A stretch of 64,000 nt of DNA from Companilactobacillus pabuli (GTDB lineage Bacteria; Bacillota; Bacilli; Lactobacillales; Lactobacillaceae), in assembly GCF_014058425.1 (NCBI RefSeq), contig NZ_CP049366.1:930001-994000 (forward strand). Reading direction: 5' to 3'. Below are positions 1 through 64,000 of this stretch, piece after piece. Each line of letters starts with the position of its first letter. Within the stretch, counting starts at the first letter, position 1. The notes below the pieces were generated by a model. That model was not told the origin of the DNA. It saw nothing but the letters and a program-made list of their open reading frames with translations, and searched no databases. The position numbers were made by a program, and so were the translations under genes.

Positions 1-361
1 ACAAATCACTGCTGCAGAATTTGCAAATAAGCGTAAAGATTATTCCTATGTCTCTTTTGATAATCTTTATTCTAATACGAGTTTGTATTATGGAACGAAG
101 GTTCATCAAAAGGGTCATATCAAAGATCTTGACATGGAACATAAATACTTATTAATTGCTTTAGACGGGAATGATGAGTCAAAAACTATCAAATTGAAAT
201 ATAATCTATCCAATTTTGAACGGGGAAAAGTTAGTTTACAGGAGAATGATCCTATAAAATTTTATGGTCGCGTTTTGACAACTGATAATTACATCAACGA
301 CAAAGGGCGAACCGTTCAACGACCAGTTATTTCCGCTGATTTTATTCAATCTAAAATATAA
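1..361 (+). CDS. C-terminal part of an unknown protein
   Basis: The reading frame is open to the left edge of the window (codons start at base 2), so this is the 3' end of a gene that begins outside. About 119 residues are visible. They are hydrophilic, with no membrane segment or signal peptide. The last third alternates short beta-like stretches and charged turns, such as KFYGRVLTTDNYI, which would suit a small beta-barrel, but I recognise no family. A TTG at base 83 could be read as a start but has no ribosome binding site, and the upstream codons read as ordinary protein. A 40-codon ORF follows after 12 bases and probably shares the transcript. Confidence 0.6.
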   Translation, partial: QITAAEFANKRKDYSYVSFDNLYSNTSLYYGTKVHQKGHIKDLDMEHKYLLIALDGNDESKTIKLKYNLSNFERGKVSLQENDPIKFYGRVLTTDNYINDKGRTVQRPVISADFIQSKI

Positions 362-373
362 AGGGGATAAATT

Positions 374-496
374 ATGGCGTTATTCAATGGTGTATCAGAC
401 GCTTATTTTGAATATTTGATGTATCAGGAACTAATTGATTTGCGACAAGAAGAAACTGATGTGGATATTCGTTTTGATAACAAAAAATTTGAATAA
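374..496 (+). CDS. Small protein of 40 aa, unknown function
   Basis: A 40-codon ORF with ATG start, preceded at a good distance by an AAGGGG ribosome binding site. The peptide is acidic, starts MALFNGVSDAYFEYLMYQEL and ends in a charged tail. It has no membrane segment. It lies directly after the partial gene at the window edge and directly before a strong terminator, which fits the last gene of an operon. No family is recognised. The Shine-Dalgarno sequence, the position and normal codon use make translation likely. Confidence 0.55.
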   Translation: MALFNGVSDAYFEYLMYQELIDLRQEETDVDIRFDNKKFE

Positions 497-502
497 ACAA
501 AA

Positions 503-537
503 AGGCCTAGAACTTAATGTTCTAGGTCTTTCTTTTT
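503..537 (+). terminator. Rho-independent terminator
   Basis: Perfect 8-bp stem CCTAGAAC/GTTCTAGG (506-513 with 519-526) with a 5-base loop, followed by a T-rich tract. It ends the transcript carrying the partial gene and the 40-aa ORF. Confidence 0.85.
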
Positions 538-615
538 CATCAAAAGGATTCTCATTAAAGAAATAGTAAAATAAATGGCAGTCGCTTTCGAGAAGCAACA
601 CTAAACAAGAGAAGT

Positions 616-765
616 TTATTTTTTATCTTTTAGATTCTTATCTTTTGAAGATTTTTTATCTGCAGAATCTACGCGTTTTACGTTTTCTTTTACATCATCG
701 GGAAGAGAGGCAAACTTATCAAATAAACTGCCAAAATCACTTTCACGTTTCACTGTTAGGCCCAT
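616..765 (-). CDS. Small lysine-rich cytosolic protein, 49 aa (SPJ_0845-like?)
   Basis: A 49-codon ORF on the minus strand with ATG at 765 and a good ribosome binding site (GAAAGGGG, 9 bases upstream). It starts MGLTVKRESDFGSLFDKFAS and ends in a Lys/Asp/Ser-rich tail. The N-terminus recalls the short SPJ_0845-type proteins of streptococci and lactobacilli, all of unknown function, but this is from memory and tentative. It has no signal peptide or membrane segment. The plus-strand ORF over the same bases has no ribosome binding site and an unnatural composition, so I take the minus-strand gene as the real one. Confidence 0.6.
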   Translation of the reverse strand: MGLTVKRESDFGSLFDKFASLPDDVKENVKRVDSADKKSSKDKNLKDKK

Positions 766-841
766 CGGTATCAGCCCCTTTCAGGTTTCTTTATAATTAC
801 TTACATTATAAAACCTTTTTGAATAAATAACAAATATCTGC

Positions 842-1399
842 TTAAGCTTTTTCAATCTTTCCAGTAGCGATTGGAAGAGTTACATGAGCATCGTAGTCGC
901 CGACTTCACCGGCTACAGATACCGGTAATTTAAGATCTTGAGGAACACCATGAACATAGATGACACGCTTGTCTAATTCCAAATCGTCTGTTCCAAAGAC
1001 TTCTTTAAATTGTTTCTTCAAAGCATCTAAGGGAACATCCTTTTCATAGGCGAAATGACCATTAGCATCAGAAGTTGGATAATTGTCATTAGGAATATTC
1101 ATATCTTGAGGGGCATTGTCAAAAGGAACCATAGTTGTACCGGAAACAGCCTCAGTTTCTGGTAAATCAACTAAGTTATCATGGTTGATGTCTTGATCCA
1201 TGGTAGCAATTTGAGCATCTCTTCCATCAGGGAAGCCGTGGAAATGTTCCCAATGTTGTGTATTAGCAGGGGTATCGAACATTTCGATTTTAATGTGTAG
1301 GTTATTTTCCCCTTCGGTGAATTCAGCTTGTCCGTGGGCAGAAACACCAATATAGTCAGCATTTAAAGGAACAATTTTAGCAATATATTTTTTTGTCAT
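842..1399 (-). CDS. Cytosolic beta-rich protein, unknown function (CHRD-like?)
   Basis: 185 aa with no signal peptide or membrane segment. It is acidic and rich in His and Asp: a WEHFHGFPDG motif near residue 50, an Asp/Asn-rich DQDINHDNLVDL stretch near residue 68 that looks like a calcium-binding loop, and VIYVHGVP near residue 146. The spaced His motifs and predicted beta strands recall CHRD or Cu/Zn-SOD-like folds, but the similarity is weak and no catalytic set is complete. ATG at 1399 has an AAGGTATTC-type, only moderate, ribosome binding site. It is transcribed alone, divergently from uvrC. Homologues I recall in lactobacilli are annotated as hypothetical. Confidence 0.7.
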   Translation of the reverse strand: MTKKYIAKIVPLNADYIGVSAHGQAEFTEGENNLHIKIEMFDTPANTQHWEHFHGFPDGRDAQIATMDQDINHDNLVDLPETEAVSGTTMVPFDNAPQDMNIPNDNYPTSDANGHFAYEKDVPLDALKKQFKEVFGTDDLELDKRVIYVHGVPQDLKLPVSVAGEVGDYDAHVTLPIATGKIEKA

Positions 1400-1512
1400 A
1401 GTGAATACCTTCTTAATTAATTTTGTACAAATCGATTTTACACAATGAATTATATTACAAATATATATATATTTTCAAATAAATTGCTCATATCTTAGAG
1501 GTGGCAGTTAAT

Positions 1513-1540
1513 TTGACAATTATTTAGATTAAATTAAGAT
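1513..1540 (+). promoter_or_regulatory. Candidate sigma-A promoter of uvrC-map
   Basis: Consensus TTGACA at 1513-1518, 16-base spacer, then TAAGAT at 1535-1540. It lies about 40 bases upstream of the uvrC start. Read by eye. Confidence 0.6.
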
Positions 1541-1577
1541 TAAATAAGTCTAGTGTTAAAAGGGAGGGATATTTTCA

Positions 1578-3395
1578 TTGGCAACTGAATATCTTGAACA
1601 TAAATTAAGTCTTTTGCCACCGCGTCCGGGTTGTTATCTAATGAAAGATATCAATTCCAAAATAATTTACGTTGGTAAGGCTAAAAATTTAAAAAATCGT
1701 GTTCGTTCATATTTTAAAAGTTCACATGAAGGTAAAACAGCACGATTAGTTTCAGAGATCAGAGATTTTGAAACTATTATTACTTCTAATGATAAAGAAG
1801 CATTTTTACTAGAAATAACTTTGATTCAAAAGCATCAACCTTATTACAACATCAAATTGAAACGTGGTACGGGATATCCGTATATCAAGATCACTAATGA
1901 ACGTGATCCAAAAATGGAAATCACCGGGTTAGTTAAAAAAGATGGTGCTTATTACTTTGGCCCATATCCTAATGTTTGGGCAGCTTCTAATACATTGAAT
2001 TTCTTACAAAAAGTCTATCCTTTAAGAAGATGTCAAGGAAATTTAGGTCGTCCTTGTTTGTATTATCATATGGGCCAATGTTTGGGTGCCTGTTTTAAAA
2101 CAGTACCGAAATCTGAATATGATGCTCAAATTGAAAAAATCAAAAAGTTTTTAGGCGGCAATGTTGGGGAAATTAAACATCAACTTGAAGAAAAAATGTC
2201 TCAAGCATCTGAAAAGATGGAATTTGAACGTGCTGCAGAGTTACGTGATCAAATCAAGTACATTGAAACGACCGTTGAAAAGCAAAAAATCATTTCAAAT
2301 GATAGTACACCACGAGATATCTTTAATTATTACGTTGAAAAAGGTTGGATTTCAATTCAAATTTTCTTCATCCGTCAAGCTCGCTTAATGAAACGTGAGA
2401 AGAAGGTCTTTGCCTGTATCAATACTCCAGAAGAAGAATTGTCGACGTTCATACTGCAATTTTATAATCGTCGTAATCAAGTTTTACCTAAGGAAATTTT
2501 AGTGCCTGATAATTTGGATAAAGATACCTTGTCTCAAGTTTTGAATATTCCTTTTAGAACACCACAACGTGGTCAAAAAAAGGATTTAATGGATATGGCG
2601 GCTGAAAATTCTAAATTGGTTTTACAAGAGAAGTTTCGTCTAATGGAACTCGACAATCGTCAAACTTATGGTGCACAAAAACAAATCTTTGAAGCATTGG
2701 ATTTGCCATATGGTCATATTATTGAATCGTTTGACCATTCGCACATTCAAGGAACTAGTCCAGTTTCAGCTATGGTCATGTTTAAAGATGGTCGTCCTGA
2801 GAAGAGTGGTTATCGTAAGTATAAAATCAAAGGTGAAGTTGAACATCAATCCGGTGCTGATGAAGCTGCTAATACTCGTGAGGTAATTTATCGGCGCTAT
2901 TCACGATTAATTAAAGAAAATCATCCATTACCAGATTTAATCTTAATGGATGGTGGTATCATTGAATTGCGTGCTGTTATGGATGTTTTGGTCAATGAAT
3001 TAGGAATTGATATTCCAGTAGCCGGGATGGTCAAAGATGATCATCACAATACGTCGCATTTGATTGTTGGTGAAAATGGTGTCGAAGTGCCACTGGATAG
3101 AAAGAGTCAGGGCTTTTATTTATTGCAGAGGATACAAGATGAAGTTCACCGCTTTGCGATTACTTTTCATCGTAAGACACGTAGTAAAAATGCTTTATCT
3201 TCGCAGCTTGATAACATTCAAGGTGTTGGGCCTAAAACTCGGACTAAGTTGTTGAAGAAATTTGGCTCTGTTAAGAAAATGAAGGAAGCCACAGTTGAGC
3301 AATTAACTGATTTGGGTATTCCTAAGACTACCGCACAGACAATTAAAATTACGTTAGCTAGTACAGATTTTCATAAAAAATATCATAAAGGTTAA
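1578..3395 (+). CDS. uvrC: UvrABC system protein C (excinuclease subunit)
   Basis: 605 aa, the normal length for UvrC, which cuts DNA on both sides of a lesion in nucleotide excision repair after UvrA and UvrB have marked it. The N-terminal GIY-YIG nuclease is visible at about residues 15-95 (PGCYLMKD, then YVGKAKNLKNRVRSYF). A UVR coiled coil that binds UvrB lies near residues 195-232. The RNase H-like 5' nuclease follows at about 380-540 (SFDHSHIQG), and a helix-hairpin-helix pair (IQGVGPKTRTKLLKKFG) ends the protein. The start is TTG with AGGGAGGG upstream. map follows 17 bases later in the same direction. Confidence 0.97.
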   Translation: MATEYLEHKLSLLPPRPGCYLMKDINSKIIYVGKAKNLKNRVRSYFKSSHEGKTARLVSEIRDFETIITSNDKEAFLLEITLIQKHQPYYNIKLKRGTGYPYIKITNERDPKMEITGLVKKDGAYYFGPYPNVWAASNTLNFLQKVYPLRRCQGNLGRPCLYYHMGQCLGACFKTVPKSEYDAQIEKIKKFLGGNVGEIKHQLEEKMSQASEKMEFERAAELRDQIKYIETTVEKQKIISNDSTPRDIFNYYVEKGWISIQIFFIRQARLMKREKKVFACINTPEEELSTFILQFYNRRNQVLPKEILVPDNLDKDTLSQVLNIPFRTPQRGQKKDLMDMAAENSKLVLQEKFRLMELDNRQTYGAQKQIFEALDLPYGHIIESFDHSHIQGTSPVSAMVMFKDGRPEKSGYRKYKIKGEVEHQSGADEAANTREVIYRRYSRLIKENHPLPDLILMDGGIIELRAVMDVLVNELGIDIPVAGMVKDDHHNTSHLIVGENGVEVPLDRKSQGFYLLQRIQDEVHRFAITFHRKTRSKNALSSQLDNIQGVGPKTRTKLLKKFGSVKKMKEATVEQLTDLGIPKTTAQTIKITLASTDFHKKYHKG

Positions 3396-3412
3396 AAATT
3401 GGGGGATATTAG

Positions 3413-4252
3413 ATGATTACATTAAAATCACAACGAGAAATAGAAGGAATGCGCGAATCTGGTAAGATTTTGGCTGGAGTACATTTAGGACTTCGCGATA
3501 TTATCAAACCAGGCATTTCAGCTTACTCTATTGAAGAATTTGCCAATGACTATATCGTAAGTCATGGTGCCACACCTTCAGAAAAAGGATTCGAAGGCTA
3601 TAAATACGCAACTTGTGTTGATGTTAATGATGAAGTTGCTCACGGTACACCACGTAAAGATTTAATTTTGCATGAGGGTGACATTGTTAAAGTAGACATG
3701 ACCGTCAATTATAAGGGTTACGAAAGTGATTCATGCTGGAGCTACGCTGTAGGTTCCGTTAGTCAAGAAACATCTGATTTGATGGAAGTTACGAAGAAGT
3801 CACTATATTTAGGAATTGCACAAAGTATTGCCGGTAATCGTTTGGGTGATATCGGTTATGCAATTCAACACTATACTGAAGATGAACATGGTTATGGCGA
3901 TGTTCGTGAGTTATGTGGACACGGAATTGGACCTACAATGCACGAAGAACCAGATGTTTTGCATTATGGTGAACCTGGTCGTGGATTGCGTTTGAAGAAT
4001 GGAATGACTATTACCATTGAACCTATGATCAATGAAGGTACTTGGGAAATCGTCGATCGTTCTTTGAAGGACCCTAATGATGACTGGATCTACTATGCTA
4101 GTGCTGATGGTTCATGGTCTGCCCAATACGAACACACTTTAGCCATTACTGAAAATGGTCCTGAAATTTTGACATCACAAGATGCTGCTGAGGATGAAAA
4201 ATACTTAGCTTGGGCTCGTGATTATCTTAAGGAACACAATCAAAATAAATAA
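3413..4252 (+). CDS. map: Methionine aminopeptidase, type I
   Basis: 279 aa. It removes the initiator methionine from nascent proteins and needs two divalent metal ions. All five metal ligands of type I MetAP can be placed: D95 and D106 (VDMTVNYKGYESD), H170 (CGHGIG), E203 (TIEPMI) and E240 (QYEHTLA). The substrate-contacting histidine H77 is also present. The protein is longer than E. coli Map (264 aa) because of a C-terminal tail. ATG at 3413 has GGGGGAT upstream. It is probably cotranscribed with uvrC; this pairing has no obvious functional reason. Confidence 0.96.
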   Translation: MITLKSQREIEGMRESGKILAGVHLGLRDIIKPGISAYSIEEFANDYIVSHGATPSEKGFEGYKYATCVDVNDEVAHGTPRKDLILHEGDIVKVDMTVNYKGYESDSCWSYAVGSVSQETSDLMEVTKKSLYLGIAQSIAGNRLGDIGYAIQHYTEDEHGYGDVRELCGHGIGPTMHEEPDVLHYGEPGRGLRLKNGMTITIEPMINEGTWEIVDRSLKDPNDDWIYYASADGSWSAQYEHTLAITENGPEILTSQDAAEDEKYLAWARDYLKEHNQNK

Positions 4253-4259
4253 GCTCAAA

Positions 4260-4297
4260 ACAAAAAGCCGTCCCAAAATAGGGCGACTTTTTTGTTG
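4260..4297. terminator. Bidirectional terminator between map and the SLAP gene
   Basis: Imperfect GC-rich stem AGCCGTCCC/GGGCGACT with a 6-base loop, flanked by A and T runs on both sides. It can serve map on the plus strand and the surface-protein gene on the minus strand. Confidence 0.7.
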
Positions 4298-4307
4298 TAA
4301 AGAATAT

Positions 4308-6212
4308 TTAGTTATTTATTACGTCAGAAGCTTTGACGAATTCATTAGTGGCAACACGATAGTATTTTGTTTCGTTAGTGCCTAAGTATGCGATGCGGTC
4401 GTATTTCCAAGCGGTGTTGGCAGCAAGACCACGGTTGTTGATTAACTTATCTTCAACGTCTGCTAAATAAGTCACTTCAACATCTTTAGTATTAACGATT
4501 CCCTTTTGAGCCACGTAACGATAAATGTCGCTATCTTTGACCCATTCGTTAGTAGCAACACGATAGTATTTGATACCTTTTAGGGTGATGATTTGGTCAA
4601 CTTTCCAATCTGTATGATCGGCTAATTGGCGTTGCTTATTTTTAGTCATTTGTCCATTGTTGAAGTCGTATAAGTCAACCGGCTTTTTCATTGTTCCTAC
4701 TAAACCATTGTAATGGCTGGGTAGGTTGGAATCGGTGTTATTGCCATTTGGATTGTCAGTTTGATTATTGTTATTTTGGTTATTGTTTCCAGGCTTTTCT
4801 TCACTAGTGTTTTTCTTAGTGTAAGTAACTTTTTCTTCAGTTGTAATTTTTCCATCTGGATTAACATGAGCAATTACAGTGGTTTTATCGGCAACATAAC
4901 CGTCTTTTTGAGGAACGGTAACTTTAATGTCTTCACCAATTTTACCAGTAACATCTTTTACTACTTGTTTACCTAAGTTGGAATCAATTGTAACGTCGGC
5001 AATGACTGAAGTATCAGGAGTTTCATCGGCTTGGTTAGACTCGTAATATAACTCTAATGTCGTTGTGCGACCAGCGTTGTCATCGTTAACGAAAACTTGA
5101 CCATCTTCAAGTGATTCGCCACTGATAGCGTAAATACCGGTATTTAAAAAATTAGGTTGGCCGTCGACTGTACTTGCGGCACCGATTTTACCAAAGTTTT
5201 GATTAAAGATTTTACTGTGAAGAACTGAACCTGTTTGGATAGAAGTACCGAGTTGAGGTACATACTCGTTAATCGTACTCATAGCAGTTTTATTTTTGTT
5301 CAAAGTGGCTACTTTGCTATCAGGCATTTTAGGCTCATCCTGAAGTGGAATAGTGCCGTGTAGCTCGCCAGTAACTTTTTTGGAGAAGTAGGGTTTATTG
5401 TCTAGATAAACTTTGAAATTGATCGTATAGGGTTTAGCTTTCTCTAAGTAAACCGTGAATTCTGTTCCATGATCTTTATCGATTTCTTTACGATTATATT
5501 TTTTAATTATTGGACTATCAAAATCAACATCGTCTTCATCATCTTCAGATTCAAAAGGATTCCAGTTTGCTAAAGCTTCGAAGTCCATGTCATAAGCATC
5601 AAAGTAACCGACTGGTTCGGGTGCATCGTAAATTTTTCTTAGAGGTTCGACCATAAAGGTTTCTTCAGAAGGGAAGTCTTTGTACTGCAAGACTTGTTCT
5701 TGTTCATGGGTATAAATTTCTTCGTTGGTGTCTTTTAGAACGTAATGAATTCTGGCTGAGCCTTCGTTGACTTCACACGTTATGGTAGTTATTGGCTTGC
5801 CGTTATCAAATAGGGTAAAAGTTTTAGTATTGTTGTCGTAGGTCATTCTTAGGTTGACATTTAAAGCCTCATATTCTAAATGTCCACCCCAATTAGATTT
5901 AGTATAAATACTTGGTGCACCAACACCGATTTCTTTGCCTGCTTTAAGATCCCAGATATTGCGTTGATTTAATTTAACATATCCAGTTTCTAGGTATTGT
6001 CCAGTCTCAGCATAAGCCTTGATAGGGATACAAGCTTCTTCTTTTAAATCAGACAGTTCAAATTTTTCACCAAAATGGAGAACCTTTCCTGAGGGAACCA
6101 TATCATTGACATCTCTAACAATTGCAGCTTGAGTATTAGTTGTTTGGATTATTGGACTATAAAAGCCAGTTAAGACTAAAGCTGATAGTAAGATAGTTGT
6201 TTGTTTCTTCAT
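4308..6212 (-). CDS. Secreted surface protein with two C-terminal SLAP repeats
   Basis: 634 aa. A signal peptide (MKKQTTILLSALVLTGF, cleavage probably after NTQA) leads into a long beta-rich region without recognised catalytic motifs and with a very acidic patch near residue 220 (SEDDEDDVDFD). A MucBP-like segment lies near residues 400-470, then an Asn/Gly-rich linker. Two SLAP repeats follow at about 503-570 and 571-634, each with YYRVATNE(W/F)VK. SLAP domains hold lactobacillus proteins to cell-wall polymers, so this is a wall-associated protein. There is no LPXTG or transmembrane anchor. ATG at 6212 has an AAGGAG site. Adhesion is a guess. Confidence 0.85.
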   Translation of the reverse strand: MKKQTTILLSALVLTGFYSPIIQTTNTQAAIVRDVNDMVPSGKVLHFGEKFELSDLKEEACIPIKAYAETGQYLETGYVKLNQRNIWDLKAGKEIGVGAPSIYTKSNWGGHLEYEALNVNLRMTYDNNTKTFTLFDNGKPITTITCEVNEGSARIHYVLKDTNEEIYTHEQEQVLQYKDFPSEETFMVEPLRKIYDAPEPVGYFDAYDMDFEALANWNPFESEDDEDDVDFDSPIIKKYNRKEIDKDHGTEFTVYLEKAKPYTINFKVYLDNKPYFSKKVTGELHGTIPLQDEPKMPDSKVATLNKNKTAMSTINEYVPQLGTSIQTGSVLHSKIFNQNFGKIGAASTVDGQPNFLNTGIYAISGESLEDGQVFVNDDNAGRTTTLELYYESNQADETPDTSVIADVTIDSNLGKQVVKDVTGKIGEDIKVTVPQKDGYVADKTTVIAHVNPDGKITTEEKVTYTKKNTSEEKPGNNNQNNNNQTDNPNGNNTDSNLPSHYNGLVGTMKKPVDLYDFNNGQMTKNKQRQLADHTDWKVDQIITLKGIKYYRVATNEWVKDSDIYRYVAQKGIVNTKDVEVTYLADVEDKLINNRGLAANTAWKYDRIAYLGTNETKYYRVATNEFVKASDVINN

Positions 6213-6260
6213 AATAAAACTCCTTGCGTTTTGTGGTAGGGGGTTTCTTCAAGTTTTTCT

Positions 6261-6274
6261 TGAAAGCAGTTACA
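6261..6274 (-). promoter_or_regulatory. Candidate cre (CcpA) site at the SLAP-gene start of transcription
   Basis: TGAAAGCAGTTACA on the plus strand agrees with the cre consensus TGWAANCGNTNWCA at 13 of 14 positions. It falls over the predicted transcription start, a position that normally gives repression. Confidence 0.45.
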
Positions 6275-6302
6275 AGTATAGCAAGGAAAATGTCGTTGTG
6301 AA
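6275..6302 (-). promoter_or_regulatory. Candidate promoter of the SLAP-protein gene
   Basis: On the minus strand TTCACA, 16-base spacer, TATACT. The transcript would start near 6268 and carry a short TTCAAG/CTTGAA hairpin (248-264 of the 6 kb block) in its leader. Confidence 0.45.
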
Positions 6303-6427
6303 GCAAAAATATCATGATATATCAACAAACAATTAATCACGAAAAGTAAAATTATATTAAATATTTTTGTTGGTGCTTACAAACAATTCTAGTGAGATAA
6401 TTAAAGGGTTGAGGGGGGATATAATTG

Positions 6428-7780
6428 ATGAATTTTTTTACCTTTGCTAATGGGTTGAGTGTTGTCTGTATCTTGTTGATCATCGTTATGATAATTGGCA
6501 AAACGCACTTTACAAAAATAGTAGAAAGCATTATTAAATTTTTAATTGCTATTATGGCAACGACTTCGTTGGTATCGTTGTTGATGCAAACTTATAATCC
6601 TGATATTGCTAAATTAGTGGCAAAAACGGGGTTAAATTTAAATGTAATTGATTTAGGTTGGACGCCAGCAGCTATTATCACATGGAGTTCAGCTTACAAT
6701 TTATTAGTTTTATTAGTAATGATGATCGTTAATGTGATTTTGCTGCATTATCACGTTACAAAAACTTTAGACGTCGACGTCTTTGATATTTGGCATTTGT
6801 CTTTCGTAGGTTTATTAGCGATGTATATGGGCGCAAATATCGTCGTCAGCTTGATTTTTGTAATTGCCTTAGGAATTTTGAAGTTTATTAATTCTGATTT
6901 GATGAAACCTACTTTTAATGACTTAATGAATGATCAAAAGGGTCCAATGACTTCGACTCACATGAATTACTTGATGAATCCTATCGTAATGTTGCTAGAT
7001 GAAATTTGTAATTTGATTCCAGGTATTGATAAGGTTAATTTTAATTCAACTAAATTAAACAAAGCGGTTGGTTTTTGGAGTTCCAAATTTGCAACCGGAT
7101 TTTTCCTAGGAATTTTGATTGGTTTATTTGGACAAATTAGTTTGAAGGATATCTTTGGACTAGCTTTCTTATTGGGAGCCTTCATGGAATTGTTCAATCT
7201 CATTGGTTCATGGTTGACTTCATCGCTTGATCCAATTATTAAAGTTATCACTGATCATTTAAACAAGCATGGCGTTAATATGAGCTTTGTTGGTTTGGAT
7301 TGGGCCTTTTTATCCAGCCGTCCTGAAGTTTGGTCAGTGGCTAATATCTTGGCACCTTGCTTGATCATTGAAGCCTTCTTATTGCCAGGTAATCGTATTA
7401 TTCCTTTGGGTGGTTTGATTGCCATGGGTATCACGCCATCGTTATTAGTGGTAACACGTGGTAAAGTCTTTCGAATGATTATTATTGGGGTAGTGGAAAT
7501 TCCGATTTTCTTGTGGTCAGCTACTTTAACCGCACCATTCATTACTTCAATGTTTAAAAATATTTTGCTAAGCAATTCAAATATTGGGATGATTGGTTCT
7601 GCTACTAAAGAAGGACCAATTGAACAATTGTTAGCAATCATGATTGGTAAATCTTCATCTGGTGATTTGAAGTTTATCGCTTTGACTGTTGGTGCAATTG
7701 TCGTCTACTTATTGTTATTCTTCTGGTATCGAGGCAGAATGAAAAAGCGCAATTTAGCTTATCAATCAGAAACAAATTAA
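6428..7780 (+). CDS. PTS galactitol-type transporter subunit IIC, orphan
   Basis: About 450 aa and almost entirely hydrophobic, with ten or more membrane segments. The sequence fits the EIIC-GAT (galactitol/SgcC) family: ASAYNLL-like helices, the EVWSVANILAPCLIIEAF segment and the loop GNRIIPLGGLIAMGITP near residue 325. Such proteins move a sugar or polyol through the membrane while EIIB phosphorylates it. No IIA or IIB gene is adjacent, so the substrate is unknown. GAGGGGGG lies upstream. The start could be TTG 6425 or ATG 6428; I prefer the ATG for spacing. It is a single-gene transcript ending in a strong terminator. Confidence 0.8.
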   Translation: MNFFTFANGLSVVCILLIIVMIIGKTHFTKIVESIIKFLIAIMATTSLVSLLMQTYNPDIAKLVAKTGLNLNVIDLGWTPAAIITWSSAYNLLVLLVMMIVNVILLHYHVTKTLDVDVFDIWHLSFVGLLAMYMGANIVVSLIFVIALGILKFINSDLMKPTFNDLMNDQKGPMTSTHMNYLMNPIVMLLDEICNLIPGIDKVNFNSTKLNKAVGFWSSKFATGFFLGILIGLFGQISLKDIFGLAFLLGAFMELFNLIGSWLTSSLDPIIKVITDHLNKHGVNMSFVGLDWAFLSSRPEVWSVANILAPCLIIEAFLLPGNRIIPLGGLIAMGITPSLLVVTRGKVFRMIIIGVVEIPIFLWSATLTAPFITSMFKNILLSNSNIGMIGSATKEGPIEQLLAIMIGKSSSGDLKFIALTVGAIVVYLLLFFWYRGRMKKRNLAYQSETN

Positions 7781-7790
7781 TTTGAGCAAA

Positions 7791-7823
7791 AAAATAGGAT
7801 GCAATTTTTGCATCCTATTTTTT
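7791..7823. terminator. Bidirectional terminator (PTS IIC / GNAT)
   Basis: Perfect 14-bp stem AAAATAGGATGCAA (7791-7804) with TTGCATCCTATTTT (7808-7821) and a 3-base loop, T-rich on both strands. It serves the two convergent genes. Confidence 0.9.
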
Positions 7824-8355
7824 ATAGATTTAATTCAAAAGCTAGACGGGCATTGTCTTCATGATTGACAGCTGGTTCAGAAACGTAGATTTTGCCACGG
7901 TGAACGTAACCAGAACTCTTAGCTAGAGCTTGCATGCGTTTGTTCAATTGGTGGGTATCAATTCGAAAGTTTCTAATGCCGTTTTGATAAGAATAACTGA
8001 TCAAATTCGAAATAAAGATTTTTCCTAAATGTTGACCGGCATAATCAGGATTGATAGCGATTCGATGAATCGTAGCATACGGATCAGTATTGTTTTGCCA
8101 TTGACCATTAGTGATGTCGTGATAGTTAGGGTCGTCAGCTACGATTAAAGTTGCTGTTCCGGCAATCTTTTTGTCGACCATTAAAAGCCAGCATTGTTGA
8201 GCCAGAATATCGTTTTTAATAGTATCGGTGTCTGGATAGCCATTTTGCCATTGAGGGCTACCGTCAGCTTTTAGCATGGCTTGAGCTTGACTGATGATTT
8301 TCATTATTTCTGTTAAATCTGGAATTTGGACGTGCTTGATATAAACTGAACTCAT
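7822..8355 (-). CDS. GNAT-family N-acetyltransferase
   Basis: 177 aa. It has the GNAT fold: a short N-terminal strand and two helices, a central sheet, and the acetyl-CoA pyrophosphate-binding motif A at residues 98-112 (RIAINPDYAGQHLGK, the R/Q-x-x-G-x-G/A type loop). The substrate cannot be read from the sequence; family members modify amines of small molecules, peptides or proteins. It is monocistronic and convergent with the PTS IIC gene. ATG at 8355 has a GGAGGC-type ribosome binding site. Confidence 0.88.
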   Translation of the reverse strand: MSSVYIKHVQIPDLTEIMKIISQAQAMLKADGSPQWQNGYPDTDTIKNDILAQQCWLLMVDKKIAGTATLIVADDPNYHDITNGQWQNNTDPYATIHRIAINPDYAGQHLGKIFISNLISYSYQNGIRNFRIDTHQLNKRMQALAKSSGYVHRGKIYVSEPAVNHEDNARLAFELNL

Positions 8356-8404
8356 TTATAAGCCTCCGTATAAGTAAGATGATTTAATTTTATCACTTTA
8401 TTTT

Positions 8405-8444
8405 TGATAAAAAAAAGTATCTATCGACAAAGGATAGATACTTT
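8405..8444 (-). terminator. Terminator of the fructose operon
   Basis: 12-bp stem AAAGTATCTATC (8414-8425) with GATAGATACTTT (8433-8444). The T-run follows on the minus strand, so it ends fruA. Confidence 0.85.
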
Positions 8445-8453
8445 ATAAAAATA

Positions 8454-10391
8454 TTATTTCTTTTTAGCAGGTTTCCAAATACCATAGATGATACCTGAGA
8501 TGATAGCACCGATAACAACGGCTAATAAGTAAAGCAATGGTTTATTAGCAAGTGGTGTAACGAAAATACCACCGTGAGGAGCAGGAACGTTGATGCCCCA
8601 AAGTTGTGTCAAGCCACCACCGATTGCTGAACCGATAACACTAGATACGATAACGTGTAGTGGATCTCCGGCAGCAAATGGGATAGCACCTTCAGTAATG
8701 AATGATAAACCTAAGATATAGTTAGATAGACCAGCTTGTCTTTCTTGATCAGTAAACTTGTCTTTCCAGAATGTTGTAGCAATAGCGATTGCTAGAGGTG
8801 GAACCATACCACCAACCATAACGGCAGCCATCAAAGCACCGTCTTGTGTAGCTGTGAAAGTACCAATGGCAAATGTATAAGCGGCTTTGTTGAAAGGACC
8901 ACCCATATCGATTGACATCATACCACCAAGTAATGCACCTAAGATAACGGCATTACCAGTACCCATTGATTCTAGGAAGTGAGTAATTGCAGCGTTAACA
9001 ACGGCGAATATTGGGTCGATTGCGAAGTACATAATAGCACCGGTAAAGAGCAACCCTAGAACTGGATAAATCAAAATTGTCTTCAAACCAGCAAGTGAAT
9101 GTGGAAGATTCTTGAGCCATTTCTTAAGGAAGACAACAACCCAACCAGCGATGAAACCGGCAAGTAGACCACCGATAAATCCGGCCGGACTCTTGGAACT
9201 AACTACAGAAGCTGTAGCTTGTGAAGCCATGTAACCACCAACAAAACCAGGTAGCAAGGCAGGACGATCACCAATTGAAACGGCAATGTAAGCAGCTAAA
9301 ACAGGAATCAAGAAACTAAATGCATAGTTACCAACGTTGTTGAAGAACAAGAACCATTGTGATTTTGCACCAACAGAGTTTTCTAATAGGAATGAAATTG
9401 CCATTAGAATACCACCACCGACAACGAATGGAAGCATGTTACTGATACCATTCATTAAATCAGCATAGATTCTTGACCAAAGTGATTTCTTTTCTTCTGA
9501 TTCTTCTTCATCAGAACTTGCGCCACCTTCATCATGGAAGACTGGGGCTTTTTGTTCAACAGCCAAGTTGATCAATTCTTCGGCTTTGTTGATACCATCA
9601 CTAACGGGACGGTTAACTAAATGCTTGCCATCGAAACGGGGCATTTCAACCTTTTTATCAGCGGCAACGATAACACCGTCGGCACGCTTGATTTCATCGG
9701 CAGTTAATCTGTGTTTAACACCTTCAGAACCGTTGGTTTCAACCTTGATATCGATGCCCATTTTTTCGGCTTGTTCTTTTAGAGCAGCTTCAGCCATGTA
9801 TGTGTGGGCAATACCAGTAGGACAGGCAGTAACAGCGACAACGTAAGGTTTCTTCTTGTCGTCAGCGCTAGCAGCTTTAGCAGCTTCTGCTTGAGCTTTT
9901 TGCTTTTCTTCGTCAGCTTTGTCTTTAGCTTCTTTTTCCTTCATAGCTTGGTCGAATAGGCCTTGAACTTCATCAGGAGTTTTAGCAGCTTTTAAGTTTT
10001 TAACCAATTCTGGATTGATCAAAAGTGATGAAAGGGCAGCTAAAGCTTGCAAGTGAAGATTGTCAGCACCATCTGGAGCAGCAATCATGAAGAATAGGTA
10101 TGCTGGTTGACCGTCTAGTGATTTGTAGTCGATACCGGCATTGCTTTTAGCGAATAAAACAGTTGCACGTTTAACAGCTTTGTCACGAGCGTGTGGCATA
10201 GCAATTCCGTCACCAATACCAGTACTAGTTTGAGCTTCACGTTTTAAGATGTCAGCTTTATAAAGTTCTTTGTCGTCAATGACACCAACTTGATAGTACT
10301 TATCAACCATTTCTTCAATGGCATCCTCTTTGTTAGTAGCTTTCAAGTCCATGATCATGGCGTCTTTTAATAATAGTTGTTTCAAGTCCAT
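8454..10391 (-). CDS. fruA: PTS fructose transporter, fused IIABC
   Basis: 645 aa, three domains in one chain. IIA-Fru lies at residues 1-150 with the phosphorylated histidine H67 (GIAMPHARD). A Lys/Ala/Glu-rich linker follows, then IIB-Fru at about 183-280 with phospho-cysteine C190 (TACPTGIAHTYMA). A second acidic linker (about 285-300) leads to the IIC membrane domain, 300-645, with about ten helices. The protein imports fructose and delivers fructose 1-phosphate to the cytosol for FruK, the next gene upstream. fruR-fruK-fruA is the standard order in lactobacilli. Confidence 0.96.
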   Translation of the reverse strand: MDLKQLLLKDAMIMDLKATNKEDAIEEMVDKYYQVGVIDDKELYKADILKREAQTSTGIGDGIAMPHARDKAVKRATVLFAKSNAGIDYKSLDGQPAYLFFMIAAPDGADNLHLQALAALSSLLINPELVKNLKAAKTPDEVQGLFDQAMKEKEAKDKADEEKQKAQAEAAKAASADDKKKPYVVAVTACPTGIAHTYMAEAALKEQAEKMGIDIKVETNGSEGVKHRLTADEIKRADGVIVAADKKVEMPRFDGKHLVNRPVSDGINKAEELINLAVEQKAPVFHDEGGASSDEEESEEKKSLWSRIYADLMNGISNMLPFVVGGGILMAISFLLENSVGAKSQWFLFFNNVGNYAFSFLIPVLAAYIAVSIGDRPALLPGFVGGYMASQATASVVSSKSPAGFIGGLLAGFIAGWVVVFLKKWLKNLPHSLAGLKTILIYPVLGLLFTGAIMYFAIDPIFAVVNAAITHFLESMGTGNAVILGALLGGMMSIDMGGPFNKAAYTFAIGTFTATQDGALMAAVMVGGMVPPLAIAIATTFWKDKFTDQERQAGLSNYILGLSFITEGAIPFAAGDPLHVIVSSVIGSAIGGGLTQLWGINVPAPHGGIFVTPLANKPLLYLLAVVIGAIISGIIYGIWKPAKKK

Positions 10392-10412
10392 TTTTAAAAG
10401 TCCCCCCTTGGA

Positions 10413-11333
10413 TTAAAGTTCAGTAATAGTAATTTGTTTATAAACTTCGTCAATTTTTTCTTTTGTGGCGATATCTTGACTAAAGGCAGTGGCTGAACCA
10501 CATGCAGCACCAATATGGAAACTTTCGATTGGATCTTTTGTATCCATGAAAGTACCAGAGAAACCAGCAATCATTGAATCACCAGCACCGACTGAATTGA
10601 TAACTGTGCCTTTAGGGGCGTTAGCTTTGTAAGCTTTGTCTTTAGTAACCAACAAAGCACCATCACCAGCCATGGAAACTAAGGCATGTTTTGCACCTTG
10701 TTCCAATAATTTTCTAGCGTAAGTAATAATTTCTTGTTCATCTTTGAAAGTAACGTTGAACAAGTCGGCTAATTCGTGATGATTTGGCTTAACTACTAGT
10801 GGATGTAGGGGCAAAGTATCTAACAATGCTTGTCCAGTAGTATCGATAACGAATTCAGCACCATTTTTTTGAATCTTTTTAGCAATATCTAAATAAAAAT
10901 CTGAATTCAAATTTTTGCAAAGGCTACCAGCCATGATAACAATGTCACCATCACCAATAGTATTTAGATTATCCATGAAGGTTTTCTTTTCAGATTCACT
11001 TATTTGTGGACCAGCACCATTGATTTCAGTTTCCTCATTTTGATCAACAGCATTGATCTTAACGTTGATACGAGTGTCTTCTTTAACTTTAGTAAAAGAA
11101 GTCTTTAGGTTGTGTTGGCTTAACAATTCTTCGAACATTGAACCGGTTGCGCCACCTACAAAACCAAGTGCAGTAGAATCAAGTTTTAATTCTTTAAGAA
11201 TTCTTGAAACGTTGATTCCTTTACCACCAGGAAGTTTCACATCATTAGATGTTCGATTAACTTCACCAGTGTTTAAATTCTTCAATTGTAAAACGTAGTC
11301 AATTGAAGGATTGACTGTAATTGTGTAAATCAC
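10413..11333 (-). CDS. fruK: 1-phosphofructokinase
   Basis: 306 aa, PfkB family. It phosphorylates fructose 1-phosphate to fructose 1,6-bisphosphate. The first PfkB signature is at residues 36-48 (GGKGINVSRILKE) and the second around 249-258 (GAGDSMIAGF) with the catalytic base D252. The start is GTG at 11333 and shares one base with the TAG stop of fruR, with a GGAGG site inside the end of fruR. That one-base overlap implies coupled translation. Tagatose-6-phosphate kinase is a paralogue, but the fruR and fruA neighbours decide for FruK. Confidence 0.95.
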   Translation of the reverse strand: MIYTITVNPSIDYVLQLKNLNTGEVNRTSNDVKLPGGKGINVSRILKELKLDSTALGFVGGATGSMFEELLSQHNLKTSFTKVKEDTRINVKINAVDQNEETEINGAGPQISESEKKTFMDNLNTIGDGDIVIMAGSLCKNLNSDFYLDIAKKIQKNGAEFVIDTTGQALLDTLPLHPLVVKPNHHELADLFNVTFKDEQEIITYARKLLEQGAKHALVSMAGDGALLVTKDKAYKANAPKGTVINSVGAGDSMIAGFSGTFMDTKDPIESFHIGAACGSATAFSQDIATKEKIDEVYKQITITEL

Positions 11334-12085
11334 TATTTTGCCTCCATAATTTTTGTATATTTGTTCAAAAGACTGAATTCCTTTTCTGATAGCTTATTCG
11401 TTATTAATGGAACCTCATCTAAAGTTGCAAAACGACTAAAACTGACTTGCGAAAACTTAGAACTATCAGATAAGACAAAAGCTTGATTGGAATGCGCTAT
11501 TGCTAAGCGCTTGATAGCTGCTTCCTCAGGATCCGGCGTTGTATATCCAGCATCTGTTGAAAAACCATTCGTACCAATAAAGGCGTGATCAAAATGATAA
11601 TTCTCCAAAGTTTGGATAATAGTCGATCCTACTAAAGCTTTTGTAGATGACTTTAATTTCCCCCCTGGGATGAACGTGTTTACTTTGTAATCGGCCAACA
11701 TCGAAGCGTTGTCGACACTGTTAGTAATGACTAGTAAATCGGTATGTTCAATTAAATAGGGAATCATGAATTGAATCGTAGTCCCTGAATCAAGAAAAAT
11801 TACTTCATTATTTTGAACTAGACTAGCAGCTGTTTGGCCAATCATTTTCTTCTCATTAATATGAACTGCAGCTTTTTGTGAAAGAGCAGGTTCTTCATGC
11901 AATGAAATCACGTTTTGAGCACCACCGTGAATTCGCAATAATTTGTGACAATTCTCCAAATCTTGCAAATCACGACGCAAGGTAGACTCCGAAGCACCAG
12001 TTAATGGAATTAAATCGTGGAGTTTGACAATATTATGAATTTTTAATTGTTCAAGAATTATTTGTTGTCTTTCTTCAGTAAGCAC
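11333..12085 (-). CDS. fruR: DeoR-family repressor of the fructose operon
   Basis: 250 aa from a GTG start at 12085. The N-terminal winged helix-turn-helix of the DeoR family is clear (LTEERQQIILEQL and then SESTLRRDLQDLE), and the C-terminal DeoRC sugar-phosphate sensor domain carries GTNGFS and LSDSSKF. It should repress the operon until fructose 1-phosphate accumulates. A longer ORF reaches an ATG at 12115, but that codon lies upstream of the predicted -10 box. GAGGTGA sits 6 bases before the GTG, so the GTG is the better start. fruK overlaps its stop by one base. Confidence 0.94.
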   Translation of the reverse strand: MLTEERQQIILEQLKIHNIVKLHDLIPLTGASESTLRRDLQDLENCHKLLRIHGGAQNVISLHEEPALSQKAAVHINEKKMIGQTAASLVQNNEVIFLDSGTTIQFMIPYLIEHTDLLVITNSVDNASMLADYKVNTFIPGGKLKSSTKALVGSTIIQTLENYHFDHAFIGTNGFSTDAGYTTPDPEEAAIKRLAIAHSNQAFVLSDSSKFSQVSFSRFATLDEVPLITNKLSEKEFSLLNKYTKIMEAK

Positions 12086-12106
12086 TTTCATCACCTCGCA
12101 AATGAT

Positions 12107-12135
12107 ATAATACAACCATTACCGTTCAAAATCAA
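12107..12135 (-). promoter_or_regulatory. Candidate fruRKA promoter
   Basis: Minus strand: TTGATT (12130-12135), 17-base spacer, TATTAT (12107-12112). The transcript would start about 15 bases before the fruR GTG. One CGTTCAAAA repeat overlaps the -35 and the spacer. Confidence 0.6.
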
Positions 12136-12171
12136 TCATAAAAACGCAAAAACTTCCAAAAACGTTCAAAA
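12123..12171. promoter_or_regulatory. Candidate FruR operator, direct repeats
   Basis: The 9-mer CGTTCAAAA occurs at 12123-12131 and again at 12163-12171, exactly 40 bp apart (about four helical turns), with two weaker CGCAAAAA/TTCCAAAAA copies between. Spaced repeats of this sort are typical for DeoR-type repressors. The assignment to FruR is inferred from position. Confidence 0.5.
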
Positions 12172-12286
12172 AAATTAAGAACTTTGAAAAAGTACTGGAC
12201 AATCAATCGCAGTTCAAAGTATTATGAAGTCTGTTTTTGTGCTAAAATTTAGAAATGATAATTATAGTTTAGAAAGGGGGATTTTA

Positions 12287-13561
12287 ATGTTTGTAGATAA
12301 CGTTAAAATCACCGTTAGATCCGGAAAGGGTGGCGACGGGGCGGTAGCTTTTCGTCATGAGAAATATGTTCCACTCGGTGGACCTTCCGGCGGTGATGGT
12401 GGTCGCGGTGGCGATATCATCTTAAAGGCCAATGAAGGTATGAATACTTTAATGGACTTTAGATACAAGAGAATTTTTAAAGCTCAACCTGGTCAAAATG
12501 GTCAAATTAAAGGAATGTACGGTCATAAGGCTGATCCAGTTTATATTAATGTACCAACTGGTACTTCAGTATATGATGTAGAATCTGGTCGTTTGATCGG
12601 TGACTTAATAGAAAATAACCAAGAATTAGTAGTAGCAAAGGGTGGCGACGGTGGTCGTGGAAATATTCACTTTGCCAATTCCAAGAATCAAGCTCCAGAA
12701 GTAGCTGAAAATGGTGAACCTGGTCAAGAAAAGATTATTAAATTGGAATTGAAATTAATTGCTGATGTTGGTTTGGTTGGTTTCCCATCAGTTGGTAAGT
12801 CAACACTTCTATCAGTCTCAACTTCTGCCAAACCTAAGATTGCGGCTTATCATTTTACGACTTTGTCACCAAACCTTGGTATGGTGCGTTTAGAATCAGG
12901 TCGTGACTTTGTTATTGCCGATTTGCCAGGTTTGATTGAAGGAGCTTCAAATGGTGTAGGATTGGGAATCCAATTCTTGCGTCACGTTGAACGTACAAGA
13001 GTTATTTTGCACTTAGTCGACATGGATCCAAACAATGGTCGTGATCCTTACGAAGATTATTTGGCAATCAGAAAAGAATTAGGTAACTATGATGAGAACG
13101 TTTTGAAGCGTCCAGAAGTTATCGTGCCAACTAAGCTGGATATTCCAGGCTCAGAAGAACGGTTAGCTGAGTTCAAAGAGAAATTACCAGAAGATGCTGA
13201 TATTTTCCCAATTTCAAGTATTCAACATACTGGTGTGAAAGCTTTGATGAATCATACTAGTGAAGTCTTGTCTAAGGCAGAGCCAATTCACTTTGATGTT
13301 CAAACTGATGAGACTAAAGAATACAACTATGAACCAGAGAAAAAAGCATTCACGATTGAAAAAGATGGTGAGCACAGTTTCGTTGTTAAAGGTGCTAAGG
13401 TTGAATTACTTCTTCAAAGAACTAATTTGGATCACCAAGATGGAATTATGCGTTTTGCTAGACAACTTAAGTCTATGGGTATTGAAGATGCATTAATTGA
13501 TGCAGGTGCTGAATCTGGAGATTCAGTAACAATTCTCGATTTCACTTTTGAATTTATTTAG
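12287..13561 (+). CDS. obgE: Obg GTPase
   Basis: 424 aa, essential GTPase linked to 50S ribosome assembly and stress signalling. The glycine-rich Obg fold fills residues 1-160 ([13 protein letters not shown]). The G domain follows with G1 GFPSVGKST near 165 and G3 DLPGLIEGA near 212. The C-terminal OCT domain covers about 350-424. An upstream in-frame ATG at 12224 would add 21 residues not seen in the family. AGAAAGGGGG is placed correctly for the ATG at 12287. An inverted repeat ACTTTGAA/TTCAAAGT (12181-12220) lies in the upstream region shared with fruR. Confidence 0.96.
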
Positions 13562-13574
13562 GGGCAATAAAAAA

Positions 13575-15500
13575 ATGAATAAATCACCGAAAAGAAGATT
13601 TATTACTGGATTTGATGGACTACGTACTTTAGGGGTTATTGGTGTTATCATGTATCACTTGAATCCCAATATTTTTTCCGGCGGGTATTTGGGAGTACCA
13701 ATTTTCTTCCTTATATCGGGTTACTTAATCACAGATCATTATTTTAATACTGTTGATTATGGTGGTTCATTCTCGTTAAGTAATTTTTACACTAAAAGAA
13801 TTAAAAGATTATATCCTGGGATGCTATTTGTACTACTAGCTTCTGGAGCTTATATCGTGCTGTTTTTAAAGGATTTGCTTTATCATTTAGATCAAATCTT
13901 TGTAACAAATGTTTTGAACGTTTACAACTGGTGGCAGATTTTTAACGGTCAATCTTATTTTGAAAGATTTGCTAATAATGAATCTCCATTTACCCATTTG
14001 TGGACGTTGTCAATTGAAGGTCAATTTTATATTGTTTGGCCAATTCTACTTATTTTATTCACCAAGTATGGCGTTAAAAAGAGCCGTATCTTTGGCTTTT
14101 CAATGGTTCTTTCGATTGCTTCGGCAATTTGGATGGCTATCTTATTTAAGCCGGGTGTTGACCCAAGTAGAATTTATTATGGAACTGATACTAGATTATT
14201 CTCCATCCTTCTTGGTTGTGGACTTGCTTTAATCTGGCCAGCTGAGAAATTAAAGAGTGGTCTGAAGAAAAATGACAAACTGAAATTGAATTTGGTAGGA
14301 CTATTGTCATTTGCATTGATGCTTTTGATGATTTTCACGATTAAAGATAATGATCCATTCCTTTATCGTGGTGGGATGTTTATCTTCTCAATCACGACAT
14401 GTATCTTTATTGCGGTCGTTGCGCATCCGGATTCTTTCTGGAATGGCGTTTTATCGAATCGCGTCTTCCATTACGTAGGAACTAGAAGTTATGGTCTTTA
14501 CTTGTATCAATTCCCAGTAATGATTTTCTTTGAATCAAAATTCAAGAACATTGCTGATCATCCAATTCTTTATCCAGTTATTGAAGTTATTTTAATTGTT
14601 TTAGTAACTGAATTTTCATTTAGATTTGTTGAACAACCTTTGGCACATGCTAAATGGCAAGATGTTAAGAACTTCTTCCGTTCTTCAACTAGTGTTCAAA
14701 GAGTGTTAGCGTTGGTTATCGCTGTTATCAGTATGACTGGTTGCTACAGTGTGGTTAAGGCTGTCAGTGCACCTAATCCTAATGTTAATCACAGTGAATT
14801 AGCTACGAAGATTAACAAAAATGAAAAGGCTAATAAAGCTAAGAAGCAAAAGGCTATCGAAAACTTGAAGAAGGCAAAGAATAAGCAAGATGCTACTGGT
14901 AAGATGTCCGATGCTGATTATGCTCGTTATAAGAAAGCGGCCAAATCTAACCCAATCAATACTGAATTTGAAAAGTATGGTTTGACACAAATTGATTTGC
15001 AAAGATTAAAGGATGTGCCAATGACAGCGGTTGGTGATTCCGTTATGGCAGATGGCTCTGATAATTTCTTGAAGTTATTTGATGATAAGAAAGTTATTGT
15101 TGATGCTGCTGTCAGTCGTCAATTGGATCCAAGTATTGATATTTTACAAAAATACAAGGATCAAGGAGTTTTGGCATCTAACGTCATGATTGGTTTAGGA
15201 ACTAATGGACCATTCAATATCCAACAAGTCGGACAAATCATGGACTTAGTTGGTCCTAAGCGTCATGTCTTCTGGATCAATGTTCACGTTCCAACTAGAC
15301 CTTGGGAAAAGACGGTTAATGGTGTCTTAGACGAAGCAACGAAGAAATACAAGAATTTGACAGTCATTGACTGGAACGGTTATTCAGATGGTCATACGGA
15401 TTGGTTCTACGATGACAATGTTCATCCAAATCCTGAAGGTTCAATGTATTATTCTGCTTTTGTCGCAAAAGAGATTTTGAAATCATTAGATAAAAAATAG
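13575..15500 (+). CDS. Acyltransferase 3 / SGNH membrane O-acetyltransferase (OatA-like)
   Basis: 641 aa. The first 400 residues are an acyltransferase-3 domain with about ten membrane helices (start FDGLRTLGVIGVIMYHL, with the family histidine). A Lys-rich linker near 415-450 leads to an extracellular SGNH esterase-like domain with the nucleophile motif GDSVMADGS near 487 and DDNVHPNPEG near 613. This is the build of OatA, which O-acetylates cell-wall muramic acid or other surface glycans using cytosolic acetyl groups. A TTG at 13548 inside obgE is a worse start than ATG 13575, which has AGGGGC upstream. The exact acceptor is unknown. Confidence 0.88.
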   Translation: MNKSPKRRFITGFDGLRTLGVIGVIMYHLNPNIFSGGYLGVPIFFLISGYLITDHYFNTVDYGGSFSLSNFYTKRIKRLYPGMLFVLLASGAYIVLFLKDLLYHLDQIFVTNVLNVYNWWQIFNGQSYFERFANNESPFTHLWTLSIEGQFYIVWPILLILFTKYGVKKSRIFGFSMVLSIASAIWMAILFKPGVDPSRIYYGTDTRLFSILLGCGLALIWPAEKLKSGLKKNDKLKLNLVGLLSFALMLLMIFTIKDNDPFLYRGGMFIFSITTCIFIAVVAHPDSFWNGVLSNRVFHYVGTRSYGLYLYQFPVMIFFESKFKNIADHPILYPVIEVILIVLVTEFSFRFVEQPLAHAKWQDVKNFFRSSTSVQRVLALVIAVISMTGCYSVVKAVSAPNPNVNHSELATKINKNEKANKAKKQKAIENLKKAKNKQDATGKMSDADYARYKKAAKSNPINTEFEKYGLTQIDLQRLKDVPMTAVGDSVMADGSDNFLKLFDDKKVIVDAAVSRQLDPSIDILQKYKDQGVLASNVMIGLGTNGPFNIQQVGQIMDLVGPKRHVFWINVHVPTRPWEKTVNGVLDEATKKYKNLTVIDWNGYSDGHTDWFYDDNVHPNPEGSMYYSAFVAKEILKSLDKK

Positions 15501-15513
15501 ATAGGATTTTTTT

Positions 15514-16440
15514 ATGGAATTAGAATTTTTAGGAACTGGTGCCGGAGTTCCATCAAAGGGCCGTAATGTTTCTAGTACAGCATTAAAAATGTTGGACGAA
15601 CGAAATGAAGTTTGGCTTTTTGACGTTGGCGAGGCTACACAGCATCAAATATTGAAAACAACAATTAAGCCAAGAAAGATTACTAAGATTTTTATCACTC
15701 ATTTGCATGGTGATCATATCTTCGGTCTTCCTGGGTTATTGTCTAGTCGTGCCAATCAAGGTGGCAATACACCATTGGAAATTTATGGACCAGTGGGAAT
15801 TAAAGAATATGTCGAAACATCTTTAAAGATCACTGGTAGTAAATTAGGCTATCAAATTAAATATATCGAGTTAAAAGATGGCGGTGAAATTTTTAATGAT
15901 AAAACTTTCACTGTTTATGCCGGAAAATTAAAGCATCGAGTAACTTGTTTTGGCTATCGCGTAGTTGAAAAACCACGTGTTGGTGAATTGTTAGTTGATA
16001 AATTAGCTCCTTATCACATTCCCAATGGACCAATTTTTGGTCAATTGAAAGCTGGTAAAGAGGTAACATTAGCTGATGGTACAATTTTAAATGGTCAAGA
16101 TTTCATTGGACCTGATAAACCAAGTAAAATTGTGACAATTATTTCTGATACGCGTTATACGCCAGAAATTGATAAATTATCGCAAGATGCTGATGTGATC
16201 GTACATGAATCAACTTTCTCTAATGATGAGAAGAAGTTAGCTTATAACTACTTCCATTCAACAGCTACTCAAGCGGCGCAAGTTGCCAAAAGAAGCCATG
16301 CTAAAGGGTTGATTTTGACTCACATCTCTGCTAGATATACTGGTAGAGGGGCTTTGATTTTACAAAAAGAAGCTCAAAAGATTTTTAAGCCTACGAAAGT
16401 GGCTAAAGATTTTGATATTTACGAAGTACCATTTAATTAA
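15514..16440 (+). CDS. rnz: Ribonuclease Z
   Basis: 308 aa, metallo-beta-lactamase fold. It removes the 3' trailer from tRNA precursors, especially those lacking an encoded CCA. The zinc motif THLHGDH is at 62-68, with further ligands in FAGK-like strands, SDTR and a late histidine (LTHIS). The length is normal for the short RNase Z form. It begins 13 bases after the O-acetyltransferase gene and is followed 18 bases later by the SDR gene, so all are probably in the obgE transcript. Confidence 0.95.
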
Positions 16441-16458
16441 TTAGAAAAGAGGATGAGT

Positions 16459-17256
16459 ATGGTTAATTTATTGAATCAGACGATTGTCGTAACTGGTGCA
16501 TCTTCTGGAATTGGTAAAGATGTAGCGGTTAATGCTGCTAAATGTGGTGGCAATGTGATTTTGATTGCTCGTAATGAAGAAAAACTTTTACAAGTAAAAA
16601 ATGAATGTATCCGTGTTGGAGCCGAAAATGCTCAGCATGAATACTTAAGCATCGATATGAGTGATCCTGACCAAATTAGTTCTGGAGTTGAAAAAATCTT
16701 TGAACTAACTGATAGTGTGGATGTTTTAGTCAATGCTGCAGGTTTTGGGGATTTCTCGAATTACATGGAAACTGATTTCGGTAAGATTGAAAAGATGTTT
16801 CGTGTAAACGTCTTAGGTTTAATGTTGATGACTCGTTTAGTGGCCTCACATATGATTGATCAAGGAATTGGTCATATCTTCAATGTCGGCTCGATGGCGG
16901 GCAAAATCACAACTCCTAAGTCTGCAGCCTATGCTGCTACCAAAGCTGCTGTAATTGCCTTCTCTGATGGTTTGAGACTAGAGTTGAAACCATTTGGAAT
17001 TTATGTTACAACTATAAACCCCGGGCCAGTTAAGACTAATTTCTTTAATGTCGCCGATCATTCAGGCAATTATCTAGATTCAGTGAAGTATTTCGTCCTT
17101 GATCCTGATCAACTAGCTTGGGAAATCGTGAAGACTTTTGGTAGAAATAAACGTGAGATCAATCGTCCACGTTACATGGAATTAGCAGCAGTACTTTATA
17201 AATTGGCACCAAGTTTAGGTGATTATTTTGCTGCTACGCTTGGTAACCGTAAATAG
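16459..17256 (+). CDS. Short-chain dehydrogenase/reductase
   Basis: 265 aa, classical SDR. The cofactor loop TGASSGIG is at 12-19, the structural NAAG-like motif (VNAAGFG) near 90, the catalytic Ser in NVGSMAGK near 145, and the active-site YxxxK at Y158-K162. PGPVKTNF follows. Lactobacilli have such a gene after rnz and the substrate is not known. An ATG at 16453 lies against the AAGAGG site, whereas the ATG at 16459 is 6 bases from it, so I use the latter. It may be coupled to the LapA-like gene 12 bases downstream. Confidence 0.9.
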   Translation: MVNLLNQTIVVTGASSGIGKDVAVNAAKCGGNVILIARNEEKLLQVKNECIRVGAENAQHEYLSIDMSDPDQISSGVEKIFELTDSVDVLVNAAGFGDFSNYMETDFGKIEKMFRVNVLGLMLMTRLVASHMIDQGIGHIFNVGSMAGKITTPKSAAYAATKAAVIAFSDGLRLELKPFGIYVTTINPGPVKTNFFNVADHSGNYLDSVKYFVLDPDQLAWEIVKTFGRNKREINRPRYMELAAVLYKLAPSLGDYFAATLGNRK

Positions 17257-17268
17257 GGGAGGATTCAT

Positions 17269-17583
17269 ATGAACGGTAAACAATCTCGATTTGTTATAGG
17301 TTTGGTTATTGCATTGATCGTCGTGATCTTTGCAGTTTTAAATGTCAATCCGGTTACTGTTAGTTTTGGATTCACACGTGTTAAATTACCATTGATTATT
17401 TTGATTATCGTTTCTTTACTTTTAGGAGCTGTAATTACGATGCTTTTGGCTACTTCAGGTAAGAAGAAAGATGATGATCTAAATCGTCACGCAAAGAAAC
17501 AAATTTCTAAAGTTCAAGTATCACACGACAATCAAATTGCCGACGCATTAAAGGAAAATAATGCAAAAAAGCAAACAAAATAG
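17269..17583 (+). CDS. LapA-domain (DUF1049) membrane protein
   Basis: 104 aa with two hydrophobic helices (residues 8-28 and 42-62) separated by a short loop NVNPVTVSFGF, then a charged Lys-rich cytosolic tail. This is the LapA/DUF1049 pattern. In Gram-negatives LapA works in LPS assembly, which cannot apply here, and the role in lactobacilli is unknown. AGGGGAGG lies upstream of ATG 17269. Last gene of the probable obgE-to-lapA run. Confidence 0.85.
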   Translation: MNGKQSRFVIGLVIALIVVIFAVLNVNPVTVSFGFTRVKLPLIILIIVSLLLGAVITMLLATSGKKKDDDLNRHAKKQISKVQVSHDNQIADALKENNAKKQTK

Positions 17584-17592
17584 TATTTTTGC

Positions 17593-17621
17593 TTGCTCAA
17601 ACGATTTTATGATAGTATCAT
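17593..17621 (+). promoter_or_regulatory. Candidate rpmF promoter
   Basis: TTGCTC at 17593-17598, 17-base spacer, TATCAT at 17616-17621. It implies a leader of about 45 bases before rpmF. Confidence 0.5.
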
Positions 17622-17672
17622 ATTAAACGTTAGATTTGATTGAGTTAATATAAATAAAGGAGTTTTTTAAAT

Positions 17673-17858
17673 ATGGCAGTTCCAAAGAGAAAATCATCAA
17701 AACAAAGAAAGCGTCAAAGACGCGCACATCTTAAATTAGATACACCAAACATGCAATTCGACGTTGCTACTGGTGAATATCGTTTAAGTCACCACGTATC
17801 ACCATCAGGTATGTACAAAGGTGAAAAAGTTATCAACAACGATAGCAAAGAAGCTTAA
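17673..17858 (+). CDS. rpmF: 50S ribosomal protein L32, cysteine-free form
   Basis: 61 aa with the L32 start [20 protein letters not shown]. The central zinc ribbon of classical L32 (two CxxC-type pairs) is replaced by [18 protein letters not shown] without any cysteine. This C-minus type is known from lactobacilli and lets the ribosome do without that zinc. AAAGGAG precedes the ATG. Transcribed alone, with a terminator directly after. Confidence 0.96.
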
Positions 17859-17860
17859 TG

Positions 17861-17890
17861 AAAAAGTCAAGTTGAACTTGGCTTTTTTTT
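17861..17890 (+). terminator. Terminator of rpmF
   Basis: Stem AGTCAAG/CTTGGCT with one G-U pair and a 5-base loop, followed by eight Ts. Confidence 0.8.
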
Positions 17891-17918
17891 ATATAGATTT
17901 AAATGATGAGGTATGACT

Positions 17919-18653
17919 ATGAAAAAACTGAAATACGTCTTACTAATGGTTATTCCGCTATTCTTTTTACTATTGACTGGTTGTTCCAAATTAAGCCTCT
18001 CGACTACTAAAAAAGAATATAGTGCAGATGGATTAGTAGCCATTATTAAGGGTAAGGCCACTAATTATCAAAGACTTACTTATACAGTAGCGGGTGAAAC
18101 AAAAAAAGTTGCTGTCGATGGGGGACACTTTGCTATCTCAGTTCCTGTTTCTGATAAGAACCAAAGAGTTCGTATCAAGGCAGTCAATGGCGATAAAACT
18201 GAAACTAGTTTGGTCAAAGTCAAAAAAGCAACGCCATTAAAGAATTACTTGGAATTTGCGCAAGCTTATAATTATACGATGTTATCAACTGGACAAGCTG
18301 ACGATCAATTACAATTGATTTCTAAAAATGGTATTTCGACGCATAAAAAGAATGATGGAACTAAGTGGTATCTAAATGTTCAAAATAATCAACTAATGGG
18401 AGTTGCAACGCAATTCTCTTATAAAGACTTGAAGTCTAAGACTGGCCAAAAGAATTTTGCGACTGATTTGATGATTGTCTCTAAGTTGTTGGGAGCTGAT
18501 GGCCAAAAGGTTTTGAAGGATTTTGCTAAGCAAACTAAGAATGCTGATAAAAATTCAACTAAAACTTCGATGGACTCAATAAAGTCCAATGGCATCAATT
18601 TTAATATTAATTTAGCTACCAAAGGATTTTATCTTTATATTACTAAGTATTAA
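17919..18653 (+). CDS. Lipoprotein of unknown function
   Basis: 244 aa. A lipoprotein signal peptide (MKKLKYVLLMVIPLFFLLL) ends in the lipobox LTGC, so the mature protein is tethered outside the membrane. Residues 25-90 form a small beta-rich module with repeated short strands, and the rest is mixed and Lys-rich. No enzyme motif is visible. ATG 17913 lies too near the GAGG site, so ATG 17919 with 7-base spacing is preferred. No gene partner is obvious: rpmF ends in its own terminator upstream, and repeat-rich DNA follows. A weak GGAG/CTC hairpin with a T-run at about 18655-18690 may end the transcript. Confidence 0.8.
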   Translation: MKKLKYVLLMVIPLFFLLLTGCSKLSLSTTKKEYSADGLVAIIKGKATNYQRLTYTVAGETKKVAVDGGHFAISVPVSDKNQRVRIKAVNGDKTETSLVKVKKATPLKNYLEFAQAYNYTMLSTGQADDQLQLISKNGISTHKKNDGTKWYLNVQNNQLMGVATQFSYKDLKSKTGQKNFATDLMIVSKLLGADGQKVLKDFAKQTKNADKNSTKTSMDSIKSNGINFNINLATKGFYLYITKY

Positions 18654-18710
18654 AAAGGAGTTTCGTTAGGATTTTCTGGCTCTTTTTTAAATTAAGTTAA
18701 GTTAGTTTAG

Positions 18711-18880
18711 GATTCCGTCCTCCATAGCAAAGAAAATTTGGCTGGAACAATGTGGGCACGACTTGGAGCCTTTGCTAAGATCAGGTTCGGGCAAAGTCTT
18801 CAAGCTCGGCCTTATTCTAAGCAACAAGTTGCTAAGAATAATTTCACATTTGAGCCAATTTTCTTTGCTATTCCGGGCTA
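18711..18880. repeat. Three-branch inverted-repeat element, possible structured RNA or miniature repeat
   Basis: Non-coding. The outer stem pairs ATAGCAAAGAAAATT(T)GGCT (18724-18743) with AGCCAATTTTCTTTGCTAT (18853-18871): 19 pairs with one bulged T. It continues inside as AATGTG (18749-18754) with CACATT (18845-18850). Within it are two hairpins: 18762-18775 with 18791-18804 (13 of 14 pairs) and 18812-18825 with 18828-18841 (13 of 14 pairs). Together they form a three-way junction of about 150 bases. There is no ORF with a ribosome binding site and no clear promoter or poly-T tail. It may be a dispersed genomic repeat. Confidence 0.7.
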
Positions 18881-18918
18881 GAGTGTAGATTTATATTTTA
18901 ATAGAATTAAACAAATAA

Positions 18919-18980
18919 AGCATTTATTCAGATAATGGTTGCGTACATTAATCGACTGTGTCTGAATAGATGCTATTTTT
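18919..18980. repeat. Imperfect inverted repeat with T-run
   Basis: AGCATTTATTCAGA (18919-18932) pairs with TCTGAATAGATGCT (18961-18974) with one G-T pair, around a 28-base interior, and is followed by ATTTTT. It could be a plus-strand terminator with an unusually long loop or the trace of a small mobile repeat. The rest of the 358-base gap before the next gene shows nothing else I can support. Confidence 0.5.
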
Positions 18981-18984
18981 GAGC

Positions 18985-19020
18985 ATAAAAAAAACGCCTA
19001 ATCTGAGTAGATTAAGCGTT
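18985..19020 (-). terminator. Terminator of the YjzD-like gene
   Basis: Stem AACGCCTAATCT (18993-19004) with AGATTAAGCGTT (19009-19020). The one mismatch is a G-U pair only on the minus strand, and the T-run follows on that strand. The stem overlaps the stop codon. Confidence 0.8.
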
Positions 19021-19218
19021 CTTTTCATTATTAGACTCTTTAACAGAGCTATCAAGAATCAATGGAATTACACTGAATATGATAGCAAAGACTATACTAA
19101 CAATAATAGAATAGTTTGTGTTATATGTCTGTTGGTTCAAAGCACCACCGATAAAACCGGCAACTTGTCCCAGCATGATAGACCAGAAAATTACAGCAAC
19201 GTATCTCATTTCTTCCAT
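19012..19218 (-). CDS. YjzD/DUF2929-family small membrane protein
   Basis: 68 aa with two hydrophobic segments (MRYVAVIFWSIMLGQVAGFIG, residues 4-24, shown in part, and SIIVSIVFAIIFSVIPLIL, 38-56). The MRY start, the GQVAGFIG turn and the size agree with the YjzD (DUF2929) family, whose function is not known. Family members usually start at MRY, which would place the start at ATG 19209 rather than 19218; both sites have weak Shine-Dalgarno sequences. It is divergent from dnaE, and its promoter must lie in the short space they share. Confidence 0.75.
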   Translation of the reverse strand: MEEMRYVAVIFWSIMLGQVAGFIGGALNQQTYNTNYSIIVSIVFAIIFSVIPLILDSSVKESNNEKNA

Positions 19219-19280
19219 CTCACTTTCTCAAGTAGTTTAGCACATTTGAGGATTTTTCCCAATAAACTTTCACTTGCTTT

Positions 19281-19289
19281 TGATATAAT
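19281..19289 (+). promoter_or_regulatory. Extended -10 promoter of dnaE
   Basis: TGATATAAT at 19281-19289 is a full extended -10 (TGnTATAAT) 23 bases upstream of the dnaE start. No good -35 box is present, as expected for this class. Confidence 0.55.
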
Positions 19290-19311
19290 TTTAAACAAAG
19301 GGGGCGACAAA

Positions 19312-22300
19312 TTGCAAGCACAACTGCAAATGATGAGTAGTTTTAGTTTGTTGCATAGTCCCGCAAAATTGACAGAGTTGATTGATCAAAGTAAAGCACG
19401 TGGGTATACGGCGATTGCTTTGACAGATTTGAACAATTTATACGGTTCAATCGATTTTTATAAATATGCCAAAAAAATCGGTATTAAACCAATTATAGGT
19501 TTAACAATTGAAATAGCCGGGATTATTGAAACTGATAATACTTATCCATTATTGCTTTTAGCGAGAAATGATAAGGGTTATAAAAATTTAATAAAAATTT
19601 CATCACGAATAATGTCTACTAAAGATGCGGTTCAAATAAAAGACTTAAGAGACGTTTTGGACAATCTCTTTGTAATCACACCGGCAAGTGATGCAGAGAT
19701 TCTTAAAACTGATTTGTCGGCTTATTTTACACAATTGAAGGCCCTAGTTCAGCCAGACGATTTGTATTTGGGAGTCAGTTTGTATTCTGGACAAATAGAC
19801 AATGTTAAAACGATTCGAAAAATTTCTCATGACTATCAAGTACCTTTAGTAGCTTTGGGAGATGTTCGCTACGTCAATCAAGATGATCATTTAGCTTATC
19901 AGGTAGTCAATAATTTACGTACTGGTCAACGTTTTGAAAATCTGGATCAAGTGGTCGTTAATGGTGACCATTATTTACGTGACTATCAAGTTTTTGCAAG
20001 CGACTTTAGTAATGTTGACATGCAAGAAGCTATCGACAATGCTAATTCGATTGCTGAAAAATGTAATGTTGAAATTGAATTTAAAGAGACGGAACTGCCT
20101 GAATTTCAAACTCCTCAAGGAATTACTTCAATTCAATTTTTGCATGATTTGACTAATAAGGGGTTAATCAAGCGTTTAGGAACGGTACCAGCAAATTATC
20201 GTCAACGTTTGGAGTATGAATTGGGTGTAATTGACAAGATGGGTTTCTCGGATTATTTCTTGATAGTTTGGGACGTTATTAAGCATGCTCATGCTGTGGG
20301 GATTAAGACTGGTCCTGGACGTGGATCAGCGGCTGGTTCTTTAGTTTCATATTGTTTAGGAATTACTCAAGTAGATCCTATTAAGTATGATTTATTGTTT
20401 GAACGTTTCTTAAATCCTCAACGTGTTAACATGCCTGATATTGATTTGGATTTGCCCGATGATCGACGGGATGAGATGGTCATGTACATGCATGATAAAT
20501 ATGGATCTGATCATATGGCCCAAATCATAACTTTTGGAACTCTAGCGGCGAAAATGGCTTTAAGAGATATTTCACGGACTTTTAGTCAGACGCAATTTCA
20601 AATGTCGCAGTGGTCGAATGCGATTCCGCATAAGTTGAATATTTCTTTGAAGGAATCCTTTGAAGAATCGAGTACTCTTCGTAATTTGGTTGATAATTCT
20701 AAAGAAAATCAATTGATATTCAAAGTTGCCCAACGAATTGAAGGGATACCAAGACATTATTCGACGCACGCTGCCGGAATCGTTTTGAGTAAGAAACCGA
20801 TGACTGATATTGTAGCAGTGCAGTTAGAAGATGACGGAATAAACCTGACACAACAGACGAAATATAATGTTGAAAGCGTTGGTCTGTTGAAGATGGATTT
20901 CTTAGGCTTGAAAAATTTAACTATTTTGGATAAATCCGTACAGGCAATTTCAAAACGGTATAAAAAAAAATTTATCCCTGAAAAGATACCCTTGAACGAT
21001 CAAAAGACATTACAAATTTTTCAACGTGGAGCAACTGACGGTGTGTTCCAATTTGAATCTGACGGTATCAGAAGTGTTTTACGTAGACTAGTTCCAACTA
21101 GTTTTGATGATATTGTGGCTACGAATGCCTTGTATCGTCCAGGTCCTATGCAAAATATTTCAACTTTTATAGCTAGAAAACACGGGCAAGAGCCGGTTAC
21201 GTACCCTGATGCTTCACTTGAAAAGATTTTGAAACCAACCTATGGAATTTTGGTTTATCAAGAGCAAGTTATGCAAGCTTCTTCAGAAATGGCTAATTTT
21301 TCTTTAGCTGATGCTGATATTTTACGTCGGGCTATTAGTAAGAAAAATGAGCAATTGATTGAAGAAAATCGTCAAAAGTTTATTGATGGAGCAGTTTCTC
21401 AGGGTCATGCAAAAGAATCAGCCCAAAAAGTTTATCAATATATTGAAAAGTTTGGTAATTATGGTTTCAACAAGTCTCACGCCGTAGCTTATTCGATGAT
21501 TGCTTTTTGGTTGGCTTATATTAAAGTTCATTTTCCGGATGTCTTTTTTGCTTGTTTATTGAATTCCAATTTGAATAATGAAACAAAAGTCTCGACTTAT
21601 ATTCAAGATGCTAAGGACTCACACGTCAAGATCCTCAACGTTGACATCAATCAAAGTCAATTTGAATTTGTGGATTCTGAAGCAGGAATTCGTTTCGGTT
21701 TATTGAGTATCAAAGGGATGAGACGTGACTTGGCAACAGAAATCATTAAGGAACGTAATAAAGATGGCAAATTTACTAGTCCTTTGAATTTCTTACAACG
21801 CTTAGATCGACGTTTTGTTAAAAATGACTATCTGGAACCAATGATTTTATCAGGTGCTTTTGATGAATTTAATCGTAATCGTAAAGAATTATTATATGAT
21901 TTTCGAGATTTAGTTGAAAGTATTCAATTGGCTGGTAGCAATTTATCATTATTTGATGTACTTGATCCTAAAAAACACCAGATCGATGATTTTTCACTGA
22001 CGGAACGTTTGAATCAAGAGAAAGAATACTTAGGCGTGTACGTGTCAGGCCATCCAGTCGAGAAATACCGAGAACGTATTCTTAATTTACCTTTGGTAAA
22101 AATTGCTGAATTACATCAAACACAAAATACAGTTAACGTTTTAGGTTTAGTCAAGAATTTACGAGTGATTCGGACGAAAAAAGGTCAACGAATGTGTTTT
22201 ATGACAATTGAAGATGAGACGGGTTCAATTTCCGTGACAGTTTTTCCTAAATTATTCCAACAAATTGAAGATATGGATTTAGACGGTAAGATCTTTGTCT

Positions 22301-22629
22301 TTGTTGGTCGTGGAAATGTCGGTCAACGTGGTGATTTGGAATTGATAGCTGATAGGTTGAATGATCCCAAACAGTTCACAATTCAATTACCGGCTGAAAA
22401 ATTGTATTTGCGTGTAACTAAGCAATTAGATACGCCACAGAATTTGGAAAAATTGTATGAAATAATTGCTGAATCTAAAGGAAAAATGCCAGTGATTATT
22501 TATCGCGAAAAAAATCGACAAGCATTACTCTTGAAATCTAATCGTTGGATAGACTTTAATAGTAACGTGCGGAATAAGTTGGAAATGTTCTTAGGTAAAC
22601 GGAGTGTTTTAGTGAAAAAAAGCAATTAA
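19312..22629 (+). CDS. dnaE: DNA polymerase III alpha subunit, DnaE type
   Basis: 1105 aa from TTG 19312, with AAAGGGGGCGA upstream. It is the second replicative polymerase of low-GC Gram-positives, extending RNA primers before PolC takes over. The N-terminal PHP domain is degenerate: the usual ALTDHGN motif reads ALTDLNNLYG, so metal-dependent proofreading is unlikely. The polymerase core shows GPGRGSAAGSL near 337 and the catalytic PDIDLDLPDDRR at about 375-386. Tandem HhH and an OB fold lie in the C-terminal third. The open frame extends 114 codons upstream, but that part overlaps yjzD, lacks a ribosome binding site and is not conserved in type. Confidence 0.96.
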   Translation: MQAQLQMMSSFSLLHSPAKLTELIDQSKARGYTAIALTDLNNLYGSIDFYKYAKKIGIKPIIGLTIEIAGIIETDNTYPLLLLARNDKGYKNLIKISSRIMSTKDAVQIKDLRDVLDNLFVITPASDAEILKTDLSAYFTQLKALVQPDDLYLGVSLYSGQIDNVKTIRKISHDYQVPLVALGDVRYVNQDDHLAYQVVNNLRTGQRFENLDQVVVNGDHYLRDYQVFASDFSNVDMQEAIDNANSIAEKCNVEIEFKETELPEFQTPQGITSIQFLHDLTNKGLIKRLGTVPANYRQRLEYELGVIDKMGFSDYFLIVWDVIKHAHAVGIKTGPGRGSAAGSLVSYCLGITQVDPIKYDLLFERFLNPQRVNMPDIDLDLPDDRRDEMVMYMHDKYGSDHMAQIITFGTLAAKMALRDISRTFSQTQFQMSQWSNAIPHKLNISLKESFEESSTLRNLVDNSKENQLIFKVAQRIEGIPRHYSTHAAGIVLSKKPMTDIVAVQLEDDGINLTQQTKYNVESVGLLKMDFLGLKNLTILDKSVQAISKRYKKKFIPEKIPLNDQKTLQIFQRGATDGVFQFESDGIRSVLRRLVPTSFDDIVATNALYRPGPMQNISTFIARKHGQEPVTYPDASLEKILKPTYGILVYQEQVMQASSEMANFSLADADILRRAISKKNEQLIEENRQKFIDGAVSQGHAKESAQKVYQYIEKFGNYGFNKSHAVAYSMIAFWLAYIKVHFPDVFFACLLNSNLNNETKVSTYIQDAKDSHVKILNVDINQSQFEFVDSEAGIRFGLLSIKGMRRDLATEIIKERNKDGKFTSPLNFLQRLDRRFVKNDYLEPMILSGAFDEFNRNRKELLYDFRDLVESIQLAGSNLSLFDVLDPKKHQIDDFSLTERLNQEKEYLGVYVSGHPVEKYRERILNLPLVKIAELHQTQNTVNVLGLVKNLRVIRTKKGQRMCFMTIEDETGSISVTVFPKLFQQIEDMDLDGKIFVFVGRGNVGQRGDLELIADRLNDPKQFTIQLPAEKLYLRVTKQLDTPQNLEKLYEIIAESKGKMPVIIYREKNRQALLLKSNRWIDFNSNVRNKLEMFLGKRSVLVKKSN

Positions 22630-22635
22630 TTTATC

Positions 22636-22649
22636 TTAAAACGTTTTCA
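22636..22649. promoter_or_regulatory. Candidate cre site upstream of pfkA-pyk
   Basis: TTAAAACGTTTTCA matches the cre consensus at 13 of 14 positions. It is centred about 45 bases upstream of the likely transcription start. In Lactococcus lactis CcpA activates the las (pfk-pyk-ldh) operon from a similarly placed site. Confidence 0.5.
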
Positions 22650-22673
22650 GCTCTACAACTTAATCAGTAAAAA

Positions 22674-22682
22674 TGTTATATT
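22674..22682 (+). promoter_or_regulatory. Extended -10 promoter of pfkA
   Basis: TGTTATATT at 22674-22682 fits an extended -10 (TGnTATATT), with TACAAC at 22654-22659 as a weak -35. Confidence 0.45.
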
Positions 22683-22701
22683 TGATTAGGTTTTGTTTTA
22701 G

Positions 22702-23688
<987 letters not shown>

Positions 23689-23754
23689 GTTAAGCATTAA
23701 GTGAAGTAATTTGTTACAATAAACGATGAATACAACAAGAAAAGGGGATTCTCG

Positions 23755-25524
23755 ATGAAAAGAACTAAAATTGTAAGTACACTTGGACCTGCTAGTAACG
23801 ATGTCGACACAATCGTTAAATTGATTGAAGCCGGAGCTAACATTTTCCGTTTCAACTTCTCACACGGTGACCATGCTGAACACAAAGCTCGTATGGAAAT
23901 GGTACACGAAGCTGAAAAAATTACTGGTAAGACTGTAGGTATCGTTCTTGATACTAAGGGTGCTGAAATCCGTACTACTGTCCAAGAAGGCGGCAAGTTC
24001 GAAGCTAAGATTGGTCAAACAATCCGTATCTCAATGGATGACTCATTAACAGGTACACCAGAAAAGATTGCTTCAACATATCCTGGACTATACGATGATA
24101 CACATGTTGGTGGTCACGTATTGATCGATGATGGTCTTGTTGATTTGAAGATTACTGAAAAAGATGACAAGAACCGTGAATTGGTTACAGTTGTACAAAA
24201 CGAAGGTATGATCGGCTCAAGAAAGAGTATCAATGCTCCTGGTGTTGAAGTTCGTCTACCTGGTATCACTGAAAAAGATTCAGACGATATTCGTTTCGGT
24301 CTAGATCAAGGTATCAACTTCATCTCAGCTTCATTCGTTCGTAAAGCTCAAGATGTCCTAGATATTCGTGAAATCCTTGAAGAAAAACACTGTGAATACG
24401 TACAAATCTTCCCTAAGATTGAATCACAAGAAGGTATCGACAATATCGATTCTATTCTTAAAGTTTCAGATGGTTTGATGATTGCTCGTGGTGACATGGG
24501 TGTTGAAATTCCATTTGAAAACGTACCATTCGTACAAAAATCATTGATCAAGAAGTGTAACGCTTTAGGTAAACCAGTTATCACTGCTACACAAATGCTT
24601 GACTCAATGCAAGAAAACCCACGTCCTACACGTGCCGAAGTTACTGATGTTGCTAACTCTGTTCTTGATGGTACAGATGCTACAATGCTTTCAGGTGAAA
24701 GTGCTAACGGTGACTACCCTGTAGAAGCTGTTGCTGCTATGGCTCGTATCGACGAACGTACAGAACAACAATTAGACAAGACTAACGCACTTGCTATCCA
24801 AAGATTCGAAGACTACAAAGGTTCAAACGTCACAGAATCAATCGGTGAATCAGTTGTTAGAACTGCTGAAGAACTAAACATCAATACAATCGTTACAGCT
24901 ACAAAGAGTGGTTACACTGCACGTATGATTTCTAAATACCGTCCAAGTGCTGACATTCTTGCTGTTACATTTGATGAAAAGACACAACGTGGTTTGACAG
25001 TTAACTGGGGTGTTGATCCTATTATTGCTGACAAGCCAGAAAACACTGATGAAATGTTTGACTTAGCTGCTAAGAAGGCTCAAGAACGTGGCTTTGCCAA
25101 GGAAGGTGACTTGATCCTTATCGTTGCCGGTGTTCCTGTTGGTGAAAGTGGTACAACAAACGTTATGAAGGTTCAATTGATCGGTTCAACATTGGTTAAA
25201 GGCCAAGGTGTTGGTGAAGAATCAGTTGTTGGTAACGTTGTAGTTGCTCACAATGCTGAAGAAGCAAACAAGAAGATCAACGAAGGTGACGTATTAGTTA
25301 CAGAAATGACTGATAAAGATTACCTACCAGCTCTTGAAAAGGCTAGTGCCGTTGTTGTTGAAAACGGTGGTTTGACTTCACATGCTGCTGTTGTTGGTAT
25401 TGCTATGGGTCTACCTGTAGTTGTTGGTGCTAAGAATGCTACATCACTTGTTAAAGATGGTGACACTGTTACTGTTGATTCAAGACGTGGTGTTGTATAC
25501 AAGGGTGCTTCACGTTCACTATAA
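23755..25524 (+). CDS. pyk: Pyruvate kinase
   Basis: 589 aa. It transfers phosphate from PEP to ADP, the last step of glycolysis. The barrel starts MKRTKIVSTLGPAS and carries FPKIES-like and MIARGDMGVEIP motifs (around 220-250), then ATQMLDSM. An extra C-terminal PEP-utiliser-like domain (about 480-589) holds GGLTSHAAVVG with the swivelling-domain histidine. This extension is typical of Bacillus and Lactobacillus enzymes and absent from E. coli PykF. AAAGGGGA precedes ATG 23755. Codon use looks strongly biased, as expected for a very highly expressed gene. Confidence 0.97.
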   Translation: MKRTKIVSTLGPASNDVDTIVKLIEAGANIFRFNFSHGDHAEHKARMEMVHEAEKITGKTVGIVLDTKGAEIRTTVQEGGKFEAKIGQTIRISMDDSLTGTPEKIASTYPGLYDDTHVGGHVLIDDGLVDLKITEKDDKNRELVTVVQNEGMIGSRKSINAPGVEVRLPGITEKDSDDIRFGLDQGINFISASFVRKAQDVLDIREILEEKHCEYVQIFPKIESQEGIDNIDSILKVSDGLMIARGDMGVEIPFENVPFVQKSLIKKCNALGKPVITATQMLDSMQENPRPTRAEVTDVANSVLDGTDATMLSGESANGDYPVEAVAAMARIDERTEQQLDKTNALAIQRFEDYKGSNVTESIGESVVRTAEELNINTIVTATKSGYTARMISKYRPSADILAVTFDEKTQRGLTVNWGVDPIIADKPENTDEMFDLAAKKAQERGFAKEGDLILIVAGVPVGESGTTNVMKVQLIGSTLVKGQGVGEESVVGNVVVAHNAEEANKKINEGDVLVTEMTDKDYLPALEKASAVVVENGGLTSHAAVVGIAMGLPVVVGAKNATSLVKDGDTVTVDSRRGVVYKGASRSL

Positions 25525-25562
25525 TTTTTAAATAAAATTATAATTAACTGTAAAATATAAAT

Positions 25563-25600
25563 TGACTGAAAGAAACTGACGAGTTTCTTTCAGTTTTTTT
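25563..25600 (+). terminator. Terminator of pfkA-pyk
   Basis: Perfect 13-bp stem ACTGAAAGAAACT (25565-25577) with AGTTTCTTTCAGT (25582-25594), 4-base loop, then a T-run. Confidence 0.92.
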
Positions 25601-25646
25601 GTGTTTGCGTTAATATCATAGTATTAAAGAATTTTGAGGTGAAAGA

Positions 25647-26450
25647 TTGTCAAATAAAGATGTACTTGTTTTTGAAATTGAGCAAGCTAAAGGAAAACCT
25701 AGAGATGTTGAGAAGAAAAAGAAGAAAGATTATTGTCCTTTCTGTGATACTAAGAACTTAACTAATATCATTGAACAAAAGGGCGATATGATTTGGTTGG
25801 AAAATAAATTCAAGACCTTAAAAGATACAAATCAAACTCTAGTAATTGAATCTAGCGATCATTATGGTGATATTTCTAACTATTCAGTCGAGAAGAACCA
25901 AGAAGTGTTTGAATTCATTTATCATTGCTGGAATGAAATGATTCAAAGTAAGAAATATGAAAGTGTCTTGATGTACAAGAATTTTGGACCTATGTCCGGT
26001 GGTTCTTTGCGTCATCCGCATTTCCAAATCATTGGCTTAGATAAGGTTGATGGCTACAAACACGTAGAAGAAGAGAACTTTACTGGAATGGACGTCTTCA
26101 ACTCCAAACACATTAATGTTAATGTTTCACAAAAACCAATCATGGGTTTTGTTGAATTTAACGTTGTTATTAATAATCCTAAGTACATCGATGATTTGGC
26201 CGAATTTACTAGAGTGACAGTTAAGTATGTCTTAGATGATCTCTACGGTGGTAAATTCGATTCATATAATATTTTCTTCTATAAATTTGGTAAGAAAATA
26301 ATTTGTAAGATTGAAGCAAGATACGTTGTTTCTCCTTATTTTGTCGGTTATCGTTTGTCGCAACGTGATGGTGACAAGCAGGTTAGAGGAATTGCTGATG
26401 TCTTGTTGAAGAGATTACAAGAGAACGCCCAAAGTGACGAAATTAAATAA
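25647..26450 (+). CDS. DUF4931 protein, GalT-like (HIT superfamily)
   Basis: 267 aa. It has a CPFCDTKN pair of cysteines near residue 30 and the RHPHFQIIG motif near 119, the HPHxQ arrangement of galactose-1-phosphate uridylyltransferase and other HIT-superfamily nucleotidyl transferases. This fits the DUF4931 family found in lactobacilli. The nucleophilic histidine is in place, so an activity on a nucleotide-linked substrate is plausible, but no gal genes are nearby and the substrate is unknown. The start is TTG 25647 with GAGGTGA upstream. It is a single gene with its own terminator. Confidence 0.75.
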   Translation: MSNKDVLVFEIEQAKGKPRDVEKKKKKDYCPFCDTKNLTNIIEQKGDMIWLENKFKTLKDTNQTLVIESSDHYGDISNYSVEKNQEVFEFIYHCWNEMIQSKKYESVLMYKNFGPMSGGSLRHPHFQIIGLDKVDGYKHVEEENFTGMDVFNSKHINVNVSQKPIMGFVEFNVVINNPKYIDDLAEFTRVTVKYVLDDLYGGKFDSYNIFFYKFGKKIICKIEARYVVSPYFVGYRLSQRDGDKQVRGIADVLLKRLQENAQSDEIK

Positions 26451-26453
26451 ATA

Positions 26454-26498
26454 AAAATAAGCTGATAAATTTTAAAATAATTATCAGCTTATTTTTTT
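26454..26498 (+). terminator. Terminator of the DUF4931 gene
   Basis: 15-bp stem AAAATAAGCTGATAA (26454-26468) with TTATCAGCTTATTTT (26481-26495) and further Ts. Confidence 0.85.
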
Positions 26499-26589
26499 GA
26501 CATAATATCCATTGTACGCAACTTATTTAAATTAATCTTATGTAACGTTATAATAAGTAATATAAAATGTTTTACGAAAACATAAATAT

Positions 26590-26626
26590 AAAAACAAAAA
26601 GCAAACCATCAAAAGACGGTCTGCTT
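26590..26626 (-). terminator. Terminator of the alcohol dehydrogenase gene
   Basis: Stem 26599-26610 with 26615-26626. Two positions pair only as G-U on the minus strand, and the T-run is on the minus strand. Confidence 0.8.
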
Positions 26627-26638
26627 AGATTAGATTAA

Positions 26639-27760
26639 TTAGTCACCAGGTTGGTAATCTTTATCAATAATCAAAATAGGTTTGATAGTCTTACCACTGA
26701 CTGAATCAGCGTCAGCTTCATTGATTTGGTCAAAGTCATAGAATTTTTCTGTTAGATCGAATGGGAAGGCACCCATTTGATAGAATTTGATCAAGCGAGG
26801 GATATCAACTTGAGGAATTGAGTCACCCATGTTTACACCGACAATCTTTTTATCATCAACACAAAGGTCGTTCCAAGTACTGATGTCGATGTTATGTGGT
26901 GTAACAGCGATTGTGGCAGTAGTACCACCTTGTGTCAAAGCAGCGATTGAATCTGTCATAACTTTAGCAACACCAGTAGTATCAACGGCCCAGTCAACAC
27001 CTAAACCACCTGTGATCTTCTTGATTGCTTCAACGGCATCTTCATTCTTACTATTAACGATATCAGTAGCACCCATTTTCTTGGCTAATTCCAAACGTGA
27101 ATCGACAATATCAACGGCGATAACATTGACACATCCAGAGATCTTACCAGCCATCATAGCAGCAAGACCAACGGCACCAGTACCGAAGACAGCAATTGTG
27201 TCACCAGGTTTTGGTTGAAGGGTATTGAAGACAGTACCACTACCAGTTACGTAGCCACAGCCCAAAAGTCCAAGTTTTCTTAAGTCTAGATCCTTAGGAA
27301 CTTTAACAGCATTACGCTTGTCAATTACAGTGTGTGTTGTAAATGATGATTGATTGAACATGTCACTTACGTGGTGGCCATCTTCTGTAAAGTGATCTGA
27401 ACCATCGGGACGTGTACCTGAAAGGTTAGATGCAGCATACTTACGACATTGTGTAGGCTTACCCTTTAGACAGTTATCACATTCGCCACATGAGTAGAAT
27501 GACATAATGATATGATCACCAGGTTTAAAGTTTGTAACATTTTTACCAACTTTTTCGACAATTCCGGATCCCTCATGTCCAAGAATAACTGGAAAACTAA
27601 ATGCAGCGTCACCTTTACGTAGAGCTTCATCAGAGTGGCAGATACCTGAAGCAACTACCTTAACTTGTAGACCATCATCGGTCATGTCAGCTAATTCAAC
27701 GTCATCTTTAATAACGAATGGATCATTTACTTTATCAACTACAGCAGCTTTAATTTTCAT
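26639..27760 (-). CDS. Zinc-dependent alcohol dehydrogenase, MDR superfamily
   Basis: 373 aa. The catalytic zinc ligands are C41, H62 (GHEGSG) and C168 (LLGCGYVTG), and the structural zinc site is C91, C94, C97 and C105. The Rossmann loop is FGTGAVGLA at 192-200, followed by an Asp (AVDIVD) that favours NAD over NADP. It is closest in type to the class III/aryl-alcohol dehydrogenase group, with the GCGYVTGSG signature. The alcohol or aldehyde it uses cannot be told from sequence. A cre-like site in its promoter suggests expression when preferred sugars run out. Confidence 0.92.
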   Translation of the reverse strand: MKIKAAVVDKVNDPFVIKDDVELADMTDDGLQVKVVASGICHSDEALRKGDAAFSFPVILGHEGSGIVEKVGKNVTNFKPGDHIIMSFYSCGECDNCLKGKPTQCRKYAASNLSGTRPDGSDHFTEDGHHVSDMFNQSSFTTHTVIDKRNAVKVPKDLDLRKLGLLGCGYVTGSGTVFNTLQPKPGDTIAVFGTGAVGLAAMMAGKISGCVNVIAVDIVDSRLELAKKMGATDIVNSKNEDAVEAIKKITGGLGVDWAVDTTGVAKVMTDSIAALTQGGTTATIAVTPHNIDISTWNDLCVDDKKIVGVNMGDSIPQVDIPRLIKFYQMGAFPFDLTEKFYDFDQINEADADSVSGKTIKPILIIDKDYQPGD

Positions 27761-27778
27761 AACAAAATCCTTCTCTCA

Positions 27779-27806
27779 ATATTAAATTTGTAATCGCTTA
27801 CTACAA
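27779..27806 (-). promoter_or_regulatory. Candidate adh promoter with cre site in the spacer
   Basis: Minus strand TTGTAG (27801-27806), 16-base spacer, TAATAT (27779-27784). The sequence TGTAATCGCTTACT at 27789-27802 matches the cre consensus at 13 of 14 positions and fills the spacer, which would give CcpA repression. Confidence 0.55.
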
Positions 27807-27857
27807 AGAAAATTATTTCACTCTTTTAAAAGAATTTCAACGTTGACATTGAAAAAA

Positions 27858-27872
27858 ATATGATTATCATAT
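27858..27872. promoter_or_regulatory. 7-1-7 palindrome, possible Fur-family-like operator
   Basis: ATATGAT-T-ATCATAT is a perfect 7-1-7 inverted repeat, the geometry of Fur/PerR/Zur boxes although the bases are not the consensus. It lies just downstream of TTGACA (27844-27849), about where that promoter's -10 would fall. Confidence 0.35.
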
Positions 27873-27910
27873 AGTACTTATTTGATTAAAAAAATGATGA
27901 GTCTAATTTT

Positions 27911-27939
27911 TTGTTATCTGGTGTTTTTGGAACTACACT
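27911..27939 (+). promoter_or_regulatory. Candidate promoter of the 85-aa gene
   Basis: TTGTTA (27911-27916), 17-base spacer, TACACT (27934-27939), followed by a leader of about 22 bases. Confidence 0.5.
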
Positions 27940-27967
27940 AGATATGTAAGAGAACTAGGAGAATTAA

Positions 27968-28225
27968 ATGAAATTTGATAAAAATGATTTTGATTTTATA
28001 ACGACGGTTGGTCCTAAAAAGCTGTATCGTAGTGAGCAAAAGAAAAATGTTTTTGCGTTAGTCAACGATGATCAAAAGGGACTATCAATCTTTGACAAGA
28101 TTCAAACAGCTGAGATTATGGCAGCTGCACGAAGATATGATAAGTACAAAGATGATAAATACAACACTGGGCAAGAAGAATCAGATTATATCAATTCAAT
28201 GTTTAAAATTCATGCTATGAACTAG
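27968..28225 (+). CDS. Small cytosolic protein of 85 aa, unknown
   Basis: 85 aa, no signal peptide or membrane helix, highly charged, with many Lys/Asp and a run of aromatic residues (RRYDKYKDDKYNTG). I do not recognise the family. It has its own promoter, a clean AGGAG site before ATG 27968, and a terminator whose stem overlaps the TAG stop, so it is a genuine single-gene unit. The neighbours, adh and cvfB, give no hint of function. A Fur-type palindrome about 100 bases upstream may mean a stress or metal response, but that is speculative. Confidence 0.75.
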   Translation: MKFDKNDFDFITTVGPKKLYRSEQKKNVFALVNDDQKGLSIFDKIQTAEIMAAARRYDKYKDDKYNTGQEESDYINSMFKIHAMN

Positions 28226-28262
28226 AATTCATTCTATTTGGTTAGAGTGAGTTCTTTTTTTA
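28224..28262 (+). terminator. Terminator of the 85-aa gene
   Basis: 13-bp stem 28224-28236 with 28243-28255 (two G-U pairs), then seven Ts. It overlaps the stop codon. Confidence 0.85.
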
Positions 28263-28291
28263 GTGTGAAGTTATTACTTAGTCGTTCTTTC

Positions 28292-28300
28292 TGATATAAT
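28292..28300 (+). promoter_or_regulatory. Extended -10 promoter upstream of cvfB
   Basis: TGATATAAT at 28292-28300, the same extended -10 as dnaE. Transcription would start near 28307, only about 20 bases before the hairpin at 28327. Confidence 0.55.
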
Positions 28301-28326
28301 ATAGAAGATTAAATATTCAATAATAG

Positions 28327-28357
28327 ATACCCTCTAGTAGTTGGGGGTATTTTTATT
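28327..28357 (+). terminator. Terminator-like hairpin in the cvfB leader (attenuator?)
   Basis: 8-bp stem ATACCCTC (28327-28334) with GGGGGTAT (28343-28350), 8-base loop, followed by TTTTTATT. It sits between the promoter and the gene, so transcription may be partly stopped here. Alternatively it produces a tiny RNA of about 50 bases. Confidence 0.55.
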
Positions 28358-28394
28358 CTAGATAAATAAAATGTCAAAAAGAGTATGGTGAAAA

Positions 28395-29264
28395 ATGGAA
28401 GCAGCAGAAATGTACGGTCAAGTATTGCCAGGAACGGTAACCGACCTTAATAAGGATGAAGCCTTTGTTCAAGTAGAGGGGGTAACTTTTGCCTTAGATT
28501 TAACTGAATTAACCGAAATACCTGAATTAGGTGATCAAATAGCAGGATTTGTTTATGAAAATCAAGCTCATAAGAATAAAATGACGACAGTTTTACCCTT
28601 TGTAACTCAAGGAGTTTGGGATTTCGCGGAAGTTACTGAAGTAAGAACTGACTTGGGAGTTTTCGTCAATGTTGGTTTGGAAGACAAGGATATCGTGGTT
28701 TCTTTGGATGATCTACCATTAGAGCACAGCGAATGGCCTAAAAAGGGCGATAATTTAATGGTCAAATTGGAAATTGATCATAAGGGTCGTCTATGGGGCA
28801 AATTAGCCGATATCGAACTTTACACACAGATTGCTCGTAGTCCTAGTACAGATCTAAAAGAATTGATGAACAAGAATGAAGAAGGAACTGTGATTGCCAT
28901 TAGAGAATCCGGTGCTTTTGTCATGACTGATAGTTACTACATGGGCTTTGTCCACGTTGATGAACAAGACCAACCCTTACACATTGGTCAACATATCAAA
29001 ACTCGTGTGATTGGTTCAAGTCACCGTCGTTTGAATCTCTCAATGCGTCCTCGTGCTTATGAAGAAATCACACCTGATGCTCAAATGATCATGGCTGTTT
29101 TGGAACACGCTCGTGATGGTAAGATTCCTTATACTGATAAAAGTGATCCTGATGATATCAGAGAATATTTCGGTATCAGTAAGGGTAGTTTTAAGCGTGC
29201 CCTTGGTAATTTGATGAAACAAAAGAAAATCGAACAAAAAGATGGCTACACTTATCTCAAATAG
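28395..29264 (+). CDS. cvfB: S1 RNA-binding protein, CvfB family
   Basis: 289 aa. Three S1/OB-type modules are followed by a C-terminal winged helix (DPDDIREYFGISKGSFKRAL near 250-269), the CvfB (YitL) build. In Staphylococcus aureus CvfB binds RNA and affects virulence-factor expression; in lactobacilli the role is unknown. The ribosome binding site (GGTG) before ATG 28395 is weak. Its stop overlaps the AGAGGTGA site of xerD, so the two are translationally linked, and the whole cluster down to rluB may start at the promoter near 28292. Confidence 0.9.
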   Translation: MEAAEMYGQVLPGTVTDLNKDEAFVQVEGVTFALDLTELTEIPELGDQIAGFVYENQAHKNKMTTVLPFVTQGVWDFAEVTEVRTDLGVFVNVGLEDKDIVVSLDDLPLEHSEWPKKGDNLMVKLEIDHKGRLWGKLADIELYTQIARSPSTDLKELMNKNEEGTVIAIRESGAFVMTDSYYMGFVHVDEQDQPLHIGQHIKTRVIGSSHRRLNLSMRPRAYEEITPDAQMIMAVLEHARDGKIPYTDKSDPDDIREYFGISKGSFKRALGNLMKQKKIEQKDGYTYLK

Positions 29265-29276
29265 AGGTGATGTTTA

Positions 29277-30197
29277 GTGAGTGATAAATTAACGATTAAA
29301 AATCAAACTATGATTGATACTTTATCTGATTATGCACGCTATTTGAGATTGGACCGCGGTTTATCGAAGAATACAATTACTTCTTATAACCAGGATTTGT
29401 TAGAATTTAGTCAATTTTTAGAAAATAAAAAAGCTACGTTCTATCCAGAAGATCATTTTGTTATTACACAATTCTTTGCTAGTCAGGATAAAGCTGGCAA
29501 GTCGAAAAACTCTCAAATGCGGATGTTTTCTTCTTTAAAGAAATTTTATCAATGGTTAGAACTGCTCGATAAGATTCCTACTAATCCAATGAATGAACTG
29601 GATGCTCCTAAAAAAGGAAGCCATTTACCAGTAGTTTTGTCGATGGATGAAGTTAACAAGTTGATCGAATCTCCAGATATTTCAACAAGTCTTGGCATTA
29701 GAGATCGGACGATTTTTGAAGTAATGTACGCTACCGGTCTTAGAGTTAGTGAATTAGTCAATTTAAAGATGGATGATTTACATTTGGATTTACAATTGAT
29801 CAAAACCTTAGGAAAAGGCTCTAAAGAAAGACTTTTGCCAATTAGTGAAACAGCCATTAAATGGTTGAATAAGTATTTGCAAGAGACTCGTCAACCTTTG
29901 GTTACAAAATATGGTCAGCAGGCGGAGGTTTTCCTGAACTTTCGTGGTAAGAAATTAACTCGGCAGTCGATTTGGCGCATGATCAAAAAATATATTGCTC
30001 AAGTAGGTATTACTAAAGATGTGACACCACATACTTTGCGTCATTCTTTTGCAACTAATTTATTGGAGAATGGGGCAGATTTACGTGTAGTTCAGGAATT
30101 GTTGGGACATTCAGATATTTCAACGACTCAAATTTATACGCACGTTAATAAGACGCGGATGAAGCAAGTTTATAACAAGACTTTTCCCAGAGCATAG
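29277..30197 (+). CDS. xerD: Site-specific tyrosine recombinase XerD
   Basis: 306 aa. A SAM-like core-binding N-domain (DYARYLRLDRGLSKNTITSY) precedes the catalytic domain with the first Arg in ATGLRVSEL, the HTLRHSFAT box, LGHSD and the nucleophile Y287 (TQIYTHV). With XerC it resolves chromosome dimers at dif. The start is GTG 29277 with AGAGGTG upstream. The place before scpA/scpB matches the conserved Bacillota order and argues against a mobile-element integrase. Its partner xerC is in the same window at 60061. Confidence 0.93.
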   Translation: MSDKLTIKNQTMIDTLSDYARYLRLDRGLSKNTITSYNQDLLEFSQFLENKKATFYPEDHFVITQFFASQDKAGKSKNSQMRMFSSLKKFYQWLELLDKIPTNPMNELDAPKKGSHLPVVLSMDEVNKLIESPDISTSLGIRDRTIFEVMYATGLRVSELVNLKMDDLHLDLQLIKTLGKGSKERLLPISETAIKWLNKYLQETRQPLVTKYGQQAEVFLNFRGKKLTRQSIWRMIKKYIAQVGITKDVTPHTLRHSFATNLLENGADLRVVQELLGHSDISTTQIYTHVNKTRMKQVYNKTFPRA

Positions 30198-30205
30198 GAG
30201 GATTT

Positions 30206-30592
30206 ATGCTTAGTAAATATAGTGATGAGAATAAAAAAATTGCCATGGGCTTTTTATCATATATTAATGATTTAAAAGACTTCCATAATATGGAACAAGA
30301 GTTGAATCTTTATTCAGAAGATGAGAATCGACAATTGTATTTATGGAAGAGCAATATGGACGATTATTCTGGAATTGTCGCCTTATCTTTTTCTGAAGGG
30401 ACTGTTTTCATTGAATATATTTCGTTGAACCCCTCTTATCGCTCGCAAAGTAATATTTTTAAAATTTTTGATGATGTTCAGAAACGGTTTCCTAAATTAG
30501 TTATTTTGGGAAATTTTGAATTGAGTAAAGATATAAAACTTTGGCGTCAAAATAAAGAGAAACTTGAGAAGGATTTGGAAGAAACAGATTAA
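30206..30592 (+). CDS. ribT: RibT-like protein (GNAT fold)
   Basis: 128 aa, no membrane segment. The size, the beta-alpha pattern (GIVALSFSEGTVFIEYISL then NPSYRSQSNIFKIFDDVQ) and the position immediately before scpA fit RibT, the small GNAT-like protein at the end of the Bacillus riboflavin operon, next to scpA there as well. In lactobacilli the rib genes have been lost but this gene remains. What it acetylates is unknown. Its TAA stop overlaps the ATG of scpA by one base. The assignment rests on context and general pattern, so the symbol is moderately sure. Confidence 0.7.
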   Translation: MLSKYSDENKKIAMGFLSYINDLKDFHNMEQELNLYSEDENRQLYLWKSNMDDYSGIVALSFSEGTVFIEYISLNPSYRSQSNIFKIFDDVQKRFPKLVILGNFELSKDIKLWRQNKEKLEKDLEETD

Positions 30593-31317
30593 TGCAAAAA
30601 TTAAATTTAGTTCTAACCGACTTTGAAGGTCCAATTGATTTGTTGTTGCATTTGATCAAGGAATCAAAAGTTGATATTTACGATATTCCGATAGCTCAAA
30701 TTACTCAACAGTATTTGGATTATTTGAAGAGTATGAAAGTATTGCAATTAGATATTGCTGGTGACTATTTAGTCATGGCATCGACATTAATGTCAATTAA
30801 AAGTAAAATGCTGTTACCTCAAGCACCAGACGAAATTGAAGATGAGTTGCAAGATGAAGATCCTCGTGATCAGTTAGTTTCGCAATTGTTAACTTATCAA
30901 ACTTTCAAAAAAGTAGCAGCTTATTTTGAAGAAAAAGAGCAGTATCGTAAGCAGCAATTCGACAAGGAAGTCAGCATTCCTAACAAGCAATTGGAACAGT
31001 TTCTTGAACCTGGTTCGGTTGCTCTAACGGATTTGGCAACGACATACGCTGAATTATTACGTGAGCAGAAGAATCGTCAGCCAGAAACAGAAACAATTGA
31101 AAATGAAACACTTTCGATTGAGGATGCGACTGATAATATCATGACGGAATTGAAGTCCGTTAAGAAAACTACTTTTAAAGCACTTTTGAAATTAAACGGC
31201 AATATTGAAGAAATCGTTACTGATTTTATGGCGATTTTGGAAATGGCTCGAAAACAAATTGTTTCAGTTCAACAGGCTGATTTTAAGAGTGAATTATTTA
31301 TTGAATTGAGGAATTAA
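30592..31317 (+). CDS. scpA: Segregation and condensation protein A
   Basis: 241 aa kleisin. It bridges the SMC heads and binds ScpB to form the bacterial condensin. The typical N-terminus LVLTDFEGPIDLLLHLIKES is present, with a long acidic linker in the middle and a C-terminal winged helix (TTFKALLKLNGNIEEIVTDF). ATG 30592 overlaps the previous stop. The ScpB gene follows after 2 bases. Confidence 0.96.
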   Translation: MQKLNLVLTDFEGPIDLLLHLIKESKVDIYDIPIAQITQQYLDYLKSMKVLQLDIAGDYLVMASTLMSIKSKMLLPQAPDEIEDELQDEDPRDQLVSQLLTYQTFKKVAAYFEEKEQYRKQQFDKEVSIPNKQLEQFLEPGSVALTDLATTYAELLREQKNRQPETETIENETLSIEDATDNIMTELKSVKKTTFKALLKLNGNIEEIVTDFMAILEMARKQIVSVQQADFKSELFIELRN

Positions 31318-31319
31318 AC

Positions 31320-31865
31320 GTGTATCAAGCAAAAATAATGGCATTATTGTTTGTGGCCGGTGATCAAGGCATCAAAGAAAAAGATTTGGTCGAGTTATTG
31401 GAAATCGATAGTGCCGCTTTACGACAAAATCTCGAAGAATTACAAGTTAAATTGCTAACTGATGGAGATTCTGGCATCCAATTAGTCAATTACAATTCAC
31501 TTTATAAATTAGTTACGAAAAATGAATTCAGTGATCTTTTGACGAAATATTTCAAATCAGGCTTAGGGACTAAACTTAGTCAAGCTGCTTTAGAAGTATT
31601 ATCGATCATCGCTTATCGACAACCAATTACTAGGATTGAAATTGATGAAATTCGTGGCGTGCAAAGTTCCGGAAGCTTGAATACTTTGTTGATGCGAAAG
31701 ATGATCAAAGAACATGGTAAAAAGAATGTCCCTGGACATCCTAATTTGTATGTTGTGACAGATGAATTTTTTGATTACTTTGGGATTAAGAGCTTAGATG
31801 ATTTACCAAAAATAGAAAACTTTGAGGATAACTCAAATACAGGAGAAATAGATGGAGAAAGTTAG
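31320..31865 (+). CDS. scpB: Segregation and condensation protein B
   Basis: 181 aa, two winged-helix domains. SQAALEVLSIIAYRQPITR and RGVQSSGSLNTLL are the ScpB signatures. It forms a dimer that binds the centre of ScpA. The start is GTG 31320, 2 bases after scpA, with GAGGAA upstream. The 3' end overlaps rluB by 14 bases, which suggests translational coupling. Confidence 0.96.
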   Translation: MYQAKIMALLFVAGDQGIKEKDLVELLEIDSAALRQNLEELQVKLLTDGDSGIQLVNYNSLYKLVTKNEFSDLLTKYFKSGLGTKLSQAALEVLSIIAYRQPITRIEIDEIRGVQSSGSLNTLLMRKMIKEHGKKNVPGHPNLYVVTDEFFDYFGIKSLDDLPKIENFEDNSNTGEIDGES

Positions 31866-32577
31866 ATTACAAAAATATATGGCTGATGCAGGCGTGGCTT
31901 CAAGACGTAAATCAGAAGAATTGATTGCTAAAGGTCACGTTAAGGTTAATGGCAAGTTGATCACGGAAATGGGTGTCAAAGTTGATAACCACGATCGTAT
32001 CGAAGTAGATGGCGTTCCTATGGAAGAAGAGAAGAAACGTTATATTTTGATGTACAAGCCTCGTGGTGTTATTTCAGCCGTTTCAGACGATAAGGATAGA
32101 AAAGTTGTCACTGACTTGTTAGAAGATGATGTCCGTGAACGTGTTTATCCAATCGGTCGTTTGGATTATGATACGTCTGGTTTGCTACTATTAACCAATG
32201 ATGGAGATTTTGCCAATCATTTGATGCATCCAAGATATCACGTCGATAAGACTTATATTGCTAAGGTCGAAGGTATTTTGACAACAGAAGAAATTAGAAA
32301 ATTAGAAAATGGAATCAAGCTAAAAGGCTATACGACTGCCAAAGCTAAAGTTCGTGTAATGTCAAAAGACAAAAAGAAGAACAGTTCGATCGTTAGAATG
32401 GTTATCCATGAAGGACACAATCACCAAGTTAAGAATATGTTCGATGCCGTTGGACATAAAGTTGAAAAGCTATCACGTGAAAGTTATGATTTCTTGACTT
32501 TAGATGGTTTAGTTTCTGGGCAATATCGTGATTTGACTCGTTTAGAAGTTGCTACTTTGAAGAAGAAGCAACACTAA
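31852..32577 (+). CDS. rluB: 23S rRNA pseudouridine synthase RluB
   Basis: 241 aa. The N-terminal S4 RNA-binding domain (RLQKYMADAGVASRRKSEEL) is followed by a RsuA/RluB-type catalytic domain with GRLDYDTSGLLLL, D105 being the catalytic aspartate. It modifies a uridine in helix 89 of 23S rRNA. The position after scpB is conserved across Bacillota and separates it from RsuA and RluE. Last gene of the cvfB-to-rluB run. Confidence 0.94.
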   Translation: MEKVRLQKYMADAGVASRRKSEELIAKGHVKVNGKLITEMGVKVDNHDRIEVDGVPMEEEKKRYILMYKPRGVISAVSDDKDRKVVTDLLEDDVRERVYPIGRLDYDTSGLLLLTNDGDFANHLMHPRYHVDKTYIAKVEGILTTEEIRKLENGIKLKGYTTAKAKVRVMSKDKKKNSSIVRMVIHEGHNHQVKNMFDAVGHKVEKLSRESYDFLTLDGLVSGQYRDLTRLEVATLKKKQH

Positions 32578-32613
32578 TAACCAAATGGTATTGTTCCCAT
32601 AACAACTACTCAG

Positions 32614-32642
32614 TTGCCATATATCAAGGGGTCTGCTATATT
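32614..32642 (+). promoter_or_regulatory. Promoter of the ribU leader
   Basis: TTGCCA (32614-32619), 17-base spacer, TATATT (32637-32642). The transcript starts just before the riboswitch. Confidence 0.6.
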
Positions 32643-32665
32643 ATAAATATAAAATTAAATAATTG

Positions 32666-32777
32666 GTTTTCAGGGCAGGGTGTAATTCCCGACCGGCGGT
32701 AAAGTCCGCGACCCAGCGCAAGCTGGTTGAATTGGTGCAATTCCAATACCGACAGTAAAGTCTGGATGGAAGAAAAC
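32666..32777 (+). ncRNA. FMN riboswitch aptamer (RFN element)
   Basis: The conserved RFN blocks are present in order: CAGGGCAGGGTG, CCCGACCGGCGGT, AAGTCCGCGACCC, CCGACAGTAAAGTCTGGATG. The closing stem P1 pairs GTTTTC (32666-32671) with GAAAAC (32772-32777). It binds flavin mononucleotide. Confidence 0.96.
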
Positions 32778-32782
32778 AGATT

Positions 32783-32818
32783 AGGTCTGTTTTGGTATGC
32801 CCAAAATAGGCCTTTTTT
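32783..32818 (+). terminator. Riboswitch expression-platform terminator
   Basis: 13-bp stem 32783-32795 with 32801-32813 and a 5-base loop, followed by TTTTTT. With FMN bound the terminator should form and shut off ribU. Transcriptional control is inferred from this arrangement. Confidence 0.85.
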
Positions 32819-32850
32819 CTTTGGGAATCAATTTAGAGAGGTTGATTTTA

Positions 32851-33402
32851 ATGGGAAAGAGTTTATACAAGTTTCAAGACATAATTGGGGTGGCTATTTT
32901 TGCAGCATTGGGAACGATTTTGATGTTCTTTGAGTTTCCAGTTTTGATCTGGTTGCCATTTTTGAAAGTTGATTTAAGTGACTGCGTGGCAGTTATTGGA
33001 ACGTTTGCTTTTGGTCCTGTTGGGGGAATCATGATTGCTTTACTTAAGTCGATGGTCCACTTACTAGTAACTGGAACTGGTTTGGCCGGTTTGATCGGTG
33101 ATGGTGCAGCATTTGTAGGTTCAGTAGCCTTGTTATTGCCATTCAGTTATTTCTGGAAGAAGAATAAAAAAATCATGGCAGTTGTTGCCGGAACTTTGAG
33201 TTTGACGGTGATTATGTCAGTTTTGAATTATTTCGTAGTTATGCCACTTTATATGAATGTCGTTGGGATGCAACTAAATATGTCGCTTGCTAAGTATGTG
33301 GCAACCGGGGTCATTCCATTTAATATTATTAAAGCATTGATTATTTCGGCAGCAGTTATTATCATTTATCCTAAAATCAAGGGGCATTTCGCTATTAAAT
33401 AG
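32851..33402 (+). CDS. ribU: Riboflavin ECF transporter S component RibU
   Basis: 183 aa, about six membrane helices, the size and layout of ECF S components. The FMN riboswitch directly upstream identifies riboflavin as substrate. RibU captures riboflavin and docks with the shared EcfAA'T module encoded elsewhere. No rib biosynthesis genes are present nearby, which fits an organism that imports the vitamin. ATG 32851 has AGAGAGG at the right distance. An in-frame start at 32797 lies inside the terminator and is rejected. Confidence 0.94.
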   Translation: MGKSLYKFQDIIGVAIFAALGTILMFFEFPVLIWLPFLKVDLSDCVAVIGTFAFGPVGGIMIALLKSMVHLLVTGTGLAGLIGDGAAFVGSVALLLPFSYFWKKNKKIMAVVAGTLSLTVIMSVLNYFVVMPLYMNVVGMQLNMSLAKYVATGVIPFNIIKALIISAAVIIIYPKIKGHFAIK

Positions 33403-33484
33403 TGAAATTTTATAAATCTTTAAAGAAAAATTTTAAACTTTTATGATATGCTTTAAGAGATAGAAATTAGGAGGTTGGTTTTTA

Positions 33485-34576
33485 ATGGCCGATAATGATA
33501 AAAACAATATGTCTGGCGATTCACGTGTTCCAAAATCCACCAAAGGACTAGAAGGATCTGTCAGTCTTGAGGATTTAAAAAAATATCATCTAATCGATAC
33601 AGGTGATGAAAACACACCAACGAATAATACTGTTTCTGACGATCAGGCTTCTAATGATGAGCCTAAGCAAGCTGAGGATAATCCTACACCTGCTGGGGTC
33701 GATCATCTTCAAGCTGAAGAAAGCAATGATCATTTAAGCGAAGCAAAACATGACGCTCCTGAAGTTGACAAGACTAAGGTTGAACCAACTCCAGTAGTGC
33801 CACCAGTGACACCTAAAGAGTCAGCTGAAGATTCAAAAGCAGAATCTGACAAAGCTCAAGATAATTCTTCAGATCAAGAAGACGTTAAGCCTTGGGAAAA
33901 GAGTTTTGATTCTGATACTGACGATGAGGGACATGTTTCACGTGCCGTTACTAAAGAAAAGCAACGTGGAAATCATACTTTAGTCGTTACTCTAGTTGTT
34001 GCCTTGATTGTTATTATGTTTACACCAGTTATAATTAATGCTGTTAGAGGTAGTAGCAGTGGTGATCTTGATAGTTCTCAATCAGAAAGTTCAGTTGAGA
34101 ATAAAGACAAGTCTACAAAGAAAAAGACTGCCAAGAAATCTCCAAAGAAGAAAGCCGCTAAGAAGTCTACTAAGAAAGCTAGTGCTAAGAAGACAACTAC
34201 TGATAATAGTAGTAAGTCTAATGCTAACGCTAATAATTCGAATACTGCCAGTGATAGTACTGCTACAAACAGCACTACTGCGGATTCAAGCAATTCACAA
34301 ACAACTGACAATAGTCAACAACAAGCACAGCAATCTCAACAGACTCAACAGTCACAACAAACTGATCAACAAGCTTCAACTGGTACGAATACCAACAACA
34401 GTTCCACAACTTCAACAGATAGTGATAGTAGTAGTTCAGCATCTTATTACACTGTTAAAGCTGGTGACAACTGGTTTAGAATTGCATATAACAATAATCT
34501 AACTACTGCTCAACTTAAGAGTTTGAACAGTAACGTTGGTACATTGACACCTGGTACAACACTAAGAGTTAAATAA
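33485..34576 (+). CDS. LysM-domain membrane protein with histone-like basic linker
   Basis: 363 aa. The first 160 residues are acidic, Asp/Glu/Ser-rich, and face the cytosol. One helix (LVVTLVVALIVIMFTPVII, about 165-187) crosses the membrane. Outside, a Lys/Ala-rich stretch (KKKAAKKSTKKASAKK, near 215) resembles the histone H1 tail, then comes a Ser/Thr/Asn/Gln-rich spacer. A single LysM at 320-363 (YYTVKAGDNWFRIAYNNN) should bind peptidoglycan. A LysM protein before cmk occurs in other lactobacilli. GGAGG precedes ATG 33485. No catalytic domain is visible. Confidence 0.88.
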   Translation: MADNDKNNMSGDSRVPKSTKGLEGSVSLEDLKKYHLIDTGDENTPTNNTVSDDQASNDEPKQAEDNPTPAGVDHLQAEESNDHLSEAKHDAPEVDKTKVEPTPVVPPVTPKESAEDSKAESDKAQDNSSDQEDVKPWEKSFDSDTDDEGHVSRAVTKEKQRGNHTLVVTLVVALIVIMFTPVIINAVRGSSSGDLDSSQSESSVENKDKSTKKKTAKKSPKKKAAKKSTKKASAKKTTTDNSSKSNANANNSNTASDSTATNSTTADSSNSQTTDNSQQQAQQSQQTQQSQQTDQQASTGTNTNNSSTTSTDSDSSSSASYYTVKAGDNWFRIAYNNNLTTAQLKSLNSNVGTLTPGTTLRVK

Positions 34577-34586
34577 TTTTTATGTG

Positions 34587-34617
34587 AAGGGTCTTGGACA
34601 TTTGTCTGGGCCCTTTT
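34587..34617 (+). terminator. Terminator after the LysM gene
   Basis: Stem AAGGGTCTTGGAC (34587-34599) with GTCTGGGCCCTT (34604-34615), 4-base loop, then TTTATT. Confidence 0.75.
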
Positions 34618-34634
34618 ATTAAGGAGAGAAACGA

Positions 34635-35294
34635 ATGCAAATTGCTATAGACGGACCAGCTTCTGCTGGAAAAAGTACGATTGCCAAATTGATCGCAAAA
34701 AACTTGAATTTTGTATACTGTGATACTGGTGCAATGTATCGAACAGTGACTTTACTTGCAAAAAAGCACAATGTGGGTTATGGTGATACTCTCAATATTT
34801 TGAAATTAATGTCAGAACATCGAATTCATTTTCTAAATAAAGAGGATGGACAACACGTTTATTTAGACGATGAAGATGTCTCAGATGACATTAGAACTGA
34901 AGAAATAACAAACAATGTTTCGCAAGTTTCTGCAATCAAGGAAGTAAGAACACAATTAGTTCAAATGCAACGTGATTTAGCTAATGATTGCGATATCGTC
35001 ATGGATGGTCGCGATATTGGTACAACTGTTTTACCTAAAGCAGAGGTAAAGATCTTTTTGATTGCCAGTGTGGAAGTTCGCGCACAGAGACGTTTCAAAG
35101 AAAATGTTGAACGTGGCATCAATACTCCATTAAAAGAACTACAGAATGAAATTGCAGCACGTGATTACAAAGACTCACATCGTGAAATTTCACCATTAAA
35201 AAAAGCTGACGATGCCATTGAAGTAGATACTTCAGATATGACTATCGAACAAGTTGTTAAAAGAGTAACTGAAATAGTTAATGAACATAAGTAG
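34635..35294 (+). CDS. cmk: Cytidylate kinase
   Basis: 219 aa. It phosphorylates CMP and dCMP. The P-loop [11 protein letters not shown] is at 5-15, and the NMP-binding insert and lid with [12 protein letters not shown] (about 116-127) and RAQRRFKE are present. AAGGAGAGA lies before ATG 34635. der starts 11 bases after its stop. The ribosomal protein S1 gene often found between them in this order is missing here. Confidence 0.95.
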
Positions 35295-35305
35295 GGAGGC
35301 AAAAT

Positions 35306-36619
35306 ATGTCTGTTCCAGTAGTTGCGTTAGTAGGACGCCCCAATGTTGGTAAATCTACAATTTTTAATCGAATTATTAATGAACGACTTTCAATCGTTGA
35401 AGATACACCTGGTGTTACTAGAGATCGAATTTATTCCCGTGCTAGTTGGTTAGGAAGAGAATTCCGTTTGATCGATACTGGTGGTATTGAAATGAGCGGT
35501 GAAAAAATGTCCGTTCAAATCAAGAACCAAGCTGAGATTGCAATCGATGAAGCTGACGTTATCGTCTTTATCACTAACGGTCAAAATGGCGTTACTAAAG
35601 AAGACGAAGATGTTGCTAAAATTTTGTATCGGACGAAGAAGCCAGTTATCCTAGCAGTCAACAAAGCTGATAATCCTGAACAACGTCAAAATATTTATGA
35701 CTTTTATGCATTAGGATTTGGCGATCCCAATCCTATTTCTGGTGCTCAAGGTACTGGTTTAGGTGATTTGTTGGATGAAATTGTTAAGGCCTTTCCACAC
35801 GAAGACAAGTTGGAAGAAGATAAGACTATCAAATTTAGTTTTATCGGTCGTCCTAATGTTGGTAAATCATCATTGGTCAATGCTATCTTAGGTGATCAAC
35901 GTGTTATCGTTTCCGATATGCAAGGAACGACTCGTGATGCCATCGATACTAAGTATCATGATGAAAAGCTCGACAAAGACTTTACAATGATTGATACTGC
36001 TGGTATTAGAAAACGTGGTAAAGTCTACGAAAATACTGAAAAATACTCTGTTTTGCGTGCTTTGAGTGCGATTGATAAGTCAGACGTCGTTTGTGTTGTT
36101 TTGAATGCTGAAGAAGGTATTCGTGAACAAGACAAGCGTGTGGCTGGATATGCTCACAACGCCGGCAAAGGTGTAATCATCGTCGTTAACAAGTGGGATA
36201 CTTTGAAAAAAGACACTAATACGATGAAGGACTTTGAAAACCAAATTAGAGTTGAATTCCAATACTTATCATATGCACCAATCTTGTTCACTTCTGCTAT
36301 TAAGGGTCAACGCCTCGACCAAATTCCAGAATTAGTTGCAAGAGTTTATGGTAACCGTGATCGTCGAATTCAATCTTCAGTTCTTAACGATTTATTGTTG
36401 CGTGCAACTTCAATCGCACCAACACCATTAGTAAATGGAAAACGTTTGAGAATTTACTACATGACACAAGTTGCCATTCAACCGCCAACATTTGTTGCTT
36501 TCGTTAATGAGACAGAATTGCTTCATTTCTCATATGAGAGATTTTTGAAGAATCAATTGCGTGATACTTTCGATTTTGAAGGAACACCAATCAAGATTCT
36601 TCCAAGAAAACGAAAATAG
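35306..36619 (+). CDS. der: GTPase Der (EngA)
   Basis: 437 aa with two G domains in tandem, unique to Der. G1 motifs are GRPNVGKST near 10-18 and GRPNVGKSS near 181-189, G3 motifs DTGGIE and [10 protein letters not shown]4 NKAD and NKWD. A KH-like domain ends the protein. It acts in 50S subunit maturation and is essential. The end [16 protein letters not shown] is typical. cmk-der-hup is the conserved order in lactobacilli. Confidence 0.97.
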
Positions 36620-36805
36620 CTTAGAAAGACAGTATTTTATCCGTTTTTATAAATATAATTATATTTAAGAAGATTTATATTAAAAAATGGCGTAAATGCT
36701 TGCCACATCGGCATTGCTATGGTAATTTTGTACATAGAATAATGAACGCATTAATAAAAGTTCATGTGTTCTAAATATTTTACAAATTTCCGGAGGTATT
36801 CACAT

Positions 36806-37081
36806 ATGGCAAATAAAGCTGAACTTATTGATAGTGTCGCAAGTAAAACTGGTTTGACAAAGAAGGACGCAACTTCTGCTGTTGATGCAGTATTTGAAAC
36901 TATCCAAGAAAACTTATCAGAAGGTAACAAAGTTCAATTGATTGGCTTTGGTAACTTTGAAGTTCGTCAACGTGCTGCTCGTAAGGGTCGTAACCCACAA
37001 ACTGGCGAAGAAATTAAGATTCCAGCAAGCAAGGTTCCTGCATTTAAACCAGGTAAAGCTTTGAAGGATTCAGTTAAATAA
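36806..37081 (+). CDS. hup: DNA-binding protein HU
   Basis: 91 aa, the bacterial nucleoid protein HU. The family signature [20 protein letters not shown] contains the beta arm that enters the minor groove. It starts [17 protein letters not shown]. An upstream ATG at 36764 would add 14 residues, but CGGAGG lies right before ATG 36806. A possible promoter TTGCCA-17-TAATTT (36700-36728) leaves a leader with an 8-bp hairpin GAACGCAT/ATGTGTTC (36744-36771). Confidence 0.96.
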
Positions 37082-37093
37082 TTAGTTTTATAA

Positions 37094-37121
37094 GGGGCGG
37101 TCGTTTGACCGTCTTTTTTTA
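37094..37121 (+). terminator. Terminator of hup
   Basis: GGGCGGTC (37096-37103)/GACCGTCT stem with a 4-base loop, followed by TTTTTTT. Confidence 0.85.
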
Positions 37122-37147
37122 CGCAAAAGAAAGTATGAGGTTTTAAT

Positions 37148-38392
37148 TTGAGTAAAGCAGATAAAGTTATGGAAACAATCGATGATGGTGACTTTTCAAA
37201 AGTTGATGGTTTGATTCAAGAATCACTTAAAGAAGATGATGATCAAACTCAATTTTCTTTAGCTGAAACATTGATGAGTCGTGGACTCTCTGTTCAAGCT
37301 AAGACGATTTATCAACATCTTTTGGTCAATTACCCAGCAGAGGGCCAAATCCTCTCCAGACTGGCTGAAATTGCTGTTTCTGACGGCGATAGCGATCAAG
37401 CTTTAGATTATATTTCTCAAATCACGCCTGATTCACCAGCTTATGCCGAAAATTTGTTAGTTTCAGCCGATATTTATCAGTCATTAGGACTTTATGAGGT
37501 TAGTGAACAAAAACTCTTAGAGGGAATCAGAGAGTTTCCTGATGAGGAAGTTTTCAAGTTTGCCTTGGCTGAAGTTTATTTCGATGAGAATAAATTCAAT
37601 CAAGCTTTGACGTACTATGACATGTTATTAGATATGGGAATTAAGAACTATTCTGGTATTTCAATTGTCTTGAGAAAGGCCAGTTCTTTAGCTGGGGATG
37701 GACAATATGAAGATGCCATCAGTGAATATGAAAAATTAAACGCTTTGGAATTAAATGAAGATGCTCAGTTCCAACTCGGATTTTTGTACAATCAAGTTAA
37801 AAATTATAATAAATCGATTTCTGTTTTGGAAAACTTACTTGACACTAATCGTGATTACCCAACGGCTTATCCAGTTATTGCTGAGGATTATTTGAATATC
37901 AAGAAAAATGCTGATGCTTTCAAGTATGCTCAACTAGGTTTGAACTTGAATGAATTAGATGACCGTTTGTATCAAATTGCCTTTGATGCTGGAACATCAG
38001 AAGATGCTAATAACGCCATTAAGATTTTGGAAACTGGTATTAAGAAAGTCGAAAATCCAATGCCATTAGTTATCAAATTAAGTGATTACTATGTTACTAA
38101 AGGCCAGTTCAAAGCTAACTTGGATCTCTTGGATGGTCGTGAAATCAATAATAATCCTAAATTGATTTGGAATTTGGCTAAATCAGAATTTGAAACTGAT
38201 GATGTTAATAAAGCCCAAGAAGACATTTTGACGGTCTTAGACGAATTTAAAGACAATCTTGACTACTTGTCAGACTTGGTAGAAATTTTGCGTAGCACCG
38301 GCAATAAAGAGGTTCTCCAAGCAGCATTGAGACTTTACTTGAAACAAGATCCTGATAATGAGCAAATGCAAGAATTGTTAGATTCACTTTAA
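37148..38392 (+). CDS. Tetratricopeptide-repeat protein
   Basis: 414 aa, all-helical, soluble and acidic. TPR-like units of about 34 residues run through most of the chain (for example EVFKFALAEVYFDENKFNQA and LGFLYNQVKNYNKSISVLEN). TPR proteins are scaffolds for protein contacts. A TPR gene after hup is a fixed feature in lactobacilli, with no known role. The start is TTG 37148 with ATGAGG upstream. No membrane segment or signal peptide. Confidence 0.9.
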   Translation: MSKADKVMETIDDGDFSKVDGLIQESLKEDDDQTQFSLAETLMSRGLSVQAKTIYQHLLVNYPAEGQILSRLAEIAVSDGDSDQALDYISQITPDSPAYAENLLVSADIYQSLGLYEVSEQKLLEGIREFPDEEVFKFALAEVYFDENKFNQALTYYDMLLDMGIKNYSGISIVLRKASSLAGDGQYEDAISEYEKLNALELNEDAQFQLGFLYNQVKNYNKSISVLENLLDTNRDYPTAYPVIAEDYLNIKKNADAFKYAQLGLNLNELDDRLYQIAFDAGTSEDANNAIKILETGIKKVENPMPLVIKLSDYYVTKGQFKANLDLLDGREINNNPKLIWNLAKSEFETDDVNKAQEDILTVLDEFKDNLDYLSDLVEILRSTGNKEVLQAALRLYLKQDPDNEQMQELLDSL

Positions 38393-38440
38393 TCAAAATT
38401 AGAAAAATTAAAAAATAATAATATTTTTCTAATAAAACTC

Positions 38441-38468
38441 TTGCGTTATGAAAAAGTTCTGCTAAGAT
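38441..38468 (+). promoter_or_regulatory. Promoter of the T-box leader
   Basis: TTGCGT (38441-38446), 16-base spacer, TAAGAT (38463-38468). Transcription would start near 38475. Confidence 0.55.
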
Positions 38469-38489
38469 TACTTACATAAATTGATTTTG

Positions 38490-38688
38490 ATTTTACAACA
38501 AGTAGCGAAGTATCTCAGCGTTCAGAGAAATGGCGGTCGGTGCGAGCCATACAGGATATTTTCACAAAATACTAAATTGAAATCTCGCGTCCTGTGTTTA
38601 CGGAATAAAGAGCAAGTATTATTACTTGAATTTGGGTGGTACCGCGCCAAAAGCGTCCCTGCATATATTGCAGGGGCGCTTTTTTTAT
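38490..38688 (+). ncRNA. T-box riboswitch, probable isoleucine specifier
   Basis: Stem I contains an AGAGA bulge (38524-38528) and an apical loop GGTCGGTGCGAG closed by ATGGC/GCCAT. GCGA (38505-38508) pairs with TCGC (38585-38588) and closes a loop with AGTA on the 5' side and GAA-ATC on the 3' side, so the specifier is read as ATC (Ile, 38582-38584). Stem III is CAAGTA/TACTTG. The T-box core GGGTGGTACCGCG is at 38634-38646. The terminator stem GCGTCCCTGCA (38653-38663) with TGCAGGGGCGC (38669-38679) is followed by seven Ts. Uncharged tRNA should favour read-through. Confidence 0.9.
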
Positions 38689-38722
38689 TCTTTAGGACAA
38701 ATAATTTTAGGAGGAATTACAG

Positions 38723-38836
38723 ATGAAATTTATCGAAAAGTTACGCATGCAAGCAACCTTTGCACAAATCCTAAATGAGAAAGAAATTAACGAAGTACAA
38801 AGAAACTATTATTACAGACCCTATCAAAACTACTAA
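38723..38836 (+). CDS. Micro-ORF of 37 codons between T-box and nhaC
   Basis: ATG 38723 follows an exceptionally good ribosome binding site (TTAGGAGGAA, 7 bases away). The peptide starts MKFIEKLRMQATFAQILNEK and ends NYYYRPYQNY, with five tyrosines in the last ten residues. It is amphipathic, without a membrane helix. It lies after the T-box terminator, so it is made only when the leader is read through, together with the antiporter gene 35 bases downstream. I do not recognise it. It could be a small partner protein of the transporter or only a translation-coupling device. Confidence 0.6.
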   Translation: MKFIEKLRMQATFAQILNEKEINEVQRNYYYRPYQNY

Positions 38837-38871
38837 GAAAAACAAATCAAATTCAAAATAGGGTGAGTAAT

Positions 38872-40290
38872 ATGAAAAAAGGTAAATTATCAGTTTTAGA
38901 AAGTTTAATTATTATGATCGTAATGTTTGGGATGTTAGGAACAATGATGATTGCTCTGGGCATGACACCTCAAATTCCAATTTTATTGGCATTCACATTG
39001 TTATTGTTTTACGGAAGATTTCGTGGCTTTACTTGGAATCAACTCCAAGATGGTATCGTTGAAGGCGTCAAACCAGGAATCGTACCAATGATTATATTTA
39101 TCATGATCGGTGTTTTAGTATCGGCTTGGTCAATGTCTGGAGTAATTCCAACCATCATGGTTTACGGTCTAGAAATATTAAATGTCAGATTTTTCTTATT
39201 TACGGTATTTGTCAGTTGTTGTTTAGTTGGTGTGATCGTCGGTAGTTCTTTCACAACTATTAGTACTTTAGGTATCGTCTTCATGGGTATCGGTCACGTT
39301 ATGGGTATCAATACAGCTTTAACTGCTGGATCAATCGTTTCTGGTGCTTTATTTGGAAATAACATGTCACCATTATCTGGAACAACTAATTTAGCTACGG
39401 GAATTGCTGGAGTCGATAATGTTTTTGATCACATTAAGACAATCGCTCATACAGCTATTCCTTCAGCAACAATCACTGCTATTATTTTCTTGATTGCGGG
39501 TCACACGACTGCCAATCCTAATATGAGTTCGGTGCACCATATTATCAATGCTCTAAATGCTAACTTCTTTGTGTCACCTTGGATGTTAATTCCAATCGCT
39601 GTGTTAATTATTTGTGCTATTATGCAAGTTCCTGCTATTCCAACGTTATTGTCAGGATCAATTACCGCAATTATCATGCATATCTTTATCAATCATCCCA
39701 AGCTTTCAACTATCAGTAATCAAATCATGAATGGTTTCCAATTGAATTCACCGGATAAGAAAATCAACAGTATCGTCAGTGGTGGTGGTGTCACTAGTAT
39801 GTTGAGCAGTATTTCTTTAATTTTAGTTGCTTTGACTCTAGGTGGCGTCTTGATCAAAATGGGTGTTGTTGAAAATCTAGTTGGTAAAATGAAACAAAGT
39901 GTCAATACACCTGGTAAATTGATCTTAACTTCAGTTTTAAGTGCTATCGGAGTTAACTTCTTAGTCGGTGAACAATACATTTCGATTATTTTACCTGGTA
40001 CAACTTTCAAAGAAAACTTTGATAAACAAAATATCAAACCGGTTTACTTATCACGAATCCTCGCTAGTGGGGGAGCTGATATCAATGCTTTGGTTCCTTG
40101 GGGAGTTACCGGAATCTTTATCTCTGGTGTTTTAGGCGTTAGTCCATTAGTCTTCATTCCATGTGCCTTCTACGTTTGGATGAATCCATTATTAACAGTT
40201 ACCTTTGGTTTTGTTTTTGGTAAAAATTACAATAAGGATAAAGTTGCTGAACCAAAACTCAATCGTCAAGTTTCTGAACAGTTGAATTAG
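38872..40290 (+). CDS. NhaC-family Na+/H+ antiporter-like transporter
   Basis: 472 aa with about eleven hydrophobic helices. SGALFGNNMSPLSGTTNLA (near 163-181) and the later GGADINALVPWG are characteristic of the NhaC family. These are annotated as Na+/H+ antiporters, but members under T-box control have been predicted to be amino-acid transporters, and the T-box here implies an amino-acid-related job. GTG 38863 has no ribosome binding site, while ATG 38872 has AGGGTGAG, so I use the latter. A terminator follows at 40305. Confidence 0.85.
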   Translation: MKKGKLSVLESLIIMIVMFGMLGTMMIALGMTPQIPILLAFTLLLFYGRFRGFTWNQLQDGIVEGVKPGIVPMIIFIMIGVLVSAWSMSGVIPTIMVYGLEILNVRFFLFTVFVSCCLVGVIVGSSFTTISTLGIVFMGIGHVMGINTALTAGSIVSGALFGNNMSPLSGTTNLATGIAGVDNVFDHIKTIAHTAIPSATITAIIFLIAGHTTANPNMSSVHHIINALNANFFVSPWMLIPIAVLIICAIMQVPAIPTLLSGSITAIIMHIFINHPKLSTISNQIMNGFQLNSPDKKINSIVSGGGVTSMLSSISLILVALTLGGVLIKMGVVENLVGKMKQSVNTPGKLILTSVLSAIGVNFLVGEQYISIILPGTTFKENFDKQNIKPVYLSRILASGGADINALVPWGVTGIFISGVLGVSPLVFIPCAFYVWMNPLLTVTFGFVFGKNYNKDKVAEPKLNRQVSEQLN

Positions 40291-40304
40291 AAAAGAATTA
40301 AAGC

Positions 40305-40340
40305 AATAGTCATCTTGCATAATGAGATGGCTATTTTTTT
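40305..40340 (+). terminator. Terminator of the nhaC unit
   Basis: Stem AATAGTCATCT (40305-40315) with AGATGGCTATT (40325-40335), one G-U pair, then TTTTT. Confidence 0.85.
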
Positions 40341-40370
40341 ATAATATTTTTTTCATAAATCGGCACCAAA

Positions 40371-40393
40371 TGAAAGCGCTTATAACATATAAT
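40371..40393 (+). promoter_or_regulatory. cre site and -10 box of the WxL-protein gene
   Basis: TGAAAGCGCTTATA (40371-40384) matches the cre consensus at 13 of 14 positions. TATAAT follows at 40388-40393, with no good -35. CcpA bound here would block the promoter. Confidence 0.5.
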
Positions 40394-40447
40394 AACAATA
40401 TCAATAATATATGTTTAAACTTGTCATAAATATGTGAGGTGAGTTTC

Positions 40448-43400
40448 ATGAAGAAGCATGGATTTATCTTCAAATTATTAATTGTTATGTTTCTTTTACC
40501 ACTATTTAGAGCAACTCCAATTACTTCTGTGATGGCTGCAAGTGAACCATCTAAAGAGGAAGTTTACAAACATGCTCCAAAAGGTGTGAGGTTTAATGAT
40601 TTTATTACCGCACCAAGTTCTTACTCCAATACCAAGACTGGTGCTGCCAATGCTTTTCCTAGCTCTAATAAAATAATACGGGCAGAGGATACAGGCAACC
40701 CTAGCGATATTATTCAAATGTTAGACGCAGGTGGAGAAAATAAACAGATTGGCTCTTTTTGGGGAACCGTGAAAGACGACAATGGTAATAAAACTTATAA
40801 TTATTTTGATTTAAGCAAGAATCAAACTTTATCAGTCTGGTATTACGGTGGTAATACTATCGATGGCTTTGCCTTTGTTTTACAGAATGATCCAAATGGT
40901 GATCAAGCTATCTCTAGAGATTATACTGATGGAATTCCAAGTTACGGACAGACCTTAGGTGTCTGGGGAGGTGGAAGTTCGGATGGTAAAGGATTGAGCG
41001 AAGCAATAACAGATAATTCTGGCGGTATACAAAACAGTGTTGCAATTGAATTCGATAGATATTTGAATCAAAATGCTGGTTCAAAATCTAATAATATAAA
41101 TGATTATTTAGATTATGATGGCGATACTAATTCAGGTTTTGTTTCAAATCAGTTAAAGGAAAACCATATATCATGGGGATATCCAGGGGATGTTGCTACA
41201 TACTTTGGAAAAGACTATACAACAGGATTAATTTTTAAAGAAACGACTACGTACAATTACATGGGGCATAGGGCAAGGATTCAAAATCATGCTTATTTAT
41301 TAGGTTATGATGGTATCACCGTTGCTAACTCTGAAACCCAAGACCCCAGAAATGGTTGGCGTCATTTAACAATCGATTATCAAAAACCAGATACAGGTTC
41401 TTCAATTGGATATTTGTCATATCATATCAATGACAAATTCCAAGATGGGACGACCAGACCTCAAAATGCTCAAGATGTTAAAACTTTTGAAATTGATACG
41501 AATCAGTTAGTTAAAGATAGTTCCGATAAAAAAGCTCGCTGGGGCTTTACAGCTTCAACTGGATCGCCAGAATCAAAGAAAAGTGATTTTGCGATGGTAA
41601 TTGAAAAAATGCCACGCGTGGTTGATATCAAAGGTACTTCTAAGATGACTGATTTGACTAGAAATACATCTGTAAGTTCAACTGACGGCGATACTTTAAA
41701 TGTCTCTGATGGCGACCAAGTTATGCTGGAACAAAATTTGAAATATGTCGGTGGTATTTCTGAATCTGGAGAAATCACTGCAACTGTTGCATTACCAGAC
41801 TATTTAGATTTTTCTGGCGATGAAAATGGCGTGATTGGCGAAATGAATTATACCGCCGCAGATGGTACAAAACAAACTCTTGAAATCAATAAAACAGATT
41901 TAGAAGAAGTTACTATTAGTACGACAACAGGAAATGACACAGATACGCCAGTTTTTAAGCAAGTTACAGGTTTTAAAGTTAAGATTCCTTCAATGAGTAA
42001 AATTGACGATCAATCGAATATTCAAGTTTATGGGACAGTTAAAGGACCGCAGAGCCAAACGCCGATTACGACAAAAGTAAGTGGCGTTAATACTAGTTAT
42101 AATTCCGATGGATTTACTGGCGATACGATGAGTCCTGACTTTACGATTGATAATGAAGTATTACAAATAGTAAATACTAATGACTTGTCTCAAGAGATCA
42201 GTCCTGATGAAACAGCTCATTTCAAAGGTAAAATTTCTTATTTAAAGGATTCTGAATTTGATGGCGAAGATATAATTAGTGAAGTAGATGTCTATGATCA
42301 AGACAATAAATTAGTTCCTGGCATTCAAAAGGGCAATATCTCAGTTGCTAAAGGTGCTAAATCAGGTGATTTTGATATTCCTTTTGATGTTAATGACTTA
42401 GAAAGTAATAAAACTTACGACTTCAAAGTTAAGATGACTGATTCTAAAGGACGCGTTTCTAACGTTTTAGTTTATCAAGTTAAGGTGTTAGACAATAAGC
42501 AATTAGTGATTTCCAGAAAAGATTTTAAGATTTATGAGATTTATGAGAAGAACAATATTCCGCTCTGTAATATTAAAGTTGAATATGATAATGGGGCTAA
42601 AGTAAATAGCAAAGATCTGACTATTCATATGAACATAGATAACGAAGATACCATTTTTAAACTTGATTCTGATGCTGTTGAAACATCAATTAATGCAGAA
42701 ATTTCTGAACAATTAAAACAGTTGGATTATGGTACACATCAGATTAATGCTTGGGTCGATGATGGAACTCGTCAATCAAATGTGCTAGATTTTACAATTA
42801 AATTGATTGATTTAGGAATTGTTTTGGAACCTAAAGAAGAGGTTATCGATGTTCATGACAATGATCCAGTTCCATTAGATTGGACTATAAAATATAGTGA
42901 TGAAATAGATTCAGATATGCTAATAAATCCACATAAATTCAATAAGCTATCTTTAAAAATTAAGAATGAAGACAGTGATGTTTATCAAGATTTCTTTGTA
43001 AGTGTAAATAGTGATGGCTTAGAAAATTCAACTGTGGTCAATACTGATAGCAATAATAATTATAGTTTTATACTTAATCCAATCGAAAGTGTGTTGGGAG
43101 TAAATAAATACTATAGCTTGTTAAAAGAAGGACAAAATATAATCAAATTTTCAGTCACAGGAAATTCGTACCATTCTGAAGAAAAAACAGTAATAATCAA
43201 TGTTCCTAAATTAACTCCAAGTATTTCAACGACTGCTAAAAATATTACGACTAGTTCGACACTGAATTTAATAAAAGTTCCTTTAGAGTTTAAGTACTTA
43301 GAAGATGAAACTTATCAAACTGCACCAGCACAGTTGACCGTTAGAATCAAAGATGAGAATAAAGTTTATGGTGGACTGAGTATTGTTTCTGGAAGTATAG

Positions 43401-43954
43401 ATTATGGACCACCACTTACTTATACGGGACAATTTTCTCCTAGTGTGGTAGGTATGAGTCAACCAGACAGTCCTTTTATTCTTACAGGGACAGTTAGGGA
43501 TGTTTATGGCAGATATTCTGAGACACCATTTTTTAAGCTAGATATCAACAAAAAACTCTTAGAATTAAATGTCTCTGATTCTCGTTTTAGAGATATAAAT
43601 TTTGATGATCAAGATGGCGATTTTATTCAACGTGATGGAAAATGGGACGTCAAAGTAAACAGTGTCGGTACAAAGTGGAATCTTTCTGCGCATTCATTAG
43701 GATTGTTTAATGTTTTAGATAATGATTATGTTGAACCGCTATACTTTATTGATAAAGCCGACAATTATCAATCTTTGACTAATACTCCAACTATCGCCAA
43801 TCGTGATACTGCTGTGAGTGGACAAAACAAAATCGAAAATATTTCTGATAACTGGGATGATGATGACGGTATTATGATCAAGAACCAAAAGTCCAATCTC
43901 AGTGGCGAATATCAAGGTCAAATTGAGTGGACTTTGTCTGAATCGATTCAATAG
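40448..43954 (+). CDS. Large secreted surface protein with lectin-like N-terminus and C-terminal WxL domain
   Basis: 1168 aa from ATG 40448 (GTGAGGTGA upstream). A signal peptide (KLLIVMFLLPLFRATPIT, ending near SVMAA) is followed at about 70-390 by a region resembling L-type lectins (WGTVKDD, GFAFVLQNDPNG, GVWGGG, VAIEFDRYLN). The middle holds several beta-sandwich/Ig-like modules. The C-terminus carries KWNLSAHSLGLF near 1077 and ends GQIEWTLSESIQ, the two WxL motifs that hold proteins non-covalently to peptidoglycan. No LPXTG. It probably binds surface glycans, inferred only from the domain types. Transcribed alone. Confidence 0.82.
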   Translation: MKKHGFIFKLLIVMFLLPLFRATPITSVMAASEPSKEEVYKHAPKGVRFNDFITAPSSYSNTKTGAANAFPSSNKIIRAEDTGNPSDIIQMLDAGGENKQIGSFWGTVKDDNGNKTYNYFDLSKNQTLSVWYYGGNTIDGFAFVLQNDPNGDQAISRDYTDGIPSYGQTLGVWGGGSSDGKGLSEAITDNSGGIQNSVAIEFDRYLNQNAGSKSNNINDYLDYDGDTNSGFVSNQLKENHISWGYPGDVATYFGKDYTTGLIFKETTTYNYMGHRARIQNHAYLLGYDGITVANSETQDPRNGWRHLTIDYQKPDTGSSIGYLSYHINDKFQDGTTRPQNAQDVKTFEIDTNQLVKDSSDKKARWGFTASTGSPESKKSDFAMVIEKMPRVVDIKGTSKMTDLTRNTSVSSTDGDTLNVSDGDQVMLEQNLKYVGGISESGEITATVALPDYLDFSGDENGVIGEMNYTAADGTKQTLEINKTDLEEVTISTTTGNDTDTPVFKQVTGFKVKIPSMSKIDDQSNIQVYGTVKGPQSQTPITTKVSGVNTSYNSDGFTGDTMSPDFTIDNEVLQIVNTNDLSQEISPDETAHFKGKISYLKDSEFDGEDIISEVDVYDQDNKLVPGIQKGNISVAKGAKSGDFDIPFDVNDLESNKTYDFKVKMTDSKGRVSNVLVYQVKVLDNKQLVISRKDFKIYEIYEKNNIPLCNIKVEYDNGAKVNSKDLTIHMNIDNEDTIFKLDSDAVETSINAEISEQLKQLDYGTHQINAWVDDGTRQSNVLDFTIKLIDLGIVLEPKEEVIDVHDNDPVPLDWTIKYSDEIDSDMLINPHKFNKLSLKIKNEDSDVYQDFFVSVNSDGLENSTVVNTDSNNNYSFILNPIESVLGVNKYYSLLKEGQNIIKFSVTGNSYHSEEKTVIINVPKLTPSISTTAKNITTSSTLNLIKVPLEFKYLEDETYQTAPAQLTVRIKDENKVYGGLSIVSGSIDYGPPLTYTGQFSPSVVGMSQPDSPFILTGTVRDVYGRYSETPFFKLDINKKLLELNVSDSRFRDINFDDQDGDFIQRDGKWDVKVNSVGTKWNLSAHSLGLFNVLDNDYVEPLYFIDKADNYQSLTNTPTIANRDTAVSGQNKIENISDNWDDDDGIMIKNQKSNLSGEYQGQIEWTLSESIQ

Positions 43955-44017
43955 AGAATGTATTATAATAAGTATGTACGTAGAGAAAACGCTTAATTTA
44001 TTTTCTGGATGGTAGAT

Positions 44018-44899
44018 ATGAAACCAATAATAACAATTGATGTTGGTGGAACAACGATTAAACACGCTTTATTTGATGAATCGAAACAAGTTTTAACTAA
44101 TAAGAGTGCGGTTGCGACACCAAAGAATTTAGCAACATTTTATACAGTAATTGAGAATGTAGTAAAAAGGTATGATCGAACCAAGATTGCCGGGGTAGCT
44201 TTGAGTATTCCAGGAGCTGTCAATCAACAAACAGGGATTATTGGTGGCATTAGCGCCTTGCCGTATATCCATAATTTTCCAATTGAAGCCGCTTTGGAAA
44301 AACGTTTGAATTTGCCAGTTTCAATGGAAAATGACGCCAATTGTGCAGCCTTAGCTGAAATTAATAGTGGAATGGCCGTCAACATGCAAAATATCGTCAT
44401 GTTAGTGATTGGAACCGGAGTTGGTGGGGCTGTTGTTATTAATCGGCAATTAGTTCATGGTCAGCATTTACTAGGTGGAGAATTTGGGATGATGCTAGGT
44501 CAAACCGATCAACGTCTCAGTCTAGTTGGTACTGCAGTGAGAATGGCTCAACATTACAATCAAGCATATAAGACTAATTACACTGGAAAAGAAATTCTAG
44601 CAATGGCTCAAAAGGGTGATTCAACTGCTCAAAAGTACGCACTGAAGTTGTATGATAATTTAGCTCGAGCAATTTTTAATTTACAATTTGTCGTTGATCC
44701 TGAGGCTTTTATCATTGGCGGTGGCGTTTCGAGTAATCAAGCTTTCATCAATAATTTGAATGAAGCTGCTCAAAGATTAGTTCAGCGAGTAGCCGATATT
44801 AAATTAGTTCCCAAAATTATCCCTGCGTATTATCACAATGATGCCAATTTGATTGGTGCGGCCTTGAATTTCAAAGTTAAAAAAGCTGTCTTGATTTGA
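44018..44899 (+). CDS. ROK-family sugar kinase-like protein lacking the zinc motif
   Basis: 293 aa. The ATP phosphate motif DVGGTTIKHALFD is at 8-20, GTGVGGAVVINRQLVHG near 128-144, and a later GGGVSSN adenosine loop. It has no N-terminal DNA-binding domain, so it is a kinase rather than a ROK repressor. The CxCGxxGCxE zinc motif of most ROK kinases is absent: after GEFGMMLG the sequence reads QTDQRLSLVGTAVRMAQ. Zinc-free members occur in lactic acid bacteria. The sugar is unknown. ATG 44009 falls within the GGATGG site; ATG 44018 is preferred. Confidence 0.87.
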   Translation: MKPIITIDVGGTTIKHALFDESKQVLTNKSAVATPKNLATFYTVIENVVKRYDRTKIAGVALSIPGAVNQQTGIIGGISALPYIHNFPIEAALEKRLNLPVSMENDANCAALAEINSGMAVNMQNIVMLVIGTGVGGAVVINRQLVHGQHLLGGEFGMMLGQTDQRLSLVGTAVRMAQHYNQAYKTNYTGKEILAMAQKGDSTAQKYALKLYDNLARAIFNLQFVVDPEAFIIGGGVSSNQAFINNLNEAAQRLVQRVADIKLVPKIIPAYYHNDANLIGAALNFKVKKAVLI

Positions 44900-44916
44900 T
44901 TTCAAGACAGCTTTTG
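44879..44916. terminator. Bidirectional terminator (ROK / lipoprotein)
   Basis: AAAGCTGTCTTGA pairs with TCAAGACAGCTTT (to 44914), flanked by Ts on both strands, and overlaps the ROK stop codon. Confidence 0.88.
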
Positions 44917-44918
44917 TT

Positions 44919-45533
44919 TTAGCAAAGATCCGTATAACGATAAGGGATTGCTTGATTTAGTTGTTTAGTGATTTCTTTTAGATGCGGTTCTTGGCGAATT
45001 TCTTTGTTATTCAACACGAATTCATGATTCTTTTCAACCCAAACATTGGAGTTCGGCGCTAAAACTTCATATTCATTGTGATTTTTATCTAATCTGAGGA
45101 TAACTTTTTGTCCCAACTTTGGAAGTGGACATTGAAGTGACTGATAATAAACGTTTTGTTCAATGCCGCCAGGGAGTTTGATGTCGATATTTTTTCCTAA
45201 GATATCCTCCGAGCCACTGATAATGTGATTGACGTAAATGGACGTTGCTGTGGACTCTTTGTTACTGTGGGTGAAATCGATAACCGTTCCTTGAATGAGA
45301 AAATCACTTTTCTTCTTTAATTGGGTCAAGGATAAATTTTTCGGTAGATTGGTTTCTTGATCCGATGAGGTTGAATAAGCAACTTGTTTTGTTTGCTGGC
45401 GCCATTTCCTTTTATTTCGTTTGAGAACTATTTGTTGTTTTTGCAAGTCGGTTTGGTCAATATATGAAGTTTTATGACTACAACCGGTTAAGAATAAAGC
45501 ACAGACAGTAATTGTCGCCAAATAAATTTTCAT
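44919..45533 (-). CDS. Lipoprotein of unknown function
   Basis: 204 aa. Lipoprotein signal MKIYLATITVCALFLTGCSH with lipobox LTGC at residues 15-18. A basic stretch (LKRNKRKWRQQTK) follows the anchor. The remainder is beta-rich (FLIQGTVIDFTHSN, then KNIDIKLPGG and GQKVILRLDKN), which looks like a small OB or similar barrel. No catalytic motif is visible. ATG 45533 has AAGGAG upstream. It is transcribed alone and convergent with the ROK gene. Confidence 0.8.
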   Translation of the reverse strand: MKIYLATITVCALFLTGCSHKTSYIDQTDLQKQQIVLKRNKRKWRQQTKQVAYSTSSDQETNLPKNLSLTQLKKKSDFLIQGTVIDFTHSNKESTATSIYVNHIISGSEDILGKNIDIKLPGGIEQNVYYQSLQCPLPKLGQKVILRLDKNHNEYEVLAPNSNVWVEKNHEFVLNNKEIRQEPHLKEITKQLNQAIPYRYTDLC

Positions 45534-45694
45534 TGAGGATACTCCTTACTTTTTTTGCAAGTGAAAAGGTAGTATCAATCCTTTGATTCCTCGAATGAAA
45601 AATATTTTACGGTGGCATTTGCCGGATGCATTTGATTCACTTCTTTATAAGATCATATATATCATAACATGATTTAACTTTTCTCCAAAGAGGA

Positions 45695-45742
45695 CAAAAG
45701 AGCCTAGAACCCCTGATTAAGGATTTCTAGACTCTTTTTTTA
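45695..45742 (-). terminator. Terminator of the 136-aa gene
   Basis: Stem 45699-45709 with 45725-45735. The odd pair is G-U on the minus strand only. T-runs exist on both strands, but only a minus-strand gene lies upstream of it. Confidence 0.75.
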
Positions 45743-45748
45743 TGCTTG

Positions 45749-46159
45749 TTATGCGTGATTTTCGGTTTTCATTTCATAAACTTCTGGAGCGAAGGTTGAA
45801 CGTAACGTTTCAATACCTTTGTTAAAGGAATTGAGAACAGACTCCGAAGTTTCATCACGATTGATTTCCACAGTCACGACTGACTCGTCTGTCGGGTCGG
45901 TAAAAGCAACCATAATAAAATTGTCGCCACCGTCGATTCCCCGTTCAAAATCAACTTGGTAATCTTTGAATTCTGGATTATTTAAAACATCCAGTAAAAA
46001 GTGTTCTTTGAGACTCTCGTACAATTCGATATTGGTAATATCTGGATCTAAAACCGCAAGATTACGATACTTCGATTCATTTTTGTATAGTGTTTCAAAA
46101 TGATTTACAAAATAATCAAAACAGTCGGTTGCAGTTAGTTGCGTTAAATCGTTAGCCAC
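45749..46159 (-). CDS. Acidic cytosolic protein, unknown
   Basis: 136 aa from GTG 46159. AAGGAG lies 9 bases before that GTG, whereas the longer frame from 46168 would start inside the site. The protein is acidic, helical in the first half (TATDCFDYFVNHFETLYKNE) and beta-rich in the second (DNFIMVAFTDPTDESVVTVE). No family is recognised. Single gene with its own terminator. Its divergent upstream neighbour is a 46-codon membrane ORF on the same strand. Confidence 0.75.
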   Translation of the reverse strand: MANDLTQLTATDCFDYFVNHFETLYKNESKYRNLAVLDPDITNIELYESLKEHFLLDVLNNPEFKDYQVDFERGIDGGDNFIMVAFTDPTDESVVTVEINRDETSESVLNSFNKGIETLRSTFAPEVYEMKTENHA

Positions 46160-46241
46160 AATGATCAACTCCTTAATTATATTGGTCTATAACTTATATT
46201 ATAACGTATCTGAATAATTAAAGGGTGATTATTGAATCTTA

Positions 46242-46382
46242 TTATTTGTCTTTACCAGCTACCATACTAATAATGAAGACAACGGAATTTAATAAAAGTG
46301 CCGAAAAGGTCAACCAGTTGATACTGCCAATAATTCCAATCCACAATCCAATCAATGAAATTAAAAGTATGATATTTACCAT
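46242..46382 (-). CDS. Small two-helix membrane protein, 46 aa
   Basis: ATG 46382 to TAA 46242. The peptide MVNIILLISLIGLWIGIIGS continues into a second hydrophobic segment and ends MVAGKDK, so it has two membrane spans and a short basic tail. The ribosome binding site (ATAAGAA) is weak. A hairpin GCTAGAA/TTCTAGC with a long AT-rich loop sits in the 50 bases before the start, after a TATAAT-type -10 (46455-46460, minus strand). The hydrophobic pattern across all codons suggests a real protein, but evidence for expression is thin. Confidence 0.5.
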   Translation of the reverse strand: MVNIILLISLIGLWIGIIGSINWLTFSALLLNSVVFIISMVAGKDK

Positions 46383-46480
46383 TTCTTATGAATGCTAGAA
46401 GTTTTGTTTTTTAAATTGTTTTTTCTAGCAGTCTTTCACTTCCTTATCAACTTCATTATATCGCAGATAAAGAGGTTTAT

Positions 46481-46508
46481 TTGGCAACTCGGCTTAATGG
46501 TATATAAT
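46481..46508 (+). promoter_or_regulatory. Promoter of cca
   Basis: TTGGCA (46481-46486), 16-base spacer, TATAAT (46503-46508). Confidence 0.65.
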
Positions 46509-46542
46509 AATTAAAGACTTTTAATATACGTGAGGTAAATAT

Positions 46543-47745
46543 ATGCAAATCAAACAACTTCCTGCAGATTTTCAAGCAGCATTACCAGTTTTAAAAAAAA
46601 TAGAACAAGCCGGATTTGAAGCTTATTTTGTAGGAGGTAGTGTCCGTGATCATATTTTAGGACTATCGATCCACGACGTTGATATTGCTACTAGTGCTTA
46701 CCCAGAAGAAATCAAAGAGATTTTTAAACGCACAGTCGACACTGGAATCCAACATGGAACAGTAACAGTCTTAATGGGGGATGATTCGTATGAGATCACT
46801 ACCTTTAGAACTGAATCTGGTTATCAGGATTATCGTCGTCCTGACAAAGTAACTTTCGTACGCTCTTTAGCCGATGATTTAAAGAGACGTGATTTTACGA
46901 TCAATGCCTTAGCCGTTGACAAAGATGGTCAAGTAATTGATAAATTTGATGGATTAAAGGATTTAGATAAGAAAATTATTCGTGCAGTCGGTCATGCTGA
47001 GGAAAGATTTCACGAAGATGCCTTGAGAATGATGCGAGCAGTAAGATTTCAAGCGCAGTTGAATTTCAAAATTGAAGAAAAAACTGCTCAAGCGATTGCA
47101 GATAATGCTCCGTTACTAGCTAAAATTGCAATTGAACGTATCCGTGAAGAATTTGTCAAAATGATGTTGAGTCAAAATTGGCAAACTGGTCTGGCAGATT
47201 TTATTAAGTTAGGGTTAAGCGAATATTGTCCAGGTTTTAAGGATCAAAAATTAGAGTTAGCAGAGTTGTTGGAAATCAAGGATACTGAATTTGTCGATGA
47301 AGAAGCAGCTTTTAGTGCTATCGGCTACGTCTTAAGCTTGAATCACCAGGAATTCAATGCCTTTTTGCGTGATTGGAAGGTTTCTAATAAAACTCGTGAA
47401 GCTAGTTTGAATACTTTAAATCTATTGCACCTTTTTGAGAGTCAGGATTTTGATCTTTGGAACATTTATAAGCTTGGAGTCGATAATTTGGATCGTACGA
47501 TTGAGTTATCGAAGATGTTCCAAATCGAATTTGATTATACAAATTTAAAGCAAAAAGTAGATCAAATTGCTATTAAAAGTAGTCATGATTTGCAGCTAAC
47601 AGGTAAGAATGTTTGTGAAATATTGGACGTAAAACCGGGACCAATCATCGGTAAATCGATGTCACAAATGGAGCGTGCTGTCGTGGAAGGAAACGTTTCC
47701 AATAATTTTGATGATTTGAGACATTATTTGTTAAGTAATCAATAA
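46543..47745 (+). CDS. cca: CCA tRNA nucleotidyltransferase
   Basis: 400 aa, class II CCA-adding enzyme. It builds or repairs the CCA tail of tRNA without a template. Motifs are in order: VGGSVRDHILG (30-40), the catalytic pair D45 and D47 in HDVDIAT, RRPD near 98-101, RRDFTINALA (115-124) and the DEDALRMMRAVRFQ-like HEDALRMMRA motif near 165. No HD domain is present, as usual in Bacillota. GTGAGG precedes ATG 46543. It fits with rnz in the same window, since RNase Z trims tRNAs that lack an encoded CCA. Confidence 0.96.
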   Translation: MQIKQLPADFQAALPVLKKIEQAGFEAYFVGGSVRDHILGLSIHDVDIATSAYPEEIKEIFKRTVDTGIQHGTVTVLMGDDSYEITTFRTESGYQDYRRPDKVTFVRSLADDLKRRDFTINALAVDKDGQVIDKFDGLKDLDKKIIRAVGHAEERFHEDALRMMRAVRFQAQLNFKIEEKTAQAIADNAPLLAKIAIERIREEFVKMMLSQNWQTGLADFIKLGLSEYCPGFKDQKLELAELLEIKDTEFVDEEAAFSAIGYVLSLNHQEFNAFLRDWKVSNKTREASLNTLNLLHLFESQDFDLWNIYKLGVDNLDRTIELSKMFQIEFDYTNLKQKVDQIAIKSSHDLQLTGKNVCEILDVKPGPIIGKSMSQMERAVVEGNVSNNFDDLRHYLLSNQ

Positions 47746-47797
47746 TGCTGTGTTATTATGAATTTAGTAAGTATTTTAGAATTGAAAGGGTGATAAT

Positions 47798-48262
47798 ATG
47801 ACTAAACATGTTTTTAAAGAACTTAAGTTTTACTTTAGAAATGATGATACTTGGACTGTTAGTCACAGTGAAATGAGTGATGTTTGGATTGCGCGTGTAA
47901 CAACTAGTTATGGACGTATCAAGGGTGGACGTATGCAAGAGATTCACCCATGCAAACGTTTTAGAATCGAAATCTTACCAGAAGCTGATTATATCAAGGA
48001 TACAGATGTTTCTACTGCTGCTATGGCTGATGGGATGTTCAATCGTATTATTAAGTATCAAGACGTTGAAAAATGTGATATTGTCTTTGAGGATGACCAA
48101 GATAAAGAACCAATGCAAATTTACTTCCCATTCAAGCAAAAGGATGTTGAAGGATTGGATAATGCTTATCAATCTTCAGCTATTTCAAGTAAAACTGGTA
48201 ATCTTTATATTGCTATCGACCCAGAAAATACTGTTTACGACATTTATAAAGAAGATCTTTAA
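47798..48262 (+). CDS. Cytosolic protein of 154 aa, unknown
   Basis: 154 aa, no membrane segment. It contains many aromatic and charged residues in beta-type runs (FKELKFYFRNDDTWTVSH, MQIYFPFKQKD, LYIAIDPENTVYDIYK), so it is probably a beta sandwich or barrel. I recognise no family. AAAGGGTGA precedes ATG 47798. It starts 52 bases after cca, likely in the same transcript, and ends with a strong terminator. A link with tRNA or RNA is possible only by association. Confidence 0.75.
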   Translation: MTKHVFKELKFYFRNDDTWTVSHSEMSDVWIARVTTSYGRIKGGRMQEIHPCKRFRIEILPEADYIKDTDVSTAAMADGMFNRIIKYQDVEKCDIVFEDDQDKEPMQIYFPFKQKDVEGLDNAYQSSAISSKTGNLYIAIDPENTVYDIYKEDL

Positions 48263-48267
48263 AAAAA

Positions 48268-48305
48268 TGCGAGGCCTTAGTCCAAAAACTAAGTCTCGCT
48301 TTTTA
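48268..48305 (+). terminator. Terminator after the 154-aa gene
   Basis: GCGAGGCCTTAGT (48269-48281) pairs with ACTAAGTCTCGC (48288-48299) with a one-base bulge, then TTTTT. Confidence 0.85.
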
Positions 48306-48319
48306 ATTGGAGGAAAATA

Positions 48320-48490
48320 ATGGGGAATTTAAAAATTGGCAGCATGGTAACAATTGTTGATCAAACGGATGCCATGAAAGACCAAATCGGAGCGGTTGTT
48401 TATTTTGATGAAAAAAGAGCTAAAATTTTGGTTCGATTTGGCGGACAACAACAGATGTATTATTCCATCGACCAATTACAGGAATATTAA
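48320..48490 (+). CDS. Small KOW/SH3-like protein, 56 aa
   Basis: 56 codons with TTGGAGGAAA upstream of ATG 48320. The sequence MGNLKIGSMVTIVDQTDAMK then QIGAVVYFDEKRAKILVRFGG has the G-x-x-V-x-V and turn spacing of KOW or DUF2187-like small SH3 barrels, which often bind RNA or ribosomal partners. It lies between a terminator and the leader of the ABC-F gene. The strong ribosome binding site, typical composition and domain-like pattern make it a probable gene. Confidence 0.65.
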   Translation: MGNLKIGSMVTIVDQTDAMKDQIGAVVYFDEKRAKILVRFGGQQQMYYSIDQLQEY

Positions 48491-48530
48491 TTTCTGACAT
48501 GTGATAAAATAAAACAGAACAGCAATAATA

Positions 48531-48560
48531 CCTCTATCTACATCGGTAGAGGAATTTTTT
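48531..48560 (+). terminator. Terminator-like hairpin in the ABC-F leader (attenuator?)
   Basis: CCTCTATC (48531-48538) pairs with GGTAGAGG (48545-48552), 6-base loop, followed by AATTTTTTATTT, only 20 bases before the ABC-F start. It could end the upstream transcript or act as an attenuator. Confidence 0.6.
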
Positions 48561-48579
48561 ATTTATAGTGGTGAAATAA

Positions 48580-50481
48580 TTGAAAACCTTAAACATAACG
48601 AATGCATCAAAATCATTTGGTGAAAGAACGCTTTTTACTAATGTTACTTTTACAATTAATGAAGGAGATCGAATTGGTCTTTTAGGACTAAATGGGACTG
48701 GTAAAACAACTTTACTAGATGGAATTGTCAACAATTCTGACCTCAATACGATTGAAATCGAAAAACCTAAGGATTATAAGATTTCTTATCTCAAGCAGCA
48801 ACCAGACTTGGATGCAAATTCATCAGTCATCGATGCTGTTTTCAATGGTAGTGGCGAAAAATTTCAATTGATCCGTCAATACGAAAACTCCTTGGCTCAA
48901 TTTAATGCTAATTCGACTGATCAAAAGATTCAAAATGACTTTTTTAAGTTGCAAGAAAAAATGAATGCAGCTGAAGCTTGGCAAATGGAATCAGATGTTA
49001 AGTCAATTTTGAATAAATTGGGAATCACAGAATTAGATAAGAAGATCAAGGAACTGTCTGGTGGTCAACAAAGACGTGTTGCCTTAGCTCAAACTTTGAT
49101 TTCTGAAGCTGATTTACTGATCTTAGATGAGCCAACAAACCATTTGGATTATGAAGCTATCGATTGGCTTCAAACTTATTTGAGCAAATATAAGGGTTCA
49201 GTCTTATTCGTAACCCACGATCGTTATTTCTTAAATGAAGTAGCGACAAGAATTTTTGAATTGGAAAACCGTAATGTGACTGAATATGACGGTAACTACG
49301 AGAAGTACTTGCAACAAAAGGCGGCTAACGAAGAAATTTATGCTTCTGAACAACACCATAAAACTCAACTGTATAAGCAAGAATTAAATTGGATGCGTGC
49401 TGGTGTCAAGGCTCGTGGAACTAAGCAACAAGCTAGAAAAGACCGTTTCAACGACTTAAAAGAAGATTTACAAAACAAGCCTGACGTTCAAAAAGAAATG
49501 TCGATTGATATCGCTCAACAACGTCTTGGTAATGATGTCTTTGATATCAAGGATGCTAGTTTGAAATTCTCTAAGCATGTGATTTTAAACGATTTTAGTT
49601 ATTTAGTAACTAGAGGTGACCGTATCGGAATTACTGGTGCCAATGGTTCTGGTAAGACGACCTTTTTGAACACAATTGCTCAACAAATTCCACTCGATTC
49701 TGGTGAAATCAAGACCGGTCAAACAGTTCGTCTCGGTTATTACACGCAGCATACACGCGATATGGACCCAGACAAACGAGTTATTAGATACCTCGAATCC
49801 ATTGGACAAGGCGCTAAGAACACTGATGGTACGCATATGTCAGCGTCGCAAATGCTTGATACTTTCAAATTTGATCACCAAATGCAAGGAGCTTTCATTC
49901 GTGAGTTGTCCGGTGGTGAAAAGCGTCGTTTGTACTTATTAGCTATTTTGATGGATCAGCCCAACGTCTTATTGCTAGATGAACCGACAAATAACTTGGA
50001 TATTGAAACTTTGACGATTCTAGAAAATTACTTGGAAAACTTTAAGGGAACAGTTATGGCAGTTTCCCATGACCGTTATTTCTTGGATAAAGTTGCTCAT
50101 AAATTATTGATCTTTGAAGGTCAAGGCGAGATTGAAGAAAGCTATGATTCATACTCTGGCTATCTTCAAAAAGAAACTGAGAAAAAACAGGCTCAACATC
50201 ATGAAGTAAAAGCTCAAAAACATGATGAGGCTAAAGAAAAAGAAGCTCAGAGTAAACCGGCAGAAAAGACTAAGTTGACTTACGCTGAACAAATTGAATT
50301 CGATAAATTGGAGCCAAAAATCGAAAAACTCGATGATGAAATGGCTAAGTTAAAAGAACAATTGAATGATCCCAAGAATGGTTATGAAGATTTGATGGAT
50401 TTCCAAAAGCAACTGGATGAAAAGACTGCTGAATCTGATAAATTAATGGATCGTTGGGAATATTTAGGACAATATATCTAG
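48580..50481 (+). CDS. ABC-F ATPase, Uup type
   Basis: 633 aa, two ABC domains and no membrane part. Walker A motifs GLNGTGKTT (36-44) and GANGSGKTT (about 350), signatures LSGGQQRR and LSGGEKRR, Walker B with LLILDEPTNHLD and LLLDEPTNNLD. The inter-domain linker (about 250-300) is of the ABC-F kind, and a C-terminal coiled coil (YAEQIEFDKLEPKIEKLDDE) marks the Uup subgroup. ABC-F proteins bind the ribosomal E site; Uup is a translation factor rather than a resistance protein, though resistance cannot be excluded. The start is TTG 48580 with GGTG upstream. Confidence 0.9.
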   Translation: MKTLNITNASKSFGERTLFTNVTFTINEGDRIGLLGLNGTGKTTLLDGIVNNSDLNTIEIEKPKDYKISYLKQQPDLDANSSVIDAVFNGSGEKFQLIRQYENSLAQFNANSTDQKIQNDFFKLQEKMNAAEAWQMESDVKSILNKLGITELDKKIKELSGGQQRRVALAQTLISEADLLILDEPTNHLDYEAIDWLQTYLSKYKGSVLFVTHDRYFLNEVATRIFELENRNVTEYDGNYEKYLQQKAANEEIYASEQHHKTQLYKQELNWMRAGVKARGTKQQARKDRFNDLKEDLQNKPDVQKEMSIDIAQQRLGNDVFDIKDASLKFSKHVILNDFSYLVTRGDRIGITGANGSGKTTFLNTIAQQIPLDSGEIKTGQTVRLGYYTQHTRDMDPDKRVIRYLESIGQGAKNTDGTHMSASQMLDTFKFDHQMQGAFIRELSGGEKRRLYLLAILMDQPNVLLLDEPTNNLDIETLTILENYLENFKGTVMAVSHDRYFLDKVAHKLLIFEGQGEIEESYDSYSGYLQKETEKKQAQHHEVKAQKHDEAKEKEAQSKPAEKTKLTYAEQIEFDKLEPKIEKLDDEMAKLKEQLNDPKNGYEDLMDFQKQLDEKTAESDKLMDRWEYLGQYI

Positions 50482-50490
50482 GAGGAAACT

Positions 50491-51441
50491 ATGCATAACG
50501 AACAGCAATATTTGGATCTTTTACAATACGTTTTAGACCACGGGCACAAGAAGAGCGACCGAACGGGAACTGGAACGATCAGTACTTTTGGCTATCAAAT
50601 GCGATTTGATTTACAAGAGTCATTTCCACTTTTGACAACTAAGAAAATTCCCTTTGGTTTAATTAAAAGCGAATTATTGTGGTTCTTGCATGGCGATACT
50701 AATATTAGATATTTGTTAGAACACAAGAATCACATTTGGGATGAGTGGGCTTTTAAAAACTATATTGAAAGTTCCGATTATAAGGGACCAGATATGACCG
50801 ATTTTGGTCGTCGTCATTTAGTAGATGAAGACTTCAATCAAAAATATCAAGTTGAAAAAAAGAAATTTGATCAAAATATTTTAACAGACGATGCCTTTGC
50901 TCAAAAATTTGGTAACCTTGGGGATGTCTATGGTGCTCAATGGCGTCATTGGCAAAAACGCGATGGTGGTTTTATTGATCAAATTGCCGGTGTCATCGAC
51001 CAAATAAAAAAGACGCCGGATTCAAGACGTCTCATTGTCAGTGCTTGGAATCCAGAAGATGTGCCAACAATGGCTTTACCACCTTGTCACACGTTGTTCC
51101 AATTTTATGTTAATGACGGAAAACTCTCTTGTCAGTTGTATCAACGTAGTGGTGATTTATTCTTGGGTGTACCTTTTAATATAGCCAGCTACGCTTTATT
51201 GACGCATCTAATAGCTCGAGAAACTGGTTTAGAAGTTGGTGAATTCGTTCATACTTTGGGTGATGCTCACATTTATTCTAATCACCTTGAACAAGTAAAA
51301 GAACAATTGAGCCGTAAACCTGTTGCCGGACCAAGTCTTGAAATCAATAGCGATAAAAGTATTTTTGATTTAGATGTCAAAGATATTCGTGTCGATAATT
51401 ATAATCCGCAACCAGCTATCAAAGCTCCGGTTGCTGTCTAG
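50491..51441 (+). CDS. thyA: Thymidylate synthase
   Basis: 316 aa. It methylates dUMP to dTMP using methylene-tetrahydrofolate. The catalytic cysteine is C199 in [13 protein letters not shown], with [10 protein letters not shown] and [12 protein letters not shown] motifs. It has the extra about 50-residue insert of L. casei-type enzymes (85-140 region, [13 protein letters not shown]). AGGAGGAAA precedes ATG 50491. dfrA follows 10 bases downstream; together they regenerate tetrahydrofolate. Confidence 0.97.
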
Positions 51442-51451
51442 GGGTGAGAAA

Positions 51452-51943
51452 ATGATCAGTTTTGTTTGGGCTGAAGATAAGAACCACGTAATTGGTGTTG
51501 ATGGACATTTACCATGGAAATTGCCTAATGATATGAAGCGCTTTAAAGATGTTACGACTAATCATCCTATCGTTATGGGACGCAAAACTTTTGAGAGTTT
51601 CCCCAATGGTCCTTTGCCAAAGAGATTAAATATTGTTATTTCTAGAAATTCTGATTATCAGGTGCCAGAAGGCGTAGTTTTAATTTCAAATAGAGAACAA
51701 CTAAAAAACGTCGTCAAACCAGATGATGAGGTTATGGTCATTGGCGGTGCTGGAATTTTTAAATTGTTTGAAGATATTGTGGATCGTTTGTATTTAACAC
51801 GCATCGACCATGAATTTGTCGGCGATACAAAGATGGTTGATTTAGATTACAGCCAATTTAAATTAATTGAAAAAAAAGAAGGCATCATGGATAAAAATAA
51901 TATTTATCCATATACCTTCGAGACTTATCAAAGAATTAATTAA
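51452..51943 (+). CDS. dfrA: Dihydrofolate reductase
   Basis: 163 aa from ATG 51452 (GGGGTGAG upstream). It reduces the dihydrofolate that ThyA produces. SFVWAEDKNHVIGVDGHLPW is the substrate-binding start, MGRKTFESF the NADPH loop, and VIGGAGIFKLF the conserved GG pair. A longer frame from 51374 lies inside thyA and is rejected. Its stop falls in TTAATTAA, where the convergent gene also stops. Confidence 0.97.
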   Translation: MISFVWAEDKNHVIGVDGHLPWKLPNDMKRFKDVTTNHPIVMGRKTFESFPNGPLPKRLNIVISRNSDYQVPEGVVLISNREQLKNVVKPDDEVMVIGGAGIFKLFEDIVDRLYLTRIDHEFVGDTKMVDLDYSQFKLIEKKEGIMDKNNIYPYTFETYQRIN

Positions 51944-52586
51944 CAAAGAAGTAAACTGAAAAGTACATTAATGCAGTTCCAATCATGACGAAGATGTGCC
52001 AAATGACGTGAATATATTTAAGATTTTTCATTAGATATAAACAAGCTCCTAATGTAAAAGCGACGCCTCCGGCCACCAAGAGCCAAATACCAGTTGCACC
52101 GATAGTTTGATAGAGTGGTTTCATTGCAATGATGATGGCCCAACCCATTAAGACGTAGAGTAAAGTTTCAAAATATTTGAATTTACCAACATTGAAGATT
52201 TTGTAGAGGATGCCGCCGATAGCTAATAGCCAGATGAAAGCTAAAATTCCGTAACCAAAGGCTGAATGTAAGGCGATTAAACAGTATGGCGTATAAGTTC
52301 CTGCAATCATTAGAAAAATTGAACTATGATCAAAAATTTGAAAAACGCCTTTGGCTTTCGTGAAATAAAGACTGTGGAACAAGGTTGAACTGAGATATAA
52401 GAAAAATAAAGTGAATGCGTAAATGAAATAGGCAGTAATATTGAGAGGATTTCCTTGGTGGAATCCCTTAATCAATAAGAAAACTGATCCAATTATTGCT
52501 AAAATAATTCCGATACCGTGTGTAACAGCACTAAATACTTGATCAGTTATCAAATAAGTTCGAGTAAAATTAGTTTTTTTTGACAT
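51936..52586 (-). CDS. Hemolysin III / PAQR-family membrane protein
   Basis: 216 aa from ATG 52586 (GAGGTC upstream; the 23-residue extension to 52655 has no site). Seven membrane helices. The PAQR metal motifs can be seen: S-x3-H in SSTLFHSLY, Asp in FDHSSIFLMIAGTYTP, and H-x3-H in HVIWHIFV near the C-terminus. Family members are linked to lipid or ceramidase-type hydrolysis; hemolysis is a historical name. It overlaps the end of dfrA by 8 bases, tail to tail. Confidence 0.9.
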   Translation of the reverse strand: MSKKTNFTRTYLITDQVFSAVTHGIGIILAIIGSVFLLIKGFHQGNPLNITAYFIYAFTLFFLYLSSTLFHSLYFTKAKGVFQIFDHSSIFLMIAGTYTPYCLIALHSAFGYGILAFIWLLAIGGILYKIFNVGKFKYFETLLYVLMGWAIIIAMKPLYQTIGATGIWLLVAGGVAFTLGACLYLMKNLKYIHVIWHIFVMIGTALMYFSVYFFVN

Positions 52587-52791
52587 TTTGAAGACCTCAA
52601 TTATTTGGTTTACGTAAACATTATATACATCTAAAGACTTTTCAGACAACGACAATCTTTAGTATAATTAAAAACAGCCATTGTTTTGTATATAAATATT
52701 AATTAAAATACATGATATTGATAATTTACTGAGAACAAGTTTGGTATAATTAAATTAATTAGGAACTAAGACCCTATGAAAGAGGGATAAA

Positions 52792-53634
52792 ATGAGCAAA
52801 GTAAAAATTATTGCCGATTCATCGGTACAATTAACTCCAGAAGAAATCGAGAAATATGATATCAGTATTGTCCCTTTAACGATCAGTATTGACGAAAAGA
52901 CATACGTAGATGGTGTAAATATTACTCGTGAGAAATTTGTTGAAGAAATGGATTCCTCAAAAGATTTACCTAAAACATCACAACCTTCAATCGGTACCTT
53001 TATGGAAGTAATCGATAAAGTACCAGCAGACTATACGGATATCTTGTTGTTGATGATGACACCTTCAATCAGTGGTACAATCAATGCAGCTAGACAAGTG
53101 GCTGACATGAGTGATCGAAACGTAGAAGTAATTGATACAGAGTTTACCGACCGTGCCCAAGGATTCCAAGTTATCAAGGCAGCACAATTGGCTCAAGAGG
53201 GCAAGTCAGTTGCTGAAATCAAGACAGCTTTGGATGAAGTACGTGAACACACTTATTTATATATGGGTGTAACTAGTATTGAAAACATCTTGCGTGGTGG
53301 TCGATTGAGTCGTTTTGCCGGAACTTTGTCGACAATCTTGAATATCAATCTAGTTTTGATAGTTAAAAATAATACTTTAAGCATCGCTAAACGTGGTCGT
53401 GGTCGAAAGACAATCGAAAAATACATGGACAACGTCATAGAAGAGATAAAAGGCTTGAAGAATATCAAAGCTATTGGAATTTCTTACGTTGATAAAATGG
53501 ATTATGTCAATGAATTAAAAGAGAAACTTGCCGAAATCGTACCGAATGTGCCGTTGTTGATTCGTGTTACTAGTCCAGTAATCGCAACTCATGCTGGATC
53601 AGGTGCTTTCGCAATTGAATTTTATACAGAGTAA
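52792..53634 (+). CDS. DegV-family fatty-acid-binding protein
   Basis: 280 aa, DegV fold. The start KIIADSSVQLTPEEIEKY, the TSQPSIGTF loop near 60 and the later ENILRGGRLSRFAG motif near 165 match DegV/FakB proteins, which hold a fatty acid for the FakA kinase and feed it into phospholipid synthesis. The particular fatty acid cannot be told. GAGGGAT precedes ATG 52792. Monocistronic with a strong terminator. Confidence 0.94.
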   Translation: MSKVKIIADSSVQLTPEEIEKYDISIVPLTISIDEKTYVDGVNITREKFVEEMDSSKDLPKTSQPSIGTFMEVIDKVPADYTDILLLMMTPSISGTINAARQVADMSDRNVEVIDTEFTDRAQGFQVIKAAQLAQEGKSVAEIKTALDEVREHTYLYMGVTSIENILRGGRLSRFAGTLSTILNINLVLIVKNNTLSIAKRGRGRKTIEKYMDNVIEEIKGLKNIKAIGISYVDKMDYVNELKEKLAEIVPNVPLLIRVTSPVIATHAGSGAFAIEFYTE

Positions 53635-53662
53635 AAGCTGATGAATGCATCAGCTTTTTTTT
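53633..53662 (+). terminator. Terminator of degV
   Basis: AAAAGCTGATG (53633-53643) with CATCAGCTTTT (53648-53658), 4-base loop, T-run. Confidence 0.9.
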
Positions 53663-53682
53663 GAAAGATGGATTATATATAA

Positions 53683-54531
53683 ATGAAGAAAAAAAGTATT
53701 TGGATTATTGTAATAATTATTTTGTTGATTGCTGTTAGTGGCGGAACTTACTATTTTGTCCATAACAACAAACAACAAATAGTCGAAACAAAAACTACTA
53801 AAGAAACTAAACCTAAAATCAAAGTTATTCCTAAAAAGAAAAGTATCGATATTGTAGCTGTTGGAGATTCATTGACACAAGGAGTCGGAGATTCTAAATC
53901 AGTTGGTGGTGGCTACGTTACTCGTTTGACTAAGAAAGTTCAAAATAAGTATAATGTCAAAACACAATCTCATAATTATGGGGTTTCTGGTGATACTAGT
54001 AGTCAAATCATGACTCGAATCAAAAATGACCAAAAAATGCATCAAGATTTACCTAAGGCTGATATTATCACGGTAACTGTTGGCGGTAATGACTTCATGC
54101 ACATGTTGCAAAGAAAAGGCTTAGATCTAACAGCTGGAGACATTGCTGATGAACAAGTGCAATTTGATAAACGTTTAACTAAATTGTTGACTGATTTACG
54201 GAGTTACAACAAAACAGCACCAATTTATTTAATTGGAATTTACAACCCATTTAGTATTTATTTGTCAAATGTCAAAAACGCCAAAACAGCTTTTATTAAC
54301 TGGAACAAGGCTTCTGCTAAAGTGGCAAGTAATTTTAATGATACTCATTTTGTGGACATTAATGATTTGTATCAACCTAAGAATATCAAGAAAAAAGTTC
54401 AAAAAACGGGTGTCAATCCATATCTTTACAAGAAAGACCACTTCCATCCCAATGGAACCGGTTATGATATGATGACAGAAAAAATTTTTGAGCAAGTAAA
54501 TGGGACTAAGAAAGAGTGGCTTTACAAGTAA
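53683..54531 (+). CDS. Membrane-anchored SGNH/GDSL hydrolase
   Basis: 282 aa. One N-terminal helix (WIIVIIILLIAVSGGTYYF, 7-25) anchors the enzyme outside the cell. The SGNH blocks are AVGDSLTQGVGD (59-70, nucleophile S63), SGDTSSQ with the block II Gly, TVGGNDFMH with block III Asn, and the catalytic Asp-His in KDHFHPNGTGYD near 262. These are lipase/esterase-type enzymes acting on lipids or cell-wall acyl groups. The stop codon overlaps the ATG of the YpmS-like gene (TAATG), so the two work together or at least are made together. Confidence 0.9.
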   Translation: MKKKSIWIIVIIILLIAVSGGTYYFVHNNKQQIVETKTTKETKPKIKVIPKKKSIDIVAVGDSLTQGVGDSKSVGGGYVTRLTKKVQNKYNVKTQSHNYGVSGDTSSQIMTRIKNDQKMHQDLPKADIITVTVGGNDFMHMLQRKGLDLTAGDIADEQVQFDKRLTKLLTDLRSYNKTAPIYLIGIYNPFSIYLSNVKNAKTAFINWNKASAKVASNFNDTHFVDINDLYQPKNIKKKVQKTGVNPYLYKKDHFHPNGTGYDMMTEKIFEQVNGTKKEWLYK

Positions 54532-55124
54532 TGAAGAAAAATTATTGGAAATATGCATTTATCGCTTTAGTAGCAATTATCGTCGTAGGATTAGGATTTA
54601 TCGGAACCAAAGTCTTTAGTTCACCAAGAGATAACTATCAAGTTTCTTCAAAAATAATTGATCAAGATGCTAAAGTTTTCACAGTCAATATGACGAAACA
54701 AGAAGCCAATAAGATGGCGCAATACTATTTGAAAAATACTTTGAACGATGGCAAAACTGATTATCAGTTGATTTTGAAAAAAGATGCTGAATTGACGGGT
54801 GATGTCAAATTCCTAGGTGCTAAAATCAATTTCACAATTTTGATGCAACCTTATGCTAAAACAAATGGTGACGTGTTGCTCAAAGCGAAAAAAATGAAAA
54901 TCGGTGATTTATCATTACCAATTTCTTTTGTAATGAATTATATTAAGAATAGCTTTAAAACACCTAATTGGGTCAGTATCGATGGTAAAGACAAGACCAT
55001 CTTGTTGAAATTTACTAAGTTCACTACCAAAGAAGGTTACGGTATTCGTGCTAAGAACATTGATTTGAAAAATAATAAGTTGTCCTTTGAAGTAATGAAT
55101 ACTAAAATTACTGATAATCAATAG
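54531..55124 (+). CDS. YpmS-family (DUF2140) membrane-anchored protein
   Basis: 197 aa. One N-terminal helix (YAFIALVAIIVVGLGFIGT), then a periplasm-side domain made mostly of beta strands, ending TNTKITDNQ-like (MNTKITDNQ). The build and the place between a GDSL lipase gene and yozE/rbgA fit the YpmR-YpmS pair known from Bacillus subtilis. Function unknown. It overlaps the hydrolase gene by one base. Confidence 0.82.
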   Translation: MKKNYWKYAFIALVAIIVVGLGFIGTKVFSSPRDNYQVSSKIIDQDAKVFTVNMTKQEANKMAQYYLKNTLNDGKTDYQLILKKDAELTGDVKFLGAKINFTILMQPYAKTNGDVLLKAKKMKIGDLSLPISFVMNYIKNSFKTPNWVSIDGKDKTILLKFTKFTTKEGYGIRAKNIDLKNNKLSFEVMNTKITDNQ

Positions 55125-55136
55125 GAAGGAGTAAAA

Positions 55137-55361
55137 ATGAGACGCAGTTTTTATGAGTTTTTAATGACTCTTCGCAATTCGGAAAGTGTCGAACCAGAAG
55201 CAGAATTTGCGAATAATGCTTTTCGTGACTCTTCCTTTCCAAAACATGAAGAAAATTATCAAAAGCTTTCTGAATATTTGGAGTTGAATGCAGGCTATCT
55301 ACCAAGTATGACGATTTTTGATGAAGCCTACCAAAAGTATCAAGAAATAGATAAGAAATAA
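55137..55361 (+). CDS. YozE-family (UPF0346) protein
   Basis: 74 aa, helical. [13 protein letters not shown] at the start, [18 protein letters not shown] and DEAYQKYQ are the YozE_SAM_like signatures. A small protein conserved through Bacillota; function unknown. GAAGGAG precedes ATG 55137, 12 bases after the YpmS gene. Confidence 0.9.
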
Positions 55362-55384
55362 ATGACAGAAAAAGGGTGATGGTA

Positions 55385-56239
55385 ATGGCATTACAGTGGT
55401 ATCCAGGACATATGAACAAGGCAAAAAATCAGGTGCAGGATCGACTAAAACTAGTTGACATCGTACTTGAAATCGTTGATGCGAGATTGCCTTTTTCGTC
55501 CAGAAATCCAGTTTTGGAACAAATCATTGACCAAAAGAAACACATAATTATTCTAAATAAGTCCGACTTGGCTGATCCTAAGATCACAGCTGATTGGAAA
55601 TTGAATTTTGAACAAGAGGGCACTAATTCTATCGAAATCGATGCCAAGCACACTAAAGGTATGAACAAGATCAAGTCGATGATTCGTTCTGAATTGTCTG
55701 AAAAAATTCAACGTTATGAAAATAATGGCGTACAAAATTATCGTATCAAGGCGATGTGCATTGGAATTCCTAATGTTGGTAAGTCAACGATTTTAAATCG
55801 ACTAGTTGGCAAGAACGTGGCTGTGACCGGCAATAAACCTGGCGTTACTAAAAATCAAAATTGGCTGAAGACTAATATTGGTATCGATTTATTGGATACG
55901 CCGGGAATTCTTTGGCCTAAGATCGATGATCCCAAAGTAGGGATGAAATTGGCTCTCTCAGGCGCTATCAAGGATAAAATCTACGCTCCTGATGATGTGG
56001 CTATTTATGCTTTAAACTTCATGGAAACGCATTATATGGACCAATTACAGGAAAGCTATGGATTGACTAATGCTGATATTTTCAACCATACGACACCAGA
56101 GTTGTTGATGAATTTAACTAAGAAATTTGGATACAAAGAAGATTACGATCGTGCATCTAGAAGAATTATCGACGATGTTCGCAAATTGAAATTAGGTCGT
56201 TTGACATTCGACATCCCTGGGGAGTTTTATGAAGAATAA
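55385..56239 (+). CDS. rbgA: Ribosome biogenesis GTPase RbgA (YlqF)
   Basis: 284 aa, circularly permuted GTPase, so the motif order is G4 NKSDLAD (near 59), then G1 GIPNVGKST (near 130) and G3 DTPGILWP (near 177). It starts MALQWYPGHMNKAKNQ, typical for RbgA, and ends with an ANTAR-like RNA-binding domain. It acts late in 50S assembly. Start ATG 55385, with AAAGGGTGAT upstream. rnhB overlaps by 11 bases, the conserved Bacillota arrangement. Confidence 0.96.
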   Translation: MALQWYPGHMNKAKNQVQDRLKLVDIVLEIVDARLPFSSRNPVLEQIIDQKKHIIILNKSDLADPKITADWKLNFEQEGTNSIEIDAKHTKGMNKIKSMIRSELSEKIQRYENNGVQNYRIKAMCIGIPNVGKSTILNRLVGKNVAVTGNKPGVTKNQNWLKTNIGIDLLDTPGILWPKIDDPKVGMKLALSGAIKDKIYAPDDVAIYALNFMETHYMDQLQESYGLTNADIFNHTTPELLMNLTKKFGYKEDYDRASRRIIDDVRKLKLGRLTFDIPGEFYEE

Positions 56240-57002
56240 GTATACTGTCAAAGCAGTCAAAGAGTTATTGAGCCAAGGAGACGTTTCTAATGAACTCCTA
56301 GAAGAATTGCAACTGGATTCTCGTGCGGGTGTTAAAAAGTTATTAGAGCAATATTATAAAAAAATTGAGCAAAAAAAAGCTTTGATTGAGAAATTTCATT
56401 CGAAAGAATTTTTGGAAAAGCCTTATTGGGACCACGATTTGTTAGTGGCCGGTGTCGATGAAGTTGGACGTGGACCATTAGCTGGACCAGTTGTGACTGC
56501 TGCTGTGATTTTGCCACCGGATAACACTTTATATGAAGTTGATGATTCTAAAAAATTATCGATTTCAAAACGGGCTGAATTGTATAAGCAAATTTGTGAT
56601 CAAGCGATTGATATCAGCGTCGCGGTGGGTTCTCCACAATTGATTGATCAGGAAAATATTTATCATGCGACTGAACTGACTATGGCACAATCAATCAAGC
56701 GTTTGTACGCAAAGCCAAACCATATTTTAGTCGATGCAATGACTATACCAGTTGATATTCCTCAAACTAAATTGATCAAAGGGGATGCTAAATCCTTAAG
56801 TATTGGTGCAGCAAGTATCATTGCTAAGGTTAGTCGAGACCGTTTGATGACGATGTATAGCCATTTGTATCCTGAATTTGGCTTTGGGAATAATGATGGT
56901 TATGGAACTAAGCAACATTTGCAAGCCCTAGATAAATTTGGTCGGACAAAAATTCATCGTTTAAGTTTTTCTCCAGTAAAAAAAGTTAATAAATTGTATT
57001 AA
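56229..57002 (+). CDS. rnhB: Ribonuclease HII
   Basis: 257 aa. It cuts RNA in RNA/DNA hybrids and single ribonucleotides in DNA. The GVDEVGRGPLAGP motif (75-87) holds D77, E78 and the GRG loop; VDAM and the later D (SRDRLM) complete the site. A 70-residue N-terminal extension, as in B. subtilis RnhB, is present. ATG 56229 lies inside the end of rbgA behind GGGGAG. Confidence 0.96.
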   Translation: MKNKYTVKAVKELLSQGDVSNELLEELQLDSRAGVKKLLEQYYKKIEQKKALIEKFHSKEFLEKPYWDHDLLVAGVDEVGRGPLAGPVVTAAVILPPDNTLYEVDDSKKLSISKRAELYKQICDQAIDISVAVGSPQLIDQENIYHATELTMAQSIKRLYAKPNHILVDAMTIPVDIPQTKLIKGDAKSLSIGAASIIAKVSRDRLMTMYSHLYPEFGFGNNDGYGTKQHLQALDKFGRTKIHRLSFSPVKKVNKLY

Positions 57003-57005
57003 AAT

Positions 57006-57048
57006 AAAACATCACTTCGTAATTTTGATTAAAAGGAGTGGTGTTTTT
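57006..57048 (+). terminator. Hairpin between rnhB and dprA that covers the dprA ribosome binding site
   Basis: AAAACATCACT (57006-57016) pairs with AGTGGTGTTTT (57037-57047), 11 pairs with one G-U, followed by TTATTATG. The 3' arm contains part of the AAGGAGTGGTG sequence that serves dprA (ATG 57052). It looks like a terminator of rnhB with a 20-base loop, and also a lid on dprA translation. Confidence 0.55.
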
Positions 57049-57051
57049 ATT

Positions 57052-57867
57052 ATGACTGAATTGACAGAATTTTTAGTGAAATGTCGTATGACAGGGATGG
57101 TTTCTAATCAAATTCTCTTAAAAATTATAAAAATATCATTGAAAAGTGATAATCTTGAATTACAGACTCGTCTAATGCTGGAAAAGGAGTGGGGGTTGGA
57201 CAAATTAAACCAGTTTCTACTATTATTAGAGGGTCAAGATTGCATGAATGTTAAAGCAATCAATTATTTAGATGAAGAATATCCGCAAAGCTTGCGAACT
57301 ATTTATAATCCGCCAGCACTCTTGTTTTTTGAAGGAAATATTGCTTTACTTAGAACTGAATGCGTGGCAATTATTGGCTCAAGAGAAGCGACAAATTACA
57401 GTTTTCGTTGCATTAGTACTCTTGTCCCACGTTTGGTAAATCGTTATACTATTGTGAGCGGTTTAGCAAATGGGGCAGATTCGATGGCAAATGAAGAAGC
57501 TTTAGTGTATGGTAAAACTATTGCCGTACTTGGAAGCAGTTTAAATCAAGCATTTCCAAGCAAGAATCGCCATTTGCAACGAGAAATTGCTAAAAATGGA
57601 TTATTGATCACTGAATATCCAGTTGGTGATTCGATAGAACCATGGCATTTTCCACAACGTAATCGCATTATTGCGGGTCTAAGTCAAAAAATTATTGTGA
57701 CAGAAGCTAAATTAAAAAGTGGGTCAATGATTACTGTTGATTTAGCTTTAGAAAACGGTCGCGAAGTTTTGGCTTTGCCAGGTCGGATCGACAGTGAATT
57801 ATCGCGTGGTTGTAATAGTTTAATTGAGCAGGGCGCGACACCGTTGATCGATTTTGATAATTTATAA
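57052..57867 (+). CDS. dprA: DNA processing protein DprA
   Basis: 272 aa from ATG 57052. It loads RecA on incoming single-stranded DNA during transformation. The Rossmann-like core has IIGSREATNYS near 107-117, SGLANGADSMANEEAL, VLGSSLNQAFPSKN and the SEYPVGD-like TEYPVGDSIEPWHFPQRNRI, shown in part. The C-terminal winged helix of longer DprAs is absent, as in many lactobacilli. The frame extends 9 codons upstream into the hairpin; AAGGAG is 11 bases before ATG 57052. Confidence 0.94.
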   Translation: MTELTEFLVKCRMTGMVSNQILLKIIKISLKSDNLELQTRLMLEKEWGLDKLNQFLLLLEGQDCMNVKAINYLDEEYPQSLRTIYNPPALLFFEGNIALLRTECVAIIGSREATNYSFRCISTLVPRLVNRYTIVSGLANGADSMANEEALVYGKTIAVLGSSLNQAFPSKNRHLQREIAKNGLLITEYPVGDSIEPWHFPQRNRIIAGLSQKIIVTEAKLKSGSMITVDLALENGREVLALPGRIDSELSRGCNSLIEQGATPLIDFDNL

Positions 57868-57902
57868 AAGGTGTTTATTTAAAAAATATTTCATCTTTTA
57901 AA

Positions 57903-57931
57903 TTGACAAATTAAAAATCTGTGATTAATAT
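57903..57931 (+). promoter_or_regulatory. Promoter of topA
   Basis: TTGACA (57903-57908), 17-base spacer, TAATAT (57926-57931). It suggests a separate transcript for topA-xerC-hslVU. Confidence 0.65.
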
Positions 57932-57972
57932 ATTGTCAGTTTTAACTGATCCATTGGAAAGGAGCACTTTAC

Positions 57973-60060
57973 GTGCCATCAACAAAGCAGAAGAATTTGG
58001 TGATCGTTGAATCACCCTCAAAAGCAAAAACAATTGAAAAGTACTTGGGACGTAATTATCACGTTGTTGCTAGTTTAGGACATGTGAGGGATCTACCTAA
58101 GAGTCAAATGGGTGTTGATATCGATCATGACTATGAACCAAAATATATTTCCATTCGTGGTAAAGGTCCAGTAATTAAAGATTTAAAGAAAGAGGCAAAA
58201 AAGGCCAAACGAGTTTATCTGGCAGCCGATCCGGATCGTGAAGGAGAAGCTATCGCCTGGCATGTTTCACATTTATTAGGTTTAGACGACGATGACAAGA
58301 ACCGCGTTGTCTTCAATGAAATTACCAAAGATACCGTTAAACAAGCATTTAAAACGCCACGTTCGATCGATATGAACTTAGTTGATGCTCAACAAGCTCG
58401 TCGAGTTTTAGATCGTTTGGTTGGTTATTCAATTTCCCCAATTCTTTGGGCAAAAGTTAAAAAAGGCCTTAGTGCCGGACGTGTGCAATCAATCGCTTTG
58501 AAACTAGTGATTGAGCGTGAAAATGAAATCAAGAAGTTCGTTCCTCAAGAATATTGGACGATCGAATCGATTTTTAAACATGATAAAGATAAGTTCAAGG
58601 CTAACTTCTATGGACTTAACGGTAAAAAAGTCGAATTAAAGAATAATGATGAAGTTAAAGATGTGCTTAGTCGTGTTGATAAGAAAAAAGATTTCTCAAT
58701 CGACAAGGTAACTAAAAAAGAACGTAAACGTATGCCAGCTGCACCATTTACAACTAGTTCTTTGCAACAAGAAGCCAATAAGCGTTTGAACTTCAAGACG
58801 AGAAAGACCATGATGATTGCTCAACAATTGTATGAAGGAATCAACTTGGGACGTAAAGAAGGTACTGTTGGTTTAATCACTTATATGCGTACCGATTCCA
58901 AACGTATTTCTAAGGTTGCTGAGGCAGAAGCTTCAAAATTCATTCATGAAGAATACGGTGAACCTTTTGCCATTATTAAAGAACGTAAGGATAAAAACCA
59001 AGAAGGTGCTCAAGATGCCCACGAAGCTATTCGTCCATCATCAGTCTTTAGAACACCTGCTTCACTAAAAGATATCTTGAGTCGTGACCAATTCCGTTTG
59101 TACAGTTTGATTTGGTCAAGATTCGTTGCTAGTCAAATGACGCCAGCTGTTTTTGATACAATGACAGTTGATTTGTCACAAAATGGCGTTATGTTTAGAG
59201 CTAATGGTTCTAAGATCAAGTTTGAAGGTTACCGCAAGGTTTACCAAAGCGCTGCTGATAAAGCTCGTAAGGATAACATCTTACCTGACTTAGCTGAAGG
59301 TGACACTGCTAAACTTCAATCAAACGATCCCGCTCAACACTTCACACAACCACCTGCAAGATTTACTGAAGCTTCATTGGTCAAAGCACTTGAAGAAAAT
59401 GGTGTTGGTCGTCCATCAACTTATGCACCAACAATCGATACGATCCAACGTCGTTACTACGTTAAATTGAACGGAAAGAGCTTTGAACCAACTGAATTAG
59501 GTGAAATCGTCGATAACTTGATTCAAGCTTACTTCCCAGATATCGTTAATATCGATTTTACGGCTAATCTAGAAGACGAACTGGATCATATTGAAGAAGG
59601 CAAGGAAGACTGGGTCAAAGTTGTTGACCGTTATTACAAGCCTTTTGCCAAAGAATTGGAATCAGCTGAAGATAAGATTGAAAAAGTTCAGATCAAAGAT
59701 GAGCCAGCAGGTATGGATTGTGATATCTGTGGCGCACCAATGGTTATCAAGATGGGCCGTTACGGTAAGTTTTATGCTTGTTCTCGTTTCCCAGCTTGTC
59801 GCAACACAAAGCCAATCGTTAAAGAAATTGGTGTAGTTTGTCCTAAGTGTAAGAAAGGACAAGTTATCGAACGTAAATCTAAGAAGAATCGTATTTTCTA
59901 CGGTTGTTCAAGATACCCTGACTGTGATTTCGTTTCATGGGATAAGCCAATTAATCGTGATTGTCCAAAAGATGGTCACTACTTAGTTGAAAAGAAAGTT
60001 AAGGGTGGTCGTCAAGTAATCTGTCCAAATGGAGATTATGAAGAGGATATTCAAAAATAA
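57973..60060 (+). CDS. topA: DNA topoisomerase I
   Basis: 695 aa, type IA topoisomerase that relaxes negative supercoils. TOPRIM residues appear in [17 protein letters not shown] (12-28) and [13 protein letters not shown] (near 83-95). The nucleophile is Y304 in [12 protein letters not shown]. Three C-terminal zinc-ribbon-like modules follow: CDICGAP...CSRFPAC, CPKCKKG...CSRYPDC, and a last one, CPKDGHY...CPNGD, with only two cysteines. GTG 57973 has AAAGGAG upstream. xerC starts on the very next base after the TAA. Confidence 0.97.
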
Positions 60061-60960
60061 ATGATAGAAAAAGAGTTAATCGATAAATTTGTTGATAATT
60101 TAATGGTTAACCATCACTACTCGGAAGAAACAAAAAAGTCTTATTTAGAAGATATAGATAATTTTGTTTCTTTTTTAGACCAAAATGGTGGTTTTAAAGG
60201 TTTTACCAAAGTTAATCGAATCGATGTTGAAACGTTTTTGACGTATATGGATGAGAAAAATTACGCTGACGAGACGGTAGCACGAAGGATTTCAGCTTTA
60301 CGTTCGTTTTATAATTTTTTGGTTCGCAATGAATTTGTCCAAGCTAATCCCTTTGATTTAGTTCAATTACGCCATAAAGGAAGAAAGTTGCCCCGATTTT
60401 TTTATGAGAAAGAAATGCAACAATTATTCGATGCGGTCCGCGGGGATGACCCACTTTCACAGAGAAATTCAGCTTTGTTAGAATTGCTCTATGCCACTGG
60501 CATGCGAGTTAGTGAGTGTGCTAATCTATTACTAGACCAGCTAGACTTCTCTAATGGAATTGTTTTGATTCACGGAAAAGGCGATAAAGATCGTTACGTA
60601 CCTTTCGGCAGTTTTGCTCAAAAGGCATTAGAAAAGTACTTTGAGTCTGGTCGTAAAATCTTGATGGAGAAAAATCATCAGGATCATCAATTTGTTTTTG
60701 TAAATAGTCGTGGTGGCAATTTAACGAGTCGTGGGATTTCATATATTCTGGATCGAATTATTAAGAAGACTAGTTTAACTTCTGATATTCATCCTCATAT
60801 GATTCGTCACACTTTTGCGACGCATATGTTAGAGCATGGGGCTGATTTAAGAACTGTGCAGGAGTTGTTGGGACATTCCAGTCTGTCAACGACTCAAATT
60901 TATACGCATGTGACTATGGAACATTTACAAAAAGATTATAAAAAATATTTCCCAAGATAG
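60061..60960 (+). CDS. xerC: Site-specific tyrosine recombinase XerC (CodV)
   Basis: 299 aa. N-terminal SAM-like domain, then ATGMRVSECANL with the first Arg, HPHMIRHTFATHMLEHGAD, LGHSSLSTTQIYTHV with Y281 as nucleophile. The place between topA and hslVU identifies it as XerC/CodV, the partner of the XerD at 29277. ATG 60061 directly follows the topA stop, so translation is probably coupled. The ribosome binding site must lie in the topA end (AAGAGGAT). Confidence 0.94.
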   Translation: MIEKELIDKFVDNLMVNHHYSEETKKSYLEDIDNFVSFLDQNGGFKGFTKVNRIDVETFLTYMDEKNYADETVARRISALRSFYNFLVRNEFVQANPFDLVQLRHKGRKLPRFFYEKEMQQLFDAVRGDDPLSQRNSALLELLYATGMRVSECANLLLDQLDFSNGIVLIHGKGDKDRYVPFGSFAQKALEKYFESGRKILMEKNHQDHQFVFVNSRGGNLTSRGISYILDRIIKKTSLTSDIHPHMIRHTFATHMLEHGADLRTVQELLGHSSLSTTQIYTHVTMEHLQKDYKKYFPR

Positions 60961-60972
60961 AGAGGGTTTCAA

Positions 60973-61497
60973 ATGACTACAATCGTTGCTGTTAAACACA
61001 ATGACCGCACAGCTATTGCTGGTGATGGTCAAGTTACAATGGGTGAAAAGTATATTATGAAGGGAACTGCTCACAAAGTAAGACGTATTTATGATGATAA
61101 AGTTATCATTGGTTTTGCTGGTGGAGTGGCTGATGCTATTACATTACAAGATTGGCTTGAAAAGAAGTTAAAAGCTTACTCAGGCAATTTAAAACGTGCT
61201 GCTGTGGAATTAGCACAGGACTGGCGTAAAGATCCTACATTGCAAAAATTAGAGGCTTTGTTGATTGCTATGGATAAAGATAACTTACTATTGATCTCTG
61301 GTAGTGGGGAAGTTATCGAACCTGACGAAGATGTTGTTGCAATCGGTTCTGGTGGTAATTTTGCTCAAGCAGCAGCTATTGCTATGCAACGTCATGCTAA
61401 AGACATGGATGCACAACAAATTGCTGTTGAAGCTATTAAAATCGCATCAAGCATCGATATTTTTACTAACGAAAATATTATTTCAGATAAATTTTAA
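60973..61497 (+). CDS. hslV: ATP-dependent protease subunit HslV
   Basis: 174 aa. Proteasome-like peptidase. MTTIVAVKHNDRTAIAGDGQ shows that removal of Met leaves Thr as the catalytic N-terminal residue, unlike the Ser of B. subtilis ClpQ. GSGGNFAQAAA and SSIDIFTNENI are conserved. AGAGAGGG precedes ATG 60973. It works as a double ring with HslU, encoded 16 bases downstream. Confidence 0.96.
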   Translation: MTTIVAVKHNDRTAIAGDGQVTMGEKYIMKGTAHKVRRIYDDKVIIGFAGGVADAITLQDWLEKKLKAYSGNLKRAAVELAQDWRKDPTLQKLEALLIAMDKDNLLLISGSGEVIEPDEDVVAIGSGGNFAQAAAIAMQRHAKDMDAQQIAVEAIKIASSIDIFTNENIISDKF

Positions 61498-61513
61498 ATT
61501 GAGGAGTTAGTCA

Positions 61514-62950
61514 ATGGACACATTAACACCAAAACAAATTGTCGCTAAATTGGACAATTATATTATTGGACAAACAGATGCTAAAAAGGCAGTAGCGATT
61601 GCACTTTACAACCGTTATCGTCGTATGCAAGTACCAAAGAAATTGCAACAGGAAATCACACCTAAGAACTTAATGATGATTGGACCTACTGGTGTTGGTA
61701 AGACTGAAATTGCCCGCCGTTTAGCTAAAATTGTCAATGCACCATTCGTTAAAGTCGAAGCTACTAAGTTTACTGAAGTAGGTTATGTTGGTCGTGATGT
61801 TGAATCAATGGTTCGTGACTTAGTTAGCATGGCAGTTTCGATGGTCGAAAAGGAAAAATTTGATGAAATTAGACCAGAAGTTCGTCGTGACGTCGATAAG
61901 AAATTGGTTAAATTATTAGCTCCTGGTGTTAAAAAAGAACAAAAACAAAATCCTAATGACTTTATGAGTATGCTCAATAGCATGCAAAATGGTGGTCAAA
62001 ATCTTGGTAGTATCTTTGGCAATAACGAAGATACCGTCGATGAAGATCCAGATAACAACGCTGAAGTAACTGACGATATTAGAAATCAACGTCTATCTGT
62101 CAAAGAACAACTTGACAAGGGACTTCTAGAAGATGAAGAAGTAACTATCAAAGTTGAAGAATCTAAAAAAGTTGGTCCAATGGATGATCAAATGGGCCAA
62201 ATGGGTATCGATATGTCCGGAATGATGGATTCATTGATGCCTAAGAAGACTATTACTCGTACGCTTCCAGTTAAAGAAGCCCGTGAATTGTTGATTCAAC
62301 AAGAATCACAAAAACGTGTTGATCATGATGAAATTTACCAAAAAGCCATCGAAAGAACTCAAAATAAAGGAATCATCTTCATTGATGAGTTTGATAAGAT
62401 TGCTGCTGGAGACAAGAAGACATCCGGTGAAGTTTCTCGTGAAGGTGTGCAACGTGATATTTTGCCTATCGTTGAAGGTTCAAGAATCAATACTAAGTAT
62501 GGTCCAGTCGATACAGACCACATCTTGTTCATCGCTTCAGGTGCTTTCGCCGAAAGTAAACCTAGTGATTTGATTGCCGAACTTCAAGGTCGTTTCCCAA
62601 TCCGTGTTGAATTGAGTGACTTGACTGAAGACGATTTCATCCAAATTTTGACAAAACCAGACAATGCTTTGACTAAGCAATATGTAGCGCTTACAAGAGC
62701 TGATGGAATTCATTTAACTTTTACTAAAGAATCTGTCGAAGAGATTGCAAAAATTGCTTTTGAATTGAATAATAGTAATCAGAACATCGGTGCAAGACGT
62801 CTTTCTACTGTCTTGGAAAAAATCTTGGCTGATATTCTATATGAAGGTCCTGATATGCAAATGGGTGATATTACTATTACACGTGAATACGTTCGTGAAC
62901 AAGTCGGTAAGATTGCCGAAGATCAAGACCTTTCACGTTATATTCTTTAG
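61514..62950 (+). CDS. hslU: ATP-dependent protease ATPase subunit HslU
   Basis: 478 aa, AAA+ unfoldase. Walker A GPTGVGKTE (57-65), the pore motif in GYVGRDVESMV, the intermediate I domain (about 110-245, Met/Asp-rich with QMGQMGIDMSGMMD), Walker B GIIFIDEFDKIA, and the sensor NIGARRLST. The conserved C-terminal tail LSRYIL inserts into HslV and triggers it. GAGGAG precedes ATG 61514. Confidence 0.97.
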   Translation: MDTLTPKQIVAKLDNYIIGQTDAKKAVAIALYNRYRRMQVPKKLQQEITPKNLMMIGPTGVGKTEIARRLAKIVNAPFVKVEATKFTEVGYVGRDVESMVRDLVSMAVSMVEKEKFDEIRPEVRRDVDKKLVKLLAPGVKKEQKQNPNDFMSMLNSMQNGGQNLGSIFGNNEDTVDEDPDNNAEVTDDIRNQRLSVKEQLDKGLLEDEEVTIKVEESKKVGPMDDQMGQMGIDMSGMMDSLMPKKTITRTLPVKEARELLIQQESQKRVDHDEIYQKAIERTQNKGIIFIDEFDKIAAGDKKTSGEVSREGVQRDILPIVEGSRINTKYGPVDTDHILFIASGAFAESKPSDLIAELQGRFPIRVELSDLTEDDFIQILTKPDNALTKQYVALTRADGIHLTFTKESVEEIAKIAFELNNSNQNIGARRLSTVLEKILADILYEGPDMQMGDITITREYVREQVGKIAEDQDLSRYIL

Positions 62951-62959
62951 GGGGAAATT

Positions 62960-63838
62960 ATGACAGTTTATCAATTGAAGAACGATTACTTAACATTAAA
63001 GGTTAATTCATTAGGTGCTGAAATGAACAGCATCACTAACAACGAAAATTCAGAGTTCATCTGGCAAGCAGACAAGAACGTTTGGGGTCGTCATGCTCCA
63101 GTATTGTTTCCAATCGTCGGTCGTTTAAAAGATGATCACTACTTCGTTGATGGTAAAGAATTCAATATGACTCAACACGGATTTGCCCGTGACCAAGAAT
63201 TCAGTCTTGATTCACAAACAGATTCAAAATTAGTGTTGAGTTTGACTACTAGTGAAGCTAGTCTTGAAAAATATCCTTACCACTTCAAGTTGAGAATCAT
63301 TTATCAACTAGTTAAGGATACTGTACAAATTTCATACTTAGTTGATTCTTTGGAAGAAACTGATGACATGTACTTCTCAATCGGAGCACACCCAGGCTTT
63401 AGTGTTCCCTTTGACAAAGGCTTGAAATTTGAAGACTACAAAGTATCAATTGATCCAGCTGAAACTAGAACTCACATTCCAATCGACAATCACTTGATCG
63501 ACTTAAACGGCGAAAAGAAAGTTGAGAACCAAAACTTCGATATGGCACGTGATTACTTCGTTGATGACGCTGTTGTTTATCGTCTAAATGATCCAGCAGA
63601 AGTTACTATTTACAGTGACAAGTCAGATCACAAGTTGACACTAGACACAGGTAACGCCAAATTCTTCGGTATGTGGTCAACATATCCTGATGATAACGGT
63701 AAGTTTATGTGTATCGAACCATGGTGGGGACTTGCTGACAAGACTGATAGTGATAACAACTTTAAGAATAAGTATGCTATTAACAAATTGGCTCCTAAGG
63801 AACAATTTGAAGCATATTTCTCAATTAGCGTAAAATAA
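62960..63838 (+). CDS. Aldose 1-epimerase-family protein, LacX type
   Basis: 292 aa, galactose-mutarotase fold. RHAPVLFPIVGRLKDDHY (near 45-62), MTQHGFARDQ with a catalytic-type His (near 73), IGAHPGFSVPF with the second His (near 140) and the late EPWWGLADKTDS are the LacX-like signatures. The protein acts on phosphorylated or free sugars, in a way not settled for this group. GGGGGAAA precedes ATG 62960, 9 bases after hslU, so it is the last gene of the topA run. Confidence 0.9.
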   Translation: MTVYQLKNDYLTLKVNSLGAEMNSITNNENSEFIWQADKNVWGRHAPVLFPIVGRLKDDHYFVDGKEFNMTQHGFARDQEFSLDSQTDSKLVLSLTTSEASLEKYPYHFKLRIIYQLVKDTVQISYLVDSLEETDDMYFSIGAHPGFSVPFDKGLKFEDYKVSIDPAETRTHIPIDNHLIDLNGEKKVENQNFDMARDYFVDDAVVYRLNDPAEVTIYSDKSDHKLTLDTGNAKFFGMWSTYPDDNGKFMCIEPWWGLADKTDSDNNFKNKYAINKLAPKEQFEAYFSISVK

Positions 63839-63855
63839 TTATTGATTAAAAATAA

Positions 63856-63897
63856 ACAGAGTCTCATGATTTTTCAATTCATGGGACTCTATTTTTG
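63856..63897 (+). terminator. Terminator after the LacX-like gene
   Basis: AGAGTCTCATGA (63858-63869) with TCATGGGACTCT (63879-63890), one G-U pair, then ATTTTT. Confidence 0.88.
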
Positions 63898-63925
63898 TGT
63901 CTAATAAAAAAATGTTCGTACGAGA

Positions 63926-63983
63926 TGTTATAACAAGTGATTGAGGATATTTTTGGGTAAGCGATTACATATAGGGGTATACT
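63926..63983 (+). promoter_or_regulatory. Operator-rich promoter of the next gene off the edge
   Basis: GGTAAGCGATTACA (63956-63969; reverse TGTAATCGCTTACC) matches the cre consensus at 13 of 14 positions. TATACT at 63978-63983 is a likely -10. Upstream are the palindromes TGTTATAACA (63926-63935) and TCGTACGA (63916-63923), possible sites for a second regulator. The gene itself is outside the window. Confidence 0.45.
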
Positions 63984-64000
63984 GGGAATATAGATAAGGT

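Follow-up and report, generated by a model that had tools for sequence, protein, structure and literature searches.

The feature at positions 18652–18990 of the window (the whole stretch of 64,000 nucleotides analysed here) is very probably a right-truncated, one-armed copy of a non-autonomous, ISL3-type MITE that inserts into hairpin loops by the mechanism proposed below. A MITE is an element of an ordinary kind. What is unusual in this family is its insertion into terminators with duplication of the loop, together with an elaborate fold that shows little conservation of stem sequence.

The initial annotation had described a three-way junction at 18711–18880 with more order than expected by chance, and folding of this segment bore this out. 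The predicted energy was −72.1 kcal/mol against −40.4 ± 4.0 kcal/mol for shuffled sequences (z −7.9; none of 200 shuffles as good), and in the predicted shape an internal loop separates a long outer stem from a short inner one, beyond which lie two hairpins. The complementary strand gives the same shape (−61.5 kcal/mol, z −5.5). As had been stated, no ORF of at least 80 aa overlaps this arm; the dnaE ORF comes as near as position 18970 only through mechanical extension of its start. The upstream neighbour is a 246-aa ORF ending at 18653, with a sub-threshold Pfam match only (Big_10), while a DUF2929 ORF on the minus strand (19012–19218) and then the DNA polymerase III alpha gene follow downstream. 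The placement outside known RNA families also holds, as the arm had no match in Rfam 15 at the gathering score, and at E-values up to 10 there were matches at chance level only (best E 1.7 beside the arm and 4.9 on it). The sole gathering-score match in the window is an FMN riboswitch located elsewhere (32662–32781, plus strand, 118.9 bits).

An extent of about 150–170 bases had been claimed; this describes the core fold, but the true feature is larger in both directions. Upstream, at 18652–18706, the left half of a terminator is followed by a terminal inverted repeat, and downstream, 18919–18981 forms a 16-bp hairpin followed by TATTTTT (−26 kcal/mol, z −6.2). The claim that no T-tail is present is therefore accurate for 18711–18880, yet a T-tail lies just outside that range. 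A simple terminator scan of 18500–19300 reported none, and missed this hairpin because it allows loops of 3–8 bases only. The parts of the window copy are as follows:

18652–18669, plus strand: left half of an interrupted intrinsic terminator (AAAAAGGAGTTTCGTTAG); at the orthologous loci L071, L072 and L073 the hairpin is uninterrupted (e.g., AAAAAGGAGCCTCGTTAGAATATTCTAGCGAAACTCCTTTTTT) and no element is present
18670–18677, plus strand: presumed surviving copy of the duplicated loop (GATTTTCT), judged from its position and from the 7–8-bp duplications elsewhere; its partner was lost with the right end
18678–18706, plus strand: left terminal inverted repeat GGCTCTTTTTTAAATTAAGTTAAGTTAGT, with 6 mismatches to the 24-base consensus, aligned with the complete element L051
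18712–18881, plus strand: three-way-junction arm, type A, from fold, covariance-model matches, alignments and covariation
18717–18754, plus strand: 5′ strand of outer stem P1 (GTCC, ATAGCAAAG.., GGCT, the GGAAC loop and a 6-bp inner stem), pairing with 18845–18878
18755–18811, plus strand: hairpin P2, from fold and alignment/covariation
18812–18841, plus strand: hairpin P3, from fold and nested insertions; its loop is itself an insertion target in some other copies
18845–18878, plus strand: 3′ strand of outer stem P1, from fold and alignment/covariation
18919–18981, plus strand: inner terminator-like hairpin with a 16-bp main stem, then TATTTTT; the same module is found in other copies
18984–18990, no strand assigned: approximate right breakpoint, placed against L051, L158 and empty sites; the copy lacks its right repeat, its right target copy and the host terminator's right half

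The window copy thus holds the left half of the terminator, the left repeat, one arm and the inner hairpin, and resembles the one-armed element L051 without its right end. It has neither a right repeat nor a demonstrable target duplication.

The initial annotation had offered a dispersed miniature repeat or a structured RNA, for which one syntenic copy would have spoken. A search of the host genome and its relatives, with a covariance model, gave the many copies expected of a repeat; compensatory changes were also abundant, and the single syntenic copy is refuted by relatives (G003, G012, G023) that have no element at this site. With BLAST, the arm had at least 41 matches in its own genome (a Companilactobacillus), of which 40 covered most of its length at 85–100% (40 of 102 candidates scored). 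Covariance model R1, built from 11 A-type arms, gave at least 112 matches there at E 0.01 (150 of 2481 candidates scored), of which three were dropped as antisense or overlapping repeats of stronger matches. The remaining arms, at least 109 and a few of them partial, fall into 81 elements, namely 28 pairs and 53 solitary arms. All 28 pairs of neighbouring arms less than 1 kb apart are convergent, with gaps of 46–310 nt, and other orientations are absent within 1 kb. A pattern for the terminal repeat, allowing up to three mismatches, was found at 21 places in the same genome vs. none for a reversed control pattern. The reading as a dispersed repeat is confirmed by these 81 elements, their terminal repeats and target duplications, and a likely helper IS.

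Within the genus, DNA similarity to the arm was detected in 13 of 25 genomes, and in none of 16 genomes of other genera. R1 matches were present in 24 of the 25, with at least 100 scored matches in six of them (at most 113 scored in each). Among named genomes, an exact 31-mer was found only in C. futsaii, formosensis, suantsaicola and halodurans (25 stretches). No exact 31-mer match was obtained in viral contigs, and no DNA match in plasmid and phage collections, where own or near records may be absent.

Complete elements are about 313–529 bp long and carry terminal inverted repeats of 20–25 bp (GGTTCTTTCTTAAGTT..), an inner terminator-like hairpin and 7–8-bp target duplications. In the two-armed form (513–529 bp) the left repeat GGTTCTTTCTTAAGTTAGGTTAGT is followed by arm A, an AT-rich spacer and the hairpin GCATCTATTCAGAT..ATCTGAATAGATGCTATTTTT, after which come a second arm of other sequence, inverted, and the inverted repeat. 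Four one-armed elements with both repeats (L004, L051, L053, L122) measure 313–348 bp. Repeat-bounded copies as a whole span 277–529 bp. Their shortness, the absence of a transposase gene, the terminal inverted repeats, the target duplication (in 16 of 28 repeat-bounded pairs) and a partner with the same ends in other genomes are the features of a MITE. A second arm family, X1 (GTTCGGCCCTG..) and X2 (GCAAAAGCCCTGTGATTGG..), forms convergent pairs in the same genome (e.g., L181–L184, L187, L190), several of them close behind stop codons; these pairs showed no recognisable terminal repeat. At two sites (L013 vs. L162 and L040 vs. L163), the relatives' arms are without both inner hairpins and keep the outer stem.

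To describe the target, 28 facing repeat pairs were collected over all loci examined, after repeats of the same flank had been removed; some of these are evidently wrong pairings (e.g., L044, L045, L039 and the outer repeat of L228). Duplication-like flanks were found in 16 pairs, including the candidate helper L227 and the poor case L273, while the other 12, some of them wrong pairings, had no convincing duplication. The flanks outside the duplication are complementary to each other in the 16 pairs, at a mean of 9.94 of 14 positions vs. 6.81 for shuffled partners, with none of 2000 shuffles as high. Pairing covers 8–13 of the 14 stem positions in 12 of these cases, most of which resemble intrinsic terminators, their stems being flanked by A- and T-runs; L145, L155, L176 and L273, at 4–6 of 14, gave no good hairpin. 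Examples are L158, agagtcttca[CATAAAAG]tgaggactct, as well as L122, L051, L021, L041 and L026. The duplication of L024 looks like 12 bp. As a control, nine insertions of the resident 418-aa ISL3 type scored 5.8 of 14 vs. 6.1 for shuffled partners (1742 of 2000 shuffles as high), so the preference for hairpins is general neither to ISL3 nor to these genomes.

The loops of other copies are also used. At L011/L012 the insertion went into the P3 hairpin of a different arm (AGCGAT-TT-ATCGCT; L004 and L011 denote one locus), with the L012 element lying between GATTTATA and GATTTATC and that of L011 between GATTTATC and AATTTATT; L053 reads as a similar case. Empty sites were found for the window copy, where L071, L072 and L073 have an intact terminator and no element, and for L026, where C. 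futsaii (L160) has an uninterrupted terminator. At several other sites a relative has comparable spacing, with flanks about 95% identical, and those inspected include internally deleted copies and copies with arms in swapped order. In the same gap as the window copy, three other genomes carry distant family members, quite different three-way-junction elements (L074, L076, L080), which are read as separate insertions. Divergent gaps hold 8 of the 79 elements with flanks (two of the 81 left out), and of the 25 gaps in the window itself 6 are divergent; with rough ORF-based gene calls, the difference is weak (p 0.10). Identity as a MITE and the mode of targeting are well supported. Insertion into a loop is shown by flanks, empty sites and duplications for the other copies, and we infer it for the window copy.

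Two of 38 ISL3-type loci, both in other species of the genus, have ends that match those of the element: L227 (genome G009) and L228 (G006), whose ends GGTTCTTTCTTAAACTTGGTTA and GGTTCTTTCTCAAGTTTGGTTA, read by eye, agree with the consensus at 19 and 20 of 22 positions. L227 is 1996 bp long and sits in a terminator loop, with the duplication GTTTTGCC (8 of 8) between aaagatgcttaggc and taagcatctttt. L228 (1971 bp, 7-bp duplication CATCTGA) lies in a hairpin with a T-run downstream, and each of the two has, by eye, a strong hairpin just inside the left end. Their proteins, of 609 and 608 aa, reach 241.6 and 226.7 bits against the NCBIfam ISL3 model (cut-off 180) and match NF033550, PF01610 and Zn_ribbon_ISL3. 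By sequence, an ISL3 of the L227/L228 type is the likely helper of the elements. At E 1e-10, matches to the helper protein came from 6 of 36 genus genomes, two of which have it nearly complete, and none from the own genome despite the 81 elements there. The helper's action, like the purpose of the fold, is thus something that we infer, and the elements of this genome may be stranded or may use an enzyme that escaped detection. No arm lies inside L228, and one weak match at L227 falls outside the IS, so the helper does not account for the arms.

A second similar repeat pair surrounds the helper IS in L228 (about 800–830 and 2895–2925), suggesting an element within an element. PF01610 covers the L227/L228 transposase in two separate stretches, which implies a long insert, and residues 348–448 of L228 weakly match an IS21 transposase model. 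Other candidates were rejected. For an IS1182/DUF772 helper, 15 loci were without a matching repeat pair and six copies in G007 have other ends; these six (L104, L108, L111–L114) end in GAGCTTGTGACA and have A-/T-rich flanks that look terminator-like by eye. An autonomous copy between distant arms was sought by eye in two stretches of the own genome, which held no transposase-like ORF. L222, where an arm stands beside a 418-type transposase, was considered as an autonomous element with an arm, and there the IS appears to stop before the arm.

Two other origins of the mobility have to be weighed against the L227-type helper. The resident 418-aa ISL3, of the same transposase family, is present in eight copies in this genome, with perfect 8-bp duplications and ends starting with GGYTCT, and might itself move the element. 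Yet its ends (GGCTCTTTGTCAAATCG / GGTTCTAAACTTTC) have only the first bases in common with the element, and its targets, in the control above, are not hairpins; it was rejected as a direct parent, and we regard it as very unlikely to be the mover. Alternatively, the family could be an older, selfish BOX- or Efar-type repeat that does not go back to a DDE-transposase element, its apparent terminal repeats being halves of host terminators. Indeed, GGTTCTTT also resembles the 3′ half of a terminator, and the left flank of L024 is a complete terminator ending in GGGTTCTTT. However, the repeats reach beyond any terminator half, occur at the 21 places against none for the control and match the ends of two ISs, which makes such an origin highly improbable.

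The fold itself is conserved across the arms. In alignment A5, comprising 121 matches (E up to 1e-8) from 82 chosen sources and aligned to the model, which favours structure, 93.7% of the cells were paired vs. 65.8% after shuffling. Changes on both sides were seen in 61 of 64 pairs, and the covariation score was 0.657 vs. 0.182 for shuffled and 0.05–0.08 for slid pairs. Independent MAFFT alignments of 11 A arms (A2) and 7 B arms (A3) gave the same three-way junction with differing outer-stem sequences. The unpaired motifs are partly conserved: of 46 representatives with less than 70% identity, 34 have GGAAC, 34 UGAG, 40 CUAA and 42 GAGC.

The substitutions within the stems were then compared by type, since a Fisher test of stem vs. 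loop substitution types is confounded by the base composition of the loops. Stem cells included 162 G-U and 218 A-C, with two internal-loop pairs left out, and the 46 representatives gave 62 and 57, respectively. Within near-identical clusters there were 49 unique recent single-side stem events (11 G-U, 26 A-C, 12 other), and 21 of 23 unique double changes were fully compensated. In two other genomes, G-U vs. A-C counts were 7 vs. 15 and 2 vs. 4, with ancestry shared with the own copies and hence not independent. The FMN riboswitch of the same genus (30 sequences) served as a control and gave 7 G-U vs. 1 A-C, five of the seven from one pair; against 162:218 this amounts to a Fisher p of 0.02 for cells that are not independent. 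Private substitutions were rarer in stems (39 per 7692 site-copies) than elsewhere (37 per 2836).

These data bear on what maintains the fold. The initial annotation had taken compensating G-T pairs as a hint of a structured RNA; in its full form, this reading holds that a regulatory or 3′-end-stabilising RNA is selected at each locus as sense-strand RNA and was spread by duplication. The very strong covariation, the partly conserved unpaired core and the scarcity of private substitutions in stems all speak for it, and 71 of 79 elements lie outside divergent gaps, so that most may be transcribed. Compensatory changes are abundant, yet G-U does not exceed A-C. Sense-strand RNA should show an excess of wobble pairs, and its absence, unlike in the FMN control, leaves selection on such RNA unsupported. 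With terminal repeats, target duplications and empty sites marking a mobile element, and no match in Rfam, we consider the structured RNA improbable. Selection might instead act on the RNA of both strands, on that of the antisense strand, in which an A-C is read as G-U, or on the DNA; self-correction of the palindrome is possible too. In the last case, covariation would come from a mutational process without selection on folding, either template switching between hairpin halves (quasi-palindrome correction) or gene conversion between copies. In agreement with this, compensated double changes are many beside just 49 single-side changes, wobble intermediates are rare, the internal-loop GGAAC is missing from 12 of the 46 representatives, and the two arm types stand in opposite order at an orthologous site (L042, own position 84942, vs. 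L145), as if inverted in place. Such a process should, however, erase an asymmetric internal loop, and GGAAC is kept in the other 34 representatives; moreover, loops change more than stems. We therefore hold it to be a real but lesser possibility. Tentatively, the likeliest role of the three-way junction is at the DNA level, as a hairpin or cruciform, and not as sense-strand RNA.

For the loop-targeting MITE we propose the following course. An ISL3-family transposase acting in trans would recognise terminal repeats of the GGTTCTTTCTTAAGTT type, as the matching ends of the two ISs in other species suggest. It would insert the element into a hairpin loop, mostly that of an intrinsic terminator at a gene end and sometimes the P3 loop of another copy, duplicating 7–8 bp of the loop. 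The inner terminator-like hairpin, whose anatomy is observed, would plausibly replace the cut terminator and spare the host gene; intrinsic-terminator loops would be a safe harbour, in which no gene is broken and the element's own hairpin makes good the lost one. Comparison of copies shows that they decay by losing an arm or an end. The three-way junction may persist because folding is selected in the mobile lineage, because the palindrome halves are copied from one another, or for both reasons. A further step is conceivable but doubtful: the ISL3-type transposase might target an extruded DNA hairpin and join to its loop, so that only the loop is duplicated, with the three-way-junction DNA fold recognised by its shape.

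Likenesses and differences to known systems can be drawn on several sides. With ISL3-family ISs and MITEs the elements share the class of helper transposase, GGYTCT-type ends and a 7–8-bp duplication; they differ in their hairpin-loop target, which the resident 418-aa ISL3 does not use, in a helper of 608–609 aa and in an interior unrelated to the IS. In the accessible text of PMC5678879, the targets of the IS1272/IS1182 group are likewise inverted repeats able to form a stem-loop, and IS1272 replaces stem-loops and makes no duplication; an alternative is drawn there as "pathway c", with joining at the loop and only the loop duplicated. Unlike IS1272, the present elements keep the stem and duplicate the loop, with both half-stems and two loop copies in 12 of 28 pairs and in the nested case, which fits "pathway c" (PMC5678879, same text) and not stem-loop replacement. 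The IS1182-type elements of the genus (G007) have ends that differ from the element's. Pneumococcal BOX, RUP and SPRITE are modular intergenic repeats, one kind of them terminator-like, that insert into one another (PMC3049150; PMC10969869), and in the accessible portions of these sources no three-way junction is described for them. Likewise, the portions at hand of PMC10969869, PMC2267715 and PMC9208149 treat bacterial MITEs, stem-loop families and IS positions without mention of the present element, and that of PMC9208149 gives ISL3 positions between genes with nothing on hairpin targets. A literature search, from which subscription journals mostly fell outside coverage, returned nothing that treats the present element or an ISL3 targeting terminators or hairpins.

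The Efar repeats of Enterococcus faecalis are structured repeats of about 170 bp at gene ends, and the likeness, compared by description only, lies in these two properties. Integron attC sites conserve structure and not sequence at the DNA level; unlike them, the present element has inverted ends and target duplications, and no integrase or cassette was seen. If recognition by shape were true, the elements would both seek and supply folded single-stranded DNA, like attC sites but with a DDE transposase. ISL3-type insertion, where it duplicates the loop, would be a natural example of a DDE transposase that chooses its targets by structure. The arms present one fold with largely free stem sequence and at least 100 scored matches in 6 of 25 genus genomes. 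This set lets one ask whether mobile DNA is selected for shape at the DNA or RNA level, or whether its palindromes correct themselves.

Beyond the genus, an order-wide search gave matches in 4 of 198 genomes, namely the own genome and three from two other genera; the filters of this search were stricter, and two further genus genomes gave no match with them. The related arms in the two other genera of the order (G132, G125, G193) are those of L135, L136, L137, L139–L141 and L143, of which L136 and L140 have 63–64% G+C.
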